From the NCBI GenBank assembly GCA_006738865.1, contig AP019701.1:2042001-2106000 (forward strand): 64,000 nucleotides of DNA, written 5' to 3'. The notes beneath the pieces were generated by a model. That model was given only the letters and a program-made list of their open reading frames with translations. It was not told where the DNA came from and made no database searches. This DNA comes from Allostella sp. ATCC 35155 (GTDB taxonomy: Bacteria; Pseudomonadota; Alphaproteobacteria; ATCC43930; Allostellaceae). The translations under genes and the position numbers were made by a program. This document shows, in pieces, positions 1 to 64,000 of this stretch (positions are counted from its first letter, which is position 1; the number at the start of each line of letters is the position of its first letter).

Positions 1-93
1 CCAGATCGCCGCCACGTTGCCGGGCAAGCGGGCAAACAGGATGCAGCCTGCGGCCAGCATGAGATAGGCGGCGCCGAGCGCGGCTGCGGCCAT
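1..93 (-). CDS. N-terminal fragment of a membrane protein, possibly MASE1-like
   Basis: An open frame begins at ATG (91-93) and runs off the left edge. The 31 visible residues form one Ala/Leu/Gly-rich transmembrane helix followed by LPGNVAAIW. That helix-then-VAAIW pattern resembles the start of MASE1-type sensory membrane domains, which often read 'W-P-A/P' next, but the fragment is too short to decide. No upstream in-frame start is visible. The function is unassigned, and the MASE1 idea is a guess. Confidence 0.4.
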   Translation of the reverse strand, partial: MAAAALGAAYLMLAAGCILFARLPGNVAAIW

Positions 94-281
94 CCACGCC
101 GTCTCGGGCCGGGCTGAGGCTGGTCGCGCTATAGCGTGCGCTTTGCCGGAGCGGCCTGGCGGTTCCAATGTGGAGGGTGCGGGGTACAACGGGGCCCTGG
201 CGCCTCGGCGCGGTCGTTGCTGGTGGCGCGAATAAGACTACAGGAACCAGCGCCGTCCGCCCACCGTGCCGGCGCCATGCC

Positions 282-905
282 TCATCCGGCCCACGCCTCG
301 CGGAGCGCTCGCGCCTTGGCCGCGACGGCAGCCGGCGAGTCGCCCGGCCGGTAGATGGACGATCCGAGACCAAAGCCGGCCGCGCCGGCCCGGTGGTAGT
401 CGGCCATGTTGCCGGCGTCGATGCCACCCACCGGCAGCAGCCGGGTGCCGCGCGGCAGCACGGCCATCAGCGCCTTGACCGCAGCGGGAGGCAGCGCCTC
501 GGCGGGGAACAGCTTGACGGCCGTGGCGCCCGCCCAGAGTGCCGCGAATGCCTCCGTCGGGGTGAAGGCGCCGGGCACCGCTGCCATCCGCCGGCGCACG
601 GCGGCGGCGATCACCGCCGGATCGCAATGCGGGCTGACGATGAGGGAGCCGCCGGCCGCGTGGACGGCGGCGACTTCCTGCGCTCGCGTCACGGTCCCGG
701 CGCCGATCACCGCCCTGTCCCCGAATGCCGTGGCCAGCCGCGCGATCGAGTTGCAGGGGTCGGGCGAATTCAGCGGCACCTCGATGATCGAGAAGTCCGC
801 ATCGACGAGCGCGGCACCGACGGCGACGGCTTCCTCCGGACGGATGCCGCGCAGGATGGCGACGAGCGGGCAGCGCGCAAAGGCGGCTTCGAAGTCGAGC
901 GGCAT
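282..905 (-). CDS. dgoA: 2-dehydro-3-deoxy-6-phosphogalactonate aldolase
   Basis: This 207-residue class I aldolase of the KDPG/KDPGal family cleaves 2-dehydro-3-deoxy-6-phosphogalactonate to pyruvate and glyceraldehyde 3-phosphate. Visible family signatures are LVAILRG near the N-terminus (Arg binds the carboxylate), E-V-P-L-N-S after strand 2, GAGTV, and AVKLFPAE with the Schiff-base lysine. The C-terminal phosphate site is GGI and GLGSSIY. The start at 905 gives the usual family length; a frame extension upstream to 1064 has no family similarity. It lies 25 bases behind dgoK on the same strand, and that pairing favours the galactonate enzyme over the KDPG enzyme. Confidence 0.88.
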   Translation of the reverse strand: MPLDFEAAFARCPLVAILRGIRPEEAVAVGAALVDADFSIIEVPLNSPDPCNSIARLATAFGDRAVIGAGTVTRAQEVAAVHAAGGSLIVSPHCDPAVIAAAVRRRMAAVPGAFTPTEAFAALWAGATAVKLFPAEALPPAAVKALMAVLPRGTRLLPVGGIDAGNMADYHRAGAAGFGLGSSIYRPGDSPAAVAAKARALREAWAG

Positions 906-930
906 CCGGGGTTCCTGCGTTCGAAATGTT

Positions 931-1824
931 TCAGACGGCGAGGAGGCCGGCCTGCCGCGCGAGTGCGAGATGTCCCGTGGCGACGCAGTCGGCTGGCGCC
1001 GCCTCGACGACCCGGCCCAGCCGCCCGGCCGCGCGACGATAGCGCGCGACGAGATCGTCCGCACCGATCAAGACTGGGGGCGCGTCGGCGGGCAGGGACG
1101 TCAGCTCGCTGGCGATCAGCAGGCCGGACAGGTAGTCGGCCGCTTCGCTCTCGGCCAGTTCGTCCATCAGGCGCAGGGTGCGGGCGCCGAATACGGCGTG
1201 GAGGAGGGGGCGCTCGGCGGCCGCGTCGACACCGCGATCGAAGCCCGAACCGTCGCCGCTGCCCGCCATCATGCGTCCCAGGATGGTGTGATGGCGCAGC
1301 GCCGCGAAGACCTCGCCCGTCATGAAGGTCCGGAAGCTGGTGATTGCGCCGCCTGCGGCGACGGCGTGCTTGGAATGGGTGCCGGGCAGGACGAACGTGC
1401 CCGCCGATCGCCCCATGGCCGCCAGGGCCCCCAGGATCTGGCACTCCTCCCCGCGCATGACGTCCGGGACGCCGTCCGACCGGACCAGGATGCCCGGGAC
1501 GAGGCGGACCGGGCCGAAGCCCTCGACCGTGACGGGCATCAGGGCAGCGGCGAGTTCGGCAGGGCCGGCCGGTCCGGCGACATACGGGGCCTCGATCCAG
1601 CCCTGGCGGCTGCCGATCATGCCCGAGAGCATGACCGGCAGGTGGCCGGCGCCGGCAATCCAGTCCCGGCAGGTCGAGTGGAGAATGTCGGCAAAGCGGC
1701 CGTCCTCGACCGCGAGGATCCCCTGTGGCCCGTCGCGGCGCTCGATCACGCGGCCGTCGGCGGCGACGAGATAGGCGCGGAGCGACGACGTTCCCCAGTC
1801 GATGCTGATCAGTGTCGGTAACAG
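931..1824 (-). CDS. dgoK: 2-dehydro-3-deoxygalactonokinase, apparent CTG start
   Basis: This ASKHA-fold sugar-acid kinase phosphorylates 2-dehydro-3-deoxygalactonate to feed the DgoA aldolase. The phosphate-1 motif IDWGTSSLRAYL is encoded at about 1776-1803, then SGMIGSRQGW and LPGTHSKH follow; all are family hallmarks. The in-frame GTG at 1749 would delete the phosphate-1 motif. Upstream of the motif the frame has no ATG, GTG or TTG before the TAG at 1897-1899. A CTG at 1822-1824 sits six bases after AGGAG (1831-1835) and yields 297 residues, a normal DgoK length. I therefore place the start at CTG. A sequencing error or another rare start cannot be excluded. Confidence 0.8.
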   Translation of the reverse strand: MLPTLISIDWGTSSLRAYLVAADGRVIERRDGPQGILAVEDGRFADILHSTCRDWIAGAGHLPVMLSGMIGSRQGWIEAPYVAGPAGPAELAAALMPVTVEGFGPVRLVPGILVRSDGVPDVMRGEECQILGALAAMGRSAGTFVLPGTHSKHAVAAGGAITSFRTFMTGEVFAALRHHTILGRMMAGSGDGSGFDRGVDAAAERPLLHAVFGARTLRLMDELAESEAADYLSGLLIASELTSLPADAPPVLIGADDLVARYRRAAGRLGRVVEAAPADCVATGHLALARQAGLLAV

Positions 1825-1896
1825 TGGCGGCTCCTCGCGATGGCGCGTCGCCGGCCATCTGAGCGCCGCCGAGGCGGCCGCGCAACCGCGAACCGG

Positions 1897-2307
1897 CTAC
1901 GCGACCATCCGTTCGCGGTGGGATCCTGCGGCGCGGGTCGCGTCCGGACGCCGGACGGTCACGCCGGGTGCCGGTTCGTCCGACATCAGTTCGACGTCGT
2001 CGATCGAATAGGCGAACAGCGGCAGCTCGAAGCCGACGGCCAGAAGCGTGGCCCCGTCGGGGGCGACGCCGAGCGGCCGGCCGACGACCATATGCACGGC
2101 ACGGCGGGCGGAACGGGCTGCGGCAAGGTGCCGGCCCGTCGCAACGGGATCGATGCCATCGGTCAGGAGCTGGATACGATCATCGCGGAAGACGGCCTCG
2201 TAGCAGGGCACGCCCCGTCCCGTCCCGTCGTCGCGGCGGGACTCCCCGAAGCGGATGTACTGGATGGGGCGATGTTCGCTGTCCTGATCCGTGTCCTCTG
2301 CTGGCAT
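1897..2307 (-). CDS. Uncharacterised 136-residue protein
   Basis: I do not recognise this family. The start at 2307 is preceded by GGGAGG at normal spacing. The product is soluble and acidic at its N-terminus (MPAEDTDQDSEH). It has a central basic stretch (LAAARSARRAVHMVVGRPLG), a hydrophobic strand-like segment (LLAVGFELPLFAYSIDDVEL) and an Arg-rich tail. There is no signal peptide and no catalytic motif I can name. It lies 72 bases upstream of dgoK on the same strand, so it could be co-transcribed, but nothing in the sequence links it to sugar-acid metabolism. Confidence 0.6.
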   Translation of the reverse strand: MPAEDTDQDSEHRPIQYIRFGESRRDDGTGRGVPCYEAVFRDDRIQLLTDGIDPVATGRHLAAARSARRAVHMVVGRPLGVAPDGATLLAVGFELPLFAYSIDDVELMSDEPAPGVTVRRPDATRAAGSHRERMVA

Positions 2308-2420
2308 GCTGGCCTCCCGTCTCGGCAGCGCTGAAACGGAAACCGGGCTGGCCAAAGATGGTTCCCGTCCGGGCGGGAATAATTCACCCGCCCGGACGTA
2401 GCGCCCGGACTTGGCGGACG

Positions 2421-3041
2421 TCAGACGAGCGGGTTCATGACGTGCTCGCGATAGCCGGCGCGCTCGCCGAGGCGCTCGTACCAGGCCTTGACGTTCGGCA
2501 GGTCGGGCCGTTCCACCGGGAACTGGAACCAGCGGAAGGTCTGGATGGCGCTGGGGATGTCCGCGAGCGTGAAGCGGTCGCCGGCGACGTACGGCCGTCC
2601 GGAGAGCTGCCGTTCGAGAATCCCCAGCGCGTCGGCCGTGCGCTGCCGCGACGCCTCGATCGCCTTCGGGTCCTGGTCGGGCTTGGGGGTGCGGATGATC
2701 TGCAGGAACATCGGGGTGATGGCCGGGCCGATCACGGTCGCGCCCCAGTCGAGCCACCGGTCGATGGCGGCGCGCTCCTGGAGGTTGGCCGGCCACAGCG
2801 CTTCGGCGCCGTGCTTGGCCGCGAGGTAGCGCATGATGGCGTGCGACTCCCAGAGGACGAAGCCGTCATCGTCGATCGTCGGCACCAGGCCGTTGGGATT
2901 GAGGGCGAGATAGGCCGGGTCGCGGTTGCGCCCGAACGGGCCGCCGATATCCTCGCGTTCATAGGCGAGGTTCATCTCGCTGCACAGCCAGAGCACCTTC
3001 TGGACGTTCGACGAGGTCTTGCGGCCGAGTATCTTCAACAT
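2421..3041 (-). CDS. Glutathione S-transferase family protein
   Basis: This 206-residue protein has the two GST domains. An N-terminal thioredoxin-like domain carries GRKTSSNVQKVLW (candidate catalytic Ser), NPNGLVPTIDDDG with the cis-proline, and the WESHAIMRYL glutathione-contact Glu-Ser. An all-helical C-terminal domain carries the N-capping motif VAGDRFTLADIPSA. The pattern fits the bacterial Beta/Theta-like GstB group, which conjugates glutathione to electrophiles in the cytosol. The start is well set by AGGAGG eight bases upstream. Substrate cannot be predicted. Confidence 0.88.
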   Translation of the reverse strand: MLKILGRKTSSNVQKVLWLCSEMNLAYEREDIGGPFGRNRDPAYLALNPNGLVPTIDDDGFVLWESHAIMRYLAAKHGAEALWPANLQERAAIDRWLDWGATVIGPAITPMFLQIIRTPKPDQDPKAIEASRQRTADALGILERQLSGRPYVAGDRFTLADIPSAIQTFRWFQFPVERPDLPNVKAWYERLGERAGYREHVMNPLV

Positions 3042-3110
3042 GGGGGACGTTCCTCCTGAGGGGCGGGCGATGCTAGCGCCCGCGCGCGTCTGATCCAAGG
3101 AGCGGCGCTG

Positions 3111-3287
3111 ATGGCGAAAGACGACGATCGACTGGCGGCGGCCCTCCGGGAGAACCTGCGGCGGCGCAAGACACAGGGACGCGCGCGCGCCGAGCGCGAA
3201 CCGGAGCCCCAGCCCGAGCCCCAGCCCCCTGCGGCGCCGACCGACTCCGTGACCGGCGCGCTTTCCGACCGGACGGCGATGGACTAG
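3111..3287 (+). CDS. Small conserved-type protein, 58 residues
   Basis: A short gene preceded by AAGGAG at good spacing. The product has a basic amphipathic N-terminal helix (DDRLAAALRENLRRRK), then a Glu/Pro repeat (EPEPQPEPQPP), and ends TAMD. Short basic proteins with a similar 'RLAAALRENLRRRK' start occur near dcd/murA in other Alphaproteobacteria, as I recall, but no function is known to me. It lies 36 bases before dcd on the same strand. The strong ribosome-binding site and non-random composition support it as a real gene. Confidence 0.6.
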   Translation: MAKDDDRLAAALRENLRRRKTQGRARAEREPEPQPEPQPPAAPTDSVTGALSDRTAMD

Positions 3288-3323
3288 AAGGGCAGACCCG
3301 CAACCGGCACCCTCGGATTCGCC

Positions 3324-3875
3324 ATGCCTGTGATGCCCGACACCTGGATCCGCGAGATGGCCGGCCGGGGCATGATCGAGCCCTTCGTCGAGCGCCAGAC
3401 GCGCCAGGGCGTCATCTCGTTCGGGCTGTCCTCCTATGGCTACGACGCCCGCGTCTCGCGGGAGTTCAAGATCTTCACCAACGTCGACAACGCCATCGTC
3501 GACCCCAAGGACTTCTCGCCGAGCAGCTTCGTCGACCGCGAACTCGATGTCTGCATCGTGCCGCCGAACAGTTTCGCGCTGGCCCGCACGATCGAGTATT
3601 TCCGCGTGCCGCGCGACGTCCTCGTCGTCTGCCTCGGCAAGTCGACCTATGCACGCTGCGGCATCATCGTGAACGTCACTCCGCTCGAGCCGGAGTGGGA
3701 AGGGCATGTGACGATCGAGATCTCGAACACGACGCCGCTGCCGGCCAAGATCTATGCAGGCGAGGGCATCTGCCAGTTCCTGTTCCTGCAGGGGGCGGGC
3801 CCACCGGAGACCTCCTATGCGGACCGCGCCGGAAAGTACATGGGCCAGCGCGGCGTGACCCTGCCGCGCCTCTGA
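3324..3875 (+). CDS. dcd: dCTP deaminase
   Basis: This 183-residue enzyme deaminates dCTP to dUTP, supplying dUMP for thymidylate synthesis. It is a homotrimeric dUTPase-fold protein. The motif [10 protein letters not shown] binds nucleotide, GKSTYAR (residues 105-111) supplies the catalytic Ser and Arg, and VTIEISN holds the catalytic Glu132. The C-terminal segment [13 protein letters not shown] closes over the triphosphate. Length matches the monofunctional enzyme. The gene sits just upstream of murA, a recurrent alphaproteobacterial arrangement. Confidence 0.96.
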
Positions 3876-3930
3876 AAGGGCACGCCGCCGCCCTCGGCTG
3901 CCACCGCTCCGCCCCCGCCGCGCCATCGTG

Positions 3931-3949
3931 GCGGGGTTCATTTCCCCGC
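3931..3949 (+). terminator. Weak stem-loop between dcd and murA
   Basis: GCGGGG (3931-3936) pairs with CCCCGC (3944-3949) around a 7-base loop. It may mark the end of the dcd transcript, but there is no clear T-run after it, so intrinsic termination is uncertain. Confidence 0.3.
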
Positions 3950-4043
3950 GATGAAGCTCCGGTATATGTTCGATTACGCCGTCCCCGCGCCGACGCTCTT
4001 CTGCGATTCCGGCGCCGAACCTGACGCGAGGTTGCAGCCCTCC

Positions 4044-5330
4044 ATGGACAAGATCCGCATCCGCGGCGGCCGGCCGCTTCGCGGCACCCTGCCGATCAGC
4101 GGCGCCAAGAACGCGACCCTGCCGCTGATGGCGGCGGCCCTCCTCACGGACGAGACGCTGACGCTGGCGAACGTGCCGCATCTGGCCGACACCGCGACCA
4201 TGGCGAGCCTGCTCGCCCAGCATGGCGTTTCGGTCGGCATCGACGGCGCGACCGGCGGCGGCCACACCGGACGCGTGATGTCGCTCAAGGCCGACCGCAT
4301 CGTCAGCACGACGGCGCCCTACGACCTGGTGCGCAAGATGCGCGCCTCGGTCCTGGTGCTGGGGCCGCTGGTGGCGCGCGAGGGGCAGGCGCGCGTGTCG
4401 CTGCCGGGCGGCTGCTCGATCGGCACCCGCCCGGTCGACCTGCATCTGAAGGGGCTGGAACGGCTCGGCGCCCGCGTCGAACTGACCAACGGCTATATCG
4501 AGGCGACCGCGCCGGGCGGGCTGACGGGGGCCGAGGTCGTCTTCCCGTTCGTCTCGGTCGGGGCGACAGAGAACCTCATGATGGCGGCCTGCCTGGCGAA
4601 GGGCGAGACGACGCTCGTCAACGCCGCGCGCGAGCCGGAGATCGTGGACTTGGCGCAGTGCCTTGCCGCCATGGGGGCCGAGATCGAGGGCGCAGGCACC
4701 GACCGCATCCGCATCCGCGGCCGCGACCGTCTGGGGGGAGCCGAGCACACCGTCATCCCCGACCGGATCGAGACCGGCACCTACATGATGGCGGTCGCCA
4801 TCACCGACGGCGACGTCGAACTGCTGGGCGCCCGGCTCGACCTCGTGGCGGCGGTCGCGGATGCGCTGGCGCCGGCCGGCGTCACGGTGCGCCAGACCGA
4901 GCGCGGCCTGCATGTCCGGCGGACCAACGGCCGGCTGACCGGCATCGACGTCATGACCGAGCCCTATCCGGGCTTCCCGACCGACCTCCAGGCCCAGCTG
5001 ATGGCCCTGATGACGACCGCGGGCGGGGCGGCGATGATCACCGAGACCATCTTCGAGAACCGCTTCATGCATGTGCCCGAGCTGATGCGCATGGGGGCGA
5101 ACATCAACGTCCATCAGGCGACGGCGCTGGTGCGCGGCGTCCCGAAGCTGACCGGGGCGCCGGTGATGGCGACCGACCTGCGCGCTTCGGTGTCGCTGGT
5201 GCTGGCCGGGCTGGCGGCGGAGGGTGAGACGATCGTCAATCGCGTCTATCATCTCGACCGCGGCTACGAGCGGGTCGAGGAGAAGCTGGCCGCCTGCGGT
5301 GCCGAGATGGAGCGCATCCGCGACTCCTGA
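4044..5330 (+). CDS. murA: UDP-N-acetylglucosamine 1-carboxyvinyltransferase
   Basis: This cytosolic enzyme transfers enolpyruvate from PEP to UDP-GlcNAc, the first committed step of peptidoglycan synthesis. The 428-residue product opens [14 protein letters not shown] and has [10 protein letters not shown], with the conserved Lys22-Asn23 pair. The catalytic loop [11 protein letters not shown] contains Cys124; this Cys rather than Asp predicts fosfomycin sensitivity of the enzyme itself. The inside-out alpha/beta repeats continue through [11 protein letters not shown] and [11 protein letters not shown] chose the start at 4044; an upstream in-frame ATG at 3951 would add 31 residues unlike the family. 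Confidence 0.97.
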
Positions 5331-5373
5331 GCAGGCGCCGTTCGGGCCCCGGCGCCGCCAGGGAGAGGGCGAC

Positions 5374-5802
5374 ATGGCGAAGCTGAAGCTGCGCGCGATC
5401 GATGCCGAGGACCTGGCGGTCCTCTCGGCCTGCCTGCAGGACGCGATCGTCGCGGTGTCCGACATGAGCTGGGACCGCGAGGCGCGGCGCTTCGTGCTGG
5501 TCGCCAGCCGGTTCTGCTGGGAAGACTGCGAGGACGCGGCCGGCGAGCGGCGCGAGCGGGTCCATGCCGGGCTCTGCATCGACGGCGTGGCCGCCGTCCG
5601 GCGCCGCGGCATCGACCGCTCCCAGCGCGACGCGATGCTGTCGCTTCTGGCGATGCACCCCGTCGATGGCGGCATCCACCTCGAGTTCGCCGGCGGCGGC
5701 ACGATCCGGCTGGAAGCCGAGGGGATCCTGTGCCATCTACAGGACCTCGACGAGCCCTGGCCCACGCAGTGGCGGCCGTCGCATCCGCTCGAAGACCGTT
5801 GA
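5374..5802 (+). CDS. DUF2948 family protein
   Basis: A 142-residue soluble protein matching the alphaproteobacterial DUF2948 pattern: an N-terminal 'AEDLAVLSACLQDA' helix, the 'MSWDREARRFVLVASRFCWE' strand region and a C-terminal 'HPVDGGIHLEFAGGGTIRLE...L.DLDEPWPT' block. Its biochemical role is unknown. It sits between murA and hisG, which is its usual neighbourhood in this class. The start at 5374 follows GGGAGAGGG; a longer in-frame reading overlapping the murA end is not family-like. Confidence 0.82.
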   Translation: MAKLKLRAIDAEDLAVLSACLQDAIVAVSDMSWDREARRFVLVASRFCWEDCEDAAGERRERVHAGLCIDGVAAVRRRGIDRSQRDAMLSLLAMHPVDGGIHLEFAGGGTIRLEAEGILCHLQDLDEPWPTQWRPSHPLEDR

Positions 5803-5859
5803 GCGGCCGGCCGGGAGACACCCGGCCGGACCCACCCGCACCGTTTCAGGGAGTCCCCA

Positions 5860-6534
5860 TTGCCCGCGAACGACGTTCTCGTGCTCGCGCTGCCCAAAGG
5901 CCGCATCCTCAAGGAGGTGATGCCGCTGGTGCGCCGTGCCGGGATCGAACCGGAGCCGGCGTTCGACGATCCCGACGACCGCCAGCTCCGCTTCCGGACC
6001 AACCGTCCGGACATCGACATCATCCGCGTCCGCAGCTTCGATGTCGGCGCCTTCGTCGCCTTCGGGGCGGCGCATCTCGGCGTCGCCGGCAGCGACGTGC
6101 TGATGGAGTTCGACTATCCGGAGATCTACGCCCCGCTCGACCTGCATATCGGCCATTGCCGGCTGATGGTCGCCGAGCCGGAGGAGCTCTCCCATTCCGA
6201 CGATCCGACGCGGTGGAGCCATGTCCGCGTCGCGACCAAATATCCGCATCTCGCCAGCCGCCATTTCGCCGCCCGCGGCGTGCAGGCCGATTGCATCCGC
6301 CTGCACGGCGCGGTCGAACTCGCCCCGCGCCTCGGGCTGTGCCGCTACATCGTCGACCTCGTGCAGACCGGCTCGACCCTCAAGGCGAACGGCTTGGTCG
6401 AGATCGAGCGCATCGCCGACATCTCTTCGCGGCTCGTCGTCAACCGCGCGGCGCTCAAGACCCGCCCGGACGAGGTCCAGGACTGGGTCGACCGCTTCCG
6501 CTCGGTGGCCGACCCGCCGCCGACCCGCCACTGA
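5860..6534 (+). CDS. hisG: ATP phosphoribosyltransferase, short-form catalytic subunit, TTG start
   Basis: This enzyme catalyses the first step of histidine synthesis, joining ATP and PRPP. At 224 residues it is the short HisG form, lacking the C-terminal regulatory ACT-like domain. Family features include [11 protein letters not shown] at the start, [10 protein letters not shown] in the middle, and the PRPP loop region near [14 protein letters not shown]. Translation appears to start at TTG 5860 behind AGGGAG. Short HisG proteins normally need a HisZ partner, and none lies in this window, so it is probably encoded elsewhere. hisD follows after two bases. Confidence 0.93.
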
Positions 6535-6536
6535 CC

Positions 6537-7835
6537 ATGGTTCGCCGCCTCTCCACCGGCGATGACGGCTTCGAAGCCGGCTTTGCCGCCCTGCTCGCCG
6601 AGAAGCGCGAGGCCGACGAGGACGTCGACCAGATCGCGGCCGGGATCATCGCCGAGGTCCGTGCCCGCGGCGACGCCGCCCTCGTCGACTACACCCGTCG
6701 CTTCGACCGCTTCGATCCCGGCGCCGCGGGCCTGCGCATTGCGCCCGCCGATCTGGCGGCCGCCGTCGATCGCTGCGATCCGTCCACAATTGCCGCCCTC
6801 CGGCTCGCTGCCGGTCGCATCGAGGCGTTCCACCGGGCGCAGATGCCGACCGGGATCGATCATGTCGATGCCGCCGGGGTGCGGCTCGGCCTGGTGTGGC
6901 GGGCGATTCCTGCGGTCGGGCTCTATGTCCCCGGCGGCATCGCCTCCTATCCCAGCTCGGTGCTGATGAATGCGCTGCCGGCCCGGGTCGCTGGTGTCGG
7001 CCGCATCGCGGTGACGGTGCCGACGCCGGACGGCGTGGTGAACCCGCTGGTCCTGGCGGCGCTCGCGATCACCGGCGTCGACGAGGTCTATCGCGTCGGG
7101 GGCGCCCAGGCGGTGGCCGCGCTGGCATACGGCACCGAGACGATCCGGCCCGTCGACAAGATCGTCGGGCCCGGCAACGCCTTCGTCGCCGCCGCCAAGC
7201 GCCGCGTCTTCGGCACGGTCGGGATCGACATGATCGCCGGGCCGTCGGAGATCCTGGTGGTGGCCGACGGCGCGAACGACCCGGAATGGATCGCCGCCGA
7301 CCTGCTGTCCCAGGCCGAGCACGACACGGCCGCGCAGTCGATCCTCCTGACGGACGACGGGCCCTTCGCCGATCGCGTCGTGGCGGCGGTCGCGCGCGCG
7401 CTCGAGACCATGCCGCGGCGGGAGATCGCGGCCGAGAGCTGGAGCCGCTTCGGCGCGGTCATCCTGCTCGGCAGCCTCGACGAGGCGCCGGCGCTGGTCG
7501 ACCGGCTGGCGCCCGAGCACCTGGAATTGGCGGTCGCCGACCCGCAGGCGCTGGCGGACCGCATCACCAATGCCGGCGCGATCTTCCTCGGGCGGCATAC
7601 GCCCGAGGCGGTCGGCGACTATGTCGCCGGGCCGAACCACGTCCTGCCGACGGCGCGCAGCGCCCGCTTCTCGTCGGGGCTGGGCGTGCTCGACTTCCTC
7701 AAGCGCACGACCTTCGTCGCGTGCGATGCCGCCAGCCTGGCGCGGATCGGGCCGGCGGCGGTGACGCTCGCCGAGGCCGAGGGGCTGCATGCCCACGCGC
7801 GGTCGGTCGCGATCCGGCTCGCCGCCGCGGGCTGA
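6537..7835 (+). CDS. hisD: Histidinol dehydrogenase
   Basis: This 432-residue zinc enzyme performs the last two NAD-dependent oxidations of histidine synthesis (L-histidinol to L-histidine). It contains AIPAVGLYVPGG, VGGAQAVAALAYGT, and KIVGPGNAFVAAAKR. SQAEHD contributes a zinc ligand and APEHLEL carries the catalytic Glu-His pair. The C-terminus has GPNHVLPT. The ATG at 6537 follows hisG by two bases. An extended frame starting at 5730 merely overlaps hisG out of frame and is discarded. Confidence 0.97.
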   Translation: MVRRLSTGDDGFEAGFAALLAEKREADEDVDQIAAGIIAEVRARGDAALVDYTRRFDRFDPGAAGLRIAPADLAAAVDRCDPSTIAALRLAAGRIEAFHRAQMPTGIDHVDAAGVRLGLVWRAIPAVGLYVPGGIASYPSSVLMNALPARVAGVGRIAVTVPTPDGVVNPLVLAALAITGVDEVYRVGGAQAVAALAYGTETIRPVDKIVGPGNAFVAAAKRRVFGTVGIDMIAGPSEILVVADGANDPEWIAADLLSQAEHDTAAQSILLTDDGPFADRVVAAVARALETMPRREIAAESWSRFGAVILLGSLDEAPALVDRLAPEHLELAVADPQALADRITNAGAIFLGRHTPEAVGDYVAGPNHVLPTARSARFSSGLGVLDFLKRTTFVACDAASLARIGPAAVTLAEAEGLHAHARSVAIRLAAAG

Positions 7836-7869
7836 GACGCCCGAAGCGGGGTCGGCGGCGGCGGACCCG

Positions 7870-8343
7870 GTGTCCGGCGCCAGCCGCATCGCGCGGATCA
7901 CGCTCGACGAGCATACCGTCCTGCGCCGCAGCCCGGACGTCGAGCACGAGCGGGCGGCCGCCCTGTTCGACCTCGTGGACGAGAATTGCTTCCGGCTCGT
8001 CGGCGGGCCGGACGGCCCTTACCACCTGCATCTCGCGATCTCCGACAATCGCCTCTGCCTCGGCGTGCGCGACGCCGACGACGCGGCGCTGACCGACATC
8101 GTCGTGCCGCTGATGCCGTTCCGGCGGATCGTGCGCGACTATTTCATGATCTGCGAAAGCTACTACGCGGCGATCCGGCGTTCCTCGCCCTCGCAGATCG
8201 AGGCGATCGACATGGGCCGGCGCGCCCTGCACGACGAGGGATCGAGCCAGCTGCGCCAGCGCCTCGCGGACCGGGTCCTCATCGATCATCACACCGCGCG
8301 CCGGCTCTTCACGCTGGTCTGCGTCCTGCACATCCGGGGCTGA
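7870..8343 (+). CDS. UPF0262 family protein, GTG start
   Basis: A 157-residue protein with the UPF0262 pattern: 'IARITLDEHTVLRRSPDVEHERAAALFDL' near the N-terminus, then 'VPLMPFRRIVRDYFMICESYY' and 'IEAIDMGRRALHDEGSS'. Function is unknown. The family is largely alphaproteobacterial and sits between hisD and a low-molecular-weight phosphatase gene, exactly as here. I set the start at GTG 7870 because family members begin close to this point. An ATG 81 bases upstream would overlap hisD and add an Arg/Pro-rich segment absent from relatives. Confidence 0.82.
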   Translation: MSGASRIARITLDEHTVLRRSPDVEHERAAALFDLVDENCFRLVGGPDGPYHLHLAISDNRLCLGVRDADDAALTDIVVPLMPFRRIVRDYFMICESYYAAIRRSSPSQIEAIDMGRRALHDEGSSQLRQRLADRVLIDHHTARRLFTLVCVLHIRG

Positions 8344-8347
8344 GCCG

Positions 8348-8788
8348 TTGCGGCGACCCGGCAGCGTGCTCTTCGCCTGCTCGCACAATTCCGTCCGCTC
8401 GCCCATGGCGGAGGCGATCCTGAAGCATCTGCACCGCGCCCGGATCTTCGCCGATTCCGCGGGCGTCCGGTCAGACCCGATCGACCCCTTCGCGATCGCG
8501 GTGATGGCCGAGATCGGGCTCGACCTGTCGCGCCACCGCTCCAAGAGCTTCGACGAGCTGGAGGACACGTCCTTCGACATGATCGTCACCCTGTCGCCCG
8601 AGGCGCATCACCGGGCGCTGGAGATGACGCGGACGATGGCGGTCGAGGTGGAATACTGGCCGACCTTCGACCCGACCGTGGTCGAGGGCAGCCGCGACAC
8701 GCGGCTGACCGCCTACCGCGCGGTGCGCGACGGCCTGTGGGACCGCATCGCGGCGGCCTTCCCGGGCCTGCCCACGCCGGCGCCGTGA
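8348..8788 (+). CDS. Low-molecular-weight phosphotyrosine phosphatase / arsenate reductase-like protein
   Basis: The 146-residue product has the LMW-PTP P-loop with Cys11 and Arg17 in ACSHNSVRS (C-x5-R-S), and a late Asp in WPTFDP that is placed like the general acid. ArsC-type arsenate reductases share this fold. The hisD–UPF0262–phosphatase context is housekeeping rather than an ars operon, so a protein- or small-molecule phosphatase role is more likely. The start is TTG 8348, four bases after the UPF0262 stop. Confidence 0.83.
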   Translation: MRRPGSVLFACSHNSVRSPMAEAILKHLHRARIFADSAGVRSDPIDPFAIAVMAEIGLDLSRHRSKSFDELEDTSFDMIVTLSPEAHHRALEMTRTMAVEVEYWPTFDPTVVEGSRDTRLTAYRAVRDGLWDRIAAAFPGLPTPAP

Positions 8789-8812
8789 CTGTGCGAAAAG
8801 GGGGGGGCGGTG

Positions 8813-9148
8813 ATGGACTGGAACGGTGTCGTCGAACTCGCCATGGCCAAGCTTCCGGCCGTCGAGAGCGGAACGTCCTACGGCACGCCGGCGCTCAAGG
8901 TCCGCGGCCGCCTGCTGACGCGCTATCGGCCCGAGGACGACAGCGTCACGCTCCACGACGTCCCGCCCAACGAGCGTGAGATGCTGATCGCGGCCGACCC
9001 CTCGGCCTTCCACACGACGCCGCACTACCGCGACCATCCGATCGTGCTGGCGCGTCTCGCCACCCTGCCGCCGGAAGTGCTGCTGCGGTTCCTCGAGCGG
9101 CGCTGGCGGGCGATCGCGCCGAAGCGGCTGGTGGCGGAGTTCGGTTAG
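8813..9148 (+). CDS. MmcQ/YjbR family protein
   Basis: A 111-residue CyaY-like-fold protein of the MmcQ/YjbR (DUF661) group. The family pattern is visible as 'ESGTSYGTPALKVRGRLLTRY', 'VTLHDVPPNEREMLIAADPSAF', and 'APKRLVAEF' at the C-terminus. Members are proposed to bind DNA, but no activity is established. The ATG 8813 follows a purine run; a GTG three bases earlier would add one residue. Its stop overlaps the stop of the convergent uracil-DNA glycosylase gene by four bases. In many relatives infA follows the phosphatase gene here; it does not in this window. Confidence 0.8.
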   Translation: MDWNGVVELAMAKLPAVESGTSYGTPALKVRGRLLTRYRPEDDSVTLHDVPPNEREMLIAADPSAFHTTPHYRDHPIVLARLATLPPEVLLRFLERRWRAIAPKRLVAEFG

Positions 9149-9777
9149 GCGCGAGCCCGCGCCGCCGCCATCGCGATCACCGTGTCGAACATCTCGGGCG
9201 TCAGGCGCCCGGTGTTCGTGTTGTAGCGGGAGGAGTGATAGCTGTCGGCCAGCCAGCGGCCGCCCGGCAGCTCGTGCATCCGGCCATGGCCGAAGGGGTG
9301 GGCGGCCTTGCGCACCGCCAGCGCGGTCAGCACCGCGTCATGGGCGATGCGGCCGAGGGCCAGCATCCCGCCGCCCGGTGCCAGCGCCGCGATCTCCGCG
9401 GCGAGAAACGGCAGGCAGGCCTTCACTTCGGCCGGCGTTGGCTTGTTCTCGGGCGGGACGCAGCGCACGGCGTTGGCAATGCGGCAGCCGGTCAGCGTCA
9501 AGCCGTCGTCCGGGCGGGCGTTGAACGTGCCTGCGGCGAGGCCGTGGCGGATCAGGGTCGGATAGAGGAGGTCGCCCGCCCAGTCGCCGGTGAACGGACG
9601 ACCGGTCCGGTTGGCGCCGCGCAGTCCCGGCGCCAGTCCGACCACGAGCAGCCGGCCGCCGGCAGCGCCGAAGGACGGTACGGGCGCGTTGTGCCACCCG
9701 GGCTCGGCCGCCCGCCAGCGCTCGCGGAAGGCGACGAGGCGGGGGCAGAGGGGACAGTCGCGGCCCGGCGCGAGCAC
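9145..9777 (-). CDS. Uracil-DNA glycosylase, family 5 type
   Basis: This enzyme excises uracil and related deaminated bases from DNA. The N-terminal CPLCPRL supplies two Cys ligands of the 4Fe-4S cluster. FGAAGGRLLVVGLAPGLRGANRTGRPFTGDWAG is the family 5 (UdgB-like) motif 1 region. The second cysteine pair appears to be in GCRIANAVRC, and HSSRYNTNTG near the C-terminus is the motif 3 region. The likely start is GTG 9777, 13 bases past the NYN gene's stop. No clear ribosome-binding site is seen, so the start is uncertain and translational coupling is possible. Confidence 0.88.
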   Translation of the reverse strand: MLAPGRDCPLCPRLVAFRERWRAAEPGWHNAPVPSFGAAGGRLLVVGLAPGLRGANRTGRPFTGDWAGDLLYPTLIRHGLAAGTFNARPDDGLTLTGCRIANAVRCVPPENKPTPAEVKACLPFLAAEIAALAPGGGMLALGRIAHDAVLTALAVRKAAHPFGHGRMHELPGGRWLADSYHSSRYNTNTGRLTPEMFDTVIAMAAARARA

Positions 9778-9790
9778 AGGGTGGCGCCGG

Positions 9791-10381
9791 TCACGCTTCG
9801 TCGTTGGGCGCGGCGGCCGTGTAGCGCGCCGGCAGCCCTTCCTCCCGCGGTCCCTGGCCGCGCTGGATCGACGGGGCAAGGTCCTGGAGGTCGAGGAAGA
9901 CGTCGGCCTGGCGGCGCAACTCGTCGGCGATCATCGGGGGTTGCGAGCGCAGCGTGCTGACCACCGTCACGCGCACGCCCTTGCGCTGCACCGCCTCGAC
10001 CGCCGCCCGGAAGTCGCCGTCGCCCGACATCAGCACGATGTGGTCCACGCGGCTGGCCACCTCCAGCATGTCGACGGCGATCTCGATGTCCATGCTGCCC
10101 TTGAAGCGCCGCCGGCCGGTCGAGTCGGTGAATTCCTTGCTCGGCTTGGTCACCAGCGTGAAGCCGTTGTAGTCGAGCCAGTCGATCAGCGGCCGGAGGG
10201 GCGAATAGTCCTGATCGTCGGTGAAGGTCGTGTAGTAGGAAATCCGGATCAGCCGCGCCTTCTTGCTGAACAGGTCGTGCATGCGGCGATAGTCGATGTC
10301 GAAGCCGAGCGCGCGCGCGGCACCGTAGAAATTCGCACCGTCGATGAAGACCGCAATCCGATCCTCGGGATAGAAATGCAT
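9791..10381 (-). CDS. NYN-domain (LabA/DUF88) putative ribonuclease
   Basis: A 196-residue PIN-like NYN protein. Acidic metal-binding residues are in IDGANFY (Asp14), KGSMDIEIAVDML and SGDGDF, the three signature blocks of the LabA/DUF88 family. These proteins are predicted to cleave RNA; the precise target is unknown. The C-terminal 25 residues are Pro/Gly/Glu-rich and probably flexible. The gene is divergent from folK–rpoZ–rel, its conserved position in Alphaproteobacteria, and shares a 142-base intergenic region with them. Confidence 0.85.
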   Translation of the reverse strand: MHFYPEDRIAVFIDGANFYGAARALGFDIDYRRMHDLFSKKARLIRISYYTTFTDDQDYSPLRPLIDWLDYNGFTLVTKPSKEFTDSTGRRRFKGSMDIEIAVDMLEVASRVDHIVLMSGDGDFRAAVEAVQRKGVRVTVVSTLRSQPPMIADELRRQADVFLDLQDLAPSIQRGQGPREEGLPARYTAAAPNDEA

Positions 10382-10406
10382 AGTGCCCGCTCCTGATGGT
10401 CATCCT

Positions 10407-10442
10407 TGCCGGACAACCGGCAGTCAATTATCCCGGTCAATT
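10407..10442. promoter_or_regulatory. Inverted and direct repeats between divergent NYN gene and folK
   Basis: TGCCGG (10407-10412) and CCGGCA (10417-10422) form a 6-bp inverted repeat with a 4-base centre. Next to it, GTCAATT occurs twice (10423-10429 and 10436-10442), 13 bases apart. On the minus strand these read AATTGAC and could serve as -35 elements for the NYN gene. A TATGAT hexamer lies at 10457-10462 on the plus strand. The region looks regulatory, but I cannot assign a regulator. Confidence 0.3.
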
Positions 10443-10523
10443 CTTTGGGCCCCGGATATGATCCACCCCGGGGCGCGCGGAGGATTGGCCGGCCAGGGCG
10501 TGCATTGCAAGGAAATCCTTCCG

Positions 10524-11084
10524 ATGGCGAGGCAGCGCAGCGGGGAGAGCGACGTTCTGATCGCGCTCGGCGCCAACCTGCCGGGGCCGGACGGCCGGTC
10601 GCCGCGCGAAACCTGCGAGGCGGCGCTCGGCGAACTGGCGGCGGCGGGCATCCGCGTCGTCCGCCGCTCGGCTTGGTATCGCACCGAACCGGTCGGCGAG
10701 GCGGGGCAGCCCTGGTTCGTCAACGGCGTGGCCGTCGCCCGCAGCGGCCTCGCCGCGGAGGCGCTGCTCGCGGCGCTGCACCGCATCGAGGCGCGGCACG
10801 GGCGCCGGCGGGATCGTCACTGGGCGGCACGGACGCTGGACCTCGACCTGGTCGACTGTCGCGGCCAGGTGCGGGCCGGGCCGGACGGACCGGTGCTGCC
10901 GCATCCGCGCATGACCGAGCGCCGCTTCGTCCTGGCACCGCTGGCCGAGATCGCGCCCGACTGGCGGCACCCGGTCGACGGACGGACGGCGGCCCAACTG
11001 CTGGCGGCGCTGCCGCCCGGTCCGGCGGTCGAACTCCTGCCCGACGGAGCCCGACGGATCGTCGCAGGCCGGCGAAATCCTTGA
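10524..11084 (+). CDS. folK: 2-amino-4-hydroxy-6-hydroxymethyldihydropteridine diphosphokinase
   Basis: This enzyme transfers pyrophosphate from ATP to 6-hydroxymethyl-7,8-dihydropterin in folate synthesis. The 186-residue product has IALGANL at the first strand, WYRTEPVG, WFVNGVA, and RHWAARTLDLDLVD, whose Asp pair binds Mg-ATP. LPHPRMTERRFVLAPLAEIAP closes the family signature. The start at 10524 follows AAGGAAAT. It precedes rpoZ by 69 bases, and the probable rpoZ promoter overlaps its last codons. Confidence 0.95.
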   Translation: MARQRSGESDVLIALGANLPGPDGRSPRETCEAALGELAAAGIRVVRRSAWYRTEPVGEAGQPWFVNGVAVARSGLAAEALLAALHRIEARHGRRRDRHWAARTLDLDLVDCRGQVRAGPDGPVLPHPRMTERRFVLAPLAEIAPDWRHPVDGRTAAQLLAALPPGPAVELLPDGARRIVAGRRNP

Positions 11085-11109
11085 TGTGAAGCGGTGTCCG
11101 GACTACCTT
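11081..11109 (+). promoter_or_regulatory. Candidate sigma70-type promoter for rpoZ–rel
   Basis: TTGATG (11081-11086) is followed after 17 bases by TACCTT (11104-11109), giving a predicted start near 11116 and a short leader before rpoZ at 11154. The -35 box overlaps the end of folK. The match is moderate and position-based. Confidence 0.38.
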
Positions 11110-11153
11110 GGAAGGCTGATCTCACGAACATCTGCTGAAGGAGCGGGTCGCAC

Positions 11154-11537
11154 ATGGCACGCGTCACCGTCGAAGATTGCGTCATGCGGGTTCCCAACCG
11201 GTTCGATCTGGTGATGATCGCTGGACAGCGCGCGCGCGAGGTGGCGGCGGGCGCGCCGCTGACGATCGATCGCGACAACGACAAGAACCCGGTCGTGGCC
11301 CTGCGCGAGATCGCCGATGCCACGGTCTCCCTGCCGGGGCTGCAGGAATCGCTGGTGCGCAGCATGCAGCGCCACATCGAGAACGACGAGCCGGAGGAGG
11401 ACAAGGAGATGTCCGTCTCCGAGCAGGTCTGGACCGAGGCGATCCAGACGCGCAGTGCCGAGGCGGAAGTTGCCGACGCCGGCCTCGAGATCGACGATGT
11501 CGCCGCCGCCGAGCAGCCGGTCGCGGAGGAAGAGTAG
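11154..11537 (+). CDS. rpoZ: RNA polymerase omega subunit
   Basis: Omega binds the beta' subunit, helps core RNA polymerase assembly and contributes to the ppGpp site. The 127-residue product opens MARVTVEDC, then has [21 protein letters not shown] and [10 protein letters not shown], the core omega fold. The last 40 residues are acidic and variable, as usual in Alphaproteobacteria. AAGGAG precedes the ATG. Its position directly before the ppGpp synthetase gene is a widely conserved pairing. Confidence 0.96.
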
Positions 11538-11599
11538 CCGCCCGGCTGTCGGCCGCCGCCCGTCCGCACTCTGCCGTCTCGGTCCGGGGCGCGCTCGAG

Positions 11600-13741
11600 A
11601 TGATGCGCCAGTTCGAGCTGGTCGAGCGCGTCAAGGGCTATGATCCCGGCGCCGACGAGCACGCCATCAACCGCGCCTACGTCTTCGCCGTGCAGGCGCA
11701 CGGCAGCCAGAAGCGCGCGAGCGGCGATCCGTACTTTTCCCACCCGGTCGAGGTCGCGGGCATCCTCGCGGCGATGAAGCTCGACGCCGACTCGATCGTG
11801 ACCGGGCTGCTGCACGACACGGTCGAGGACACGGTCGCCACGCTGGAGCAGATCGAGGGCCTGTTCGGCCGGGACATTGCCCGCCTCGTCGACGGCGTCA
11901 CCAAGCTGTCGCGGATCCAGCTTCAGTCCGACGAGACCAAGCAGGCGGAGAATTTCCGCAAGCTGGTGCTCGCCATGTCGGAGGACATCCGCGTCCTGCT
12001 GGTCAAGCTGGCCGACCGCCTGCACAACATGCGGACGCTGCACTTCATCAAGCAGGCGGACCGCCGGCGGCGGATCGCGCGCGAGACGATGGAGATCTAC
12101 GCGCCGCTGGCCGAGCGCATCGGCATGCACGAGATGAAGGACGAGCTCGAAGACCTCGCCTTCGCCGAGCTGCATCCGGACGCGCGGCAGTCGATCATCC
12201 AGCGGCTCTCGTTCCTGCGCGAGCAGGGCGGCCGGCTGGTCGAGCGCATCACCGGCGAGCTGCAGGGCCTGCTGACGGAGAACGGCATCGCGGCCGAGAT
12301 CTCCGGCCGCGAGAAGTCCGCCTGCTCGATCTGGCGGAAGATGCAGCGCAAGAACGTCGGCTTCGAGCAGCTCGCCGACATCATGGCGTTCCGCGCCGTC
12401 GTCGACAGCGTCGACGATTGCTATCACGCGCTGGGGGTCATCCACAGCCGCTATCCGGTGGTTCCCGGCCGCTTCAAGGACTATCTGTCGACGCCCAAGC
12501 CGAACGGCTACCGCTCGCTGCATACCGGCGTGATCGGACCCGAGCGCCAGCGCATCGAGGTCCAGATCCGCACCCGCGACATGCACGAGGTCAACGAACT
12601 CGGCGTCGCCGCGCACTGGAGCTACAAGCAGGGCAGCGGCAGCACCGAAGGGCCGCAGTACCGCTGGCTGCGCGAACTGCTGGACATCCTGGAGCATGCC
12701 TCCAACCCGGAGGAGTTTCTCGAGAACACCAAGCTCGAGATGTTCCACGACGAGGTGTTCTGCTTCACCCCGAAGGGCGACCTGATCGCCATGCCGCGGG
12801 GCGCGACGCCGGTCGATTTCGCCTATGCGGTGCATTCGGCGGTCGGCGACCATTGCGTCGGCGCCAAGATCAACGGCCGCATCGTGCCGCTGCGCACCGA
12901 ACTGCAGAACGGCGACCAGGTCGACATCATCACCTCCAAGGCGCAGACGCCCTCGCCGGTCTGGGAGCGGTTCGTCGTCACCGGCAAGGCGCGCGCCCGC
13001 ATCCGCCGCTTCGTCCGCAGCCAGCAGCGCGACCAGTATGTCGACATGGGCCGCTCGCTGGTGCAGCGGGCCTTCAAGGCCGAAGGGCACGAGGTCCATG
13101 AGCGGCTCATCGAGCCCGTCCTGCGCAACTTCAACGTCGCGACGGTCGAGGATCTCTACGCCTCGGTCGGCGAGGGCCTCAGTTCCGCCCGCGAACTCGT
13201 GCTGGCGGTCCATCCGCAGACCGTCGAGGCGCGCGACAAGGTCGTGCCGCTGCGCCGCGGGCGTGCCCGGGCGTCGGGCCGCGCCGAGGGCAGCATCCCC
13301 ATCCGCGGCCTCATCCCCGGCATGGCGGTCCACTATGCCGGCTGCTGCCATCCCTTGCCGGGCGACCGCATCGTCGGCATCGTCACGACCGGCAAGGGCG
13401 TGACCATCCACACGATCGACTGCGAGACGCTGGAGAGCTTCAGCGACACGCCCGAGCGCTGGGTCGATGTCGGCTGGGACGGCGCGCCGGGCGAGGGAGT
13501 CAACCATGTCGGCCGGATTCACGTCGTGCTGCTCAACGAGCCGGGCAGCATGGGCAATCTGACGACCATCATCGGCAAGAACCAGGGCAACATCTCGAAC
13601 CTGAAGATCACCAGCCGGTCCACGGACTTCTTCGAGATCCTGATCGACATCGAGGTGCAGGACGTGAAGCATCTGACCAACATCATCGCGGCCTTGCGGA
13701 CGAACGCGTCGGTCAATTCCGTCGAGCGGGCGAGGGCGTGA
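11600..13741 (+). CDS. rel: Bifunctional (p)ppGpp synthetase/hydrolase
   Basis: This is the single long RSH enzyme expected in this class, synthesising and degrading the stringent-response alarmone. The 713-residue order is an HD hydrolase domain (His72-Asp73 in LLHDTVEDT), a RelA/SpoT synthetase domain ([11 protein letters not shown]), TGS ([26 protein letters not shown]), a Cys/His zinc-finger-like region ([10 protein letters not shown]) and a C-terminal ACT domain from about residue 640. Both hydrolase and synthetase motifs look intact. Start codons at 11600 and 11603 are adjacent; I took the first. The TGA overlaps the pdxJ ATG by one base. Confidence 0.95.
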
Positions 13742-14484
13742 TGGCCAGCCGCCTGCGCCTGGGCATCAACATCGACCACGTCGCCACCGTCCGGAACGCG
13801 CGCGGCGGCTCGCACCCCGATCCGCTGCGTGCCGCGCGCATCGCCGCCGACGCCGGGGCCGACGGCATCACGGCGCACCTGCGCGAGGATCGCCGGCACA
13901 TCCGCGACGGCGACATCGGCCGGCTGGTCGAGGAGATCGCCCTGCCGCTCAATTTCGAGATGGCGGCGACCGAGGAGATGGTCGCGATCGCCCTGCGCCA
14001 CCGCCCCCACGCCGCCTGCATCGTGCCCGAGAAGCGGACCGAGGTGACGACCGAGGGCGGGCTCGACGTGATCGGCGGCCGCGAACATCTGGTGCCGGTG
14101 ATCCGCCGCCTCGCCGATGCCGGCATCCGCGTCTCGCTGTTCGTCGATCCCGAGCCGGCCCAGCTCGATGCCGCCATTGCCGTCGGCGCCCCGGTCGTCG
14201 AGCTGCACACCGGCGCCTACTGCGAGGCCGCGGGGACCGAGCGCGAGCACGAGCTCGAGCGCATCCGCCGGGCGGCCGCACACGCCGCCGCGATCGGCCT
14301 CGAATGCCATGCCGGCCACGGGCTGGCCTATGACAGCGTCGGCCCGGTCGCGGCGATCCCGTCGCTGGTGGAGCTCAACATCGGCCATTTCCTGGTCGGC
14401 GAGGCGATCTTCGTCGGCCTGGAGGCCGCCATCCGGCAGATGCGCCGGTTGATGGACGAGGCGCGCTCGGGCGCCGCCGGGTGA
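13741..14484 (+). CDS. pdxJ: Pyridoxine 5'-phosphate synthase
   Basis: This TIM-barrel enzyme condenses 1-deoxyxylulose 5-phosphate with 3-amino-2-oxopropyl phosphate to make pyridoxine phosphate (DXP-dependent vitamin B6 route). The 247-residue protein has [29 protein letters not shown], the catalytic Glu in [25 protein letters not shown], and [10 protein letters not shown] at the phosphate site. The ATG at 13741 shares a base with the rel TGA. acpS follows after 13 bases. Confidence 0.97.
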
Positions 14485-14497
14485 CCGCCCAGACGCC

Positions 14498-14923
14498 ATG
14501 ATCATCGGCATCGGCAGCGACATCATCGACATCCGGCGCATCGAGCGCACGCTGGAGCGCTATGGCGACCGCTTCATCGACCGTGTCTTCACGGCGGTCG
14601 AGCGGGCGAAGTCCGACCGGCGGCGCCTGCGGGCGGCGAGCTACGCCAAGCGCTATGCCGCCAAGGAGGCATGCTCGAAGGCCCTCGGGACCGGCTTCCG
14701 CCGCGGCGTCTACTGGCGCGACATGGGCGTCGTCAACCTGCCCACCGGCCAGCCGACCATGCGGCTGACCGGCGGGGCGGCTGCCCGCCTGGCCGAGATC
14801 ACACCGCCCGGCATGGCGACCCGGATCGACGTGACCATCACCGACGAATGGCCGCAGGCGCAGGTCATCGTCATCATTTCTGCGATCCCGGCCGCCGCCG
14901 AGGCCGCGGCGGGCGGCGCTTGA
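14498..14923 (+). CDS. acpS: Holo-[acyl-carrier-protein] synthase
   Basis: AcpS moves the 4'-phosphopantetheine arm from CoA to the acyl carrier protein. The 141-residue product starts [12 protein letters not shown] (Asp8, metal ligand) and has [15 protein letters not shown] (Glu57, second metal ligand), with the trimeric family's GGAAARL and VTITDEW further on. It lies between pdxJ and lepB in the conserved order. A low-complexity Ala-rich tail ends the protein. Confidence 0.95.
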
Positions 14924-15010
14924 CTCGGTCGAGACGGGCGGGCTTGATCCGCCGCGATTTCCGACCCGCGCCGTCTCCGGCCCCCGCAACCTGCTGACAA
15001 GGCGTCGTCG

Positions 15011-15775
15011 ATGGCGTTCCGCAACAGTTCCATGTCCGAGAAGAAGGCCAAGGGCGGCCTGCTCGAATCGATCAAGACGGTCGTCTACGCGATCCTGATC
15101 GCCCTCTTCGTGCGCACGGTCGCGTTCGAGCCCTTCAACATCCCCTCGGGGTCGATGATCCCGACGCTGCTGGTCGGCGACTACCTGTTCGTGTCGAAAT
15201 ATTCCTACGGCTACAGCCGCTATTCGCTGCCGCTCGGCCTGCCACTCCTTTCCGGCCGGGTGCTGTCGTCGCCGCCGGAGCGCGGCGACGTGGCGGTGTT
15301 CAAGTACCCGCGCGACAACAAGACCGACTACATCAAGCGCATCGTCGGCCTGCCGGGTGACCGCATCCAGATGCGCCAGGGCGTGCTCTACATCAACGGC
15401 ACCGCCGTCGAGCGCCAGCGTGTCGAGGATTTCGCCGAGCGCAGCCCGTTCGGCGGCACGATGCGCATTCCGCAATACATCGAGACGCTGCCCAACGGAC
15501 GGCAGCACCGCATCCTGGAGATCACGGACAACGGCCCGTTCGACAACACCCGGGAATACGTCGTGCCGGCGGGCCATTATTTCGCCATGGGCGACAATCG
15601 CGACAATTCCGCGGACAGCCGCGACCCCTCGGCGGTCGGCTTCGTCCCGGCGGAGAATCTGGTCGGACGCGCCGAGTTCCTGTTCTTCTCGACCGACGGC
15701 AGCGCCGCCCTGTGGCAGGTCTGGCGCTGGCCGCTGGCCATCCGCTGGTCGCGGCTGTTCTCGGGCGTGGGATGA
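15011..15775 (+). CDS. lepB: Signal peptidase I
   Basis: This inner-membrane serine peptidase removes signal peptides from Sec- and Tat-exported proteins. The 254-residue protein has one N-terminal transmembrane helix (about residues 20-38), the catalytic Ser48 in NIPSGSMIPTL, and the general-base Lys109 in YIKRIVGLPGD. The box-E motif is MGDNRDNSADSR. ATG codons at 15011 and 15032 are both possible; the first is used. The TGA (15773-15775) overlaps the rnc ATG, so the two are probably coupled. Confidence 0.95.
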   Translation: MAFRNSSMSEKKAKGGLLESIKTVVYAILIALFVRTVAFEPFNIPSGSMIPTLLVGDYLFVSKYSYGYSRYSLPLGLPLLSGRVLSSPPERGDVAVFKYPRDNKTDYIKRIVGLPGDRIQMRQGVLYINGTAVERQRVEDFAERSPFGGTMRIPQYIETLPNGRQHRILEITDNGPFDNTREYVVPAGHYFAMGDNRDNSADSRDPSAVGFVPAENLVGRAEFLFFSTDGSAALWQVWRWPLAIRWSRLFSGVG

Positions 15776-16506
15776 TGGCGCGGGCCGCCGTCAGGGAGGC
15801 GCCGCCGGCCGACGGTCCGGAGAGCGACCCGGAACTGCTGGCCGATCGCCTCGGGCATCGTTTCCGCGACCGCCGCCTCCTGCGCGACGCGCTGCGCCAT
15901 CCGAGCGTGACGGCGACGCCGCAGGCGACGGCCTACGAGCGGCTGGAATTCCTCGGCGACCGCGTTCTCGGGCTGGTTGTGGCCGATCTGCTGATGCGCC
16001 GCTTTCCCACCGAGCCGGAAGGACATCTCGCGCGGCGCTTCGCTGCCCATGTCCGGCGCGAGGCGCTGGCCGAGGTCGCGCAGTCGATCGGCCTCGACCG
16101 CCACATCATGCTCTCGCGCGGTGAGGAGGTGGGCGGGGGCCGCAGCAATGCGGGCACGCTCGCCGACTGCATGGAGGCGGTGATCGGCGCCCTCTATCTC
16201 GACGGCGGCCTCGAGGTTGCGGCCCGTTTCATCCAGGACCACTGGGACACGCGGCTGGCCGAGCGCCAGCCGCCGCGGGATCCGAAGACGGCCCTGCAGG
16301 AATGGGCGCAGGGGCGGGGCCTGCCGCTTCCCCGCTACGAGACGCTGGCGACCGCGGGCCCCGACCATGCACCGGCCTTCACGGTCTCGGTCGCGATCGA
16401 GGGGCATCCCGCAGCCTCGGCCGTCGGCGCATCCAAGCGTGCGGCGGAACGGGCGGCCGCCGAGGCACTGCTCGACGCTCTCACCGAGACGAAGGAACGT
16501 CGATGA
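15772..16506 (+). CDS. rnc: Ribonuclease III
   Basis: This enzyme cleaves double-stranded RNA in rRNA maturation and mRNA decay. The 244-residue product contains the signature YERLEFLGDRVLGL, with metal-binding Glu/Asp, and a second acidic cluster ADCMEAVIGALYLDGG. A C-terminal dsRNA-binding domain (DPKTALQEWAQGRG to AAERAAAEALLDAL) follows. The start ATG at 15772 overlaps the lepB TGA. Its own stop overlaps era by four bases (ATGA). Confidence 0.95.
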   Translation: MMARAAVREAPPADGPESDPELLADRLGHRFRDRRLLRDALRHPSVTATPQATAYERLEFLGDRVLGLVVADLLMRRFPTEPEGHLARRFAAHVRREALAEVAQSIGLDRHIMLSRGEEVGGGRSNAGTLADCMEAVIGALYLDGGLEVAARFIQDHWDTRLAERQPPRDPKTALQEWAQGRGLPLPRYETLATAGPDHAPAFTVSVAIEGHPAASAVGASKRAAERAAAEALLDALTETKERR

Positions 16507-17417
16507 CCGAGCAACGGCCCACCCGGTGCGGCTTTGCCGCAATCATCGGCGCGCCCAACGCCGGCAAGTCGACCCTCGTCAACCGGCTCGTCGGCTCGAA
16601 GGTCGCGATCGTCTCGCCGAAGGTGCAGACCACCCGGGCCAGGGTGCTCGGGATCGCCGTCGACGGGGCGGCGCAGGTCATCTGGGTCGATACCCCCGGC
16701 ATCTTCCAGCCGCGCCGGCGGCTGGAACGGGCGATGGTGGCGACGGCCTGGAAGGGGGCCGAGGACGCCGACATCAAGATCCACCTCGTCGATGCCGAGC
16801 GCGGCTTCGACGCGGACTCGCGCCGGATCACCGAGCAGCTCGTGGCTTCGGGCCGCAAGGCGATCCTCGCGCTCAACAAGATCGATCTCCTGAAGCCGGA
16901 GCGGCTGCTGCCGCTGGTCGCCGAGATGAGTGCGACCGGCGCCTATTCGCAGACCTTCCTGATTTCGGCCCGGACCGGCGACGGCGTCGGCGATCTCGCC
17001 GCCCGGGTGGCGGAACTGATGCCCGAGGGCCCGTGGCTCTATCCGGAAGACCAGATCGCCGACATGCCGCAGCGCCTGCTCGCGGCGGAGATCACCCGCG
17101 AGAAGCTGTTCCTCCAGTTGCACGACGAACTGCCCTATTCGGTGGCGGTCGAGACGGAGACCTGGGAGGAGCATCGCGACGGCAGCGTCCGGATCGGCCA
17201 GGTCATCTATGTCATGCGGCCGAGCCAGAAGGCGATCGTGCTCGGCCGCGGCGGGGCACGGATCAAGGCGATCAGCACGGCCGCCCGTGCCGAGATCGCC
17301 GAGATGCTCGACCGCCGGGTCCATCTCGTGCTGTTCGTGAAGGAGCGCCCGAACTGGCAGGACGAGCGCGAGGCCTACGAGGTCCAGGGCATGGACTGGA
17401 CGGCGGGCGACCGATAG
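16503..17417 (+). CDS. era: GTPase Era
   Basis: Era binds 16S rRNA near its 3' end and assists 30S maturation. The 304-residue protein has the G1 loop GAPNAGKST (16-24), the switch region VQTTRARVLGI, G3 DTPG and G4 NKID. The C-terminal KH RNA-binding domain contains QKAIVLGRGGARIK. Start and upstream stop overlap as ATGA. In most Alphaproteobacteria recO follows directly; here a transporter cassette intervenes and recO appears at 24455. Confidence 0.97.
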   Translation: MTEQRPTRCGFAAIIGAPNAGKSTLVNRLVGSKVAIVSPKVQTTRARVLGIAVDGAAQVIWVDTPGIFQPRRRLERAMVATAWKGAEDADIKIHLVDAERGFDADSRRITEQLVASGRKAILALNKIDLLKPERLLPLVAEMSATGAYSQTFLISARTGDGVGDLAARVAELMPEGPWLYPEDQIADMPQRLLAAEITREKLFLQLHDELPYSVAVETETWEEHRDGSVRIGQVIYVMRPSQKAIVLGRGGARIKAISTAARAEIAEMLDRRVHLVLFVKERPNWQDEREAYEVQGMDWTAGDR

Positions 17418-17435
17418 CGACCGTCTGGCGCACCT

Positions 17436-17455
17436 CCGGCACCGGCGGGTGCCGG
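17436..17455 (+). terminator. Stem-loop downstream of era
   Basis: A perfect 8-bp stem (CCGGCACC 17436-17443, GGTGCCGG 17448-17455) with a GGCG loop lies 18 bases after the era stop. There is no T-run, so it may slow transcription or stabilise RNA rather than terminate it. It marks a plausible boundary between the housekeeping run and the transporter cassette. Confidence 0.42.
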
Positions 17456-17544
17456 GGACGTTGACCGGACTGCCGCATGCGGGGATCGCGCAGACGGATG
17501 CGCCGGCTCCCGCTGCTCCTGCAGAACCGGGGGAGGACGAGGAC

Positions 17545-18900
17545 ATGCCAGCGACTGCCATGGGCCGGAGAGGGATCCTCCGCACCGCCGGCGGGCTCGC
17601 CCTCGGGTCGCTCGCGGCGCCGTTCGTGCGCGGCGCCCACGCGGCCGGCGGACTGTCGGTGGCGCTCTGGCAACATCCCGTTCCCGGTGCCGACGCGGCC
17701 GTCCGGCGGGTGATCGCGGACTGGGCCGAGGCCAGCCGGATCGACGTCCGGATCGACTTCATCACGGCGGACGCGGACAGGATCCGCCAGCCGGCCCGGG
17801 CCGAGGCGCGGGCACGGGTCGGCCATGACCTCGTCGCCCACCCCGGGTGGCAGATCGCCGTCCATCACCGACAGCTGGAGCCGCTCGACGAACTCGTCGC
17901 CGATATCGAGGCCGAGCACGGTCCCGTCGGGGAGCCTGCGGCCTCGCTCGCCCGCATCGACGGTATCTGGCGCGGCGTGCCGACGGCGATCGGCGCCCAT
18001 GCCTTTCCGATGATCTCCCGCCTCGACCTCTATCGGCGGCACCTCGATCTCGACCTGCGGCAGGTGTTTCCGCCCGATCCCGCCGGTCGCCGGGAGGAGT
18101 GGGTGGGTGCGTGGACGTGGGAGGCCTTCTTTGCCCATGCCGCTCTGCTGCGGGATGCCGGATGCCCCTTCGTCGCGCCGTTGGGGGCGGCCGCGGCCGC
18201 CCAGAACTGGCTGGCGCCGCTGTTCCTGGCTTTCGGGTCCGTCCTCGTCACCGCCCGCGGAGAGATCGCCGTCGACAGCGAGGCGACGCGGGCGGCGCTC
18301 GAATATCTCGTCCGGCTGGTGCGGAGCATGCCCGAGGGCATCGAGCGGTGGGACGGCGGGGAGAGCGATCGCCGCCTGAGCGGCGGCAGGGCCGCCACGA
18401 TCGTCGATCGTCCGGTGATCCGCGTCCCGAACGGTGAAGGTTCGTCGGACCCGCAGGGGGCAGAGTTCTGGCATCACGGATTGCCACGGGGCCCGGGCGG
18501 GCGCTATCGCGCGGTCATGCCCTTCGCGTTCGGCATCTGGGAGTTCGCGACGAACAAGGCCGCCGCCCGCGCGCTCGCGCGCCATCTCGCGCGGGGCGAG
18601 GTGGTCCGGTCCTTGGCTGCCGCGGCCGCGGGACACGACTTGCCGCAACTGGCGTCCCTGGGCGGGCCGGAGGGAAGGCCGACCGTCGCGATACCGGCAG
18701 GGCCGCTCGCGAACTACCCGATCGGGGGAGACGAAATGGCCATCGTCCCAGGCTACCCCGCGCCGGCCAGGATAGCGGCGACGATCTTCGAGCAGCGCCT
18801 GATCGGGCAGCTTGCCGTCCGCGCGATCGATCCTGACGGAGGGGTGGAGCAGGCCGTCGCCTGGGCCCGGCGCGAACTCGAAGCCTATATTTCGGGATGA
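17545..18900 (+). CDS. Family 1 extracellular solute-binding protein, first paralogue
   Basis: A 451-residue periplasmic ligand-binding protein for a sugar-type ABC importer. The N-terminus has a twin-arginine-like signal (GRRGILR, residues 7-13), a hydrophobic stretch, and APFVRGAHAAG at the cleavage region. It is a diverged duplicate of the next gene: 'APFVRGAHAAG', 'VPGA', 'ID.IT' and the C-terminal 'A.WA..ELE' register line up. Its sequence is richer in Arg/Ala, and the Tat motif lacks the usual Ser/Thr before RR. The start at 17545 follows GGGAGGACGAGGA; an upstream in-frame start (17449) would bury the signal peptide. Confidence 0.82.
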   Translation: MPATAMGRRGILRTAGGLALGSLAAPFVRGAHAAGGLSVALWQHPVPGADAAVRRVIADWAEASRIDVRIDFITADADRIRQPARAEARARVGHDLVAHPGWQIAVHHRQLEPLDELVADIEAEHGPVGEPAASLARIDGIWRGVPTAIGAHAFPMISRLDLYRRHLDLDLRQVFPPDPAGRREEWVGAWTWEAFFAHAALLRDAGCPFVAPLGAAAAAQNWLAPLFLAFGSVLVTARGEIAVDSEATRAALEYLVRLVRSMPEGIERWDGGESDRRLSGGRAATIVDRPVIRVPNGEGSSDPQGAEFWHHGLPRGPGGRYRAVMPFAFGIWEFATNKAAARALARHLARGEVVRSLAAAAAGHDLPQLASLGGPEGRPTVAIPAGPLANYPIGGDEMAIVPGYPAPARIAATIFEQRLIGQLAVRAIDPDGGVEQAVAWARRELEAYISG

Positions 18901-19054
18901 CATCCCGACTGGTGGAAATCGCTTGAGCGTCCGCCGGGATCGGGCCACAGTAACTGCCACAAAAACGAGTCCATTCGCCACCTCCGGGTGAGCGGAAAGG
19001 ACGCAACTCTGTCTCGACAGCAGAGCCGCGGAGACAAGCAGTGGAGGAAATGGA

Positions 19055-20395
19055 ATGAACCGAACAAGAGTGTCCCGTCGTGGAGTGCTGAAGGGAGCGG
19101 CCGCCGTCTCGGTCGTCGGACTGAGCGCTCCGTTCGTGCGCGGAGCCCATGCCGCTGGCAAGCTCGCGGTGGGCTTCTGGGATCACTGGGTTCCCGGCGC
19201 CAACAGCGCGCTGACGAAGCTCTGCGAGGAGTGGGCGGCAAAGGAGAAGGTCGACCTCACGATCGACTACATCACCTCGCAGGGGAACAAGAACCTCCTG
19301 ACGATCGCCGCCGAATCCCAGGCGCGCTCCGGCCACGACATCCTGGCGTTCCCGACCTGGCAGCCGGCCGATCAGGCCAAGAATCTCGAGCCGGTCGACG
19401 ACATCATGACCGAGCTCATCAAGCAGAACGGTGCGGTCAACGGCACCGTCGAGTATCTCGGGCGCTCGGGCGGCAAGTGGGTTGCGGTGCCGGCGACGGC
19501 GGGCAGCCAGATCAAGGGGCCGTGCTCGCGCATGGACCTGCTGAAGCAGCATGCCGGCATCGACATCCAGGCGATGTACGCGGCCGGTGGCCCGCCGAAG
19601 GCCGACGCCTGGACGATGGACGCCTTCCTGACGGCGGCCCAGAAGTGCCACAAGGCGGGCGTGCCGTTCGGTGTCGGCCTCGGCCAGACCTCGGACTCGG
19701 TCGACTCCGCGGGCGCGTTCTTCCAGTCCTTCGGCGCCACCCTGATCGACGCCAAGGGCAACATCACCGTCAAGTCCGACGCGACCCGCCAGGCGCTGGA
19801 CTTCTACAAGCGTCTCATCGCGGTTCTGCCGGCGGACGTCTCGGCCTGGGACGACGCGTCGAACAACAAGTGGATCGTGTCGGGCCGCGGCTCGATGATC
19901 ATGAACCCGCCGAGCGCCTGGGCGGTTGCCAAGCGCGATGCCCCGCAGATCGCCGAGCAGCTCTGGACGCACGGCATGCCGTCCGGGCCGAATGGCCGCT
20001 ACGCGCCCTTCCTGCCCTATTTCTGGGGCATCTGGGGCTTCTCGCGGAACAAGACGGCCGCCAAGAGCCTGCTCATGCACATCTCGCAGCCGTCCGCGGC
20101 GGAGAAGATGGTCATCGCGTCCGGCGGCTATGACCTGCCGGCGTTCGAGAAGCTGACGACCTTCAAGACCTGGGCCGAGGTCGGTCCGCCGAAGGGCACC
20201 CTCTACCACTACCCGAACCCGCACAACCATCAGACCCTGTCGATCGCCGCCGCGCCGGCGCCGCCCAAGATCGCGGCGCAGATCTACACGCAGGCGACCA
20301 TGACCAAGATGGCGGTCCGGCACGCTCAGGGTGAGGCGATGGAGAAGACCCTCGCCTGGGCGGAGTCCGAACTCGAAGGCTTCTCCCGCAGCTAG
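19055..20395 (+). CDS. Family 1 extracellular solute-binding protein, second paralogue
   Basis: A 446-residue binding protein, likely the main ligand receptor of the importer encoded downstream. The signal contains a good Tat motif, SRRGVLK (7-13), with cleavage after AHA near residue 33, so it is probably exported folded. The mature part starts KLAVGFWDHWVPGAN and has the alternating alpha/beta lobes of CUT1 receptors. AGGAAATGG precedes the ATG. A 106-base gap with a stem-loop separates it from the first permease gene, a common way to make more receptor than permease. The ligand cannot be read from sequence. Confidence 0.9.
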   Translation: MNRTRVSRRGVLKGAAAVSVVGLSAPFVRGAHAAGKLAVGFWDHWVPGANSALTKLCEEWAAKEKVDLTIDYITSQGNKNLLTIAAESQARSGHDILAFPTWQPADQAKNLEPVDDIMTELIKQNGAVNGTVEYLGRSGGKWVAVPATAGSQIKGPCSRMDLLKQHAGIDIQAMYAAGGPPKADAWTMDAFLTAAQKCHKAGVPFGVGLGQTSDSVDSAGAFFQSFGATLIDAKGNITVKSDATRQALDFYKRLIAVLPADVSAWDDASNNKWIVSGRGSMIMNPPSAWAVAKRDAPQIAEQLWTHGMPSGPNGRYAPFLPYFWGIWGFSRNKTAAKSLLMHISQPSAAEKMVIASGGYDLPAFEKLTTFKTWAEVGPPKGTLYHYPNPHNHQTLSIAAAPAPPKIAAQIYTQATMTKMAVRHAQGEAMEKTLAWAESELEGFSRS

Positions 20396-20413
20396 CTGCC
20401 GCGGGGACCGGTC

Positions 20414-20430
20414 CGACGGCGGCGCCGTCG
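20414..20430 (+). other. Intercistronic stem-loop after binding-protein gene
   Basis: CGACGGC (20414-20420) pairs with GCCGTCG (20424-20430) across a GGC loop, 19 bases after the binding-protein stop. Such hairpins often protect the upstream mRNA and partly attenuate the permease genes. No T-run is present. Confidence 0.42.
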
Positions 20431-20501
20431 TCCTCACAACCGAGGGCGGCGGCGCCGTTGCCGCAACAGAGTGTTCGATCCGAGTTCGAGAGGTATTGCC
20501 G

Positions 20502-21431
20502 ATGGTCGATGCGGCAACCGGAACAATGGGCGTGGGAACGCGAGCCGCGGCTCGCCGTCGACCCGGGCTTTTCCAGCGGAAGTCCACCATCGCTTTCCTG
20601 ATGGCGTTGCCGCTGATCCTGATCATCGCGCTGCTGGTGCTCTACCCGGCGCTCTACTCGATGCACCTTGCGACGCTGAACAAGTCGATGGAGCGTTTCG
20701 TCGGCTTGGGGAACTTCGAGTTCCTGTTCAAGCGCGAGACGTTCTGGATGGTCGTCCAGCAATCGTGCATCTTCGCGATCACCGCGGTGCTGTTCAAGGC
20801 ACTGATCGGCCTGTTCGTGGCCCATTTCGTCCATGCCATTCCGAACAAGGGCCAGCGCAAGTGGCGCGGCATGCTGCTGGTGCCGTGGGTCATCCCGCCC
20901 GCCATGTCGACGCTCGCCTGGTTCTGGCTGTTCGACCCGTCCTACAGCGCCTTCAACTGGCTATTCGCCCTGGTCGGGATCGATCCGGTACCATGGCTGG
21001 GCGATGCCTACTGGGCGCGCTTCTCGGTCATCCTGGTCAATGTCTGGTACGGCGCGCCGTTCTTCATGATCATGTATCTGGCGGCCCTGAAGTCGGTGCC
21101 CGAACAGCTCTACGAGGCCGCCTCGATCGACGGCGCCAACTGGTGGCAGCGGCTGTGGTACGTCACGCTGCCGATGATGCGGAACATCATCCTGATCACG
21201 GTGCTGTTCTCGACCATCGTCACCTTCGCCAATTTCGACATCGTCCGGGTGCTGACGGCCGGCGGGCCGATCGACCAGACCCACGTCTTCGCCACCTGGG
21301 CCTTCAAGCTCGGCATCGAGGGCGGCGACATTCCGCTCGGCGCGAGCGTCTCGCTCTTCATGCTGCCCATCCTGGGGTTGGGCGCGATCTTCATCCTGCG
21401 GGACATCAACAAGCGGGGGAACGAAGCCTGA
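20502..21431 (+). CDS. ABC sugar transporter permease, MalF/UgpA type
   Basis: A 309-residue inner-membrane subunit with about six transmembrane helices, the first at roughly residues 28-50. The cytoplasmic EAA loop reads EQLYEAASIDGANWWQRLWYVTLPMM and docks on the ATPase. Ending NKRGNEA, it overlaps the second permease by one base (TGATG). The start at 20502 follows GAGAGG; longer readings pass through the stem-loop region and lack family similarity. Confidence 0.92.
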   Translation: MVDAATGTMGVGTRAAARRRPGLFQRKSTIAFLMALPLILIIALLVLYPALYSMHLATLNKSMERFVGLGNFEFLFKRETFWMVVQQSCIFAITAVLFKALIGLFVAHFVHAIPNKGQRKWRGMLLVPWVIPPAMSTLAWFWLFDPSYSAFNWLFALVGIDPVPWLGDAYWARFSVILVNVWYGAPFFMIMYLAALKSVPEQLYEAASIDGANWWQRLWYVTLPMMRNIILITVLFSTIVTFANFDIVRVLTAGGPIDQTHVFATWAFKLGIEGGDIPLGASVSLFMLPILGLGAIFILRDINKRGNEA

Positions 21432-22345
21432 TGGCCACCGCAGTTCTTCATGATCGTGGCGGACCGAGCCGACCGGTCCGCTACGGCAGCATCAGCCGGT
21501 CGCGCAAGCGCGCCCTGGTCTGGTCCTATGTGTTCCTGGTGATCTTCGCGATCTTCTTCCTGATGCCGCCCGTCTACATGTTCATCACGTCGCTGAAGAC
21601 CTCGCAGGAGATCTCGGCGGCGACGAACCCGTGGTGGGTCTTCGATCCGACGCTCGCCAACTACATCGAGCTGCTCAGTTCGAACCAGTACCTGACCTTC
21701 TTCAAGAACTCCGCGATCATCTCGATCGCGGTCGTCATCATCACGATGTGCGTCAGCATCCCGGCGGCCTTCGCGCTGTCGCGGATGAAGTTCTGGGGGT
21801 CGACGACGCTCGCGACCGGTGTCTTCCTCACCTATCTCATCCCGGAAACGCTGCTCTTCATCCCGTTGTTCAAGACGTTCGCCTTCGTCTACGAATACAC
21901 GGGCATCCAGCTCATCAACAACTGGTGGGTTCTGCTCTTTCTCTACCCGACGCTGACGGTGCCGTTCTGCACCTGGATCATGATCGGCTACTTTGCCTCG
22001 ATTCCGAAGGAACTGGACGAGGCGGCGATCATCGACGGGGCGAGCTACGTCCAGACCCTCACCCGGATCTTCATTCCGGTCGCCCTGCCGGGGATCATCG
22101 CCGCGACGATCTTCGCCTTCACGGTGTCGTGGGCGCAGTTCCTCTATCCGCTCGCCTTCACGACCTCGACGGACCAACTCGTGCTGCCGGTCGGCATCAT
22201 CACGACGCTGATCAAGGGAGACGTGTTCAACTGGGGCCAGATCATGACGGGAGCCTTGCTCGGGGCGGCCCCGCCGTTGATCATCTACGCGTTCCTCATG
22301 GACTACTACATCGCCGGCCTGACGGCGGGCGCCACCAAGGGCTGA
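21431..22345 (+). CDS. ABC sugar transporter permease, MalG/UgpE type
   Basis: A 304-residue partner permease with an N-terminal cytoplasmic segment, a first helix at about 29-52, and the MalG-type EAA loop [30 protein letters not shown]. The second half carries the usual '[11 protein letters not shown]' helix. It would form a heterodimeric pore with the preceding permease. The ATG shares a base with the upstream TGA, indicating translational coupling. Confidence 0.92.
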
Positions 22346-22380
22346 CATCGGCCGCGCGAACAGGAGAGGGGAGAGGCTGT

Positions 22381-23475
22381 ATGGCCCAGGTTACGTTGCG
22401 CAAGGTCGTCAAGAAGTACGACGACACGCTGGCGGTGCGCGGCATCGACCTCGACATCGCGGACAAGGAGTTCGTGGTGCTGGTCGGCCCGTCCGGCTGC
22501 GGCAAGTCGACCACGTTGCGGATGATCGCCGGCCTGGAGGAGATCTCCGACGGCGACATCGCCATCGGCGGCACCATCGTCAACGACGTGCCGCCGAAGG
22601 ACCGGGACATCGCGATGGTGTTCCAGAACTATGCGCTCTATCCGCACATGACCGTCCACGAGAACATGTCCTTCGGCCTGCGCCTGAAGAAGGTGGCGAA
22701 GGACGAGATCAAGCGGCGGGTCGAGAATGCGGCGCGCATCCTCGACATCACCGAGCTTTTGGCGCGCAAGCCCAAGCAGCTCTCCGGCGGCCAGCGGCAG
22801 CGCGTGGCGATGGGACGCGCCATCGTCCGCGACCCCAAGGTGTTCCTGTTCGACGAGCCGCTCTCGAACCTCGACGCCAAGCTGCGCGTGCAGATGCGCA
22901 CCGAGATCAAGAAGGTCCATCAGAAGGTCCGCACAACGACCGTCTACGTCACCCACGACCAGGTCGAAGCGATGACCCTGGCCGATCGGGTCGTCGTCAT
23001 GAACGGCGGCCTGATCGAGCAGGTCGGCGCACCGAACGACCTCTACCATGCGCCGACGACCAAGTTCGTCGCCGGGTTCATCGGCTCGCCGTCGATGAAC
23101 TTCATCCCCTGCCGGCTGGAGGAAGCGTCCGGCGCGCTGATCGCGCGCATGGGCGAGGTCTCGCTGCCGCTGCCCGAGGCACGGACCGCGCGCTACAAGC
23201 CCTATGTCGGCAAGGAGGTGCTGTTCGGCCTGCGGCCGGAGCACATGACCGAGCGCCGACCCTACGCCACCGGGCAGCCGCAGGACTTCTCCGTGACCGT
23301 CGACGTCGTCGAGCCGATGGGCATGGAGACGCTGCTCTACTTCCGGATCAACGGTGTCGAGGTGGCGGCCCGCGTCGAGCCGACCTCGGCGGTGGCCTCG
23401 GGCGAGGTGATGCCGCTTGCCGCCGACCTCGCACATATGCATCTGATCGACCCAGCGACGGACAAGGTCGTCTGA
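22381..23475 (+). CDS. ABC transporter ATP-binding protein, UgpC/MalK type
   Basis: A 364-residue ATPase that powers the importer. It has the Walker [10 protein letters not shown] (36-44), Q-loop [11 protein letters not shown], signature [14 protein letters not shown], Walker [16 protein letters not shown] and H-loop VTHDQ. A C-terminal OB-type regulatory domain begins near residue 240 ([18 protein letters not shown]). This MalK/MsmX/UgpC architecture is standard for CUT1 importers. No regulator gene or glycoside hydrolase accompanies the cassette, so the ligand stays open. Confidence 0.93.
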
Positions 23476-23494
23476 CGCGGGGATCGGCCCCGCG
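23476..23494 (+). terminator. Stem-loop after the transporter ATPase gene
   Basis: CGCGGGG (23476-23482) and CCCCGCG (23488-23494) form a perfect 7-bp stem with a 5-base loop, starting immediately after the TGA. It is terminator-like, but no T-run follows. Confidence 0.4.
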
Positions 23495-23527
23495 CGGGCG
23501 CCGGCCTGTGCCGTCGACGATGCCGCG

Positions 23528-24448
23528 GTGACCGACCCTACACCCTTCGAACAGACGATCTATGTTCCCGCCGACGGCTTCCTCCCCCAACTCCTCACCG
23601 AGTTGGGGGAGGGGGCGTCGGTCGTCGGCGATCTCGTCGCCGCACCCGGGCCGGCGCGTGCGGCGGCCTGGGCGCGGAACATCTGGCACGAGCCCATGCT
23701 GCATCCGATCGCGTCGATCGGTGATGCGGCGCGCCGGCTGCGGGCGATCCAGCGCAACTGGCATCTCCATCCGATCGGCCATTTCCGCCGCGCCGAGCTG
23801 ATCCGGGAGAAGCTGCCGCCGGTCGCCGCGCGCCCGCTGGTCTTTCCCGATCCGCCGCCTGCGGCACCGCTCGGCAGCTGGACCCTGCTCGATCCCGGCA
23901 CGATGCTGGCGGCGCCGCGCTGCTCCAGCCCCGTACCGGATGGCGAGTGGCGTTTCGTCGAGGATCGGACCGCGCCGCCCAGCCGCGCCTACCTCAAACT
24001 CTGGGAGGCCCTGACGCGGCTCGGCCGGGGCCCTGGTCCCGGCGAACGCTGCGTCGATCTCGGCGCCAGCCCCGGCGGCTGGACCTGGGTGATCCAGCGG
24101 CTGGGCGCCCGGGTGACCGCGGTCGACAAGGCGCCGCTCGCGCCGTCGGTGGCGGCGCTCCCGGGGGTGGACTGGCTCGGCGCCAGCGCCTTTTCGCTCG
24201 ATCCCGGTCAGGTTGGGCCGGTCGACTGGCTGTTCTCGGACGTCATCTGCTATCCGGCCCGCCTGCTGGCGCTGGTGCGGCGTTGGCTGGCGGCCGGCAT
24301 GGCGCGCAACTTCGTCTGCACCATCAAGTTCCAGGGTGAAACCGACCACGAGACGGCGGCGGCCTTCGCCGCCATTCCGGGGGGGCGGCTGATGCACCTC
24401 TCGCAGAACAAGCACGAGCTGACCTGGACCCTGCTGGAGGCAGGCTAG
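23528..24448 (+). CDS. RlmM-like SAM-dependent RNA methyltransferase, GTG start
   Basis: This 306-residue protein resembles the RlmM/FtsJ group that 2'-O-methylates 23S rRNA (C2498 in E. coli). The SAM-binding motif is CVDLGASPGGWTW. The K-D-K-E catalytic set can be placed as Lys in AYLKLWEA, Asp in FSDVIC, Lys in TIKFQG and Glu in KHELTW. The N-terminal third is a THUMP-like extension typical of RlmM rather than RlmE. A perfect 13-bp palindrome (23581-23612) is translated in frame in this N-terminal part. It precedes recO by six bases. Confidence 0.8.
   Translation: MTDPTPFEQTIYVPADGFLPQLLTELGEGASVVGDLVAAPGPARAAAWARNIWHEPMLHPIASIGDAARRLRAIQRNWHLHPIGHFRRAELIREKLPPVAARPLVFPDPPPAAPLGSWTLLDPGTMLAAPRCSSPVPDGEWRFVEDRTAPPSRAYLKLWEALTRLGRGPGPGERCVDLGASPGGWTWVIQRLGARVTAVDKAPLAPSVAALPGVDWLGASAFSLDPGQVGPVDWLFSDVICYPARLLALVRRWLAAGMARNFVCTIKFQGETDHETAAAFAAIPGGRLMHLSQNKHELTWTLLEAG
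23581..23612 (+). repeat. Perfect 13-bp palindrome inside coding sequence
   Basis: CCTCCCCCAACTC (23581-23593) is perfectly complementary to 23600-23612 with a 6-base loop CTCACC. It encodes roughly LPQLLTELGEG near residues 19-28 of the methyltransferase. It could be a strong mRNA hairpin near the start of translation or a mobile palindromic repeat that landed in frame. Confidence 0.75.
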
Positions 24449-24454
24449 GCGGCA

Positions 24455-25231
24455 ATGGAGTGGGCCGAGGACGCCTTCGTCCTGGTCGCCCGCCGGCTCG
24501 GCGAGGCCGATGCCGTGGCGTCGGTCCTGACGCGCGGCCACGGCCGCTGCGCCGGCCTGGTACGCGGCGGCGCCGGACGGCGGCAGGGACCGGTGCTGCA
24601 GCCCGGCAACCGCATTGCCGCGCGCTGGCGGGCGCGTCTCGACGATCAGCTCGGAACGCTGGTCGTCGAGCTGGTCCGTGGCCATGCCGCGCGGCTGATG
24701 GGCGATCCGGATCGGCTGGCGGCGCTCGTCTCGGCCGTCGCCGTGCTCGAGGCGGCCCTGCCCGAGCGCGAGCCGCACCCGCGCGCCTTCGACGGGCTGG
24801 ACGCGCTGCTGCAGCGCCTGGAGGGCGATGCCGCCTGGGGCGCGGCCTATGTGCGCTGGGAGGTCGATCTGCTGGCCGAGCTGGGCTTCGGTCTCGACCT
24901 CTCGCGCTGTGCCGTGACGGGGGCGGAGGAGGGGTTGGTCTGGGTTTCGCCCCGGACGGGCCGCGCGGTGTCGGAGGCGGCCGGTGCGCCCTATGCCGGC
25001 CGGCTGCTGCGCCTTCCGGCGTTCGTGCTGGCGGACGGGCCGGCCGCCCCGGCGGACCTCGCGGACGGCCTGCGCCTCTCGGGCCATTTCCTCGAAGGAC
25101 ACGTCTTCGCCGCCACGGGACGCGGCGGCGCGCCGGCCGCAAGAGGTCGCCTCGTTGACCGGATCGCGCGACTGGCTACTATGGGCGGCGGCGACAGGCC
25201 GCCGGCCCCACCAGATATTCGAGAATCATGA
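24455..25231 (+). CDS. recO: DNA repair protein RecO
   Basis: RecO loads RecA on SSB-coated DNA together with RecR. The 258-residue product has an N-terminal OB fold ([35 protein letters not shown]) and a helical C-terminal domain ([25 protein letters not shown]). The zinc-finger cysteines seen in many RecO proteins are reduced to one in this region, as often in Alphaproteobacteria. Its TGA overlaps the parC ATG (ATGA). It is separated from era by about 7 kb of inserted genes. Confidence 0.9.
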
Positions 25232-27441
25232 CGGACACTTCCGAGATCCGCGACGTCGCGCTGGTCGATGCGCTGGGGGAGCGCTACCTCTCCTATGCGC
25301 TTTCGACCATCATGGCGCGGTCCCTGCCGGACGTGCGCGACGGCCTGAAGCCGGTGCACCGCCGGCTGCTCTTCGCGATGCGGCAACTCCGTCTCGACCC
25401 GGCGACCAGCCCGAAGAAGTCGGCGCGCGTCGTCGGCGACGTCATCGGCAAGTTCCATCCCCACGGCGACCAGTCGGTCTATGACGCGCTGGTACGGCTC
25501 GCGCAGGACTTCGCCGCCCGCTATCCGCTGGTCGACGGCCAGGGCAATTTCGGCAACATCGACGGCGATGGCGCCGCGGCGATGCGCTACACCGAGGCGC
25601 GCCTGACCGAGGTGGCCCAGGCGCTGCTCGCCGGCATCGACGAGGATGCGGTCGATTTCCGTCCCACCTATGACGGCGAGGGCGAGGAGCCGGTGGTCCT
25701 GCCGGCGCGCTTCCCCAACCTGCTCGCCAACGGATCGGCCGGCATCGCGGTCGGCATGGCGACCAGCATCCCGCCGCACAATGCCGGCGAGCTGTGCAGC
25801 GCCCTGCTGGCGATGCTGGAGGAGACGAAGGCGGCGCCCGTCGACCTGCTCGACCATGTGAAGGGCCCCGACTTCCCGACCGGCGGCGTGCTGGTCGAGG
25901 GGCCGGATGCCATCCGCACCGCCTACGAGACCGGGCGCGGCAGCTTTCGCGTCCGCGCCCGCTGGAGCGTCGAGAAGCTCTCGCACGGGCTCTACCAGGT
26001 CATCGTCACCGAGATTCCCTATCAGGTCGCGAAGTCCCGCCTCGTCGAGCGCGTCGCGACGCTGCTGGCGGAGAAGAAGCTGCCGCTGCTGGCCGATGTC
26101 CGCGACGAATCGACCGAGGACGTCCGCCTCGTGCTCGAGCCGAAGAACCGCACCGTCGACCCGGCCGTGCTGATGGAGGCGCTGTTCCGCGCGACCGAAC
26201 TCGAGGCGCGCATCGGGCTCAACATGAACGTGCTGGACGCCCAGGGCGTGCCGCGCGTCATGAGCCTGAAGGAGGTCCTGCAGGCCTTCCTCGACCATCG
26301 GCACGAGGTGCTGGTCCGCCGCAGCCGGCATCGCCTCGGCGAGGTCGTGCGCCGGCTCGAGGTGCTCGAAGGCTATCTCGTCGCCTTCCTCAACATCGAC
26401 GAGGTCATCCGCATCATCCGCGAGGAGGATGATCCGAAGGCCGAGATGATCCGGCGCTGGGCGCTGAGCGAGGTTCAGGTCGAGGCCATCCTCAACCTGC
26501 GGCTGCGGGCGCTGCGCCGGCTCGAGGAGATCGAGATCCGCCGCGAGCGCGACAAGCTCGCGGCCGAGCAGGCCGGCCTGCAGAGCCTGTTGGAGAGCGA
26601 GCGCAAGCGCTGGCGCGCGATCGGCCGTGAGATCAAGGAGATCGGCGACGCGTTCGGCGGCGATACCTCACTCGGACGGCGGCGCACCACGATCGAGGCG
26701 GCGCCGCTGGTCGCCGAGATGCCGCCCGAGGCCATGGTGGAGCGCGAGCCGATCACCCTCCTGCTGTCGGAGAAGGGCTGGGTCCGCGCCGTTCGCGGCC
26801 ACGTCGATTCCGATGCCGACGTGAAGTACAAGGACGGTGATCGCGGCCGCTTCCTCGTCCAGGCCGAGACGACCGACCGCATCCTCCTCTTCGCGACCAA
26901 CGGCCGCTTCTACACCCTGCCGGCCGACAAGCTGCCGCGGGGGCGGGGCTTCGGCGAGCCGATCCGCCTGATGATCGACCTGCCCAACGACCATGACGTG
27001 GTGACGCTGTTCCCGCACCGGCCGGGGCGCAGGTTGCTGATCGCGGCGAGCGACGGCCGCGGCTTCCTCGTCGAGGAGAACGAGACCCTGGCCCAGACGC
27101 GCGCCGGTCGCCAGGTCCTCAACGTGTCGGGCGCGGTCGAGGCCAAGGTCTGCGTGCCGGCCGCGGGCGACCATGTCGCGATCGTCGGCGACAATCGCCG
27201 CCTGCTGGTCTTCAAGCTGGAGGAGGTGCCGACGCTGGCCCGCGGCCGCGGCGTCATCCTGCAGAAGTACAAGGATGGCGGCCTGGCGGACGTCAAGGTC
27301 TTCGCCCGTGTCGACGGCCTCACCTGGCGGATCGGCGAGCGCACGCGCACGGAGACGGATCTCGAACCCTGGCTCGGCGCCCGCGCCACCGCCGGCCGCC
27401 TGCCGCCGAACGGCTTCCCGAAGAACCAGAAGTTCGGGTGA
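25228..27441 (+). CDS. parC: DNA topoisomerase IV subunit A
   Basis: ParC is the DNA-cleaving subunit of topoisomerase IV, which decatenates daughter chromosomes with ParE. The 737-residue protein has [18 protein letters not shown], a winged-helix domain with active-site Tyr121 ([11 protein letters not shown]), the tower and coiled-coil region (about 420-480), and a short set of C-terminal beta-pinwheel repeats. That shorter C-terminal part separates it from GyrA. In the quinolone-determining loop [10 protein letters not shown], Gln82 sits where E. coli ParC has Ser80. The recO–parC order is alphaproteobacterial. Confidence 0.95.
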
Positions 27442-27542
27442 GGTCGCCGCTGCAGCGTGGCGCCACCGTGCCCATCGAGCAGGATTCCCACCATGCGCTG
27501 TCGCGCCGCGGAATCGGCCCGGGCGGCGGATCTCCGGCGACC

Positions 27543-28313
27543 TCAATCGGCCGCGTCGGCCGACAGCAGCATCGGGTCGGGAATGGCGGGCGGGGGTGCC
27601 ATCGTTGCCCAGCCGGCGGGGCCGAGGGCTTCCAGGGGCTGGAAACGGGTCTTGTAGGCCATCTTGCGGCTGTCGGCGATCCAGTAGCCGAGATAGACGT
27701 AGGGCAGGCTGCGGGCGGCCGCGAGTTCGACGAGGCGCAGCACCAGGATGGTGCCGAGGCTGCGGCGCGGCTCGTCCGGCTCGAAGAAGCTGTAGACGGC
27801 CGACCAGCCGTCGTCGAGGCGATCGGCGAGGCAGGCGGCGTGGAGGCGGCCGGCGCCGTCGCGCATGGTCACCAGCCGGGTCTCGATCGGGCTGTCCTCG
27901 ACCATGGCGCGATAGTCGCCATAGGTCATGGTCGCCATGTCGCTCTCGGCATGGCGCGAGCGCTGGTAGCGGCTGAAGAGGCGGTACTGCTCGCCGGTCG
28001 CCCGCGCCGGTTCCTCGGCGGTGACGAGGTCGTCGCTGAGGCGGGCGAGGCGGCGGAGGTTGCGGCTGGCGACGAACGGTCCGACCGCGACCCGCACCGG
28101 CACGCAGGCATTGCAGCCGGCGCAGGCGGGGCGATAGGCGAGGTGGTGGCTGCGCCGGAAGCCGGCCCGCGACAGGCCGTTGTAGAGCGATGCCGCGGCG
28201 GGGCCCGCGATCTCCGTAAGCACCTTCCGCTCCATCCGCCCGTCGAGGTACGGGCAGGGCAGGGCGGCCGTCCGGTAGAAGTGCTGAAGCGGCTGCGGCG
28301 CGAGACGGTTCAT
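27543..28313 (-). CDS. bpt: Aspartate/glutamate leucyltransferase
   Basis: Bpt attaches leucine from Leu-tRNA to N-terminal Asp or Glu, making a substrate for ClpS/ClpAP in the N-degron pathway. The 256-residue protein has the Cys-rich N-terminal motif PACAGCNACVPVRV and the GNAT-like C-terminal region (YVYLGYWIADSRKMAYKTRFQPLE) of the ATE family. The start at 28313 fits relatives (MNRLAPQPLQHFY); a longer frame adds a non-conserved Arg/Pro segment. It is convergent with parC and divergent from the flavin reductase. Confidence 0.93.
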   Translation of the reverse strand: MNRLAPQPLQHFYRTAALPCPYLDGRMERKVLTEIAGPAAASLYNGLSRAGFRRSHHLAYRPACAGCNACVPVRVAVGPFVASRNLRRLARLSDDLVTAEEPARATGEQYRLFSRYQRSRHAESDMATMTYGDYRAMVEDSPIETRLVTMRDGAGRLHAACLADRLDDGWSAVYSFFEPDEPRRSLGTILVLRLVELAAARSLPYVYLGYWIADSRKMAYKTRFQPLEALGPAGWATMAPPPAIPDPMLLSADAAD

Positions 28314-28447
28314 GGCGGCATTGTCGCCACCGTGGCGGCCCCCGTCCAGCGTCTCGGGGCGGCAATCGCCGGGAATCGTATCGCCGCGGCCGTTCCCGTG
28401 TTGGCGCGGCGGCGGCCTTGCTTTAGACCGATCCACCTTGCCACGAT

Positions 28448-28942
28448 ATGGGCGCCATGCCGTTCGATCATCGCCAGTTCCGCGACGTGATGGGCTGCTT
28501 CGCCACCGGCGTCGCGGTCGCGACCGCAGTCGACGGCCAGGGCCGCCCGGCCGGGGTCACCGTCTCGTCCTTCACGTCGCTCTCGCTCGACCCGCCGCTG
28601 ATCCTCTTCTGCCTGGAATGGACGGCCGAAACCTGGCCGACGTTCCGCGACGGCGAGCATTTCGCCGTCAACATCCTGGGCGAGGGGCAGAGGGGGCTGT
28701 CGTCGCGTTTCGCGGCCATGCGCACCGACCGCTGGTCCGGGGTCGAGCACCGCCGCGGGCTGCATGGCTGCCCCTTGCTGCCGGACACGGTCGGCTGGAT
28801 CGTCTGCCGCAAGGAGACGGTGCACGAGGGCGGCGACCACGCGATCATCGTCGGCCGCGTCGAGGCGCTGGATCGCGACGCGGCCCGCTCGCCGCTGCTG
28901 CACTTCCGTGGCGCCTATGGCCGGTTCCTGCGCGAGGAATAG
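28448..28942 (+). CDS. Flavin reductase-like FMN-binding protein
   Basis: This 164-residue split-barrel protein belongs to the HpaC/flavin reductase-like family. It has FRDVMGCFATGVAVATA at the N-terminus, GVTVSSFTSLSLDPPLILFC (FMN phosphate contacts) and FAVNILGEGQ. It probably reduces FMN or FAD with NAD(P)H for a separate monooxygenase. A luciferase-like monooxygenase lies at 39841, but 11 kb away and on the other strand, so a partnership is speculative. ATGs at 28448 and 28457 are both possible. Confidence 0.85.
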   Translation: MGAMPFDHRQFRDVMGCFATGVAVATAVDGQGRPAGVTVSSFTSLSLDPPLILFCLEWTAETWPTFRDGEHFAVNILGEGQRGLSSRFAAMRTDRWSGVEHRRGLHGCPLLPDTVGWIVCRKETVHEGGDHAIIVGRVEALDRDAARSPLLHFRGAYGRFLREE

Positions 28943-29012
28943 GCGGCTTGCCACCAAATTGGCGCTTCGGTAGCGTCGCGATCCCACCTTTCTACGTCCC
29001 GAGGTAGTTGCG

Positions 29013-30656
29013 ATGGCGCGGATGTCCGGTGGCGACGCTCTCGTCGCGACCCTGGTCGAGCACGGCGTGACGGTCGGTTTCACCGTCCCGGGCGAGAGCT
29101 TCCTCGCCGTGCTGGAGGGGCTGCGCCGCGCGCGCAACCGGATCCGCCTCGTCAACGCCCGCCACGAGGGCTCGGCCGCCTTCGCCGCCGAGGCGTTCGG
29201 CAAGATCGCCGGCCGTCCGGCGGCCGTCTTCGTCAGCCGCGGTCCGGGCGCGACCAACGCCGCCATTGGCATCCATACGGCGATGCAGGATTCGACGCCG
29301 CTGCTGCTCTTCGTCGGCGACGTGCCGCGCCGGGTGCAGGATCGCGAGGCGTTCCAGGGCGTCGACTATCGCCGTTTCTTCGGGGCGATCGCCAAGGCCG
29401 TGATCCAGCCCTTCGGCCCGGAGGACGTCGCCGAGGCGACGGCCCGCGCCTGGCGCACCGCGACGGCCGGACGGCCCGGCCCGGTGGTCGTCGTGCTGCC
29501 CGAGGACGTCACGGAGGCGGAGTTCGAGGGCGGCGCGATTCCCCGGCCGCCGCGCCGCATCGCCGCCGTCTCGGCGCCCGAGACGGTCGCCGCGGCGGCG
29601 GCGGCCATCGCCTCGGCCCGCCTGCCGGTCGTCGTCTTCGGCGAGATGGTCGGCAATGCCGGCACCCACGCCGAACTGGGGCGGTTCCTCGACTGCGCCG
29701 GGGCGCCGGCGTTCGCCGCCTTCCGCCGCCAGGACTGTCTGGCGAATGCCCATCCCGCCTATGGCGGCCACCTCGGCCTGACGCGCGAGCCCCATATCCG
29801 CGAAGCGTGGGCCGAGGCCGACCTCGTCGTCTCCGTCGGCAGCCGCCTCGACGACATGACGACGGAGGAGTTCACCTTCGTGCGCCCCGACCAGACGGTG
29901 GTGCTGCTGCATCCCGATCCGGCCGTCGCGGCCACGGCCGGGGCGGACATCCATCTCGCCGGCGACCTCGGGCCGACGCTGGAGGCGCTGGCGGCGGCCC
30001 TGCCGGCTCCGCCGATCGAACGCATCCGGCGCCGCGACCGGGTGCACGCCGCCGAGGCCGCCCATGCCGGCTTCGACCAGCGTCCGGCGATCGGCGCCGT
30101 CGACATGGTCAAGGTGATCGAGGCCGTCGCCGATGTGGTGCCGGCGGACGCCATGATCGCGACCGATGCCGGAACCTTCGGCAGCTGGGTCTATCGCCAC
30201 TATCCCTGGCGCGGCCCCCGCACGCAGGTCGCGCCCGAGGTGGGGGCGATGGGGGCGGGAGTGCCGGGCGCGATCGGCGCCGCGCTCGCCCGGCCCGATG
30301 CCACGATCGTCGCCTTCGTCGGCGACGGCGGCTTCCTGATGACCGGGTCGGAACTGGCCACCGCCGTCGAGGAGGGCATCCCCGTCAAGGTCGTGCTCTG
30401 CGACAACCAGGCCTACGCCTCGATCCTGATCCACCAGCACCGGCGCTATGGCGCCGACGCCTATCACGGTGTCACGACCAAGAGCCCCGACTTCGCCACG
30501 CTGGCCCGCGGCTACGGGGCCGCAGCCTGGACGGTGCGCGAGACGGCGGAATTCGCGCCGGCGTTCCGCGCCGCGCTCGCCCATGACGGGCCGGCGCTCG
30601 TCCATGTGCTGACCGACATCCGCGACGGCTCGGCGAACGGGCCGCTCCAGCGATGA
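29013..30656 (+). CDS. Thiamine diphosphate-dependent enzyme, acetolactate-synthase-like
   Basis: A 547-residue three-domain ThDP enzyme. The cofactor-activating Glu52 lies in NARHEGSAAFAAEA, GPGATNAAIGIHTAMQDSTPLLLFVGD is the N-terminal signature, and GDGGFLMTGSELATAVEEGIPVKVVLCDN is the Mg-ThDP motif (GDG...N). The family includes acetolactate synthases, oxalyl-CoA decarboxylases and 2-oxoacid decarboxylases. No small ilvH-like subunit is present, arguing against branched-chain synthesis. The stop overlaps the CoA-transferase start (ATGA), which suggests they act in one pathway on a decarboxylated or CoA-linked acid. Confidence 0.87.
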   Translation: MARMSGGDALVATLVEHGVTVGFTVPGESFLAVLEGLRRARNRIRLVNARHEGSAAFAAEAFGKIAGRPAAVFVSRGPGATNAAIGIHTAMQDSTPLLLFVGDVPRRVQDREAFQGVDYRRFFGAIAKAVIQPFGPEDVAEATARAWRTATAGRPGPVVVVLPEDVTEAEFEGGAIPRPPRRIAAVSAPETVAAAAAAIASARLPVVVFGEMVGNAGTHAELGRFLDCAGAPAFAAFRRQDCLANAHPAYGGHLGLTREPHIREAWAEADLVVSVGSRLDDMTTEEFTFVRPDQTVVLLHPDPAVAATAGADIHLAGDLGPTLEALAAALPAPPIERIRRRDRVHAAEAAHAGFDQRPAIGAVDMVKVIEAVADVVPADAMIATDAGTFGSWVYRHYPWRGPRTQVAPEVGAMGAGVPGAIGAALARPDATIVAFVGDGGFLMTGSELATAVEEGIPVKVVLCDNQAYASILIHQHRRYGADAYHGVTTKSPDFATLARGYGAAAWTVRETAEFAPAFRAALAHDGPALVHVLTDIRDGSANGPLQR

Positions 30657-31894
30657 CGCCGCGCGGACCGCTCGACGGCGTGCGCGTCGTCGACCTCACG
30701 GCGGTCTTTCTCGGGCCGCTCGCCTCGCAGACCCTGGGCGATCTCGGGGCCGACGTGATCAAGGTCGAGACCCCGGACGGGGATATCACCCGCTCGATCG
30801 CCCCGGCGCGCAATCCCGGCATGGGTGCCGGATTTCTGGCCGTCAACCGCAACAAGCGGTCGGTCGTGCTCGACCTCAAGCAGGCGGCGGGCCGCGCGGC
30901 GCTGCAGCGGCTGGTGGCCGGCGCGGACGTGCTGATGCACTCGATGCGCCCGCAGGCGATCGACCGCCTCGGCTTCGGCCCGGAGGCGGCGCGCGCGATC
31001 AACCCCGGCATCATCCATTGCGGCGCCTACGGCTATCGCCGCGACGGTCCGCATGGCTGGCGCCCGGCCTATGACGACGTGATCCAGGGGGCATGCGGCC
31101 TCGCCGCCCTCCAGGCCTATGTCGCCGGCGAGCCGCAATACGTCCCCAACTCGATGGTCGACAAGCTGGTCGGCCTCACCGTTTCCTCGGCGATCACGGC
31201 CGCCCTGTTCCACCGCGCGCGCACGGGCGAGGGGCAGGCGATCGAGATCCCGATGTACGAGACGATGGTGGCGTTCCTCTTCCCCGAGCACATGGCCGGG
31301 CGCAGCTTCCGGCCGCCGATGGGGCCGCCGGGATATGGACGCGTGCTGGCGCCGCATCGGCGGCCCTACCGCACCGCCGACGGCCATATCGGCGTGCTGC
31401 CCTATACGGTGCAGCAGTGGCAGCGGGTGTTCCGCCTGATCGGCCGGCCGGAGATGGCCGAGGATCCGCGGGTGACCGACGGCGCCACCCGCAGCCGCCA
31501 TGTCGGCGAACTCTACGCCATGGTCGCCGCGGCCATGCCGGAGCGGAGCACGGCGGACTGGCATCGCGCCTTCGACGAGGCCGATATCCCGGCGATGCCG
31601 GTGCAGGATCTGGAGGCGGTGCTCGACTGTCCGCACCTGGCGGCGACCGGCTTCTTCGAGACCCATGCCCACGAGACCGAGGGCGATCTCGTCTTTCTCG
31701 GCCACCCGGTTCGCTACGAGCGCACGCCCGCCGGCATCCGGCGCCTGCCGCCGCGGCTCGGCGAGCACACGGTCGAAGTGCTGGCCGAAGCCGGCTTCGC
31801 TGCGTCCGAGATCGACGCCCTGATCGCGGCCGGCGCCGCCCGGTCCCGGACCGCACCGCCCGACGAAAACCATCCAACCGGAGGAAACCCATGA
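30653..31894 (+). CDS. Class III CoA-transferase (CaiB/BaiF family)
   Basis: A 413-residue family III CoA-transferase that moves CoA between carboxylic acids by an aspartyl-CoA-thioester mechanism. It starts GPLDGVRVVDLTAVFLGPLASQTLGDLGADVIKVE, the family's N-terminal Rossmann block. The likely catalytic Asp170 is in SMVDKLVGL, aligned with Asp169 of formyl-CoA transferase. RTGEGQAIEIPMYE and the C-terminal PRLGEHTVEVLAEAGF also fit. It is coupled to both neighbours through 4-base overlaps. Donor and acceptor acids are unknown. Confidence 0.9.
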   Translation: MTPRGPLDGVRVVDLTAVFLGPLASQTLGDLGADVIKVETPDGDITRSIAPARNPGMGAGFLAVNRNKRSVVLDLKQAAGRAALQRLVAGADVLMHSMRPQAIDRLGFGPEAARAINPGIIHCGAYGYRRDGPHGWRPAYDDVIQGACGLAALQAYVAGEPQYVPNSMVDKLVGLTVSSAITAALFHRARTGEGQAIEIPMYETMVAFLFPEHMAGRSFRPPMGPPGYGRVLAPHRRPYRTADGHIGVLPYTVQQWQRVFRLIGRPEMAEDPRVTDGATRSRHVGELYAMVAAAMPERSTADWHRAFDEADIPAMPVQDLEAVLDCPHLAATGFFETHAHETEGDLVFLGHPVRYERTPAGIRRLPPRLGEHTVEVLAEAGFAASEIDALIAAGAARSRTAPPDENHPTGGNP

Positions 31895-32595
31895 CCAACC
31901 TGACGCAGGCCGATCTCGACGCGCTCACCGCCTGGGATACGCCGACCATCTGCAACGCGCTGGAACTGACCTCGCCCGAGCGCCGGGCGACCGGCTTCAC
32001 GGTGCGCCACCTGCATTGCCCCTTCCCGGAGCTGAAGCCGATCATCGGCTATGCGCGCACGGCGATGATCCGGTCCAAGCATGTCCCGACGCGGGACAAG
32101 GCGGCGATGCGCCAGCAGCGCACCGGCTATTACGAATATGTCGCCGCCGGCCCGCGCCCGACCGTCTCCGTGATCCAGGACCTGGACGGCCCGGATGTCG
32201 GCTTCGGGGCCTTCTGGGGCGAGGTGCAGACGAACATCCACAAGGGTCTGGGTTGCCTCGGCGTCGTCACCGACGGCTGCATCCGCGACCTCGATATGGT
32301 GGCCGAGGGCTTCCAGATGCTGGCGGCCTCCTACGCGCCGTCGCACGCCCATGTCCATCTGGTCGATTTCGGCAGCCAGGTGCAGGTCGCCGGCATGATC
32401 GTCAGCTCCAATGACCTCATCCATGCCGACCGCCATGGCGCCGTCGTCGTGCCGGCCGACGCGGTCAAGAAGATCCCCGCCGCCATCGACCTCCTCACGC
32501 GGCGCGAGAAGGTCATCCTCGACGCCGCCAAGAGCCCCGACTTCGACATCGAGAAGCTGAAGAAGGCGATGGGCGAGGCGGACGAGATTCACTGA
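31891..32595 (+). CDS. RraA-like aldolase/decarboxylase family protein
   Basis: A 234-residue RraA-fold protein. The signature GCLGVVTDGCIRDLD carries the Arg132-Asp133 pair seen in HMG/CHA aldolases and oxaloacetate decarboxylases. Members with this active site split 4-hydroxy-2-oxoacids to pyruvate plus a carbonyl compound. Being coupled to a CoA-transferase and a ThDP enzyme supports a catabolic rather than an RNase-E-inhibitor role. GGAGG precedes the ATG. The C-terminal tail (PDFDIEKLKKAMGEADEIH) extends beyond the core fold. Confidence 0.87.
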   Translation: MTNLTQADLDALTAWDTPTICNALELTSPERRATGFTVRHLHCPFPELKPIIGYARTAMIRSKHVPTRDKAAMRQQRTGYYEYVAAGPRPTVSVIQDLDGPDVGFGAFWGEVQTNIHKGLGCLGVVTDGCIRDLDMVAEGFQMLAASYAPSHAHVHLVDFGSQVQVAGMIVSSNDLIHADRHGAVVVPADAVKKIPAAIDLLTRREKVILDAAKSPDFDIEKLKKAMGEADEIH

Positions 32596-32622
32596 GGCGC
32601 TGGCCTGTCTGGAGTTGCATCG

Positions 32623-33786
32623 GTGAAGCCCGCGAACAGCATCCTGTCCGGCTACGGCACGACCGTCTTCGAGGTCATGTCGCAGCTGGCCCGTGCCCAT
32701 GACGCCGTCAATCTCGGCCAGGGCTTCCCGGACGACCGCGGCCCGGAGGACGTCCTCCGGGCCGCGGCCGATGCCGTCGTCGACGGGCCGAACCAGTACC
32801 CGCCGATGACCGGCATCCCGGAGCTGCGGCAGGCGGTGGCGGCGCACGGCAAGCGCTTCTATGGGCTCGATGTCGACTGGCAGCGCGAGGTGCTGGTGAC
32901 CTCGGGCGCGACCGAGGCGCTGGCCTCGTGCCTCTTCGGCCTGATCGAGCCGGGCGACGAGGTGGTGCTGTTCGATCCGCTCTATGACAGCTACCTGCCG
33001 ATCGTGCGCCGGGCCGGCGGCATCCCCAAGCTGGTGCAACTGGCACCCCCGGCATGGGAACTGCCGCTCGACCGGCTCAAGGCGGCCTTCAGCGACCGCA
33101 CCAAGCTGGTGCTGCTGAACACGCCGATGAACCCGGCCGCCAAGGTCTTCACGCGCGCGGAACTGGGCGAGATCGCCGCGCTCCTGGAGAAGCACGACGC
33201 CTATGCCGTCTGCGACGAGGTCTACGAGCACATCGTGTTCGACGCGCGGCGGCACGAGAGCCTGATCACCCTGCCGGGAATGCGCGAGCGCTGCCTCAAG
33301 ATCGGCTCGGCCGGCAAGACCTTCTCGCTGACCGGCTGGAAGGTCGGCTACGTCACCGCCGCGGCCGAACTGCTGGCGCCGGTCATGCGCGCCCATCAGT
33401 TCCTGGTCTTCACCACGCCGCCCAACCTGCAGCGCGCGGTCGCCCAGGGGCTGGCGAAGGGCTCGGACTATTTCGACGGGCTCGCTGCCGGGATGGCGGC
33501 CAAGCGCGACCGCCTCTCCGCCGGGCTGACGCGGATCGGTTTCGACGTGCTGCCCTGCGAGGGCACCTACTTCGTCAACGCCGACTTCCGCCCGCTCGGC
33601 TTCAACGGCGACGACGAGGCCTTCTGCAAGCACATCACGGCAGAGGCGAAGGTGGCGGCCATTCCCGTCAGCGCCCTCTATGCCGATGGCGCGGTGCGGA
33701 ACTATGCGCGCTTCTGCTTCGCCAAGCGCGACGAGATCCTGGACGAGGCCGTCGACCGCCTGAGCCGGTTCTTCGGCGCTGGCTAA
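32623..33786 (+). CDS. Class I/II PLP-dependent aminotransferase, GTG start
   Basis: A 387-residue fold-type I aminotransferase. The Schiff-base Lys232 is in SAGKTFSLTGWKVGY. NTPMNPAAKVF, the aspartate in AVCDEVYEH and the C-terminal YARFCFAK arginine complete the pattern. The sequence is nearest to the N-succinyldiaminopimelate/kynurenine/glutamine-transaminase branch (DapC, YbdL), and it starts like them: NSILSGYGTTVFEVMSQLA. It follows the RraA-like gene by 27 bases. It may remove an amino group in the same pathway or be a general enzyme. Its stop overlaps the convergent response-regulator gene. Confidence 0.88.
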   Translation: MKPANSILSGYGTTVFEVMSQLARAHDAVNLGQGFPDDRGPEDVLRAAADAVVDGPNQYPPMTGIPELRQAVAAHGKRFYGLDVDWQREVLVTSGATEALASCLFGLIEPGDEVVLFDPLYDSYLPIVRRAGGIPKLVQLAPPAWELPLDRLKAAFSDRTKLVLLNTPMNPAAKVFTRAELGEIAALLEKHDAYAVCDEVYEHIVFDARRHESLITLPGMRERCLKIGSAGKTFSLTGWKVGYVTAAAELLAPVMRAHQFLVFTTPPNLQRAVAQGLAKGSDYFDGLAAGMAAKRDRLSAGLTRIGFDVLPCEGTYFVNADFRPLGFNGDDEAFCKHITAEAKVAAIPVSALYADGAVRNYARFCFAKRDEILDEAVDRLSRFFGAG

Positions 33787-34178
33787 CCGGCAGGCTGGGC
33801 GCGGCGCAGGAGACCCAGCACGCGCTCGACATCGGGCAGCATGAAGGGCTTGGGCAGGGCGGGGTGCCCGCGCCACTCGGCCGGCATCCCTGCGAGGTCG
33901 TAGCCGGTGCTGAAGGCGAACGGGATGCCGCCCTCCGCGAGCAGGGTCGCCAGGGGAAAGCTCGGCTCGCCTGCGATGTTGACGTCGATGATCGCGGCGT
34001 CGGCCCCGCCCGGCTGCTCGCTCATATAGGCCCGCGCCTCGGCAATCTCCGAGAACGGGCCGACGGTCCGGCAGCCGAGGTCCGTCAGCATGTCGTCCAG
34101 CAGCATCGCCACCAGCGCCTCATCCTCCAGCACCAGCACGCGCATGCCGCCGAAGGCGGTCTCGCTCGCGGCCGTCAT
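33783..34178 (-). CDS. Single-domain response regulator
   Basis: A 131-residue receiver-only protein. The acidic pocket is Glu18-Asp19, the phospho-acceptor is Asp65 (IIDVNIAG), the Thr/Ser position is Thr91 in FSTGYD, and Lys110 is in LPKPF. There is no output domain, so it likely relays phosphate or binds a partner, as many alphaproteobacterial FAT-GUY-type receivers do; FSTGYD is close to that motif. No histidine kinase is adjacent. No ribosome-binding site precedes the ATG at 34178. A 15-codon frame ending in ATGA at this start may provide coupled translation. Confidence 0.87.
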   Translation of the reverse strand: MTAASETAFGGMRVLVLEDEALVAMLLDDMLTDLGCRTVGPFSEIAEARAYMSEQPGGADAAIIDVNIAGEPSFPLATLLAEGGIPFAFSTGYDLAGMPAEWRGHPALPKPFMLPDVERVLGLLRRAQPAG

Positions 34179-34222
34179 CGCTGCGCGACGGGCACGCGCG
34201 CGAACCAGAAATCGAATTCCAT
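34175..34222 (-). CDS. Possible 15-residue leader peptide of the response regulator
   Basis: The minus strand encodes MEFDFWFARVPVAQR then TGA, whose bases overlap the response-regulator ATG as ATGA. A purine run AAGGGAAGG lies about seven bases before its ATG, while the regulator itself has no such site. The peptide is rich in aromatic residues. It could be a translational coupler or chance; there is no attenuator-like pair of hairpins. Confidence 0.35.
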   Translation of the reverse strand: MEFDFWFARVPVAQR

Positions 34223-34245
34223 CGCATTGCCTTCCCTTGCCACAT

Positions 34246-34263
34246 CCTCGCCCCTTGGCGAGG
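34246..34263. repeat. Short palindrome upstream of the response regulator
   Basis: CCTCGCC (34246-34252) pairs with GGCGAGG (34257-34263) around CCTT. The surrounding sequence resembles fragments of the palindromic intergenic repeats common in Alphaproteobacteria. It lies between the isochorismatase-type gene and the leader frame and could end the upstream transcript. Confidence 0.4.
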
Positions 34264-34314
34264 TGCCGGGCGGAACGGGCTTCTGCGATGTCAACGCGCC
34301 AGGGCAGGCAAGGT

Positions 34315-34998
34315 TCAGCGGCCGGTCGCTCCGGCCATCTCGGCGATCAGGGCGTCGGTCGATCGCATCCGGCCATAATGGCCGTCCATTGCGTGGATCG
34401 AGCGGCGGTGGTCGGCGTCGCTGCCGGCGGCGCAGCAATCCTCGACCTGGGTGACCAGGAACCCCCGGTCGGCCGCGTCCCGGATCGCGGATTCGACGCA
34501 CTGATCGGTGTAGATGCCGTAGATCACCAGGAACTCGATCCCGAGGTTGCGCAGCACATACTCGACGTTGGTGCTGTTGAAGATGCCGGACGAGGTCTTG
34601 GGGATGACGATCTCGTCGCCCGCGGGCGCGACCGCCGGGATGATGGCGGCCTCCCAGCTGCCCTTCGGGTGGTGGATGCGCGAGATCTTGTGATCGAGGC
34701 TGCGGTCGCGGCCATCCTGGGTCAGGCTCTCGATCACGGTGTAGATCACCTCGATGCCGGCGCGCCGTGCCGCCGCCTGGAGCCGGCGCTGGTTGGGGAT
34801 CAGTACCGTCTCGATGCGGTCCATCAGGGCGAGCCTGCCGGCGAACGCGGGATCGCCGGCGCGGGCCTTGGCGTGGGCCTCGGGGCTCCACTCCGCATTC
34901 TGCATGTCGATGGAGAGCAGCGCAGTCCGGCGCGGGTCGATCGGGCGCTCGCGATACGCGCCGCCGGGCGCGTCGATGGCGGGGATCTCGGACGTCAT
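34315..34998 (-). CDS. Isochorismatase-family cysteine hydrolase
   Basis: A 227-residue hydrolase with the full catalytic triad Asp31 (LLSIDMQN), Lys134 (VIPKTSSGIF) and Cys167 (IYTDQCVESA), plus the cis-peptide region before the Cys. Family members hydrolyse amides or vinyl ethers (nicotinamidase, ureidoacrylate and N-carbamoyl hydrolases). It overlaps the stop/start of the upstream amidohydrolase gene by four bases (34995-34998), which suggests joint action on an amide-type compound. Substrate unknown. Confidence 0.88.
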   Translation of the reverse strand: MTSEIPAIDAPGGAYRERPIDPRRTALLSIDMQNAEWSPEAHAKARAGDPAFAGRLALMDRIETVLIPNQRRLQAAARRAGIEVIYTVIESLTQDGRDRSLDHKISRIHHPKGSWEAAIIPAVAPAGDEIVIPKTSSGIFNSTNVEYVLRNLGIEFLVIYGIYTDQCVESAIRDAADRGFLVTQVEDCCAAGSDADHRRSIHAMDGHYGRMRSTDALIAEMAGATGR

Positions 34999-35786
34999 GG
35001 GCGGACCCTTTCGCGAAGTGCGGGCTCGATCGCCGCCAGCGCGTCGGCGAGGCGGTGGCCCCAGGCGACGGCATCGACCTCAGCCGTGATCTGGTCCTGG
35101 CGGACCTCGATCAGGACCGCCGGCAGGTCGCGATCCTCGCCATGGACGGGCACGGCATAGTCGCTGCTGCGGCTGCAGGAATAGGGCTGGTTGACGCCGA
35201 CGACGAGCGCCGGATCGCGCCGCAGGGCCGCCGCCAGGAGCCGCGCCATCTCCGGATCGGAGCCATGGCAGGCGCCGACATGCCATGGTCGGTCCTGCCC
35301 GCGCATGCGCGGGGTGAAGCTGTGGACGCAGGCGAGGAACGTCGGACGCCCGGCGTCCCGGCGCGCGTCGAGCATGCCGGCGATCGTCCCGTGATAGGGC
35401 GCGAAGAGTTCCGCCACCCGGTCGGCGCGCGCCGCGTCCGTCAGCCCGCGGTTGCTGGGTATGGCGGTCCCGTCCGAGACCTCCGGGAAGCGGTCGGGAG
35501 CGTCGGGCGGCCGGTTGAGATCGATCACCAGGCGCGAATAGCCGGCGGCGACGAGGGGGGCGTCGAGGCGGTCGGACAATGTCCGGGCCATCGTCAGCGC
35601 GCCGATGTCCCAGCCGATGTGACGGAGCCGGTCCGCCTCCGCGACCCCGAGATCGCCGAGCCTGCGCGGGATGCGCGCCGACGCGTGGTCGCAGGTCAGG
35701 AAGAAGGGCGAGCGCCCGTCCGGCCGTGCCACGGTGACGGCGGGCGGTTCGTCGGGTGCGAGGAGGGAATGTTCGGGTGTCGGCAT
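34995..35786 (-). CDS. N-formylglutamate amidohydrolase family protein
   Basis: A 263-residue member of the N-formylglutamate deformylase-like family. Family blocks include FFLTCDHASARIPRRLG, HIGWDIGALTMARTLS, and VHSFTPRM in the middle with its His/Thr metal site. VLIEVRQDQI near the C-terminus carries a Glu. True HutG enzymes release formate and glutamate, but no other hut gene is here, so it may cleave another N-acyl amino acid. It is divergent from the glutamine-synthetase-like ligase. Confidence 0.84.
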   Translation of the reverse strand: MPTPEHSLLAPDEPPAVTVARPDGRSPFFLTCDHASARIPRRLGDLGVAEADRLRHIGWDIGALTMARTLSDRLDAPLVAAGYSRLVIDLNRPPDAPDRFPEVSDGTAIPSNRGLTDAARADRVAELFAPYHGTIAGMLDARRDAGRPTFLACVHSFTPRMRGQDRPWHVGACHGSDPEMARLLAAALRRDPALVVGVNQPYSCSRSSDYAVPVHGEDRDLPAVLIEVRQDQITAEVDAVAWGHRLADALAAIEPALRERVRP

Positions 35787-35851
35787 GGCTGTTCAAAGGC
35801 GGCCCGAAGAAGGATCATCGGACGGCAGGGCAGGCGGAGGGAGAGGGGAGA

Positions 35852-37174
35852 ATGGCGGATTCGGGACCGGGGGAACAGGAGATCGTCTTCGTCGGCCAGG
35901 TCGATCTGGGCGGCGTCTTCCGCGGCAAGGGCGTCGTCGGCCATGAATGGCCCTATCGCTGCCGCTGGGGCGTCGGCTGGCCGCCGGCCAACCTGATGCT
36001 GACGCCGTTCGGAACACTGGCCGACAACGCCTTCGGCTCGCGTGGCGACGTCTTCATCGTGCCGGACCCGCCAACGCTGACGACGATTGCGGCGACGGCC
36101 GATGTGCTGCCCCTGCGCATCGCGCTGGGGCACCTGCGGACGCGGACCGGGGCGGCCTGGGACTGCTGCCCGCGCGCCTTCCTGGAGGCGGCGCTGGCCG
36201 ACCTCGCGCGCGAGGCGGGCCTCTACGTCAAGGGCGCCTTCGAGCACGAGTTCCTCTATTCCGGCCTCGACCACCGCCTCGGCGACCCGTTCGCGCTGTC
36301 CGCCTATCGCCGCATCCAGCCCTTCGCCGATCGGCTGATCCCCGCGCTGGCGCTGGCCGGCGTGCCGGCCGAGACCGTCATCCCGGAATTCGCGCCGCAG
36401 CAGGTCGAAGTGCCGATCGCGCCCGCCGTCGGCATGGCCATCGCCGATCGCTCCGCCATCCTGCGCGAGGTCGTGCGGGCAGTGGCGGCATCCTTCGGCG
36501 AGCAGGCGTCCTTCACCCCGATCGGCGCGCCGGGCGGCGTCGGCAGCGGCGCCCATCTGCATTTCAGCTTCCTCGATCGCGGCGGGCGCCCGGCGGCCTG
36601 GGATCCGGCGTCTGCGACCGGCCTCTCGGCGGTGGCGGCCGCGTTCCTGGCCGGGGTGCGGCGGCGCCTGCCGGCGATGGCGGCGGTGACGGCACCCACC
36701 GTCGTCTCCTACGAGCGGCTGCAGCCGCACCGCTGGAGCGCGGCCTACAACACGCTGGCGGTGCGCGACCGGGAGGCGGCGCTGCGCATCTGTCCCGTCC
36801 GCCCCGACACCGGGCGGCCCGAGGCCGAACAGTTCAATATCGAGTTCCGCGCGACCGACGGGGCGGCCAACCCCCACCTCGTGCTCGGCCTGCTGGTCCG
36901 TGCCGGCCTCGAGGGCATCCGCGAGCGGCTGCCGCCCGACCCGCCGCTCGAGGGCGGTCCGGAGGACCTGCCCCCTGCGGAGCTGGTCCGCCTCGGCGTC
37001 GAGCGCCTGCCGACGAGCCTTGTGGCCGCCCTCGACCGCTTCGCCGGCGAGGGGCGTTCGCTGATGCCGGCGGCACTGGCCGACGCCTTCCTCGGCGTCA
37101 AGCGGGCGGAGATGGCCGACGTCGCGGGCCTGCCGGCCGAAGAGGTCGTGCGGCGCTATCGCGCGGCGTTCTGA
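35852..37174 (+). CDS. Glutamine-synthetase-family ligase
   Basis: A 440-residue GS-fold protein that forms an amide or gamma-glutamyl bond using ATP. The residues expected for activity are visible: the EHEF acidic pair, EFAPQQVEV acidic pair, HLH in GSGAHLHFSF, the Arg-rich SYERLQPHRW...DREAALRI block, and EFRATDGAANPHLVLGLLVRAGLEGI. It is distinct from classical GlnA in its N-terminal 80 residues and probably acts on an amine other than ammonia. GGAGGGAGAGGGGAG precedes the ATG. The 3' end overlaps the convergent MATE gene by 19 bases. Confidence 0.85.
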   Translation: MADSGPGEQEIVFVGQVDLGGVFRGKGVVGHEWPYRCRWGVGWPPANLMLTPFGTLADNAFGSRGDVFIVPDPPTLTTIAATADVLPLRIALGHLRTRTGAAWDCCPRAFLEAALADLAREAGLYVKGAFEHEFLYSGLDHRLGDPFALSAYRRIQPFADRLIPALALAGVPAETVIPEFAPQQVEVPIAPAVGMAIADRSAILREVVRAVAASFGEQASFTPIGAPGGVGSGAHLHFSFLDRGGRPAAWDPASATGLSAVAAAFLAGVRRRLPAMAAVTAPTVVSYERLQPHRWSAAYNTLAVRDREAALRICPVRPDTGRPEAEQFNIEFRATDGAANPHLVLGLLVRAGLEGIRERLPPDPPLEGGPEDLPPAELVRLGVERLPTSLVAALDRFAGEGRSLMPAALADAFLGVKRAEMADVAGLPAEEVVRRYRAAF

Positions 37175-38586
37175 AGCGGCGGATCGACCCGGTTGCCGGT
37201 CCAGGCCGGATCGAACAGGCGCAGCAGCCAGGGGGCTGCGTTGATCGCCCCGAAGACGACGAGGGCCAGGGCGATGACGCCGTAGGTGCCGGCAAGGCCG
37301 AGGTCGAGGATGTGGGCCGCGACCCAGCCGGCGCCGGCGATGATGGCGAGGCGGACGACGCCGGCCGCCAGCGGCCATGCCATCCGGCCGGTGCCCTGGG
37401 CGGCGAAGTACATGGCCATGCCCATGCCGAAGAAGGCATAGGCCGGCCCGACGATCGTGAAATATTCCGCTCCGGCCGCGACGACGGCCGGGTCGGCGGT
37501 GAAGAGGCCGAGCCATTCGCGGGGGAAGAGCGCTGCGGCGATGCCGATGGCGGCGGTGAAGCCGGCGACGGCGAGCGACCCGGCCCAGGCCGCGAGCAGC
37601 GCCCGTCGGCGCTTGCCGGCGCCGACATTCATCCCGACCATGGCGACCAGCGCCGAGCCGAAGCTGAAGGCGATCGGGATCTGGAGGTACTCCATGCGCG
37701 CGCCCAGCCCGTAGCCGGCCAGCGCGGCGGCGCCGTGCAGCCCGACGAGGCCGGTCGCCATCGCGACCGCGAGGTTGGAGACCAGCGTGCTGGCGACGCC
37801 GAACATGCCGACGCGCAGGATCTCCGCGAAATGCCGCCATTGCAGCCGGTGCGCCAGCGACAGGCGGACGAGGCCGTTGCCGCGCAGCAGGCTGAGCAGC
37901 AGCACCAGCGATCCGACCCCGTGGAAGGCGACCAGCGCCGCTGCGGCGCCGACGATCCCGAAGCCGGGCAGGGGCCCCCAGCCGAACATCAGGAGCGGCG
38001 CCAGCAGGATGACGGCGATGCCGCCACCGCCCAGCACCTGGGCCGGCAGGACCATGTTGCCGCTGCCGCGCAGGACGTTGGCGAGGCTGTTGAGCAGCCA
38101 CAGCAGGGTGGCGCCGAGGAAGACGGTGTTGGAGTAGGCGATGGCGGCCTCCAGGGCCGCGCCGCGGCCGCCCATCGCGCGGTAGAGCGCAGGGCCGCCG
38201 AGCAGCGCCGCTGCGCTGAATGTGAGCCCGAAGCCGATCGCGATGACGACGGCATGGAGCACCAACGCCTCGGCATCGTGGAGCCGGCCGCCGCCGACCG
38301 CGCGGGCGACTGCCGAGGAAATGCCGCCGCCCATGCCGCCGGCCGACATCATCTGCATCAGCATGAAGAGGGGAAAGACGAGAGCCGCGCCGGCCAGCGC
38401 CTCGGTCCCGAGCAGGCCGACATAATAGCTCTCGGCGAAGCTCGCGGCGGTCTGGGCGATCATGACCGCGAAGTTCGGGGCCGCCAGCCCGAGCAGCGTC
38501 AGGAGGATCGGGCCTTCGAGCAGCTTGCGCGCGCGCGCCGCGCGGTCGGGGGCAGGCTTCGTCATGGGCGCCGAGGATGCGCCCAT
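37156..38586 (-). CDS. MATE family efflux transporter
   Basis: A 476-residue inner-membrane antiporter with twelve hydrophobic segments in two repeats (the N-half begins ILLTLLGLAAPNFAVM, the C-half begins HFAEILRVGMFGVAST). Two-fold 'GMGGGISSAVARAVGGG' and 'FGSALVAMVGMNVGAGKRRRA' loops are characteristic of MATE proteins, which export cationic or aromatic compounds using H+ or Na+. It is the last gene of the long minus-strand run, 34 bases after the peroxidase-like gene, and could export a pathway intermediate. A second ATG 21 bases downstream is an alternative start. Confidence 0.92.
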   Translation of the reverse strand: MGASSAPMTKPAPDRAARARKLLEGPILLTLLGLAAPNFAVMIAQTAASFAESYYVGLLGTEALAGAALVFPLFMLMQMMSAGGMGGGISSAVARAVGGGRLHDAEALVLHAVVIAIGFGLTFSAAALLGGPALYRAMGGRGAALEAAIAYSNTVFLGATLLWLLNSLANVLRGSGNMVLPAQVLGGGGIAVILLAPLLMFGWGPLPGFGIVGAAAALVAFHGVGSLVLLLSLLRGNGLVRLSLAHRLQWRHFAEILRVGMFGVASTLVSNLAVAMATGLVGLHGAAALAGYGLGARMEYLQIPIAFSFGSALVAMVGMNVGAGKRRRALLAAWAGSLAVAGFTAAIGIAAALFPREWLGLFTADPAVVAAGAEYFTIVGPAYAFFGMGMAMYFAAQGTGRMAWPLAAGVVRLAIIAGAGWVAAHILDLGLAGTYGVIALALVVFGAINAAPWLLRLFDPAWTGNRVDPPLQNAAR

Positions 38587-38620
38587 GACATTGCATCATG
38601 CAAGTAACTTGTATTGACCC

Positions 38621-39226
38621 TCAGGCGGCCGGAAGTGCGGGCTCCCCGAGGGACAGCATCAGCCGGTTCGCCCAGTTGAAGAAGGCCGCGGCGTGGATGA
38701 CGTCGGAGATGGCGAGGTCGTCGAGGCCGACGGCGCGCAGCCGGTCGACATGCTCCGGGCCGAAGGCGAGGGGCGTCTCAGTCAGCGCGACGGCAGCAGC
38801 GACGATGGCGTTCCAGCGCTCCCCGAGGTCGACGCCGGTGCCGTCGGCGAGCAGGCGCTCGACGTCGGCCCCGCGCTTCGAGTAGGTCGCGGAGAACCGG
38901 GCATGGACCGAAGCGCAGTAGATGCAGCCGTTCAGGCGGGAGACGGCGGTGGCGGCCAACTCGCGCTCGGCCCGGGGCAGGCCGGCGTCGGGGTTGAAAA
39001 AGATGTCCTTGTCGGTGCGGGTGCGGGCCTGCAGGGCCTCGGGATCGCGAACCAGCAGGCGGAAATACTCCGAGTTCGCGCGGGCGGCATCGACGAGGCC
39101 GGCATAGTGGCGCTCGGTCAGCTCCTCCTTCGCCATCGGCTCCAGCCAGGACAGCCAGTCGAGCATGGCGCGGGTGAACACCACCGGCACCTCGTGCGGG
39201 GGCGGAACCAGGGTCTTGTCGCTCAT
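38621..39226 (-). CDS. Alkylhydroperoxidase-like (CMD-fold) protein
   Basis: A 201-residue peroxidase-related protein of the carboxymuconolactone decarboxylase/AhpD fold. The redox pair Cys101-Cys104 sits in GCIYCASVH with the partner His108. The C-terminal DLAISDVIHAAAFFNWANRLM completes the 'peroxidase-related' pattern. It resembles, as I recall, the group named for Avi_7169, which travels with the CMD-domain and luciferase-like proteins found just upstream here. It may reduce hydroperoxides formed by the flavin enzyme. Located 8 bases after the next upstream gene. Confidence 0.82.
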   Translation of the reverse strand: MSDKTLVPPPHEVPVVFTRAMLDWLSWLEPMAKEELTERHYAGLVDAARANSEYFRLLVRDPEALQARTRTDKDIFFNPDAGLPRAERELAATAVSRLNGCIYCASVHARFSATYSKRGADVERLLADGTGVDLGERWNAIVAAAVALTETPLAFGPEHVDRLRAVGLDDLAISDVIHAAAFFNWANRLMLSLGEPALPAA

Positions 39227-39234
39227 GGCGGACC

Positions 39235-39819
39235 TCAGAGGCGGGTGGCGAGTGCGCGCAGCCCGGCGACCGCACGGAGCTGGAACGCGACGAAGGAGGC
39301 GATCTGCGACAGGGTCACCACGTCGGTCGTCGACCAGCCGGCATCGAGCAGCGCCTGGAGGTGATCGGCGGCGGCATCGCGCGGATGGAACACCAGCAGA
39401 TGCATGTGCGCGAACGCGGCGCCGAGGCGCGGCCCGACGGCCGCCGCGGTCGCGGCATCGGCCGACCAGGCGGGGCCGGGTGCGTCCTCCGCACTGAGCG
39501 GGCCGGCGGGGAAGCGGCCGTACGGGCCCTTGCCGGCAGCGGCCATGGCCGCTGCGTCGATCGCGTCGGCGAGCGCGGCGTCCAGGCCGGCGAGCCGGCC
39601 GCGATAGTGGGCGGCGACGTCCGTGGCGCCATGGATCGCGACGACGAAGGTGGCGACCGCGAGGCGTTCTGCCGGCGCGATGCCGGCAGGGTCGGCCGGA
39701 TCGAACAGGGCGGCATAGCTGGCCTGCGCCTGGGCGCGGGCTTCCGGGCGGCGGGCCCTGATCGCATCCAGCGGCGTGCCCGGGCGGATGCCGACCAGGA
39801 GGTCGATGACGTCGGTCAT
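39235..39819 (-). CDS. CMD-domain protein without redox cysteines
   Basis: A 194-residue helical protein of the CMD-like fold, matching the Avi_7170-type companion family in layout: 'DVIDLLVGIRPGTPLDAIRARRPEARAQAQASYAALF' at the N-terminus and 'LLDAGWSTTDVVTLSQIASFVAFQLRAVAGL' at the C-terminus. I find no cysteine in it, so unlike its neighbour it cannot run AhpD-type thiol chemistry. The two may form a heteromer in which this one is structural. Confidence 0.76.
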   Translation of the reverse strand: MTDVIDLLVGIRPGTPLDAIRARRPEARAQAQASYAALFDPADPAGIAPAERLAVATFVVAIHGATDVAAHYRGRLAGLDAALADAIDAAAMAAAGKGPYGRFPAGPLSAEDAPGPAWSADAATAAAVGPRLGAAFAHMHLLVFHPRDAAADHLQALLDAGWSTTDVVTLSQIASFVAFQLRAVAGLRALATRL

Positions 39820-39840
39820 GGTCTTGGAGAACTCCGGGGT

Positions 39841-40875
39841 TCAGGCGACTTGGCGGGCCGCGTCCGGGCGGGCCTGCCAGCCGAGGGCGGGCGCCACCTT
39901 CTGCGCGACCAGTTCGATGGAGCGCAGCGTGAACGCATGCGGCGGGTCGATGGAATGGACCTGGACCGTGAATTCGGTCGCCCGCGCCAGCACCGTGTCG
40001 GCGCCGAGGGAACCGGTCACCGCCTCGGCTGTGCCGGCATGGAAGTCGGACTGGGCGATCAGATCCTCGACGGACTCGCCCGCGGTGTCTGGCTTCTCGC
40101 GCAGCAGCCGCTCGCGCAGGCGCTGGAAGCCCTGGCGGACGAGCCGCTCCGCCTCCTCGGCGCCATCGGCCACGAAGACCGAGCGGGACGCCATGATCCG
40201 CGGCTCCCGGCCTGCGGGCAGCGCGGCGAGGTAGGCGTCGATCATCGGGTTCTGGAGCGCGTCGAGCGGCGCACCTGCCTGTCCCGCGGGCCGCGGCTGG
40301 GTCCGCGACAGCATCAGCCCGTCGCCGGCCGCCCCGGCGCGGCGGGCGCCCTCGACGGTGAAGGTCGCCTGCCAGATGCGGTCGAGCAGCGGCGGCCGGT
40401 CGGGATAGAGCCGATCGCCGCCGGCTAGCGCGCGCCCCGCCCAGGCGTCGACGAGGACCTGGCGATGGGCGTTGAAGAGCTCGGCCCGCTGCGCCGCGTC
40501 GAGCCCGAAGGCCGTGAAGGCGGACAGGTTCCCGCCCGGACCGATGCCGACCTCGAGCCGCTCCCCCGACATGAGATCGAGCACCGCGGCATCCTCGGCG
40601 ACGCGGATCGGCAGTTCGAGCGGCAGGGTGACGATACCCGTGCCGAGGCGGATGCGGCTGGTGGCGGCCGCCGCCTGGGCCAGGAAGACGAACGGGGCCG
40701 GCAGGCCGCCCTCGTCCTCGTGGAAATGGTGCTGGGCGACCCAGGCGGTGTCGAAGCCCTGGCGCTCGGCATGGCGGATCTGCTCGATCGCCAGCCGGTA
40801 GCGCTCGGCCGGCCCGGCCAGGTCGAGCACGCGCGTGAAGAAACCCAGGCGCAGCGGCGCCTTCGCGATCGTCAT
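39841..40875 (-). CDS. FMN-dependent luciferase-like monooxygenase
   Basis: A 344-residue TIM-barrel bacterial-luciferase-family enzyme. It has LRLGFFTRVLD, GFDTAWVAQHHFHEDEGG, SRIRLGTGIVTLPLELPIRVAEDAAVLDLMSGERLEVGIGPGG and VFVADGAEEAERL, close to the luciferase-like group that co-occurs with CMD-domain proteins and a Dpp-type importer. It should use reduced FMN and oxygen to oxidise a C-S, C-N or C-C bond. It overlaps the DUF35 gene by four bases (ATGA). The flavin reductase at 28448 is a possible reductant source. Confidence 0.87.
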   Translation of the reverse strand: MTIAKAPLRLGFFTRVLDLAGPAERYRLAIEQIRHAERQGFDTAWVAQHHFHEDEGGLPAPFVFLAQAAAATSRIRLGTGIVTLPLELPIRVAEDAAVLDLMSGERLEVGIGPGGNLSAFTAFGLDAAQRAELFNAHRQVLVDAWAGRALAGGDRLYPDRPPLLDRIWQATFTVEGARRAGAAGDGLMLSRTQPRPAGQAGAPLDALQNPMIDAYLAALPAGREPRIMASRSVFVADGAEEAERLVRQGFQRLRERLLREKPDTAGESVEDLIAQSDFHAGTAEAVTGSLGADTVLARATEFTVQVHSIDPPHAFTLRSIELVAQKVAPALGWQARPDAARQVA

Positions 40876-41285
40876 CCGTCGGCACCTCGATCGGGCGTGA
40901 ACATCGGGATCGGCAGGCCGGTCGGGCCCGGGCGAAAGATCACCCGAACAGGCTGCCCGATCGCAAGCGCGTCGAGGTCGCAGTCGACGATGTTGGTCAT
41001 CATCGTCGGGCCCTCCGCCAGGGTGACGTAGGCCAGCGCATAGGGCGGATCGGCGCGGCGGGCGACGCTGACGCTGTAGATCGAGCCGCGGCCGGAGGCC
41101 GCGCGCCAGTCGATGTCGGTGCTGCCGCAGAGCGGGCAGACGCTGCGCGGGTACCAGTGCGGCCGGCCGCAGGCGGTGCAGGTCGCGAGCACGAAGCGGC
41201 CCTCCGCGGCCGCCTCCCAGAAGGGACGCATCTCGGGGTGCCTGGCGGCAAGGGCGTCGATGGCGGCCGAAGTCGCGTCCGGCAT
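40872..41285 (-). CDS. Zn-ribbon OB-fold (DUF35) acyl-CoA-associated protein
   Basis: A 137-residue protein with an N-terminal helix, a rubredoxin-like zinc ribbon (Cys36, Cys39, Cys50, Cys53) and an OB fold with the typical YSVSVARRADPPYALAYVTLAEGPTMMTNIV. DUF35 proteins dimerise with thiolase-like enzymes and form part of their acyl-CoA-binding machinery, for instance in sterol side-chain retro-aldol cleavage and HMG-CoA or acetoin systems. The thiolase gene is five bases upstream, so the pair very likely forms one complex. Confidence 0.87.
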   Translation of the reverse strand: MPDATSAAIDALAARHPEMRPFWEAAAEGRFVLATCTACGRPHWYPRSVCPLCGSTDIDWRAASGRGSIYSVSVARRADPPYALAYVTLAEGPTMMTNIVDCDLDALAIGQPVRVIFRPGPTGLPIPMFTPDRGADG

Positions 41286-41290
41286 GGGCG

Positions 41291-42460
41291 TCACTCCCGC
41301 TCCAGGATCACGGTCGCATGGCCGTGGCCGTTGCCCATCACCCGGCCGGGTCCGCAGGCAAGGGCGAGGTCGCAGTTCGCGACCTGCAGCGCGGGATGCG
41401 CCTCGCCGCGCAGCTGGCGCACCGCCTCGATCAGCTTGGTCATGCCGCCACGATTGGCCGGATGGTTGTTGCAGAGGCCACCGCCGTCGGTGTTCCAGGG
41501 CAGGCGGCCCTGGCCGGCGATCAGGTTGCCCTCCGCGGCGAAGCGCCCGGCCGTGCCTTTCGCGCTGAAGCCGAGATCCTCGAGCTGGATCAGGACCATG
41601 ATGGTGAAGTTGTCGTAGATGGATGCGTACTTGATGTCGCCGGGCGTCACGCCGGCCTCGGCGAAGGCGAGGGCCCCCGAGCGCTCGGCGCCCGAGCGGG
41701 TGGCGTCGATATAGCCGCCGTTCTGCGTCCACACCGTTTCCCCCGCCCCCGCGAGCCGGACCAGCGGCCGGTCCAGGCTGCGCGCGATCTCCGGCCGCGT
41801 CACGACGACGGCGCCGCCGCCGTCGGTGATGACGCAGCAATCGTGCCGGCGGATGCCGTCGGCGATGACGGGGGAGGCGAGGACGTCCTCGACCGTCACC
41901 GGCTTGCGCAGGAAGGCGTGGGGATTGTGCTGGGCGTGGCGCGAGGCCGAGACCTTGACCCAGGCCATCTGCTCCGGCGTCGTGCCGTATTCGTGCATGT
42001 GGCGCCGGGCGACGAGGCCGTAGACGGCGGCGATGGTCGGGCGATAGGCGGTGTCGAACGGCTCGTCCGGCCGGTCGGGATCGGCCGCCCGCATCTGCGT
42101 GCCGATCGACAGCCCCTCGCTGCGCGGCCGCCCGGCCAGCGTCACCAGCGCGACGTTGCAGTGGCCGGCCGCGATGGCGGCCGCGGCATGGGCGAGATGG
42201 ACAAGGTAGGAGCAGCCGCCGGAATCGGTGCCGTCCAGCCAGCGCAGCTTGAGGTTGAGATAGTCGGCCATCCACAGCGGATTGGCCCCCGGCGCGTCGG
42301 CCGCGCAGAAATACCCGTCGACATCGGCGAGCGTGAGGCCGGCATCGGCGAGCGCGCCCAGCGCGCACTCCGCATGCAGCTTCGCCACCGACCGGTCCGG
42401 CGCATTGCGCGTCGGATGCTCGAAGGCGCCGACGACGTAGGCTTGGCGGTTCACGGTCAT
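41291..42460 (-). CDS. SCP2-type thiolase-like protein, DUF35 partner
   Basis: A 389-residue thiolase-superfamily protein. The candidate active-site Cys is in DSGGCSYLVHLAHA. The expected GG/N-rich late segment reads ACGPGRVMGNGHGHATVIL; this resembles the 'GNGG...HATVIL' ending of DUF35-associated thiolases and lacks the classical CxGGGQG. The NHP and N-H-PANRGG blocks are present. Such proteins may cleave, condense or simply dehydrate acyl-CoAs. It follows the aldo/keto reductase after a 78-base gap and is five bases before the DUF35 gene. Confidence 0.84.
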   Translation of the reverse strand: MTVNRQAYVVGAFEHPTRNAPDRSVAKLHAECALGALADAGLTLADVDGYFCAADAPGANPLWMADYLNLKLRWLDGTDSGGCSYLVHLAHAAAAIAAGHCNVALVTLAGRPRSEGLSIGTQMRAADPDRPDEPFDTAYRPTIAAVYGLVARRHMHEYGTTPEQMAWVKVSASRHAQHNPHAFLRKPVTVEDVLASPVIADGIRRHDCCVITDGGGAVVVTRPEIARSLDRPLVRLAGAGETVWTQNGGYIDATRSGAERSGALAFAEAGVTPGDIKYASIYDNFTIMVLIQLEDLGFSAKGTAGRFAAEGNLIAGQGRLPWNTDGGGLCNNHPANRGGMTKLIEAVRQLRGEAHPALQVANCDLALACGPGRVMGNGHGHATVILERE

Positions 42461-42538
42461 GGCATCTCCTGCCCGGGGCCGCTGGTCAGGCGGCCCCGAA
42501 ACCGGGACATGCGCCGCCCAGTACGATGCCGGATGGCC

Positions 42539-43540
42539 TCAGACCACCCGGCCTTGCACCGGATATTTCGGGTCGGTGTAGCCGTGGGTGGAGGCGTGGC
42601 CGGCCTTGACCAGGGCGTCGACCGCGGCCTCGTCGGCGTCGTCGAGCTGGTGCTCCAGCGCGCCGAGATACTCCTGCCACTGCTCGACGGTGCGCGGGCC
42701 GGCGATGACGCTGGTGACGAGCTGGTTGCGCAGCACCCAGAGGATCGCGAACTGGGTCGGCGAGATGTTGCGGCTGCGGGCGTGGTCGACGATGCGCTGG
42801 GCGATCGCCAGCGATTCCGGACGGAACTCGGTCTCCATCATGCGCGCGTCCTTGACGGCGGCGCGCGACCCCTCGGGCGCCTGTCCGTCGACGCCGTACT
42901 TGCCGGTCAGGACGCCGCGCGCCACCGGGCTGTAGGGCACGACGCCAAGGCCGTAGAACTCGCAGGCGGGCAGGTGCTCGGCCTCGATCTGGCGGTTGAC
43001 CGCATTGTAGAGCGGCTGGCTGGCGACCGGAGGCGCGAGCCCGACCTGCTCGGCGACGTGGCACGCCTCGGCGAGCCGCCACGCGGAGAAGTTGCTGACC
43101 CCCCAGTAGCGGACCTTGCCGGCGCGCACGATGTCGGCGATGGCCCCCAGCGTCTCGTCGAGCGGCGTGGCGTGATCGTCGACATGGAGGTACCAGACGT
43201 CGACATGGTCGGTGCCGAGGCGAGAGAGGCTGGCGTCGATCTCACGCATCAGCCACTTGCGGCTGTGGTTGCCCTCGTTGGGGCCGGGGCCCATGGGATT
43301 GCCGACCTTGGTCGCGAGAACCCAGGAGTCGCGGTCCGCGGCGATCAGTTCGCCCAGCATCCGCTCCGAGCCGCCGTGGCTGTAGACGTCGGCGGTGTCG
43401 ACGAAGTTGACGCCGGCATCGCGCGCCATGCCGATGATGCGCTCGGCCTCCGGGCGCTCGGTGCGCAGCGCGAACATCATGGTGCCGAGGCAGATGGGCG
43501 AGACGCGCAGCCCGCTGCGTCCGAGGGGACGGTATTCCAT
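42539..43540 (-). CDS. Aldo/keto reductase
   Basis: A 333-residue NADPH-dependent (beta/alpha)8 oxidoreductase. The catalytic tetrad is visible as Asp48 (NFVDTAD), Tyr53 (VYSHGG), Lys78 (LATKVG) and His119 (YLHVDD). The cofactor region GVVPYSPVARGVLTGKY and GPRTVEQWQE matches the YajO/Tas-like branch. It probably reduces an aldehyde or ketone produced in the adjacent pathway. It follows the carboxypeptidase gene by five bases. Confidence 0.92.
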   Translation of the reverse strand: MEYRPLGRSGLRVSPICLGTMMFALRTERPEAERIIGMARDAGVNFVDTADVYSHGGSERMLGELIAADRDSWVLATKVGNPMGPGPNEGNHSRKWLMREIDASLSRLGTDHVDVWYLHVDDHATPLDETLGAIADIVRAGKVRYWGVSNFSAWRLAEACHVAEQVGLAPPVASQPLYNAVNRQIEAEHLPACEFYGLGVVPYSPVARGVLTGKYGVDGQAPEGSRAAVKDARMMETEFRPESLAIAQRIVDHARSRNISPTQFAILWVLRNQLVTSVIAGPRTVEQWQEYLGALEHQLDDADEAAVDALVKAGHASTHGYTDPKYPVQGRVV

Positions 43541-43545
43541 GGCGG

Positions 43546-44637
43546 TCAGTCCTTCTGCGTCGAGAGGCCGGCGATGCCACGGCGGACGATCTGGCGGGCG
43601 CGGACGTAGACCAGCTCCTTCCAGTCGTCATAGTCGCGATAGAAGGCATCGCGGATCAGGGCTTTGATTTCCTTCGCCCGCGCGCTCTTGAGGTCGCCGT
43701 GGTTGTGCAGCCAGCAGTCCGACCGCAGCGCGAGGCGGACATAGTCGTTGGGCCGGGTGCCGTACTCCAGCGTCGACTTGGTGTGGACGGCGTCCGGCAA
43801 CGCCTCCATGACGCCGCCGCCGATCGTCCCGGACAGCCGCGTCGAGGTCGAGGTGCCGGTCTGGGCCGAGGTCACGCAGTCGCCGATCCAGTCATAGAGC
43901 CGCTGGTAGGCGTCGGTGCCGGGCGGGTGGCCGTTGATCGGCTCGGCATAGCCGTAGGGACCGAGGCCGGTGTGGAAGTCGAAGAAGAGGACGTGCGTCG
44001 CGTCCGGGATCATCTCCGGCAGGATGCGGCGCAGCGTGCGGTTCGACCAGGTCGGGCCGGTGCCGCCGTAGAAGAGGCCGTCGGCGAACGCGTACTGGCC
44101 GCCGCTGACGGCGGCCTGGAACGCCTTGGCGCCAAGCCGGTCCCGCGCCTTGGCGAGTTCGGCGTCGGCCGTCTCCAGTTCCTCGCCCGCGAAGTTCTTC
44201 GGCACGAGCCACTGGTGGATCTTCGCATACTCCTCGTTCACCGGCAGCGGCTGCGAGAAGTCCAGGAAGTTGCGGTTGAGGTCGACATTGTCCTCGTTCA
44301 CCCGGCGCAGCCAGGCGAAGCCGTAGGGGTTGATGGCGTGGATGATGAGGAAGGCGGTGTTCGCCGGCAGCTCGCGGTCGATCCGCTCGGTCATCAGGCC
44401 GATCACGGAGCCCGACCCGCAGAACCCCTCGACGCCGTGGGTCGCGGTGTTGAGGACGATGTAGCGCTTGGCGTCGGGCGGGCCGATCCGGACCACGTCG
44501 GTCGCGAGATCCTCGCCGTCCGGCCCCTTGAGGGGATGGGCGTAGGTCGCGACCTCGGCGCCGAGGGCCTTGGCGGCCGCCTGGAACTTGGCGCGGGCGG
44601 TGCGATAGTCGGGGCTGAAGAAGGAAGCAGGGTTCAA
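43546..44637 (-). CDS. M14-family (DUF2817) metallopeptidase-like protein
   Basis: A 363-residue zinc carboxypeptidase-like protein. Zinc ligands are His67 and Glu70 ([10 protein letters not shown]) and His222 ([11 protein letters not shown]). NVDLNRNF carries the M14 substrate Asn-Arg, and Glu in STLEYGTRP is the likely catalytic base. There is no signal peptide, so it should act in the cytosol on peptides or amides brought in by the importer. The start overlaps the stop of the DppF-type ATPase gene by four bases, which strongly suggests one transcript. Confidence 0.87.
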
Positions 44638-45734
44638 GAGATCGTCTCCTCCACGGCGGTCTGGCGCCGCGCTTGCTTGGTTTCGTAGGCGGCCAGGCGC
44701 CGCCGGTAGGCATCGGATATCTGGGACGACTGCCGGGCCCGAACGGTGTCCGGCACGGCGATCTCCTCGGCGAAGTGGCAGGCCACCTGATGGCCCGGCG
44801 CAAGGTCGCGGAAGGCCGGCTCCTCGGCCTTGCAGCGATCCTGCACATGCGGGCAGCGGGTGTGGAAGCGGCAGCCCGACGGCGGGTTGAGCGGGCTCGG
44901 CACGTCGCCCTGGATGATCCCGCGCCCGTGCGGCACGGCCGGGTCGGCGACCGGGATGGCCGACAGCAGGGCCTGGGTGTAGGGGTGCCGCGGATTGGCG
45001 TAGAGCGTGGTCTTGTCGGTCAGCTCGACGATCTTGCCGAGATACATGACCGCGACGCGGTCGCTGATGTGCTTCACGACCGCGAGGTCGTGGGCAATGA
45101 ACAGGTAGGACAGGCCGTACTTCGCCTGCAGATCCTGCAGCAGGTTCACCACCTGGGCCTGGATCGAGACGTCGAGCGCGGAGACGGGCTCGTCGCAGAC
45201 GATGAGCCTGGGATTGACCGCGAGCGCCCGGGCGATGCCGATGCGCTGCCGCTGCCCACCGGAAAATTCGTGCGGGTAGCGGCCGGCGTGATAGGGCGCG
45301 AGGCCGACCACGCGCAGCAGCTCCTCGACCCGCTCCCGGAGAGCCCGGCCACTGGCCACTTCATGGACGCGCAGCGGCTCTGCCAGGACGTCGCCCACGG
45401 TCATGCGCGGATTGAGCGAGGCATAGGGGTCCTGGAAGATGATCTGCATGTCGCGGCGCTTCTTCCGCAGCGCCTGCCGGTCGAGCGAGAAGATGTCCAC
45501 GCCGTCGATCTCGACATGGCCCGAGGTGCGTTCGAGCAGGCGCAGCACCAGCCGGCCGGTCGTCGACTTGCCGCAGCCGGATTCGCCGACGAGCGCCAGC
45601 GTCTCGCCGCTGCGCACCTCGAAGCTGATGTCGTCGACCGCCTTGACGGCGCCGACCTGCTTGGAGATGACGATGCCGCTGGTGACGGGGAAGTGCTTGA
45701 CCAGCCGGTCGACCTTGAGGATCGGCGGAGCCAT
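44634..45734 (-). CDS. Peptide/opine ABC transporter ATP-binding protein, DppF/OppF type
   Basis: A 366-residue ATPase with Walker [14 protein letters not shown]-loop [17 protein letters not shown], signature [15 protein letters not shown], Walker [20 protein letters not shown] and the switch His in FIAHDL. The C-terminal oligopeptide/dipeptide motif contains the four-Cys cluster typical of DppF ([14 protein letters not shown]...C), a probable Fe-S or metal site. It overlaps the DppD-type gene by one base and the carboxypeptidase gene by four. Confidence 0.92.
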
Positions 45735-46726
45735 CACGCGGCCTCCTCGAGCGGTGCGTGCCAGCAGGCGACGGCATGTCCCTCGCTGAGTTGCCGGAGC
45801 GGCGGTTCCTCGCGCCGGCAGCGATCGTCGGCGAAGGGGCAGCGGGGATTGAAGCGACAGCCTTCCGGCAGGGCGAAGGGCGGCGGCACGGTGCCCTCGA
45901 TCGAGGCGAGGCGGTCGCGCGTCTCCTCGAGCTTGGGGATCGAGCCCATGAGGCCGATCGTGTAGGGGTGCTGCGGGTCGGCGAAGAGGGCGCCGACGGA
46001 CGCGCTCTCGACGATCTTGCCCGCATACATCACCACCACCTCGTCGGCGAGTTCGGCGATCACGCCGAGATCGTGGGTGATGAGGATGATCGACGTGCCG
46101 GTCTCGTCGCGCAGTGTGCGCATCAGGTCCAGGATCTGGGCCTGGATGGTGACGTCGAGCGCGGTCGTCGGCTCGTCGGCGATCAGCAGCTTGGGCCCGC
46201 AGGCCAGCGCCATCGCGATCATCACGCGCTGGCGCATGCCACCCGACATCTGGTGGGGAAAATCGTCGATGCGGCGCTCGGGCGAGGGGATGCGGACCCG
46301 CTTCAGCATGGCGATTGCGCGCTCCCGCGCCTCGGCGGCCGACACCCGCATGTGCGCGGTGATGGCTTCGGTGATCTGGTCGCCGACCGTGAAGACGGGA
46401 TTGAGCGACGTCATCGGCTCCTGGAAGATCATCGAGATGGCGCCGCCGCGGATCCGGCGCAGCTCGGCCGGGCGCTTCTTCAGCAGGTCCTCGCCCTCGA
46501 ACAGGATCTCGCCGCCGGCCCGGATGCCGGGCGGCCGGGGCACCAGCCCCATGATCGACAGCGAGGTCACGCTCTTGCCGCAGCCGGATTCGCCGACGAT
46601 GCCGAGCGTACGGCCGCGCCGCACCTGGAAGGAGACGCCGTCGACGGCGCGGAACAGGCCGCCTTCGGTCTTGAAGTAGGTCTTGAGGTCGCGAACGTCG
46701 AGCAGCGGTGCGGCGGCTTCGGCCAT
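45734..46726 (-). CDS. Peptide/opine ABC transporter ATP-binding protein, DppD/OppD type
   Basis: A 330-residue ATPase pairing with the DppF-type subunit. It has [53 protein letters not shown] and [20 protein letters not shown]. The Cys cluster [14 protein letters not shown] follows in the C-terminal oligopeptide domain. The stop is shared with the next start (TGATG). It begins 119 bases after the receptor gene, beyond a strong stem-loop. Confidence 0.92.
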
Positions 46727-46795
46727 CGGTCAGCCTTGGTCGGTCAATCCGGGGGCGGCCACGACGGGAGGTCGTGCCGGTCTCGGTTGCAGAAA

Positions 46796-46830
46796 CGGAC
46801 CGGGCGCCTGTCTCCATGGCGCCCGGTCCG
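46796..46830 (-). terminator. Strong stem-loop after the peptide receptor gene
   Basis: A perfect 13-bp inverted repeat (46796-46808 with 46818-46830) with a 9-base loop lies 16 bases past the receptor stop on the minus strand, followed there by TTTCT. It should act as a leaky terminator or 3' stabiliser, giving more receptor than ATPase. Confidence 0.6.
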
Positions 46831-46845
46831 CCGGGTCGGGTCGGC

Positions 46846-48435
46846 CTAGTTGAACTTGTAGTCCAGGCCCTTGTAGACGCCGCAGCCGTAGATCCCGTGG
46901 GCACGGACCCCGTCGAGGCGCTTGGTCGCCGTCAGGTACAGCTCTTCATGGATCGTCGGCAGCCAGACCGCGGCTTCCTGGATGCGCATCTGCACCTGGT
47001 CGTAATACTTGCGGCGCTCCTCGGCGCTGATCGCCGCCGTGCCCTTGGCGAGCAGCTCGTCGGTCGTCGGGTCCTTCCAGTTCATCCGGTTCGGCGTCGG
47101 CGCCGCGGCCGAGCGGAAGTAGAGGTTGTAGGCGTCGCCGACGCTGACATAGGGGTAGCTCATGGCGTAGGCGTCGAATTCCTGCGTCGCCAGCTTGCCC
47201 CAGGCGATCGTGGCGTCGAACAGGTTGACCTGCATGTCGATGCCGATCTTGCGCAGCTCGCCCTGGACGAACTCCGCCAGCTGGTTGGTCGGATTGCCGG
47301 AGATCGCATAGAAGACCGGCGCCAGCTTCTTGCCGTCCTTATAGCGGAAATTGTCCGCCCCGAGCTTCCAGCCGGCCTCGTCGAGCAGCTTCTTTGCCTT
47401 CTCCGGATCGTACTTCAGGACGACGTCGAGCGTCTTCTGGTTGAAGTCGGGCGTGGCCGGGCTGACCGGGGTGTAGGCCGGGACGGCATGGCCGAAATAG
47501 ACGTTCTTGACGATCGCGTTCTGGTCGATCGCGAGGTTGATCGCCTGCCGGACGCGCACGTCCTTCAGGAACTCGCGGTCGACCTTGAAGCCGATATAGG
47601 CGGTCCAGAGGTAGGACTCGGCCTTCACGACCTTGAGGTTGGGCGCGCTCATCGCCTGGGTCAGGGCGATCTGCGGCACGTACTGCGTCAGGTGGACCTG
47701 GTTGGTCATGATCGATGCCAGCCGGGCCGAGTTCTCGGGGATGATCTTCCACACCACCCGCTCGATGTGCGCCGGTCCCCGGTTCTGGTAGAAATCCGGG
47801 CCCCACTTGTAGTGGGGATTGCGCTTCATCGCGAATTCTTGCCGCGGGATCCAGCTCTCCCAGCAATAGGGTCCGGTGCCGTTGAAGCCCTTGACGCCGA
47901 AGTCGGCGCCGAGCTTGGCGACCGTCTCCTTGTCGATGATCGACGAGAAGTACTGCGTCAGCTGGAAGGGCAGTTCGCTGTAAGGCTCCTGCAGCTCATA
48001 GACGACGGTGTACTTGTCGGTCGCCTTGATGTCCTTGACCTTGCCGGCACGGCCGCGCACCGGCGACTTCAGCTCCGGGTCGATCCAGCGCTTCAGCGAG
48101 AAGACGACGTCGTCCGCCGTCATCGGCTTGCCGTCGCAGAACTTGACGTCGTCGCGCAGCGCGAAGGTGTAGGTCTTGCCGTCCTCCGACACCGTCCACG
48201 ACTTGGCGAGCAGCGGCTTCACCGTCTTCAGGTCGTAGTCGAGCGACAGCAGCGTGTCGGCGATCATGAACAGGATGTCGCCGGCCGAACGCGCGGTCGA
48301 ACGCGGCGGGTCGTAGCGGTCGGCATCGATGACGCGCGAGATGTTGAGCGTGTTGCCCTGCGCCAGCGCGGTGCCCGCGCCGATCGCGACAACGCCCGCC
48401 GCGGCGATCGCGGTGGTCCAGGTTCGCATTCTCAT
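46846..48435 (-). CDS. Peptide/opine ABC transporter substrate-binding protein (family 5)
   Basis: A 529-residue periplasmic receptor of the DppA/OppA family. The first 25 residues are a Sec signal ending ALA-Q. The mature protein begins [17 protein letters not shown], has the family block [38 protein letters not shown], and [10 protein letters not shown] followed by [10 protein letters not shown]. Family 5 receptors bind di- to oligopeptides, opines, nickel chelates and sugars; nothing here settles which. It sits between the permease and ATPase genes. The KPN_01854-type receptor of the luciferase/CMD neighbourhoods is a candidate match to test. Confidence 0.92.
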
Positions 48436-48500
48436 TGCTCAGCCCTCCTGTCGTCGTTGGTCGTCCGATTCATGTCGGATCGTCGAAGATGCCGCGGCCG

Positions 48501-49385
48501 CTAGTAGCGCAGCCGCGGGTCGAGAATGTCGCGCAGCGCATCGCCCAGCACGTTGAATGCCAGCACGATGGCGAAGATCGTCAAGCTGGGGATCGTCGCG
48601 ATGTGCGGCGCGAAGAAGAGGAAGTCGCGCCCGTTCGCGGCCATGGTGCCGAGCTCAGCCGTCGGCGGCTGGGCGCCGAGGCCGAGGAAGCTGAGCGCCG
48701 CCCCGATCAGGATGATCTGCCCGAAGCGCAGCGTCGAGAAGACGAAGATCGACGACAGGCAGTTCGGCAGCAGGTAGCGCCAGATGATCGCGCCGTCGAC
48801 CAGCCCGACGGCACGGGCGGCATCGATATAGTCCTGCTGCATGATGACGAGCGCGCTCGACCGCGAGATGCGGGCGAGCAGCGGCACCGTCGCGATCGCG
48901 AGCGCGATGATGATCGGCGACAGGCCGGGGCCGGTGATCGCGGCGATCGCCAGACCGAAGAGGATCGCCGGGAAGGACAGCAGCACGTCCATGACGCGCA
49001 TCAGCAGCCCGTCGACGCGGCGGTAGAAGGCCGCGACGATGCCGACCGCGGTGCCGAGGATGCCGCCCATGGTGAGCGCCACCAGCCCCATCAACAGGGT
49101 CAGGCGCGTGCCGTAGAGCAGGCGGCTGAGGATGTCGCGGCCCTGGGCATCGGTGCCGAAGAAGTATGCGGCATCCTCGAAGGGCGGCCGCATGCCCTTC
49201 GAAGGGTCGGTGTAGAAGGGATCGTAGGGCGCGATCCACGGCGCGAGCAACGCCGCGAGGACGACCGCGGCGAGGAAGACGGAGGCCAGGAGCGCGGCCG
49301 GATCGCGGGCAAGGCGGCGAACGACCGAGCGCCGCCCGGGCGCCTTGACGGCGGCAGCGGCGGGGGCCGCGACGACGGCGGTCAT
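48501..49385 (-). CDS. Peptide/opine ABC transporter permease, DppC type
   Basis: A 294-residue inner-membrane subunit with six transmembrane segments. It has the DppC hallmark HPF/APYDPFYTDPSKGMRPPFEDAAYFFGTDAQGRDILSRLLYGTRLTL and the EAA-type loop DYIDAARAVGLVDGAIIWRYLLPN. It overlaps the DppB-type gene by four bases and is followed by the receptor gene 65 bases downstream. Confidence 0.93.
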   Translation of the reverse strand: MTAVVAAPAAAAVKAPGRRSVVRRLARDPAALLASVFLAAVVLAALLAPWIAPYDPFYTDPSKGMRPPFEDAAYFFGTDAQGRDILSRLLYGTRLTLLMGLVALTMGGILGTAVGIVAAFYRRVDGLLMRVMDVLLSFPAILFGLAIAAITGPGLSPIIIALAIATVPLLARISRSSALVIMQQDYIDAARAVGLVDGAIIWRYLLPNCLSSIFVFSTLRFGQIILIGAALSFLGLGAQPPTAELGTMAANGRDFLFFAPHIATIPSLTIFAIVLAFNVLGDALRDILDPRLRY

Positions 49386-50323
49386 CGCTTCTGCACCCGC
49401 GGGTCGAGGAAGGCGTAGAGCACGTCCACCGCCAGATTGATGAGAAGGAAAGCAAGCGCCAGCACGATGATGGCGCCCTGGGCGACCGGAAAGTCGCGCG
49501 ACAGGATGGCGCCGACGGCCAGGCGTCCGACGCCGGGCCAGCTGAACATCGTCTCGGTCACCACGGCGCCGCCGAGCAGGAAGCCGATCTGCAGGCCGAT
49601 CAGGGTGACGATCGGGATGAGCGCATTGCGCAGCGCGTGACGCACGACGACGCGCGGCTCGGTCAGCCCCTTGGCGCGCGCGGTGCGGACATAGTCGGCG
49701 CCGAGAACTTCCAGCACCGTCGTCCGGGTCATGCGGGCGATCGGGCCGACGAAGACGCCGCCCAGCGTGACCGCCGGCAGGATCAGGTGCCGGATCCCGT
49801 CCCAGCTCCACAGCGGCCCGCCGCGGCCGGTGAAGGGCAGCAGCTGCAGCTTGTAGCCGACGTACCAGATGAGGACGAGGCCGAGGAAGAAGACCGGGAT
49901 CGAGACGCCGGCGACCGAGAAGGCCATGATGATGCGGTCGAGCAGCTTGCCGCGGAAGACGGCGGCGACGGTGCCCATCGCGATGCCGAGCGGAATGGCC
50001 CAGATGAGGCAGGCGATGAGCAGCTCGATCGTCGGTCCGAGCGTCCGGCCGAGTTCCTCGGCGACGCCGAGATTGCTGATGATGGACTTGCCGAGATCGC
50101 CCTGGAGCACGCGGCCGATATACAAGCCGAACTGGTACCAGAGCGGCTCGTCGAGGCCGAGATCGCGGCGGATCGCGTCGACGATGTCCTGCGAGGCCAT
50201 CGGCCCGGCCAGCACGACGGCCGGATCGGTCGGCACCACCTGGAGCAGGAGGAAGCCGATCAGCAGCACGCCGAAGAGGACGGGAACCGAAAGCAGCAGG
50301 CGCTGGACGATGTGGCGGCCCAT
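49382..50323 (-). CDS. Peptide/opine ABC transporter permease, DppB type
   Basis: A 313-residue DppB-like permease: a single N-terminal helix (HIVQRLLLSVPVLFGVLLIGFLLL), a periplasmic loop with LGLDEPLWYQFGLYIGRVLQGDLGKSI, then the permease core with EAA loop DYVRTARAKGLTEPRVVVRHALRNALIP. Its ATG lies five bases after the amidohydrolase stop. This order (amidohydrolase, B, C, receptor, D, F) is unusual only in having the receptor in the middle. Confidence 0.93.
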   Translation of the reverse strand: MGRHIVQRLLLSVPVLFGVLLIGFLLLQVVPTDPAVVLAGPMASQDIVDAIRRDLGLDEPLWYQFGLYIGRVLQGDLGKSIISNLGVAEELGRTLGPTIELLIACLIWAIPLGIAMGTVAAVFRGKLLDRIIMAFSVAGVSIPVFFLGLVLIWYVGYKLQLLPFTGRGGPLWSWDGIRHLILPAVTLGGVFVGPIARMTRTTVLEVLGADYVRTARAKGLTEPRVVVRHALRNALIPIVTLIGLQIGFLLGGAVVTETMFSWPGVGRLAVGAILSRDFPVAQGAIIVLALAFLLINLAVDVLYAFLDPRVQKR

Positions 50324-50328
50324 CGGCG

Positions 50329-51966
50329 TCAGGCTGCGAGCTGGCCGTGGCGGTCGAACGACACGACGCCGCCGCGCAGGGTGATGTCGCAGCGCGTGTC
50401 GCTGCGGATCGCCTCGGGTTCGCAGGTGAAGACGTCGCGCGACAGCACCGCGATATCGGCCAGCATGCCCGGGACCAGCGTTCCCTTGTCCTGTTCGCAG
50501 AAGGAGACGTAGGCGCCATTGGCCGTCATCGCGTGCAGGGCCTCGCCGACGTCGAGCCGCTCCTGCCCGCCGAGCACGGCCCCGCGCGAGGTCTTGCGGG
50601 TCACGGTGCCGTAGAGGTTGACGAAGGGATTGATGTCGCAGACGGGCGCATCGGTGCTGGCGGCGGGCCGCACGCCGGCGGTCGTCCAGCGGCGCATCGG
50701 ATAGCCGGTCGCGGCCCGTTCCTCGCCCAGCACCGAGATGTAGAGGTCGCCGAAATCGTACATGAAGACCGGCTGCGGCGCGGGCGACATGCCGAGCCGC
50801 GCCATCTGGTCGATCTGCGCGTCGCTCATGAAGCCGCAATGCTCGATGCGGTGGCGGCGATCCTGGGCCGGCATCCGGCGCAGCGCGTTCTCGACGGCGT
50901 CGAGGCAGATCTGGATGGCGTGGTCGCCGATCCCGTGCAGGGCCATCTGGTAGCCCTTGGAATGGTAGTCGAGGACCATGTCGCGCACGTCCTCGTCCTT
51001 GTAGACGAGGATGCCGGTGTCGTGCTCGTCGCCGCCCTCGTAGGGCTCGAACATCGCCGCGGTGCGGCCGCCGGCGCTGCCGTCGGTGAAGACCTTGACC
51101 GGCCCGACGCGCAGCATGTCGTCACCCGACTTCGTCACCAGCCCGCGGGCATGGGCCTGCTCGACGATGCCGTTGGGGCCGCCGGCGAGGCACATGTAGG
51201 TGCGCACCGGCAGGCGCCCGACCCGGCGGGCGGTCTCGTAGGCGGCGATCTCGTCCATGCCGCAGCGGGCGCCGACATTGGCGTCCATGACGCTGGCGAT
51301 GCCGTGGCTGGCGCAGGCCTTGCCGGCGCGCTCGATCCCGTCGACGAGCGCCGACAGGGAGGGCTTCGGGATCACCGTCGAGACGAGGCGCTGGGCGGTT
51401 TCCATCAGCAGGCCGGTCAGGCGGCCGTTCTGGCGCTCGAGGGCGCCGCCCTGCGGGTTGGGCGACTCCTCGACGATGCCGCCGGCCTGCAGCGCCAGCG
51501 AGTTGGCGACGCCGACATGGCCGCAGGTGCGCTTGATGTAGACCGGGTTGCGCGGCGCCACCTGGTCCAGTTCCTCGCGCAGCGGATGGCGCTTGAGGTC
51601 GAGCTCGAAATGGTCGTAGCCGCGGCCGACCACCCATTCGCCGGGCGCGGCCTTGTCGGCCGCGGCCCTGATGCGTCCGAGCAGCGCCTCCATCGTCCGC
51701 ACCTCGGTCGCACGGACATCGACCTCGACCATGGACAGGCCGAGCGGCAGGAGGTGCATGTGGTTGTCGTTGAAGGCCGGGATGGCCAGCCGGCCGGCGA
51801 GGTCGAGCGTGCGCGTGCCGGGGCCGACCAGCCCCGCGATGTCGGCGGCCTTCCCGGTGGCGAGCACGCGGCCCTTCCAGATGGCCGCCGCCTCGACGAA
51901 GCCGGCATCGAGGCCGCACCAGATGCGGCCGTTGCGCAGGACGAGTTCGGCTTTCGGCAGGGGCAT
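50329..51966 (-). CDS. Metal-dependent amidohydrolase, YtcJ/Amidohydro_3 type
   Basis: A 545-residue TIM-barrel hydrolase. The metal site begins with His69-x-His71 (FNDNHMHLLPLG). Later ligands are likely in HGIGDHAIQ and HRIEHCGFM, with a final Asp in STDAPVCDINPF. Relatives hydrolyse amides, formamides or ureas and act on diverse xenobiotics and N-acyl compounds. No signal peptide is present. It is the first gene of the fourteen-gene minus-strand run, so it probably defines the pathway's entry hydrolysis. A candidate promoter lies 45 bases upstream. Confidence 0.87.
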   Translation of the reverse strand: MPLPKAELVLRNGRIWCGLDAGFVEAAAIWKGRVLATGKAADIAGLVGPGTRTLDLAGRLAIPAFNDNHMHLLPLGLSMVEVDVRATEVRTMEALLGRIRAAADKAAPGEWVVGRGYDHFELDLKRHPLREELDQVAPRNPVYIKRTCGHVGVANSLALQAGGIVEESPNPQGGALERQNGRLTGLLMETAQRLVSTVIPKPSLSALVDGIERAGKACASHGIASVMDANVGARCGMDEIAAYETARRVGRLPVRTYMCLAGGPNGIVEQAHARGLVTKSGDDMLRVGPVKVFTDGSAGGRTAAMFEPYEGGDEHDTGILVYKDEDVRDMVLDYHSKGYQMALHGIGDHAIQICLDAVENALRRMPAQDRRHRIEHCGFMSDAQIDQMARLGMSPAPQPVFMYDFGDLYISVLGEERAATGYPMRRWTTAGVRPAASTDAPVCDINPFVNLYGTVTRKTSRGAVLGGQERLDVGEALHAMTANGAYVSFCEQDKGTLVPGMLADIAVLSRDVFTCEPEAIRSDTRCDITLRGGVVSFDRHGQLAA

Positions 51967-52010
51967 TCGGGCTCTCGCGGTTGGCGGATCGGCGGGGCAG
52001 GACTAGCAAG

Positions 52011-52039
52011 ATCGTGACCAGCCGGCGAGGCTGAGTCAA
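52011..52039 (-). promoter_or_regulatory. Candidate promoter of the amidohydrolase–transporter run
   Basis: On the minus strand TTGACT (52034-52039) is followed after 17 bases by CACGAT (52011-52016). The -35 match is good and the -10 modest. The predicted start is near 52004, upstream of the ATG at 51966. Confidence 0.36.
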
Positions 52040-52093
52040 TCTGGGCACGCCCGCCGTCAAATTGCCTCAGAAAGACGCGATCCCTGCCCAAAC

Positions 52094-52113
52094 GGCGGGC
52101 GAGGTTGCCCGCC
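52094..52113 (+). other. Stem-loop in the leader region of the DUF4139 gene
   Basis: GGCGGGC (52094-52100) pairs with GCCCGCC (52107-52113) around a 6-base loop, 49 bases before the GTG start. The ribosome-binding site AGGAGG lies outside the stem. It may be an operator or an RNA structure; no known riboswitch is recognisable. Confidence 0.32.
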
Positions 52114-52162
52114 TCGGCGGCGAGAATCCGTCGGGACGTTCCAATCAGGAGGTATCGGGCCC

Positions 52163-54196
52163 GTGACCAAGCTCCTTCCGGCCGTCGGCGCCGTCTTCAC
52201 CCTGGCCATCCCGCTCGCGACGAACGCTGCCGCTGCGGCCGAACTGGCCCTGCGACGGGTGGTCCTGTCGACGGCGGGGCTGGCCTATTTCGAGCATGAG
52301 GCGGAGGTCGACGGCCGGACCGAACTGCCGCTGACGGTGCGGCTGGACCAGGTCGACGACGTGCTGAAGAGCGCCGTCGTCTATGACGACCGCGGCTCGG
52401 TCGGCATGGTCCGCCTGCCCGGCCGGGAGCCGCTCGAGGAGGCATTCCGGCCGCTGCCCTTCGGACGGGAAGCGCTCGATTCGCCGATCGCGCTGCTGGA
52501 TGCGCTGCGCGGCGCGCAGGTCACGATCGCCGGTGCGCGGACGATCGCGGGCCGGCTCCTCGCCGTGCGCGCCGAGGAGGAGCGCCTGCCGGAGGGCGGG
52601 ATCGTGCAGCGCCACCGCGTGACGGTGGCGTCCGCGGACGGGATACGCCAGGCCGTTCTGGAGGATCTCGACACCATCCGCTTCACCGAGCCGCGCCTCC
52701 AGGCCCAGATCGAGGCGGCGCTCGCCGCCATCTCGGCCTTCCGTGAGAAGGACACGCGGACCCTGCAGATCGCGCTCTCCGGCGGCGAGCGGCGCAAGGT
52801 CCGCGTCGGATACGTCGTCGAGGCGCCGATCTGGAAGACCGCCTATCGGCTCGCCGTCTCCGGCGAAGCGGCGGGCCGGCTGCAGGGCTGGGCGGTGCTG
52901 GAGAACCTCAGCGGAGCCGACTGGAAGGATGTCGAGCTGACGCTGGTCTCGGGGCAGCCGGTCGCCTTCCGGCAGCCGATCTATACCGCCTTCTTCCAGC
53001 CCCGGCCGGAAGTACCGGTCGAGACTGTCGGCCGGGTGCTGCCACGCCCGGACGAGGGGGCGCTGGCGAAGCTCGACATGGCCGCGCCCGCCGCTCCGCC
53101 GCCGCCGGCCCCGGTGATGGCGCCGGCACCCGCGGCCGGGGGCATGGCGCGCAGCCGCGCATTCCAGCCCCAGGCGGAAGCGGCACCGCCGCGCCAGGCG
53201 CCGGTGGCGGTGTCGGCTGCCGCGGAGGATGCGGTCGCGCAGGTGCTGTTCCGCTTTCCCCGGCCCGTCTCGGTCGCGGCGGGGCAGTCCGCCATGATGC
53301 CGATCGTCGACCGCGACGTCCCGGTCTCCCAGGTCGCGCTCTACCAGCCCGGCACCGAGCCCAATCACCCGCTGGCTGCGGTCGCGATGACCAACGACAC
53401 CGGTGCGACGCTGCCGCCCGGCATCCTGACGCTCTATGACCGGTCGAGCGGCGCGACCAGCCATGTCGGCGATGCCCGGCTGGCGACGCTGCCGGCGGGC
53501 GAGAAGCGGATGCTGGCCTTCGCGGTCGACCGCTCGGTGGCGGTCTCGCGGGAGGAGCAGCGGCGGCAGGCTGCGACCAGCGCCCGGATCGCCCAGGGCG
53601 TGATGACGGTGACGATGCTCGATCGCCAGACCACGACCTACCGGATCCGCGCGGCCCAGGGCGAGCGCCGGAGCATGCTGATCGAGCATCCCCGGCCGGT
53701 CGACTGGCGGCTCGCCACGCCGGCCGCGGACAATGTCGAACTGGCGCGCGGCGTCTGGCGGATCCCGGTCCGCCTCGGCGACGACGGCACGGCGGTGGTG
53801 CCGGTGACGACCGAGCGGCCGCGGCAGCAGGTCCTGCGGCTCGCCACCGCGCGCGATGCCGAGATCGGGCTCTATGTCGGCGCGACGGAGATCGATCCCA
53901 AGGTGCGCGAGGCCCTGCAGCGCGTGGTGGAGCTGCGCCAGGCGCTGGCCACCATCCGCACCCGGATCGAGGGCATCGAACAGGATCGCAAGGCCGCGAC
54001 CGAGGAGCAGGCGCGCATCCGGGCCAACCTCGAGGCCGTCCCGGCACGCGATGCCATGCACACGCGGTTCCTCTCCGCCCTCAAGGCGCAGGAGGACCGG
54101 CTCGAGCGGCTGGCAGCGGAGCTGGAATCCGCGCGCAAGGCCGAGCGTGCGGCGCAGGAGGGGCTGGCGACCTACGTCGCCGGACTCGACATCTGA
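52163..54196 (+). CDS. Exported DUF4139 domain protein, GTG start
   Basis: A 677-residue protein with a signal peptide (about 27 residues, ending AAAA-EL). It has the DUF4139 beta-rich body (ERRKVRVGYVVEAPIWKTAYRLAV...LENLSGADWKDVELTLVSGQPVAF). A long Pro/Ala linker lies at about 310-355. A C-terminal coiled coil (from residue about 585, VVELRQALATIRTRIEGIEQ...LERLAAELESARKAERAAQEG) ends the chain. Proteins of this family are periplasmic or secreted and of unknown role. AGGAGG precedes GTG 52163. It is not flanked by same-strand genes, so it is probably a single-gene unit. Confidence 0.84.
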   Translation: MTKLLPAVGAVFTLAIPLATNAAAAAELALRRVVLSTAGLAYFEHEAEVDGRTELPLTVRLDQVDDVLKSAVVYDDRGSVGMVRLPGREPLEEAFRPLPFGREALDSPIALLDALRGAQVTIAGARTIAGRLLAVRAEEERLPEGGIVQRHRVTVASADGIRQAVLEDLDTIRFTEPRLQAQIEAALAAISAFREKDTRTLQIALSGGERRKVRVGYVVEAPIWKTAYRLAVSGEAAGRLQGWAVLENLSGADWKDVELTLVSGQPVAFRQPIYTAFFQPRPEVPVETVGRVLPRPDEGALAKLDMAAPAAPPPPAPVMAPAPAAGGMARSRAFQPQAEAAPPRQAPVAVSAAAEDAVAQVLFRFPRPVSVAAGQSAMMPIVDRDVPVSQVALYQPGTEPNHPLAAVAMTNDTGATLPPGILTLYDRSSGATSHVGDARLATLPAGEKRMLAFAVDRSVAVSREEQRRQAATSARIAQGVMTVTMLDRQTTTYRIRAAQGERRSMLIEHPRPVDWRLATPAADNVELARGVWRIPVRLGDDGTAVVPVTTERPRQQVLRLATARDAEIGLYVGATEIDPKVREALQRVVELRQALATIRTRIEGIEQDRKAATEEQARIRANLEAVPARDAMHTRFLSALKAQEDRLERLAAELESARKAERAAQEGLATYVAGLDI

Positions 54197-54239
54197 GGCG
54201 AAGTGCAGTGAATCTGGGATGATCCGTGACCGATGCCGT

Positions 54240-54325
54240 TGCGTCCCTCGACTTCGCTCGGGATGAGGGATGTCTTTGTTATGATTAAGAAATGTGACTC
54301 ATCCCGAGCGAAGTCGAGGGACGCA
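54240..54325. repeat. 28-bp perfect inverted repeat between convergent genes
   Basis: Bases 54240-54267 are exactly complementary to 54298-54325, with a 30-base AT-rich centre that contrasts with its GC-rich surroundings. The arm (TCCCTCGACTTCGCTCGGGA inside it) resembles palindromic repeats scattered in alphaproteobacterial genomes. Located between the 3' ends of the DUF4139 gene and dinB, it can act as a two-way terminator. There is no transposase or target-site duplication. Confidence 0.85.
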
Positions 54326-54392
54326 CGGCCGACGCCGTGAGCCAAGCGCTATGGTGCGCCCGAGGTGGTATGAAGCGGCGCCAGGGCGGCCA

Positions 54393-55694
54393 TCATCGTG
54401 TTCTGCCCGGCCGCGGCGGGGCGGCCGGATCGGGCGTCGTCGTCGCCATGGCGCGGCCCTTGCCGATGGCGTCCCGCCCCAGACGGTCGCGCACCGTGTC
54501 GATCACCCGCTCGACGCGGGCTGCGCGGGCGCGGGTCGGGTCCACCAGGTCGGGCGGGTCGGCCTGATCGTCGGGGCCGAGGTCGGCGGCGCCGATGCCG
54601 ATGAGGCGGAAGCGGGTACCGTTTGCCTCTTTCTCGAGCAATGGCAGGCCGGCGCGGTAGATCGTCTCGGCCAGCTGGGTCGGATCGCCGAGCTGGCGGC
54701 TGCGGGTCAGGATGCGGAAGTCGGCGGTCTTCAGCTTGAGGGTGATCGAGCGGCCCGCGATATGGCCGGCCTTCAACCGGCGAGAGACGGTTTCGCAGAG
54801 CGGCCACAGCGCACGGCGCAGCGATCCGGCATCGGCGAGGTCGACATCGAACGTCGTCTCGGCCGAGACGCTCTTGGCCGGCGCATTCGGTTCGACGCGG
54901 CGGGTGTCGTGGCCGAAGGCGAGGCGGGAAAGGCGCTCGCCGAGACCCCCGTGGCGGCGGATGAGGTCGGCTGCCGGTCGGCGCTGGAGGTCGCCGATCG
55001 TGCGCAGGCCGTCGCGCGCCAGCGCCGCCGCCGCCGCCTGGCCGACGCCCCAGATGAAGGTGACGGGGCGAGGGGCGAGGAAGGCCGGCGCCTCGGCCCG
55101 TCCGATCGCCGCGAACCCGCGCGGCTTGTCGAGGTCCGAGGCGATCTTCGCCAGGAACTTGTTGGGGGCGAGGCCGATCGACACGGTGATGGCCAACTCG
55201 GCCTCGATGCGCCGTGCCAGCAGCGCCAGCGTCCGTGCCGGCGGCCCGCCATGCAGCGCCTCGGTTCCCGAGAGGTCGAGGAAGGCCTCGTCGATCGACA
55301 GTGGCTCCACCAGCGGCGTGACCGCGAGCATCAGGTTCCGTACCGCCATGCCGACGGTCCGGTACTTCGCCATGTCGGGCTTGATCACGACTGCCTGCGG
55401 ACAGGCCTTGAGGGCCTGGAACATCGGCATGGCCGACCGGACGCCATAGAGTCGTGCGATGTAGCAGCAGGCGGAGACGACGCCGCGCCGCCCGCCGCCG
55501 ACGATGACCGGCTTCTCGGCCAGGGTCGGGTCGTCGCGCTTCTCGATGGCGGCGTAGAACGCGTCGCAGTCGATATGGGCGATGGCGAGGGTGGCGAGTT
55601 CCGGGTGGGCGATGCTGCGCGGCGACCGGCATCGCGGGCAGCGTCCCTCGAAGTCCGCTTCGAGGTGCCCGCAATCCCGGCACAGACGGGTCAT
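54393..55694 (-). CDS. dinB: DNA polymerase IV with N-terminal zinc ribbon
   Basis: A 433-residue Y-family translesion polymerase. Catalytic acidic residues lie in [14 protein letters not shown] and SIDEAFLDL; the thumb HhH region is [14 protein letters not shown]; and a little-finger domain follows ([12 protein letters not shown]...). The first 25 residues form a zinc ribbon with two Cys pairs (CRDCGH...CPRC), an addition found in an alphaproteobacterial DinB subgroup and absent from E. coli DinB. The C-terminus is low-complexity and lacks an obvious beta-clamp motif. The start overlaps the ROK kinase stop by four bases. Confidence 0.92.
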
Positions 55695-56638
55695 CCCGCC
55701 GCCTCGGCGGGCGCCGCCATCTTGGGCCACAGCCAAGCCGCGCCGCGCACCCCGCTGGAGTCGCCGTACATCGCCGGCCGGAGCGGCGTGTCGACGCGGT
55801 CGGAGAAGACCCAGGCGCCCCAGCGGAGCGGCACCTCGCGGTAGAGACGGTCGATGCGCGACAACCCGCCGCCGAGCACGATCACGTCCGGGTCGAGCAG
55901 GTTGACGACGGTCGCCAGCGCCCGTGCCAGGCGATCGCAGTAGCGGTCGACCGCCGCCGCCGCTCCGGCGTCGCCCTGTTCGGCGGCAGCGGCGATGGCC
56001 GGGCCATCGAGCGCGCGCCTGTCCAGCGCCGCGAAATCCCGGGCGAGGCCGGGGCCCGACAGGAAGGTCTCGATGCAGCCATGCCGGCCGCAATAGCAGG
56101 CCGGACCGGGGCGTTCGGCATCGGCCGGCCAGGGCAGGGGGTTGTGGCCCCACTCGCCGGCCACCGCGTTCGGGCCGCGCAGCGGGCGCCCGTCGACGAC
56201 GATGCCGCCGCCGACCCCGGTGCCGAGAATCGCGGCGAAGACGGTTCCGGCGCCGGCCCCGGCGCCGTCCGTCGCCTCCGACACCGCGAGGCAGTCGGCG
56301 TCGTTGGCCACGCGCACCGCGCGGTCGAGCGCGGCTGCAAGGTCGCGGTCGAAGGGCCGTCCGTTGAGGACGACGCTGTTGGCGTTCTTGACGAGGCCGG
56401 TTGCCGGCGAGATTGCGCCCGGCATGCCGATGCCGACTGGGACCGGGGGGCGGATCGCGAAGTCCCGCTCCAGTGCGCCGACCAGCCCGGCGATGGCGGC
56501 GATGGTGCCGGCATAGTCGCGGGGCGGCGTGGCGATCCGCCGGCGCGCCAGCTCGCCGCCCTCGCGGTCGAGCAGGATCGCCTCGATCTTGGTTCCGCCG
56601 AGATCGATGCCGATGCGGAAATGGGCACCCGGCTGCAT
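55691..56638 (-). CDS. ROK-family sugar kinase
   Basis: A 315-residue ROK kinase. It has phosphate motif [29 protein letters not shown], and the zinc site His-x-Cys pattern ([10 protein letters not shown]...[12 protein letters not shown]). The sequence is nearest to the fructokinase/N-acetyl-sugar kinase branch (Mak, NagK), but sugar specificity cannot be assigned. The 56638 start gives normal length; a longer frame runs into the terminator of rpmG. It is coupled to dinB by an ATGA overlap, an unusual pairing. Confidence 0.9.
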
Positions 56639-56676
56639 CACGGGAGCGAGACTACCCCGCCGGATGCGGTGGGACC

Positions 56677-56707
56677 AGAAAAGCGAAGGGCCGCACATGG
56701 CGGCCCT
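56677..56707 (-). terminator. Intrinsic terminator after rpmG
   Basis: On the minus strand an 8-bp stem AGGGCCGC/GCGGCCCT (56687-56694 and 56700-56707) with a 5-base loop is followed by CGCTTTTCT. Stem plus T-run fits a Rho-independent terminator, 26 bases past the rpmG stop and before the ROK gene. Confidence 0.7.
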
Positions 56708-56732
56708 GGCTGCATCCTCCGGAGAGGCCGAC

Positions 56733-56900
56733 CTACTTGATCTTGCCTTCCTTGAACTCGACGTGCTTGCGCGCGATCGGGTCATACTTCTTGAGGCTCA
56801 TCTTTTCGGTCTTGGTCTTCGGGTTCTTCCGGGTGACGTAGAAGTAGCCCGTGTCGGCGCTGCTGTTCAGCCGGATGAGGATTTGGGCAGGCTTGGCCAT
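56733..56900 (-). CDS. rpmG: 50S ribosomal protein L33
   Basis: A 55-residue ribosomal protein of the large subunit. The product begins [20 protein letters not shown] and has [21 protein letters not shown] and [13 protein letters not shown], the L33 pattern. It carries no CxxC pairs, so it is the zinc-independent form. A strong promoter and a terminator flank it, so it is an independent unit. In Alphaproteobacteria it commonly lies downstream of rnr, as here with one gene between. Confidence 0.95.
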
Positions 56901-56933
56901 CGGATCTGTCCTGGAGTGCGGATTTGAAGGCGG

Positions 56934-56961
56934 AACTTAACGATGGGGGGCGGAGTGTCAA
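56934..56961 (-). promoter_or_regulatory. Strong promoter candidate for rpmG
   Basis: Minus-strand TTGACA (56956-56961) is a perfect -35; TAAGTT (56934-56939) follows after 16 bases. The -35 box sits just past the stop of the upstream protease gene. Predicted start is near 56927, about 26 bases before the ATG. Confidence 0.6.
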
Positions 56962-56967
56962 GCTTTC

Positions 56968-58641
56968 CTAGCGGCGCAACTCGGCCGTGGGCCGTCGGTC
57001 GGCGAGCGAGGCGCCCAGCTTCGGGTTGCCGACGGCGGCCAGCGAGAGGCGCAGCGCGCGCTGGAAGAGGCCGCTGTCGGACAGCAGGCGTTCGGCCAGC
57101 TTGACGTCCACGTCCTGTTCGCGCGCCTGACCGGTGCAGGAGGCCCGCAGCGTCCGCCAGCCCTGGTCGTCGAGCTGGGGCCGGGGGGTCGCGTTGACCC
57201 CACCCGGCGCCATCGCCTTCGATTCGCGCTGCAGTCCGAGACGAAGGCTGGCGATGTCGTCGATCAGGCCATTGGTGCAGATGGTCGGGATCACGCCATG
57301 CTCGTGCAGCGCGTAGCCGGCGGGCGACAGCAGGCGCGCCCAGGTCAGCGTCAACTCTCCGTCGTTCGGCAGGCGCATGACCGTCTGCACGGTGCCCTTG
57401 CCGAACGAGGCGCTGCCGACGACGACCGCACGGCCGCGATCCTGCAGGGCGGCTGCGACGATTTCGGCAGCCGATGCCGAGCCGCCATTGATCAGCACCA
57501 CCATCGGGATGCCGCGCAGCAGGTCGCGGGCGCCGGCCTCGAACGACTGGTTGCTGGCCGGGTGCCGGCCGCGCGTCGCGATGATCGGCCCTTCGCCGAG
57601 GAAGGCGTCGGCGACCCGAACGGCCTGGTCGAGCAGGCCGCCGGGATTGCCGCGGAGATCGAGGACGACGCCGCGCAACTGGTGGCGGCGGTCGGCCATG
57701 AGCTGCTCCAGGGCCTCGATCAGGCGCCGCCCGGTCTGCTGGTTGAAGCTGAGGATCCGGACATGGGCTACCGGCCCGATATGCTCGACGCGGATGGTGG
57801 GAACGACGATGCGCTGGCGGGTGATCGGCAACTCCAGCAGGTCGACGATGCCGGGGCGCGCGACGGTCACGCGGACCACGCTGTCGACCCGACCGCGCAG
57901 GCGCTGCACGACCTCGCGCTGGTCCATGGTGGCGGTACCGTGCCCATCGATCGTCAGGAACTGGTCGTCGACCTGGACGCCGGCCATGGCGGCCGGGCTC
58001 TCGGGGATGACCGAGACGATGCGCACGATCCCATTCTCGACGTTGATCGTCACCCCGATGCCGCCGAACCCGTCGCGCGAGGCCCGCTGCTCGCGGGCCG
58101 TGTCCGCCCCGGCATAGCGCGAGAAGCGGTCGAGGCGCGCCACCATGGCGGCGAGGATCGCGTCGTAGATCGCATCGGTCTCGGCGCGGGCGAGGCGGGG
58201 CTGCTCGCTGCGCGCTGCCGCGACCGCCCGGGTCATGAGGAGCGCCCAGGCCGCGGCATTGCGCGAGGGCGGGGCCGAGACCTCGAGCACCTCGCGCCGG
58301 TCGTCGCGGATCCGGATCAGGTCGCCCTCGCGCGTCGCCAGGAACGTCGGGGCGACCTTGGTGAGCCCGTTGAGGCCGGAGATGGCGAGCGTGCCGAGGT
58401 CGACCGGCTCGATATAGAGGTCCGACACTTCCTGCAAGCTGGCGAGAAAGACCCGGTCGGGGCGCTCGTCCGCTGCTTCGTCCGCCGTCCGTCCGGGGCC
58501 CTGGCTGCAGGCGGCGACCGCGAGTCCGAAGGCGAGGGCAACGGCCGCGGCAACCTTGCGGAGCGGGAAATATTGCGCTGCGGCAGAGCGGTGAAGCAAA
58601 ATGCCTCCGGCCGAAAGCGAACGATAAGAAGCGCTTGTCAT
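56968..58641 (-). CDS. S41-family carboxyl-terminal processing protease, lipoprotein
   Basis: A 557-residue PDZ-containing S41 peptidase. A hydrophobic segment ends with a lipobox VAAC (Cys45), so the protein is probably a lipid-anchored periplasmic protease; the 44-residue leader is long, and a later start is possible. The PDZ domain spans about 192-275 (FGGIGVTINVENG...IPESPAAMAGVQVDD). The catalytic dyad is Ser388 (NGGSASAAE) and Lys415 (SFGKGTVQ). About 140 residues follow the lysine. An N-terminal 150-residue region is not part of typical CtpA. Such enzymes trim exported proteins. Confidence 0.9.
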   Translation of the reverse strand: MTSASYRSLSAGGILLHRSAAAQYFPLRKVAAAVALAFGLAVAACSQGPGRTADEAADERPDRVFLASLQEVSDLYIEPVDLGTLAISGLNGLTKVAPTFLATREGDLIRIRDDRREVLEVSAPPSRNAAAWALLMTRAVAAARSEQPRLARAETDAIYDAILAAMVARLDRFSRYAGADTAREQRASRDGFGGIGVTINVENGIVRIVSVIPESPAAMAGVQVDDQFLTIDGHGTATMDQREVVQRLRGRVDSVVRVTVARPGIVDLLELPITRQRIVVPTIRVEHIGPVAHVRILSFNQQTGRRLIEALEQLMADRRHQLRGVVLDLRGNPGGLLDQAVRVADAFLGEGPIIATRGRHPASNQSFEAGARDLLRGIPMVVLINGGSASAAEIVAAALQDRGRAVVVGSASFGKGTVQTVMRLPNDGELTLTWARLLSPAGYALHEHGVIPTICTNGLIDDIASLRLGLQRESKAMAPGGVNATPRPQLDDQGWRTLRASCTGQAREQDVDVKLAERLLSDSGLFQRALRLSLAAVGNPKLGASLADRRPTAELRR

Positions 58642-58795
58642 CGCCCAACCCTTGCGCCCGCAGAAAATGTCATGCAGGTGCGAACGTCTGCCAGCTTATT
58701 GACGCTCCGTCCCCGCGGGAAGCGCTTTGCGCAAACGGTTGGCGACGGGGTTTATTCCGGCGCGGTCCCTGGTATTTTTGCAACGGCGAATCCGG

Positions 58796-61045
58796 TCACC
58801 GCGGCTTGCGTGCCCGGGGCGTGCGGCGCGTCGGCCCGGGGCGACTCGCGCGGGCGGCGACGATGCCCGGGGACCAGCGGTCCTCGGGGTCGAGCAATGC
58901 CAGGACGAGGCCGCCGGTCGCCGGATCCGCCTCGACGATCCGCACGCGCACGGATTCGCCCAGCCGATAGACGCGGCCCCAGCGGCGACCGACCAGGGCA
59001 TGCGCCTTCTCGTCATGGTCATAGAAGTCGGTCGGCAGCGTGCTGACGGGGACGAGGCCGTCGGCGCCGGTCTCCTCGAGGCGCACGAAGAGGCCGAACC
59101 GGGTGACCCCGGCAATCCGGCCGGAGACTTCGCTGCCGACGCGCTCGGACAGGTAGGCGGCCGTGTAGCGGTCGACCGACTCGCGCTCGGCCACCGCCGC
59201 GCGCCGCTCGGTCTGGCCGAGATGCTCGCCCAGCGCATCGAGGGCACCCGTCTCCTGGCGTTCGGCTCCGTCGCCGAGCCCGAACGCGGCGATCAGGGCG
59301 CGATGGACCACGAGGTCGGCATAGCGGCGGATCGGCGAGGTGAAATGGGCATAGCGCCGCAGCGCCAGCCCGAAATGGCCGATGTTCTCGGGCCGATACT
59401 GTGCCTGCGACTGGCTGCGCAGGACGAGGTCGTGGACCATCGGCGCGTGGGGGGTGCCCTCGACGCGGGTGATGATGTCGTTGAAGTGGCGCGGCTTCAG
59501 AACCTGCCCGCGTGCGAGACGCAGGCCGAGGCTTTCCAGCACCGGGCGCAGCGCCTCGACCTTGGCCGGATCGGGGGCGTCGTGGATGCGGTAGAGGCAG
59601 GGCATCTGCCGACCGGTCGCCGCCTCGGCCGCAGCGACGTTGGCGGCAATCATCAGTTCCTCGATCAGCCGGTGGCTGTCGTAGCGCCGCCGCGGCACGA
59701 CCCGGTCGATATGGCCATCGGGCCCGAGGATCACCTGGCGCTCCGGCAGGTCGAGGTCGAGCGTGCCGCGCTGGGCCCGCGCCTTCAGCAATGCGCCGAA
59801 GACGCCGTAGAGGGGGCGGATCACCGGCTCCAGCAGCGGCCCGGTCGCCTCGTCGGGCCGGCCGTCCGCGGCGGCCTGCACCTGGTCGTAGGTCAGGCGG
59901 GCGGCCGAGCGCATCAGCGCGCGGACGAAGCGGTGGCCGGTCAGGCGGCCTTCGGCATCGATCCGGAGGCGCACCGCCAAGCATGCGCGCGGCTCGTCGG
60001 GGCGCAGCGAGCAGAGGTCGTTGGACAGCGCCTCCGGCAGCATCGGCACGACGCGGTCGGGGAAATAGACGGAATTGCCGCGGCGCCGCGCCTCGGCGTC
60101 CAGTGCGCTGCCGGGGCGGACATAGTGCGCGACGTCGGCGATGGCGACGACGGCGTTCCAGCCGCCGTCCGCGGCGGCCTCGGCCCACACGGCATCGTCG
60201 AAGTCGCGGGCGTCGGCGCCGTCGATGGTGACCAGCGGCAGGTCGCGCAGATCCTCCCGGCCGTCGAGGGAGACGGGCCTGGCGGCCTCCGCCTCCGCGA
60301 CGGCGGCGTCCGGAAACTCGGTCGGGATGCCGTGGGTGTGGATGGCGACGAGGCTGAAGGTGCGCGGGTTCGCCATGTCGCCCAGGCGGTCGATGACGGC
60401 CGCCTGCGGCAGGCCCATGCGGCTGCGCGGCAGGATGTCGCCGACGACGAGTTCGCCCGGCTCGGCGCCGCCGGCGTCCGTCATGGCGACGCGATATTCC
60501 GTCTTGTGTCGCCGGTCGGTCGGTACGATGCGGCCGGCGAAGCCGCCGCCGCGGAGGCGGGCGTCGGTCATGAAGACGCCGACGACGCGGCCGGCATCGC
60601 CCTCCATGATACGGATCGGGCGCGCTTGGTACTCGTCGGGCGCGGTGCGGCTGAGGCGGGCGAGGAGGCGGGTGCCGACGGCGATGGCCGGCGTGCCGCG
60701 GCGCTCGGGCTGCATGAAGATGCGCGGTGCGCCGGGTTCGTCGCCGCGCGCCCCGACGGGGCGGGCCAGCAGTTCGCCGTCCGGGTCGATGTCGGTGACG
60801 ACGAGCATCGTCACCTCGGGCAGCGCGTCTCGGGGCCCGAGACGGCGGCCCGGCCCGCGTTCGACGGTGCCGGTGTCCTCCAACTCGCGGAGCAGCGCCT
60901 TGAGGGCGCCGCGATGCTCGATGCCGAGCTCGAAATGGCGGGCGATCTCGCGCTTGCCGACGGCCGTCGGGCTCGACCGGATGAACGCGACGATCGCGTC
61001 GCGGTCGGGGAAGGTGACCTGCTCGCGGTCCCGGCGACGGGCCAA
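58796..61045 (-). CDS. rnr: Ribonuclease R
   Basis: A 749-residue 3'-5' exoribonuclease of the RNB family that degrades structured RNA. Order: N-terminal helix-turn-helix (AIVAFIRSSPTAVGKREIARHFELGIEHRGALKALL), cold-shock OB domains, RNB catalytic domain with the Asp cluster in TIDGADARDFDDAVWAE, then FTSPIRRYADLVVHRAL. An S1 domain starts near residue 640 (GSEVSGRIAGVTRFGLFVRLE) and the C-terminus is basic (RPGPTRRTPRARKPR). It begins six bases after the topA stop, so the two are likely co-transcribed. Confidence 0.95.
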   Translation of the reverse strand: MARRRDREQVTFPDRDAIVAFIRSSPTAVGKREIARHFELGIEHRGALKALLRELEDTGTVERGPGRRLGPRDALPEVTMLVVTDIDPDGELLARPVGARGDEPGAPRIFMQPERRGTPAIAVGTRLLARLSRTAPDEYQARPIRIMEGDAGRVVGVFMTDARLRGGGFAGRIVPTDRRHKTEYRVAMTDAGGAEPGELVVGDILPRSRMGLPQAAVIDRLGDMANPRTFSLVAIHTHGIPTEFPDAAVAEAEAARPVSLDGREDLRDLPLVTIDGADARDFDDAVWAEAAADGGWNAVVAIADVAHYVRPGSALDAEARRRGNSVYFPDRVVPMLPEALSNDLCSLRPDEPRACLAVRLRIDAEGRLTGHRFVRALMRSAARLTYDQVQAAADGRPDEATGPLLEPVIRPLYGVFGALLKARAQRGTLDLDLPERQVILGPDGHIDRVVPRRRYDSHRLIEELMIAANVAAAEAATGRQMPCLYRIHDAPDPAKVEALRPVLESLGLRLARGQVLKPRHFNDIITRVEGTPHAPMVHDLVLRSQSQAQYRPENIGHFGLALRRYAHFTSPIRRYADLVVHRALIAAFGLGDGAERQETGALDALGEHLGQTERRAAVAERESVDRYTAAYLSERVGSEVSGRIAGVTRFGLFVRLEETGADGLVPVSTLPTDFYDHDEKAHALVGRRWGRVYRLGESVRVRIVEADPATGGLVLALLDPEDRWSPGIVAARASRPGPTRRTPRARKPR

Positions 61046-61051
61046 GGCCGG

Positions 61052-63808
61052 TCAGGACTCGTCGTCGGCCGCGGGTGCGCGGCGCGCGGTCGGGGGTCGG
61101 GCGGGCTTGGCGGACGCCGACTTCGGCGCGGACTTCCGGGTGCCGGTGGTCGCCTTGGTGGCGGCCGCCTTGGCCTTGGGAGCCGCCTTCGTCTTCGTGG
61201 CCGGCTTGGCTTTCGCTGCCGCCGCCTTGCGGGGCGCGGGAGCCGCCGCATCGGCCGCCTTCGGTGCCGCCCGCTTCCGGCCCGCCGGCTTGGCCGGCGC
61301 CTTGGCCGCCCGCTCGGCCAGCAGCGGCAGGGCGACGGCCACGGTGACCGCGTCGGCTTCCATGCCGCGCGGCAGGGTGGCACGGACCTCGCCATGCTGG
61401 ACGTAGGGGCCGTAGCGACCGGCATGGACGGTGATCGGCTTGCCGTCGGCCGGGTGTTCGCCGATCGGCCGGCCGGCCTGCCGTCCGCCGCGCGCGCCGG
61501 CCGAGGCCAGCAGGTCGACCGCCCGGTTCAGCCCGATCGTCAGGACATCGTCGCCCGCGGTGAGCGACTTGTAGACGGTGCCATGCTTGAGGTAGGGGCC
61601 GAAGCGGCCGATACCGGCGAGGATCGGGTCGCCGGACTCGGGATGATTTCCGACCGTGCGCGGCAGTGCCAGCAACGCCAGCGCCGTCTCCAGCGTGACG
61701 TCGGCCGGGGGCATGCCCTTGGGGATCGACTGGCGCTTGGGTTTCTCGCCGCCGTCGCTGTCGCCGAGCTGGACATACTGGCCGTAGGGACCCTTGCGCA
61801 TCCATACCGGCAGGCCCGTATCGGGATCGTCGCCCAGTTTCTTCGGGACGTTGGGATCGCCTTCGGCCGACGCGCTGCCGTCGCCACCTTCGATGGCGAG
61901 CGGGCGGGTGTAGCGGCATTCCGGATAGTTCGAGCAGCCGATGAAGGCGCCGAACTTGCCCAGCTTGAGGCCGAGGCGGCCGTCGCCGCAGGTCGGGCAG
62001 GCGCGGGGATCGCGGCCGCTCTCGCCCGTCTCCGGGAAGAAGTGGCGCCCGAGATCCTCGTCGAGCGCGCTGACCACGTCCTTGATCGACAGGTCCTTGG
62101 TCTGGGCGACCTGGGCCGCGAAGTCCTGCCAGAAGTCCCGCAGGAGCTGGCGCCAGTCCATGCGGCCGTCGGAGACGGCATCGAGGCCGGTCTCCAACTC
62201 GGCGGTGAAGTTGTACTGCACCAGCTTCTCGAAGAAGCCGCTCAGGAAGGCGGTGACGAGGCGGCCGCGATCCTCGGGCACGAAGCGCCGGCGGTCGATG
62301 CGGACATAGCCGCGATCCTGCAGCACCTCGATGATCGAGGCATAGGTCGAGGGGCGGCCGATGCCGAGTTCTTCCAGCCGCTTCACCAGGCTGGCCTCGC
62401 TGTAGCGCGGCGGCGGCTGGGTGAAGTGCTGATCGGACGTCACGCCCTGGCGATCGACCGGGGCACCGTCGGTCAGGGGCGGCAGGCGCCGGTCGCCCTC
62501 CTCGTCGTCGGCGTCGTCGCGCCCTTCGCGATAGAGCTTGAGGAAGCCTTCGAATAGCAGCGTCGAGCCGGTTGCGCGCAGCGTCACCTGGCGGTCGCCG
62601 CACAGCAGGTCCGCGCCGACCTGCTCCAGCAGGGCGCTCTCCATCTGGGAGGCGACGGTGCGGCGCCACACCAGTTCGTAGAGGCGGCGTTCCTCGTCGG
62701 AGAGGTGGCTTGCGACCTGCTCCGGCGACCGGAAGAGATCGGTCGGCCGGATGCCTTCGTGCGCTTCCTGGGCGTTCTTCGCCTGGGTGCGATAGACGCG
62801 CGGCGAATCGGGCACGAAGCGCTCGCCGTAGCGCGAATGGATGAGGCGGCGCGCGGCGGCGATCGCCTCGCCGGAGATCTGCACGCCGTCGGTCCGCATG
62901 TAGGTGATGAGGCCGACGGTCTCGCCGCCGATGTCGACGCCCTCGTAGAGGCGCTGGGCGGTGCGCATGGTGCGCGCCGCCGTCATGCCGAGCTGGCGCG
63001 ACGCTTCCTGCTGCAGGGTCGAGGTCGTGAAGGGCGGCTGTGGGTGGCGGCGCACCTGCTTGCGCTCGACCGGCCCGACATGGAAGGTCCGGGCCTCGAC
63101 GGCGGCGACGGCTGCCGCGGCGGCCGCGGCGGTGCCGATGTCGAGCTTCTCCAGCTTGCGGCCGGCGAGGTGGGTGAGGCGGGCGGTGAACTTCTGCCCG
63201 TCCTCGGTCAGGAAGGTCGCCTCGACCGTCCAGTATTCCTGGGGCTTGAAGGCCTCGATCTCGGCCTCGCGCTCGCAGACGAGGCGCAGGGCGACGGACT
63301 GCACCCGTCCGGCCGAGCGGCTGCCCGGCAGCTTGCGCCACAGCACCGGCGACAGGGTGAAGCCGACGAGGTAGTCGAGGGCGCGGCGGGCGAGATAGGC
63401 GTCGATTAGTTCGCGGTTGAGTTCGCGCGGGTGGCGGAACGCCTCGATGATGGCCGACTTGGTGATCTCGTTGAAGACCACCCGCTGGACGGCGACGCCC
63501 TTCAGTGCGCGCCGCTGCTCCAGGATCTCGCGGACATGCCAGGAAATGGCCTCGCCCTCGCGGTCCGGGTCGGTCGCGAGATAGAGGTTGGTGGCGCCGC
63601 GGGTCGCCTCGGTGATCGCGCGCAGATGCTTTTCCGACCTGCCGTCGACCTCCCACTCCATGGAGAAATCATGCTCGGGATCGACCGAGCCATCCTTGGC
63701 GGGAAGATCGCGCACATGCCCGTAGCTCGCCAGGACCTGATAGTCCGGGCCGAGATACTTGTTGATCGTCTTGGCCTTGGCCGGCGATTCGACGACGACG
63801 ACGTTCAT
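61052..63808 (-). CDS. topA: DNA topoisomerase I
   Basis: A 918-residue type IA topoisomerase that relaxes negative supercoils. The TOPRIM domain has VVVVESPAKAKTI and LATDPDREGEAISWH. The nucleophile Tyr303 is in GLITYMRTDG. One four-Cys zinc ribbon remains (CPTCGDGRLGLKLGKFGAFIGCSNYPEC), followed by two or more TOPRIM C-terminal repeats (GRFGPYLKHG, GRYGPYVQHG). The last 90 residues are Lys/Ala/Pro-rich, a disordered DNA-binding tail typical of this class. dprA lies 69 bases upstream. Confidence 0.96.
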   Translation of the reverse strand: MNVVVVESPAKAKTINKYLGPDYQVLASYGHVRDLPAKDGSVDPEHDFSMEWEVDGRSEKHLRAITEATRGATNLYLATDPDREGEAISWHVREILEQRRALKGVAVQRVVFNEITKSAIIEAFRHPRELNRELIDAYLARRALDYLVGFTLSPVLWRKLPGSRSAGRVQSVALRLVCEREAEIEAFKPQEYWTVEATFLTEDGQKFTARLTHLAGRKLEKLDIGTAAAAAAAVAAVEARTFHVGPVERKQVRRHPQPPFTTSTLQQEASRQLGMTAARTMRTAQRLYEGVDIGGETVGLITYMRTDGVQISGEAIAAARRLIHSRYGERFVPDSPRVYRTQAKNAQEAHEGIRPTDLFRSPEQVASHLSDEERRLYELVWRRTVASQMESALLEQVGADLLCGDRQVTLRATGSTLLFEGFLKLYREGRDDADDEEGDRRLPPLTDGAPVDRQGVTSDQHFTQPPPRYSEASLVKRLEELGIGRPSTYASIIEVLQDRGYVRIDRRRFVPEDRGRLVTAFLSGFFEKLVQYNFTAELETGLDAVSDGRMDWRQLLRDFWQDFAAQVAQTKDLSIKDVVSALDEDLGRHFFPETGESGRDPRACPTCGDGRLGLKLGKFGAFIGCSNYPECRYTRPLAIEGGDGSASAEGDPNVPKKLGDDPDTGLPVWMRKGPYGQYVQLGDSDGGEKPKRQSIPKGMPPADVTLETALALLALPRTVGNHPESGDPILAGIGRFGPYLKHGTVYKSLTAGDDVLTIGLNRAVDLLASAGARGGRQAGRPIGEHPADGKPITVHAGRYGPYVQHGEVRATLPRGMEADAVTVAVALPLLAERAAKAPAKPAGRKRAAPKAADAAAPAPRKAAAAKAKPATKTKAAPKAKAAATKATTGTRKSAPKSASAKPARPPTARRAPAADDES

Positions 63809-63877
63809 GATGCTACGGGGTGGCCTTGCAGTGAGGAATGTGTCCGGCCCAGGGCGCGTTCCGGCGTCCGGAGCGGT

Positions 63878-64000
63878 TCAACGCAGCGACACCTTCTGCC
63901 CAGGATGTCGTTCGATCCGGCCCTGGAGTTCCAGATCCAGGAGGATCGCTGCAACGGCCGCTTGCGACAATTGGCACTGGCGCACGAGTTCGTCAACTGA
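63878..64000 (-). CDS. dprA: DprA, C-terminal fragment
   Basis: The visible 40 residues, SVDELVRQCQLSQAAVAAIL then LDLELQGRIERHPGQKVSLR, match the C-terminal winged-helix of the DprA/Smf DNA-processing protein, which loads RecA on incoming single-stranded DNA. The gene runs off the right edge. The dprA–topA–rnr order supports the call. Confidence 0.82.
   Translation of the reverse strand, partial: SVDELVRQCQLSQAAVAAILLDLELQGRIERHPGQKVSLR

Follow-up and report, generated by a model that had tools for sequence, protein, structure and literature searches.

The window analysed here, 64,000 nucleotides from the star-shaped bacterium Allostella sp. ATCC 35155, contains three tightly coupled genes, for a ThDP-dependent enzyme, a class III CoA-transferase and an RraA-like protein, and among the genomes sampled this combination is seen only in the genus Stella. 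Our preferred reading, to which we give about even chances, is a genus-specific Stella catabolic operon for oxoacids or hydroxyacids, built of known enzyme types, with an organic acid as the substrate of the three coupled enzymes. It is favoured by the coupled anatomy, the conserved catalytic residues, the purifying selection and the placement of the ThDP enzyme. Further, relatives of the RraA-like protein are often found near hydroxyacid or oxoacid genes, and in one locus (L261) a relative is paired with a ThDP gene. The reading is weakened because the trio is not conserved beyond Stella in the genomes sampled and because the overlap between the CoA-transferase and RraA-like genes is not kept in relatives.

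Five genes lie on the plus strand between 28448 and 33786. A flavin reductase of the HsaB/HpaC/FerA type (164 aa, 28448..28942; PF01613, 1.4e-38) is followed after 70 bp by the acetolactate-synthase-like ThDP-dependent enzyme (547 aa, 29013..30656; TPP_enzyme N, M and C domains). The class III CoA-transferase (413 aa, 30653..31894; CoA_transf_3, PF02515, 4.2e-110) overlaps the ThDP gene by 4 bp (30653-30656), and the gene of the RraA-like putative class II aldolase/decarboxylase (234 aa, 31891..32595; RraA-like domain) overlaps the CoA-transferase gene by another 4 bp (31891-31894). The last gene, a class I/II aminotransferase of the PRK08912 equivalog with a GTG start (387 aa, 32623..33786; Aminotran_1_2), begins 27 bp further on. 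Two minus-strand genes outside the operon form the boundaries: a divergent arginyl-tRNA-protein transferase (27543..28436; PF04376/PF04377), whose real start is probably near 28313 judging by shorter relatives, and a convergent response-regulator receiver-like protein (33783..34178; PF00072 at 1.1e-4, below the gathering score), which overlaps the 3' end of the aminotransferase by 4 bp. Open frames and domain matches bear out the genes and both 4-bp overlaps claimed in an earlier note on this DNA, and the ThDP, CoA-transferase and RraA-like genes do look like the single operon-like unit it described. All the genes that it named for 28448-33786 are present, while the flavin reductase at the very start of this range is missing from its title.

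A promoter scan found none, terminator-like sites number 3 against 1.4 expected, the Rfam search gave no match, and the PHROGs search matched a single family whose function is not named. The operon contains no transporter or regulator hinting at the substrate, and naming a branched or hydroxylated oxoacid is a guess.

Longer antisense frames cover the genes, for instance 28992-30605 and 31714-33876. Codon preference favours the sense frames, but the codon model was trained on these same proteins and their homologues, so it is the Pfam matches and the signs of selection that carry the case for the sense frames. Across the five genes dN/dS is 0.07-0.29 (NG86, against three relatives, or two in the case of the flavin reductase), indicating that they are maintained and are not chance frames.

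The ThDP enzyme has the features of the ThDP decarboxylase superfamily: three TPP domains, Glu52 as the cofactor-activating glutamate by alignment, and a GDG...N motif with GDG from 437 and DN from 464. Its gene adjoins that of a class III CoA-transferase, an arrangement shared with E. coli frc-oxc, and the two could in principle form an ordinary oxalate operon of formyl-CoA transferase and oxalyl-CoA decarboxylase. We consider this extremely improbable. Against the oxalyl-CoA decarboxylase model TIGR03254 (OXC) the ThDP enzyme scores 98.1 bits with a cut-off of 739.4, and none of the 13 matches to this model in the genome is above the cut-off; the CoA-transferase scores 201.4 bits against the formyl-CoA transferase model TIGR03253 (oxalate_frc), where the cut-off is 504.2. 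E. coli Oxc is 23% identical to the ThDP enzyme, and E. coli Frc is 29% identical to the CoA-transferase. The earlier note had proposed to place the ThDP enzyme in a tree. In a quick tree with long branches, rooted on Oxc, where 4 of 79 rows were excluded as identical to another row or shorter than 381 residues, it falls in a 58-row clade (support 100) that does not include E. coli Oxc and lies nearer to acetolactate synthases. These are also the nearest solved structures in a fold search with a moderate structure model (pLDDT 72). An oxalate operon is rejected as orthology by profile score, tree, fold and identity, in line with the earlier suspicion that this was not oxalate degradation.

The likeness to acetolactate synthases, with 31% identity to E. 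coli IlvB, and the aminotransferase gene that follows would fit a biosynthetic or acetoin-type route, with the ThDP enzyme as an acetolactate-synthase-like carboligase and the aminotransferase completing an amino acid. However, the score against acetolactate synthase TIGR00118 is 300.6 bits with a cut-off of 538.35, L169, another paralogue of the genome, clusters with E. coli IlvI (support 99), no regulatory-subunit gene is found among the neighbours scanned, and the CoA-transferase and RraA-like protein have no role in such a route. Profile score and tree make an acetolactate synthase unlikely, and the carboligase route as a whole is improbable.

The ThDP enzyme is not orthologous to oxalyl-CoA decarboxylase, acetolactate synthase, glyoxylate carboligase or pyruvate oxidase. 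Its best profile match is PRK08199 (NF006052), at 516 bits just under the cut-off of 539; its relative L115 scores 526 bits and the clade mate L129 572. In the tree it forms a joint clade with PRK08199 (support 100) and a separate sister clade (support 99), and a full PRK08199 member is present elsewhere in the same genome (835 bits). Judged by profile, tree and modelled fold, the enzyme belongs to this sister clade of PRK08199.

The CoA-transferase matches PF02515 over its full length and has the aspartate nucleophile of class III: Asp170 aligns with the nucleophile position, which is Asp in Rv3272 and Ala in 5yiy. It is below the cut-off of all seven NCBIfam members matched, so that no named subfamily passed.

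In the RraA-like protein the active-site pattern is E111-X20-R132-D133. This bears out the aldolase-type R-D site claimed earlier, with E-X20-R-D in place of the D-X20-R-D of HMG/CHA-type class II aldolases, a motif name that reportedly goes back to a 2014 paper by Mazurkewich and co-workers. The score against ligK_PcmE is 25.7 bits with a cut-off of 304.5. W-G-E-X20-R-D is present in 60 of 61 in-frame RraA rows, the sole exception being L020_41, in a set that counts the window twice (as itself and as L006) and holds several closely related rows. It was obtained from 69 RraA rows and E. coli RraA after removing eight by eye, either as wrong-frame (L115_96, L157_65, L163_62, L096_96, L183_39) or with the site uncovered (L066, L178, L097). 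From its sequence, the protein is assigned to an unnamed subfamily with E-X20-R-D. A structure model made from three near-identical sequences reached a pLDDT of 34 and was left out of the evidence.

The trio is found in the four Stella genomes examined, on the same strand and in the same order and place, in one case split over two contigs. The whole Stella neighbourhood is collinear, flanking genes included, so this synteny says little. The overlap between the ThDP and CoA-transferase genes is kept in all three relatives (L115, L149, L116). In contrast, the CoA-transferase and RraA genes do not overlap there: they are 36 bp apart in L115 and 63 bp apart in L116, and 31 bp apart in L149 on the assumption that its RraA begins at the same MTNL. 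The flavin reductase stands at the same place in L115, L149 and L123. It is below the cut-off of the eight NCBIfam members matched (best HsaB, 157 bits, cut-off 230), and is probably a co-transcribed neighbour whose part in the pathway is unsupported.

The same block was also sought elsewhere, as the earlier note had proposed, and nothing was found outside Stella. Each of the three proteins was searched in 385 genomes of the class, scoring per genome at most three ThDP, four CoA-transferase and seven RraA candidates; further scopes were 43 genomes of the order and a named-genome collection for ThDP, and 398 phylum genomes for RraA. At the thresholds used, no ThDP match lies near an RraA or CoA-transferase match in the 384 other sampled Alphaproteobacteria, and no second lineage with the trio appeared in the class, order, phylum or named sets, the named scan returning close relatives only. 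ThDP matches at E <= 1e-120 occur in 27 of 385 class genomes, at least one of them (L092) outside the PRK08199-sister clade. RraA relatives at E <= 1e-20 occur in 74 of 385, the motif being read only in alignment rows. Among the 398 phylum genomes 25 have RraA matches at E <= 1e-40, all from the same class. The named-genome ThDP scan gave 14 loci: three from Stella or the MAG SJ646, seven at 49-51% and four at 24-26%.

Neighbourhoods were read at 20 ThDP loci (19 of 26 other genomes with a match, L129-L148), seven CoA-transferase loci (out of 72 other genomes with a match, L150-L156) and 72 RraA loci in 72 genomes (65 of 73 other class matches, seven from the phylum list). Neighbours were labelled by BLAST to a small reference set of annotated plasmid and E. 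coli genes, while the LivJ, DctP, ABC and MFS labels are our own reading. Within the 72 RraA loci (up to 16 kb; 12 shorter than 12 kb at contig ends) there is a CoA-transferase match in one and a ThDP match in four, by informal estimate roughly what chance would give, with up to dozens of such candidates in a genome. A histidinol-dehydrogenase-like gene is found in 12 loci, DctM in 11 and an IlvD/AraD dehydratase in three; Ldh_2 is directly upstream of RraA in L240, and in L261 a PRK08199 enzyme (829 bits) is directly 3' of it. In the f171 genomes RraA is among unrelated genes. With flanks of 1.5 kb, the 16 ThDP loci of the order have no RraA match and one CoA-transferase match (L107), on the opposite strand beside a PRK08199-like ThDP gene; it is 28% identical to the CoA-transferase of the window and 36% identical to E. 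coli Frc. Flanks of the same length hold no CoA-transferase and two ThDP matches at 22 RraA loci of the phylum list (L196, the genome of L261, and L204, whose ThDP is 68% identical to the Variovorax ThDP of L183), and neither RraA nor CoA-transferase matches at 11 named ThDP loci.

The aminotransferase reaches 656.3 bits against PRK08912 (NF006488, cut-off 498), a type present in 24 of 96 class genomes, its own included. At 19 loci from the 23 other genomes, no ThDP, CoA-transferase, RraA or flavin reductase match is beside it within 1.5 kb. The earlier idea that it is a specific member of the set is not supported, as it belongs to a common family that stands apart in these loci. It is probably co-transcribed with the block and doubtful as a pathway member, yet there is a loose link in that three of the 72 RraA loci (L168, L281, L286) have an aminotransferase match at 58-62%, several genes off.

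The absence of the trio from the 384 other class genomes sampled favours a lineage-specific juxtaposition: generic enzymes of large families, co-transcribed in Stella without a common pathway. Relatives of each gene also occur in differing contexts, the genome is rich in candidates (37 first-look CoA-transferases besides the OXC-model matches), and identities to L115 and L149 are uneven, 94-96% for RraA, 84-86% for ThDP and 82-83% for the CoA-transferase. Against it are the ThDP/CoA-transferase overlap kept in three of three relatives and the intact state of all three genes under purifying selection. We regard such a juxtaposition as a possibility to be taken seriously, though short of an even chance.

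Under the preferred reading of a Stella catabolic operon, the RraA-like enzyme would cleave a 4-hydroxy-2-oxoacid or decarboxylate an oxaloacetate-like beta-oxoacid, the ThDP enzyme would decarboxylate or ligate the resulting 2-oxoacid, and the CoA-transferase would activate a carboxylic acid that enters or leaves the route. A bolder version, which we consider rather unlikely, is an undescribed organic-acid route in which a ThDP enzyme from an uncharacterised clade takes over the product of an aldolase of the unnamed E-X20-R-D RraA-like subfamily and CoA is supplied by transfer; the independent RraA/PRK08199 pair of L261 would then represent a second variant of this chemistry. The open-licence literature searched holds nothing joining the RraA family, CoA transferase and thiamine pyrophosphate, nothing on an RraA-like aldolase catabolic gene cluster, and no mention of PRK08199 among the papers listed by the relevant search. 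Should the three genes indeed work jointly, the PRK08199-sister ThDP clade and the E-X20-R-D RraA-like subfamily, two enzyme groups for which no function was found, would each gain a first one. If not, they are a caution that neighbouring generic enzymes in a single genus need not make up a pathway.

Compared with known systems, the E. coli K-12 frc-oxc genes likewise combine a ThDP enzyme with a class III CoA-transferase; however, neither gene is orthologous, the order is reversed and the RraA-like gene is extra in the window. PRK08199 is an acetolactate-synthase-like ThDP subfamily without a named function, and the window enzyme is in its sister clade, below its cut-off. Rv3272 and SUGCT are the best solved relatives of the CoA-transferase, nearly full length and with the aspartate in common, whereas the window protein is below the cut-off of every NCBIfam member it matches. 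From PRK08912 the aminotransferase shows no difference; elsewhere this family stands apart from the gene set. The RraA-like class II aldolases (LigK/PcmE; the HMG/CHA aldolase of P. putida F1) share the Aldolase/RraA family with the window protein, and PMC5065237 gives roles to Arg-123 and Asp-124 of the P. putida enzyme. The window protein has R132-D133 and the glycine before the first acidic residue of the motif, but 21 residues before the arginine it has Glu and not Asp.

The window belongs to a Stella genome of 5.34 Mb, and the nearest named genome found is that of S. vacuolata ATCC 43931, whose ThDP enzyme is 86% identical. Five genes, each with an open frame and a domain match, follow each other on the plus strand: a flavin reductase (28448-28942), the ThDP enzyme (29013-30656), a class III CoA-transferase (30653-31894), an RraA-like protein (31891-32595) and an aminotransferase (32623-33786). 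The run is flanked by an arginyltransferase gene (divergent) and a receiver-like gene (convergent). The range in the earlier note does contain five plus-strand genes, but its title left out the flavin reductase at the start. Both 4 bp overlaps it described, ThDP/CoA-transferase and CoA-transferase/RraA, are present. Gene order is identical in three related loci; the first overlap is retained in all three, while the second is absent and gaps of 31 to 63 bp are found instead. The run consists of real, translationally coupled genes of known enzyme kinds.

All five genes are maintained. In comparisons with the related loci L115 and L149, the dN/dS values are those of RraA (0.07-0.10), the aminotransferase (0.10-0.12), ThDP (0.17-0.18), the CoA-transferase (0.19-0.26) and the flavin reductase (0.28-0.29). 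In the comparison with L116, a contig of MAG SJ646, the first four of these genes have 0.16, 0.18, 0.27 and 0.19. RraA is the lowest in every comparison. In this MAG the ThDP gene lies in parts on contigs L116 and L123, and these parts are not equally close to the window: one part is 93% identical (residues 1-152) and the other 78% (residues 112-547), possibly reflecting mixed strains or recombination.

As an oxalyl-CoA decarboxylase the ThDP enzyme is rejected: it scores 98 bits on TIGR03254 against a cut-off of 739.4, and the whole genome gives 13 matches to this model, none above cut-off. Its top profile is PRK08199, an acetolactate-synthase-like family, at 516 bits (under the cut-off of 539), followed by acetolactate synthase profiles near 300 bits. 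In a 75-row tree (quick, Oxc-rooted, with long branches and SH-aLRT as the sole support measure) the enzyme falls inside a 58-row clade with support 100, and E. coli Oxc, IlvB, IlvI, Gcl and PoxB are all outside. The clade splits in two, the sisters having supports of 95 and 99: full PRK08199 members, and the Stella enzymes together with enzymes from other Alphaproteobacteria at about 50% identity. In a fold search acetolactate synthases are the closest solved structures, and no oxalyl-CoA decarboxylase was found among the best 50 matches shown; a comparison by sequence only does bring up chains of oxalyl-CoA decarboxylase, with 120 bits versus 216 for acetolactate synthase. By profile, tree and fold the enzyme is not an oxalyl-CoA decarboxylase and the gene run is not an oxalate operon, in agreement with the earlier note, which favoured a different oxoacid.

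The PRK08199 group includes the genome's second ThDP gene (G000:C1:3925646-3927238, in locus L295; 835 bits), with TRAP-transporter-like genes a few genes away. The sister group has recurring partners of its own: a RidA-like protein immediately 5' of ThDP in 6 of 20 loci (L129, L135, L138, L144, L145, L148) and a FemAB-like protein (PF04339) immediately 3' in 6 (L135, L137, L140, L141, L144, L145), with one of each confirmed by Pfam.

The set is kept as a unit in four Stella genomes (G000, G385, G387, identified by matching coordinates as S. vacuolata, and G386, identified in the same way as MAG SJ646, where it is spread over two contigs), but within the genus the whole region is collinear, flanking genes included. 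Beyond Stella, matches among 384 class genomes occur in 26 for ThDP (E <= 1e-120), 73 for RraA (E <= 1e-20) and 72 for the CoA-transferase (E <= 1e-100). By match coordinates, no ThDP match lies near an RraA or CoA-transferase match in these other genomes, and only in G011 (L235) are RraA and a 47% CoA-transferase neighbours, divergently oriented. Twenty ThDP loci, at most 16 kb long, contain no RraA, flavin reductase or aminotransferase match, and one of them holds a distant CoA-transferase (L132, 31%). Among 72 RraA loci, ThDP matches occur in 4, CoA-transferase in 1, flavin reductase in 1 and aminotransferase in 4. Finding ThDP or CoA-transferase matches near RraA this often is, by informal estimate, roughly at chance level, since a genome holds up to dozens of such candidates. 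Of the four ThDP genes, two belong fully to PRK08199: in L261 (7824-10322), independent of Stella, the ThDP gene (829 bits) follows an RraA-like gene after 60 bp, and in L248 (776 bits) it is four genes from RraA. This proximity is suggestive only.

In L204, one of the short-flank loci, the ThDP match close to RraA comes from another branch; it is the end of a 68% relative of the ThDP enzyme of L183, which the tree assigns to another branch. L183 (2600-7675, Variovorax sp. PBL-E5 plasmid) carries a tight run of ThDP, TctC binding protein, AtuA, DUF4387 and RraA. L107, from genome G412 of the same order, has an opposite-strand class III CoA-transferase, 36% identical to E. coli Frc, next to a ThDP gene of PRK08199-like type.

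The aminotransferase, which the earlier note counted in the set, is a plain PRK08912 member, common in the class (24 of 96 genomes, own counted), and in 19 other loci with 1.5 kb flanks none of the set's other genes is alongside. It is probably carried along with the run. In three of the 72 RraA loci, all from family f171 (L168, L281, L286), a 58-62% aminotransferase match lies several genes off, within one stretch of about 16 kb.

The 72 RraA loci contain histidinol-dehydrogenase-like genes (12), DctM (11), LacI (8) and IlvD/AraD dehydratase (3); Ldh_2 is immediately 5' of RraA in L240, and liv-type transporter genes are 5' in L162, L165 and L166. Hydroxyacid or sugar-acid type genes also stand beside RraA on Variovorax, Advenella, Paracoccus, Roseibium and Ruegeria plasmids (6 of 51 plasmid matches inspected, that of L183 included). 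These neighbours point to hydroxyacid or oxoacid breakdown; contrary to this, RraA has unrelated neighbours in the f171 genomes. A varying cluster of histidinol-dehydrogenase-like, SDR, LacI, SnoaL, cupin, methionine-synthase-II-like, alpha/beta hydrolase and RraA-like genes recurs in L259-L261, L263-L265, L290, L292 and L293, and in plasmid loci L181, L182 and L184; it looks like a catabolic pathway.

The block that the earlier note suggested looking for elsewhere was not found outside Stella among the genomes and loci searched; this combination of known enzyme kinds was thus seen in one genus. That its genes share a common pathway we rank above each rival, with the chances about evenly balanced.

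The CoA-transferase retains the Asp, Asp170, where the 5yiy variant of Rv3272 has Ala, and is under cut-off for all 7 NCBIfam members matched. The RraA-like protein matches PF03737 but stays under every NCBIfam cut-off, reaching at best 48.7 of 208 bits. In P. putida HMG/CHA aldolase, according to PMC5065237, the role of Arg-123 is to stabilise the pyruvate enolate and that of Asp-124 to bind the metal; because of these roles our best guess is that the RraA-like reaction would be of aldolase or oxaloacetate-decarboxylase type. Relatives of the RraA-like protein have W-G-E-X20-R-D in 60 of 61 in-frame rows, whereas the solved structures 3k4i and 5x15, weak matches of unnamed function, have G-D-X20-R-D at this position.
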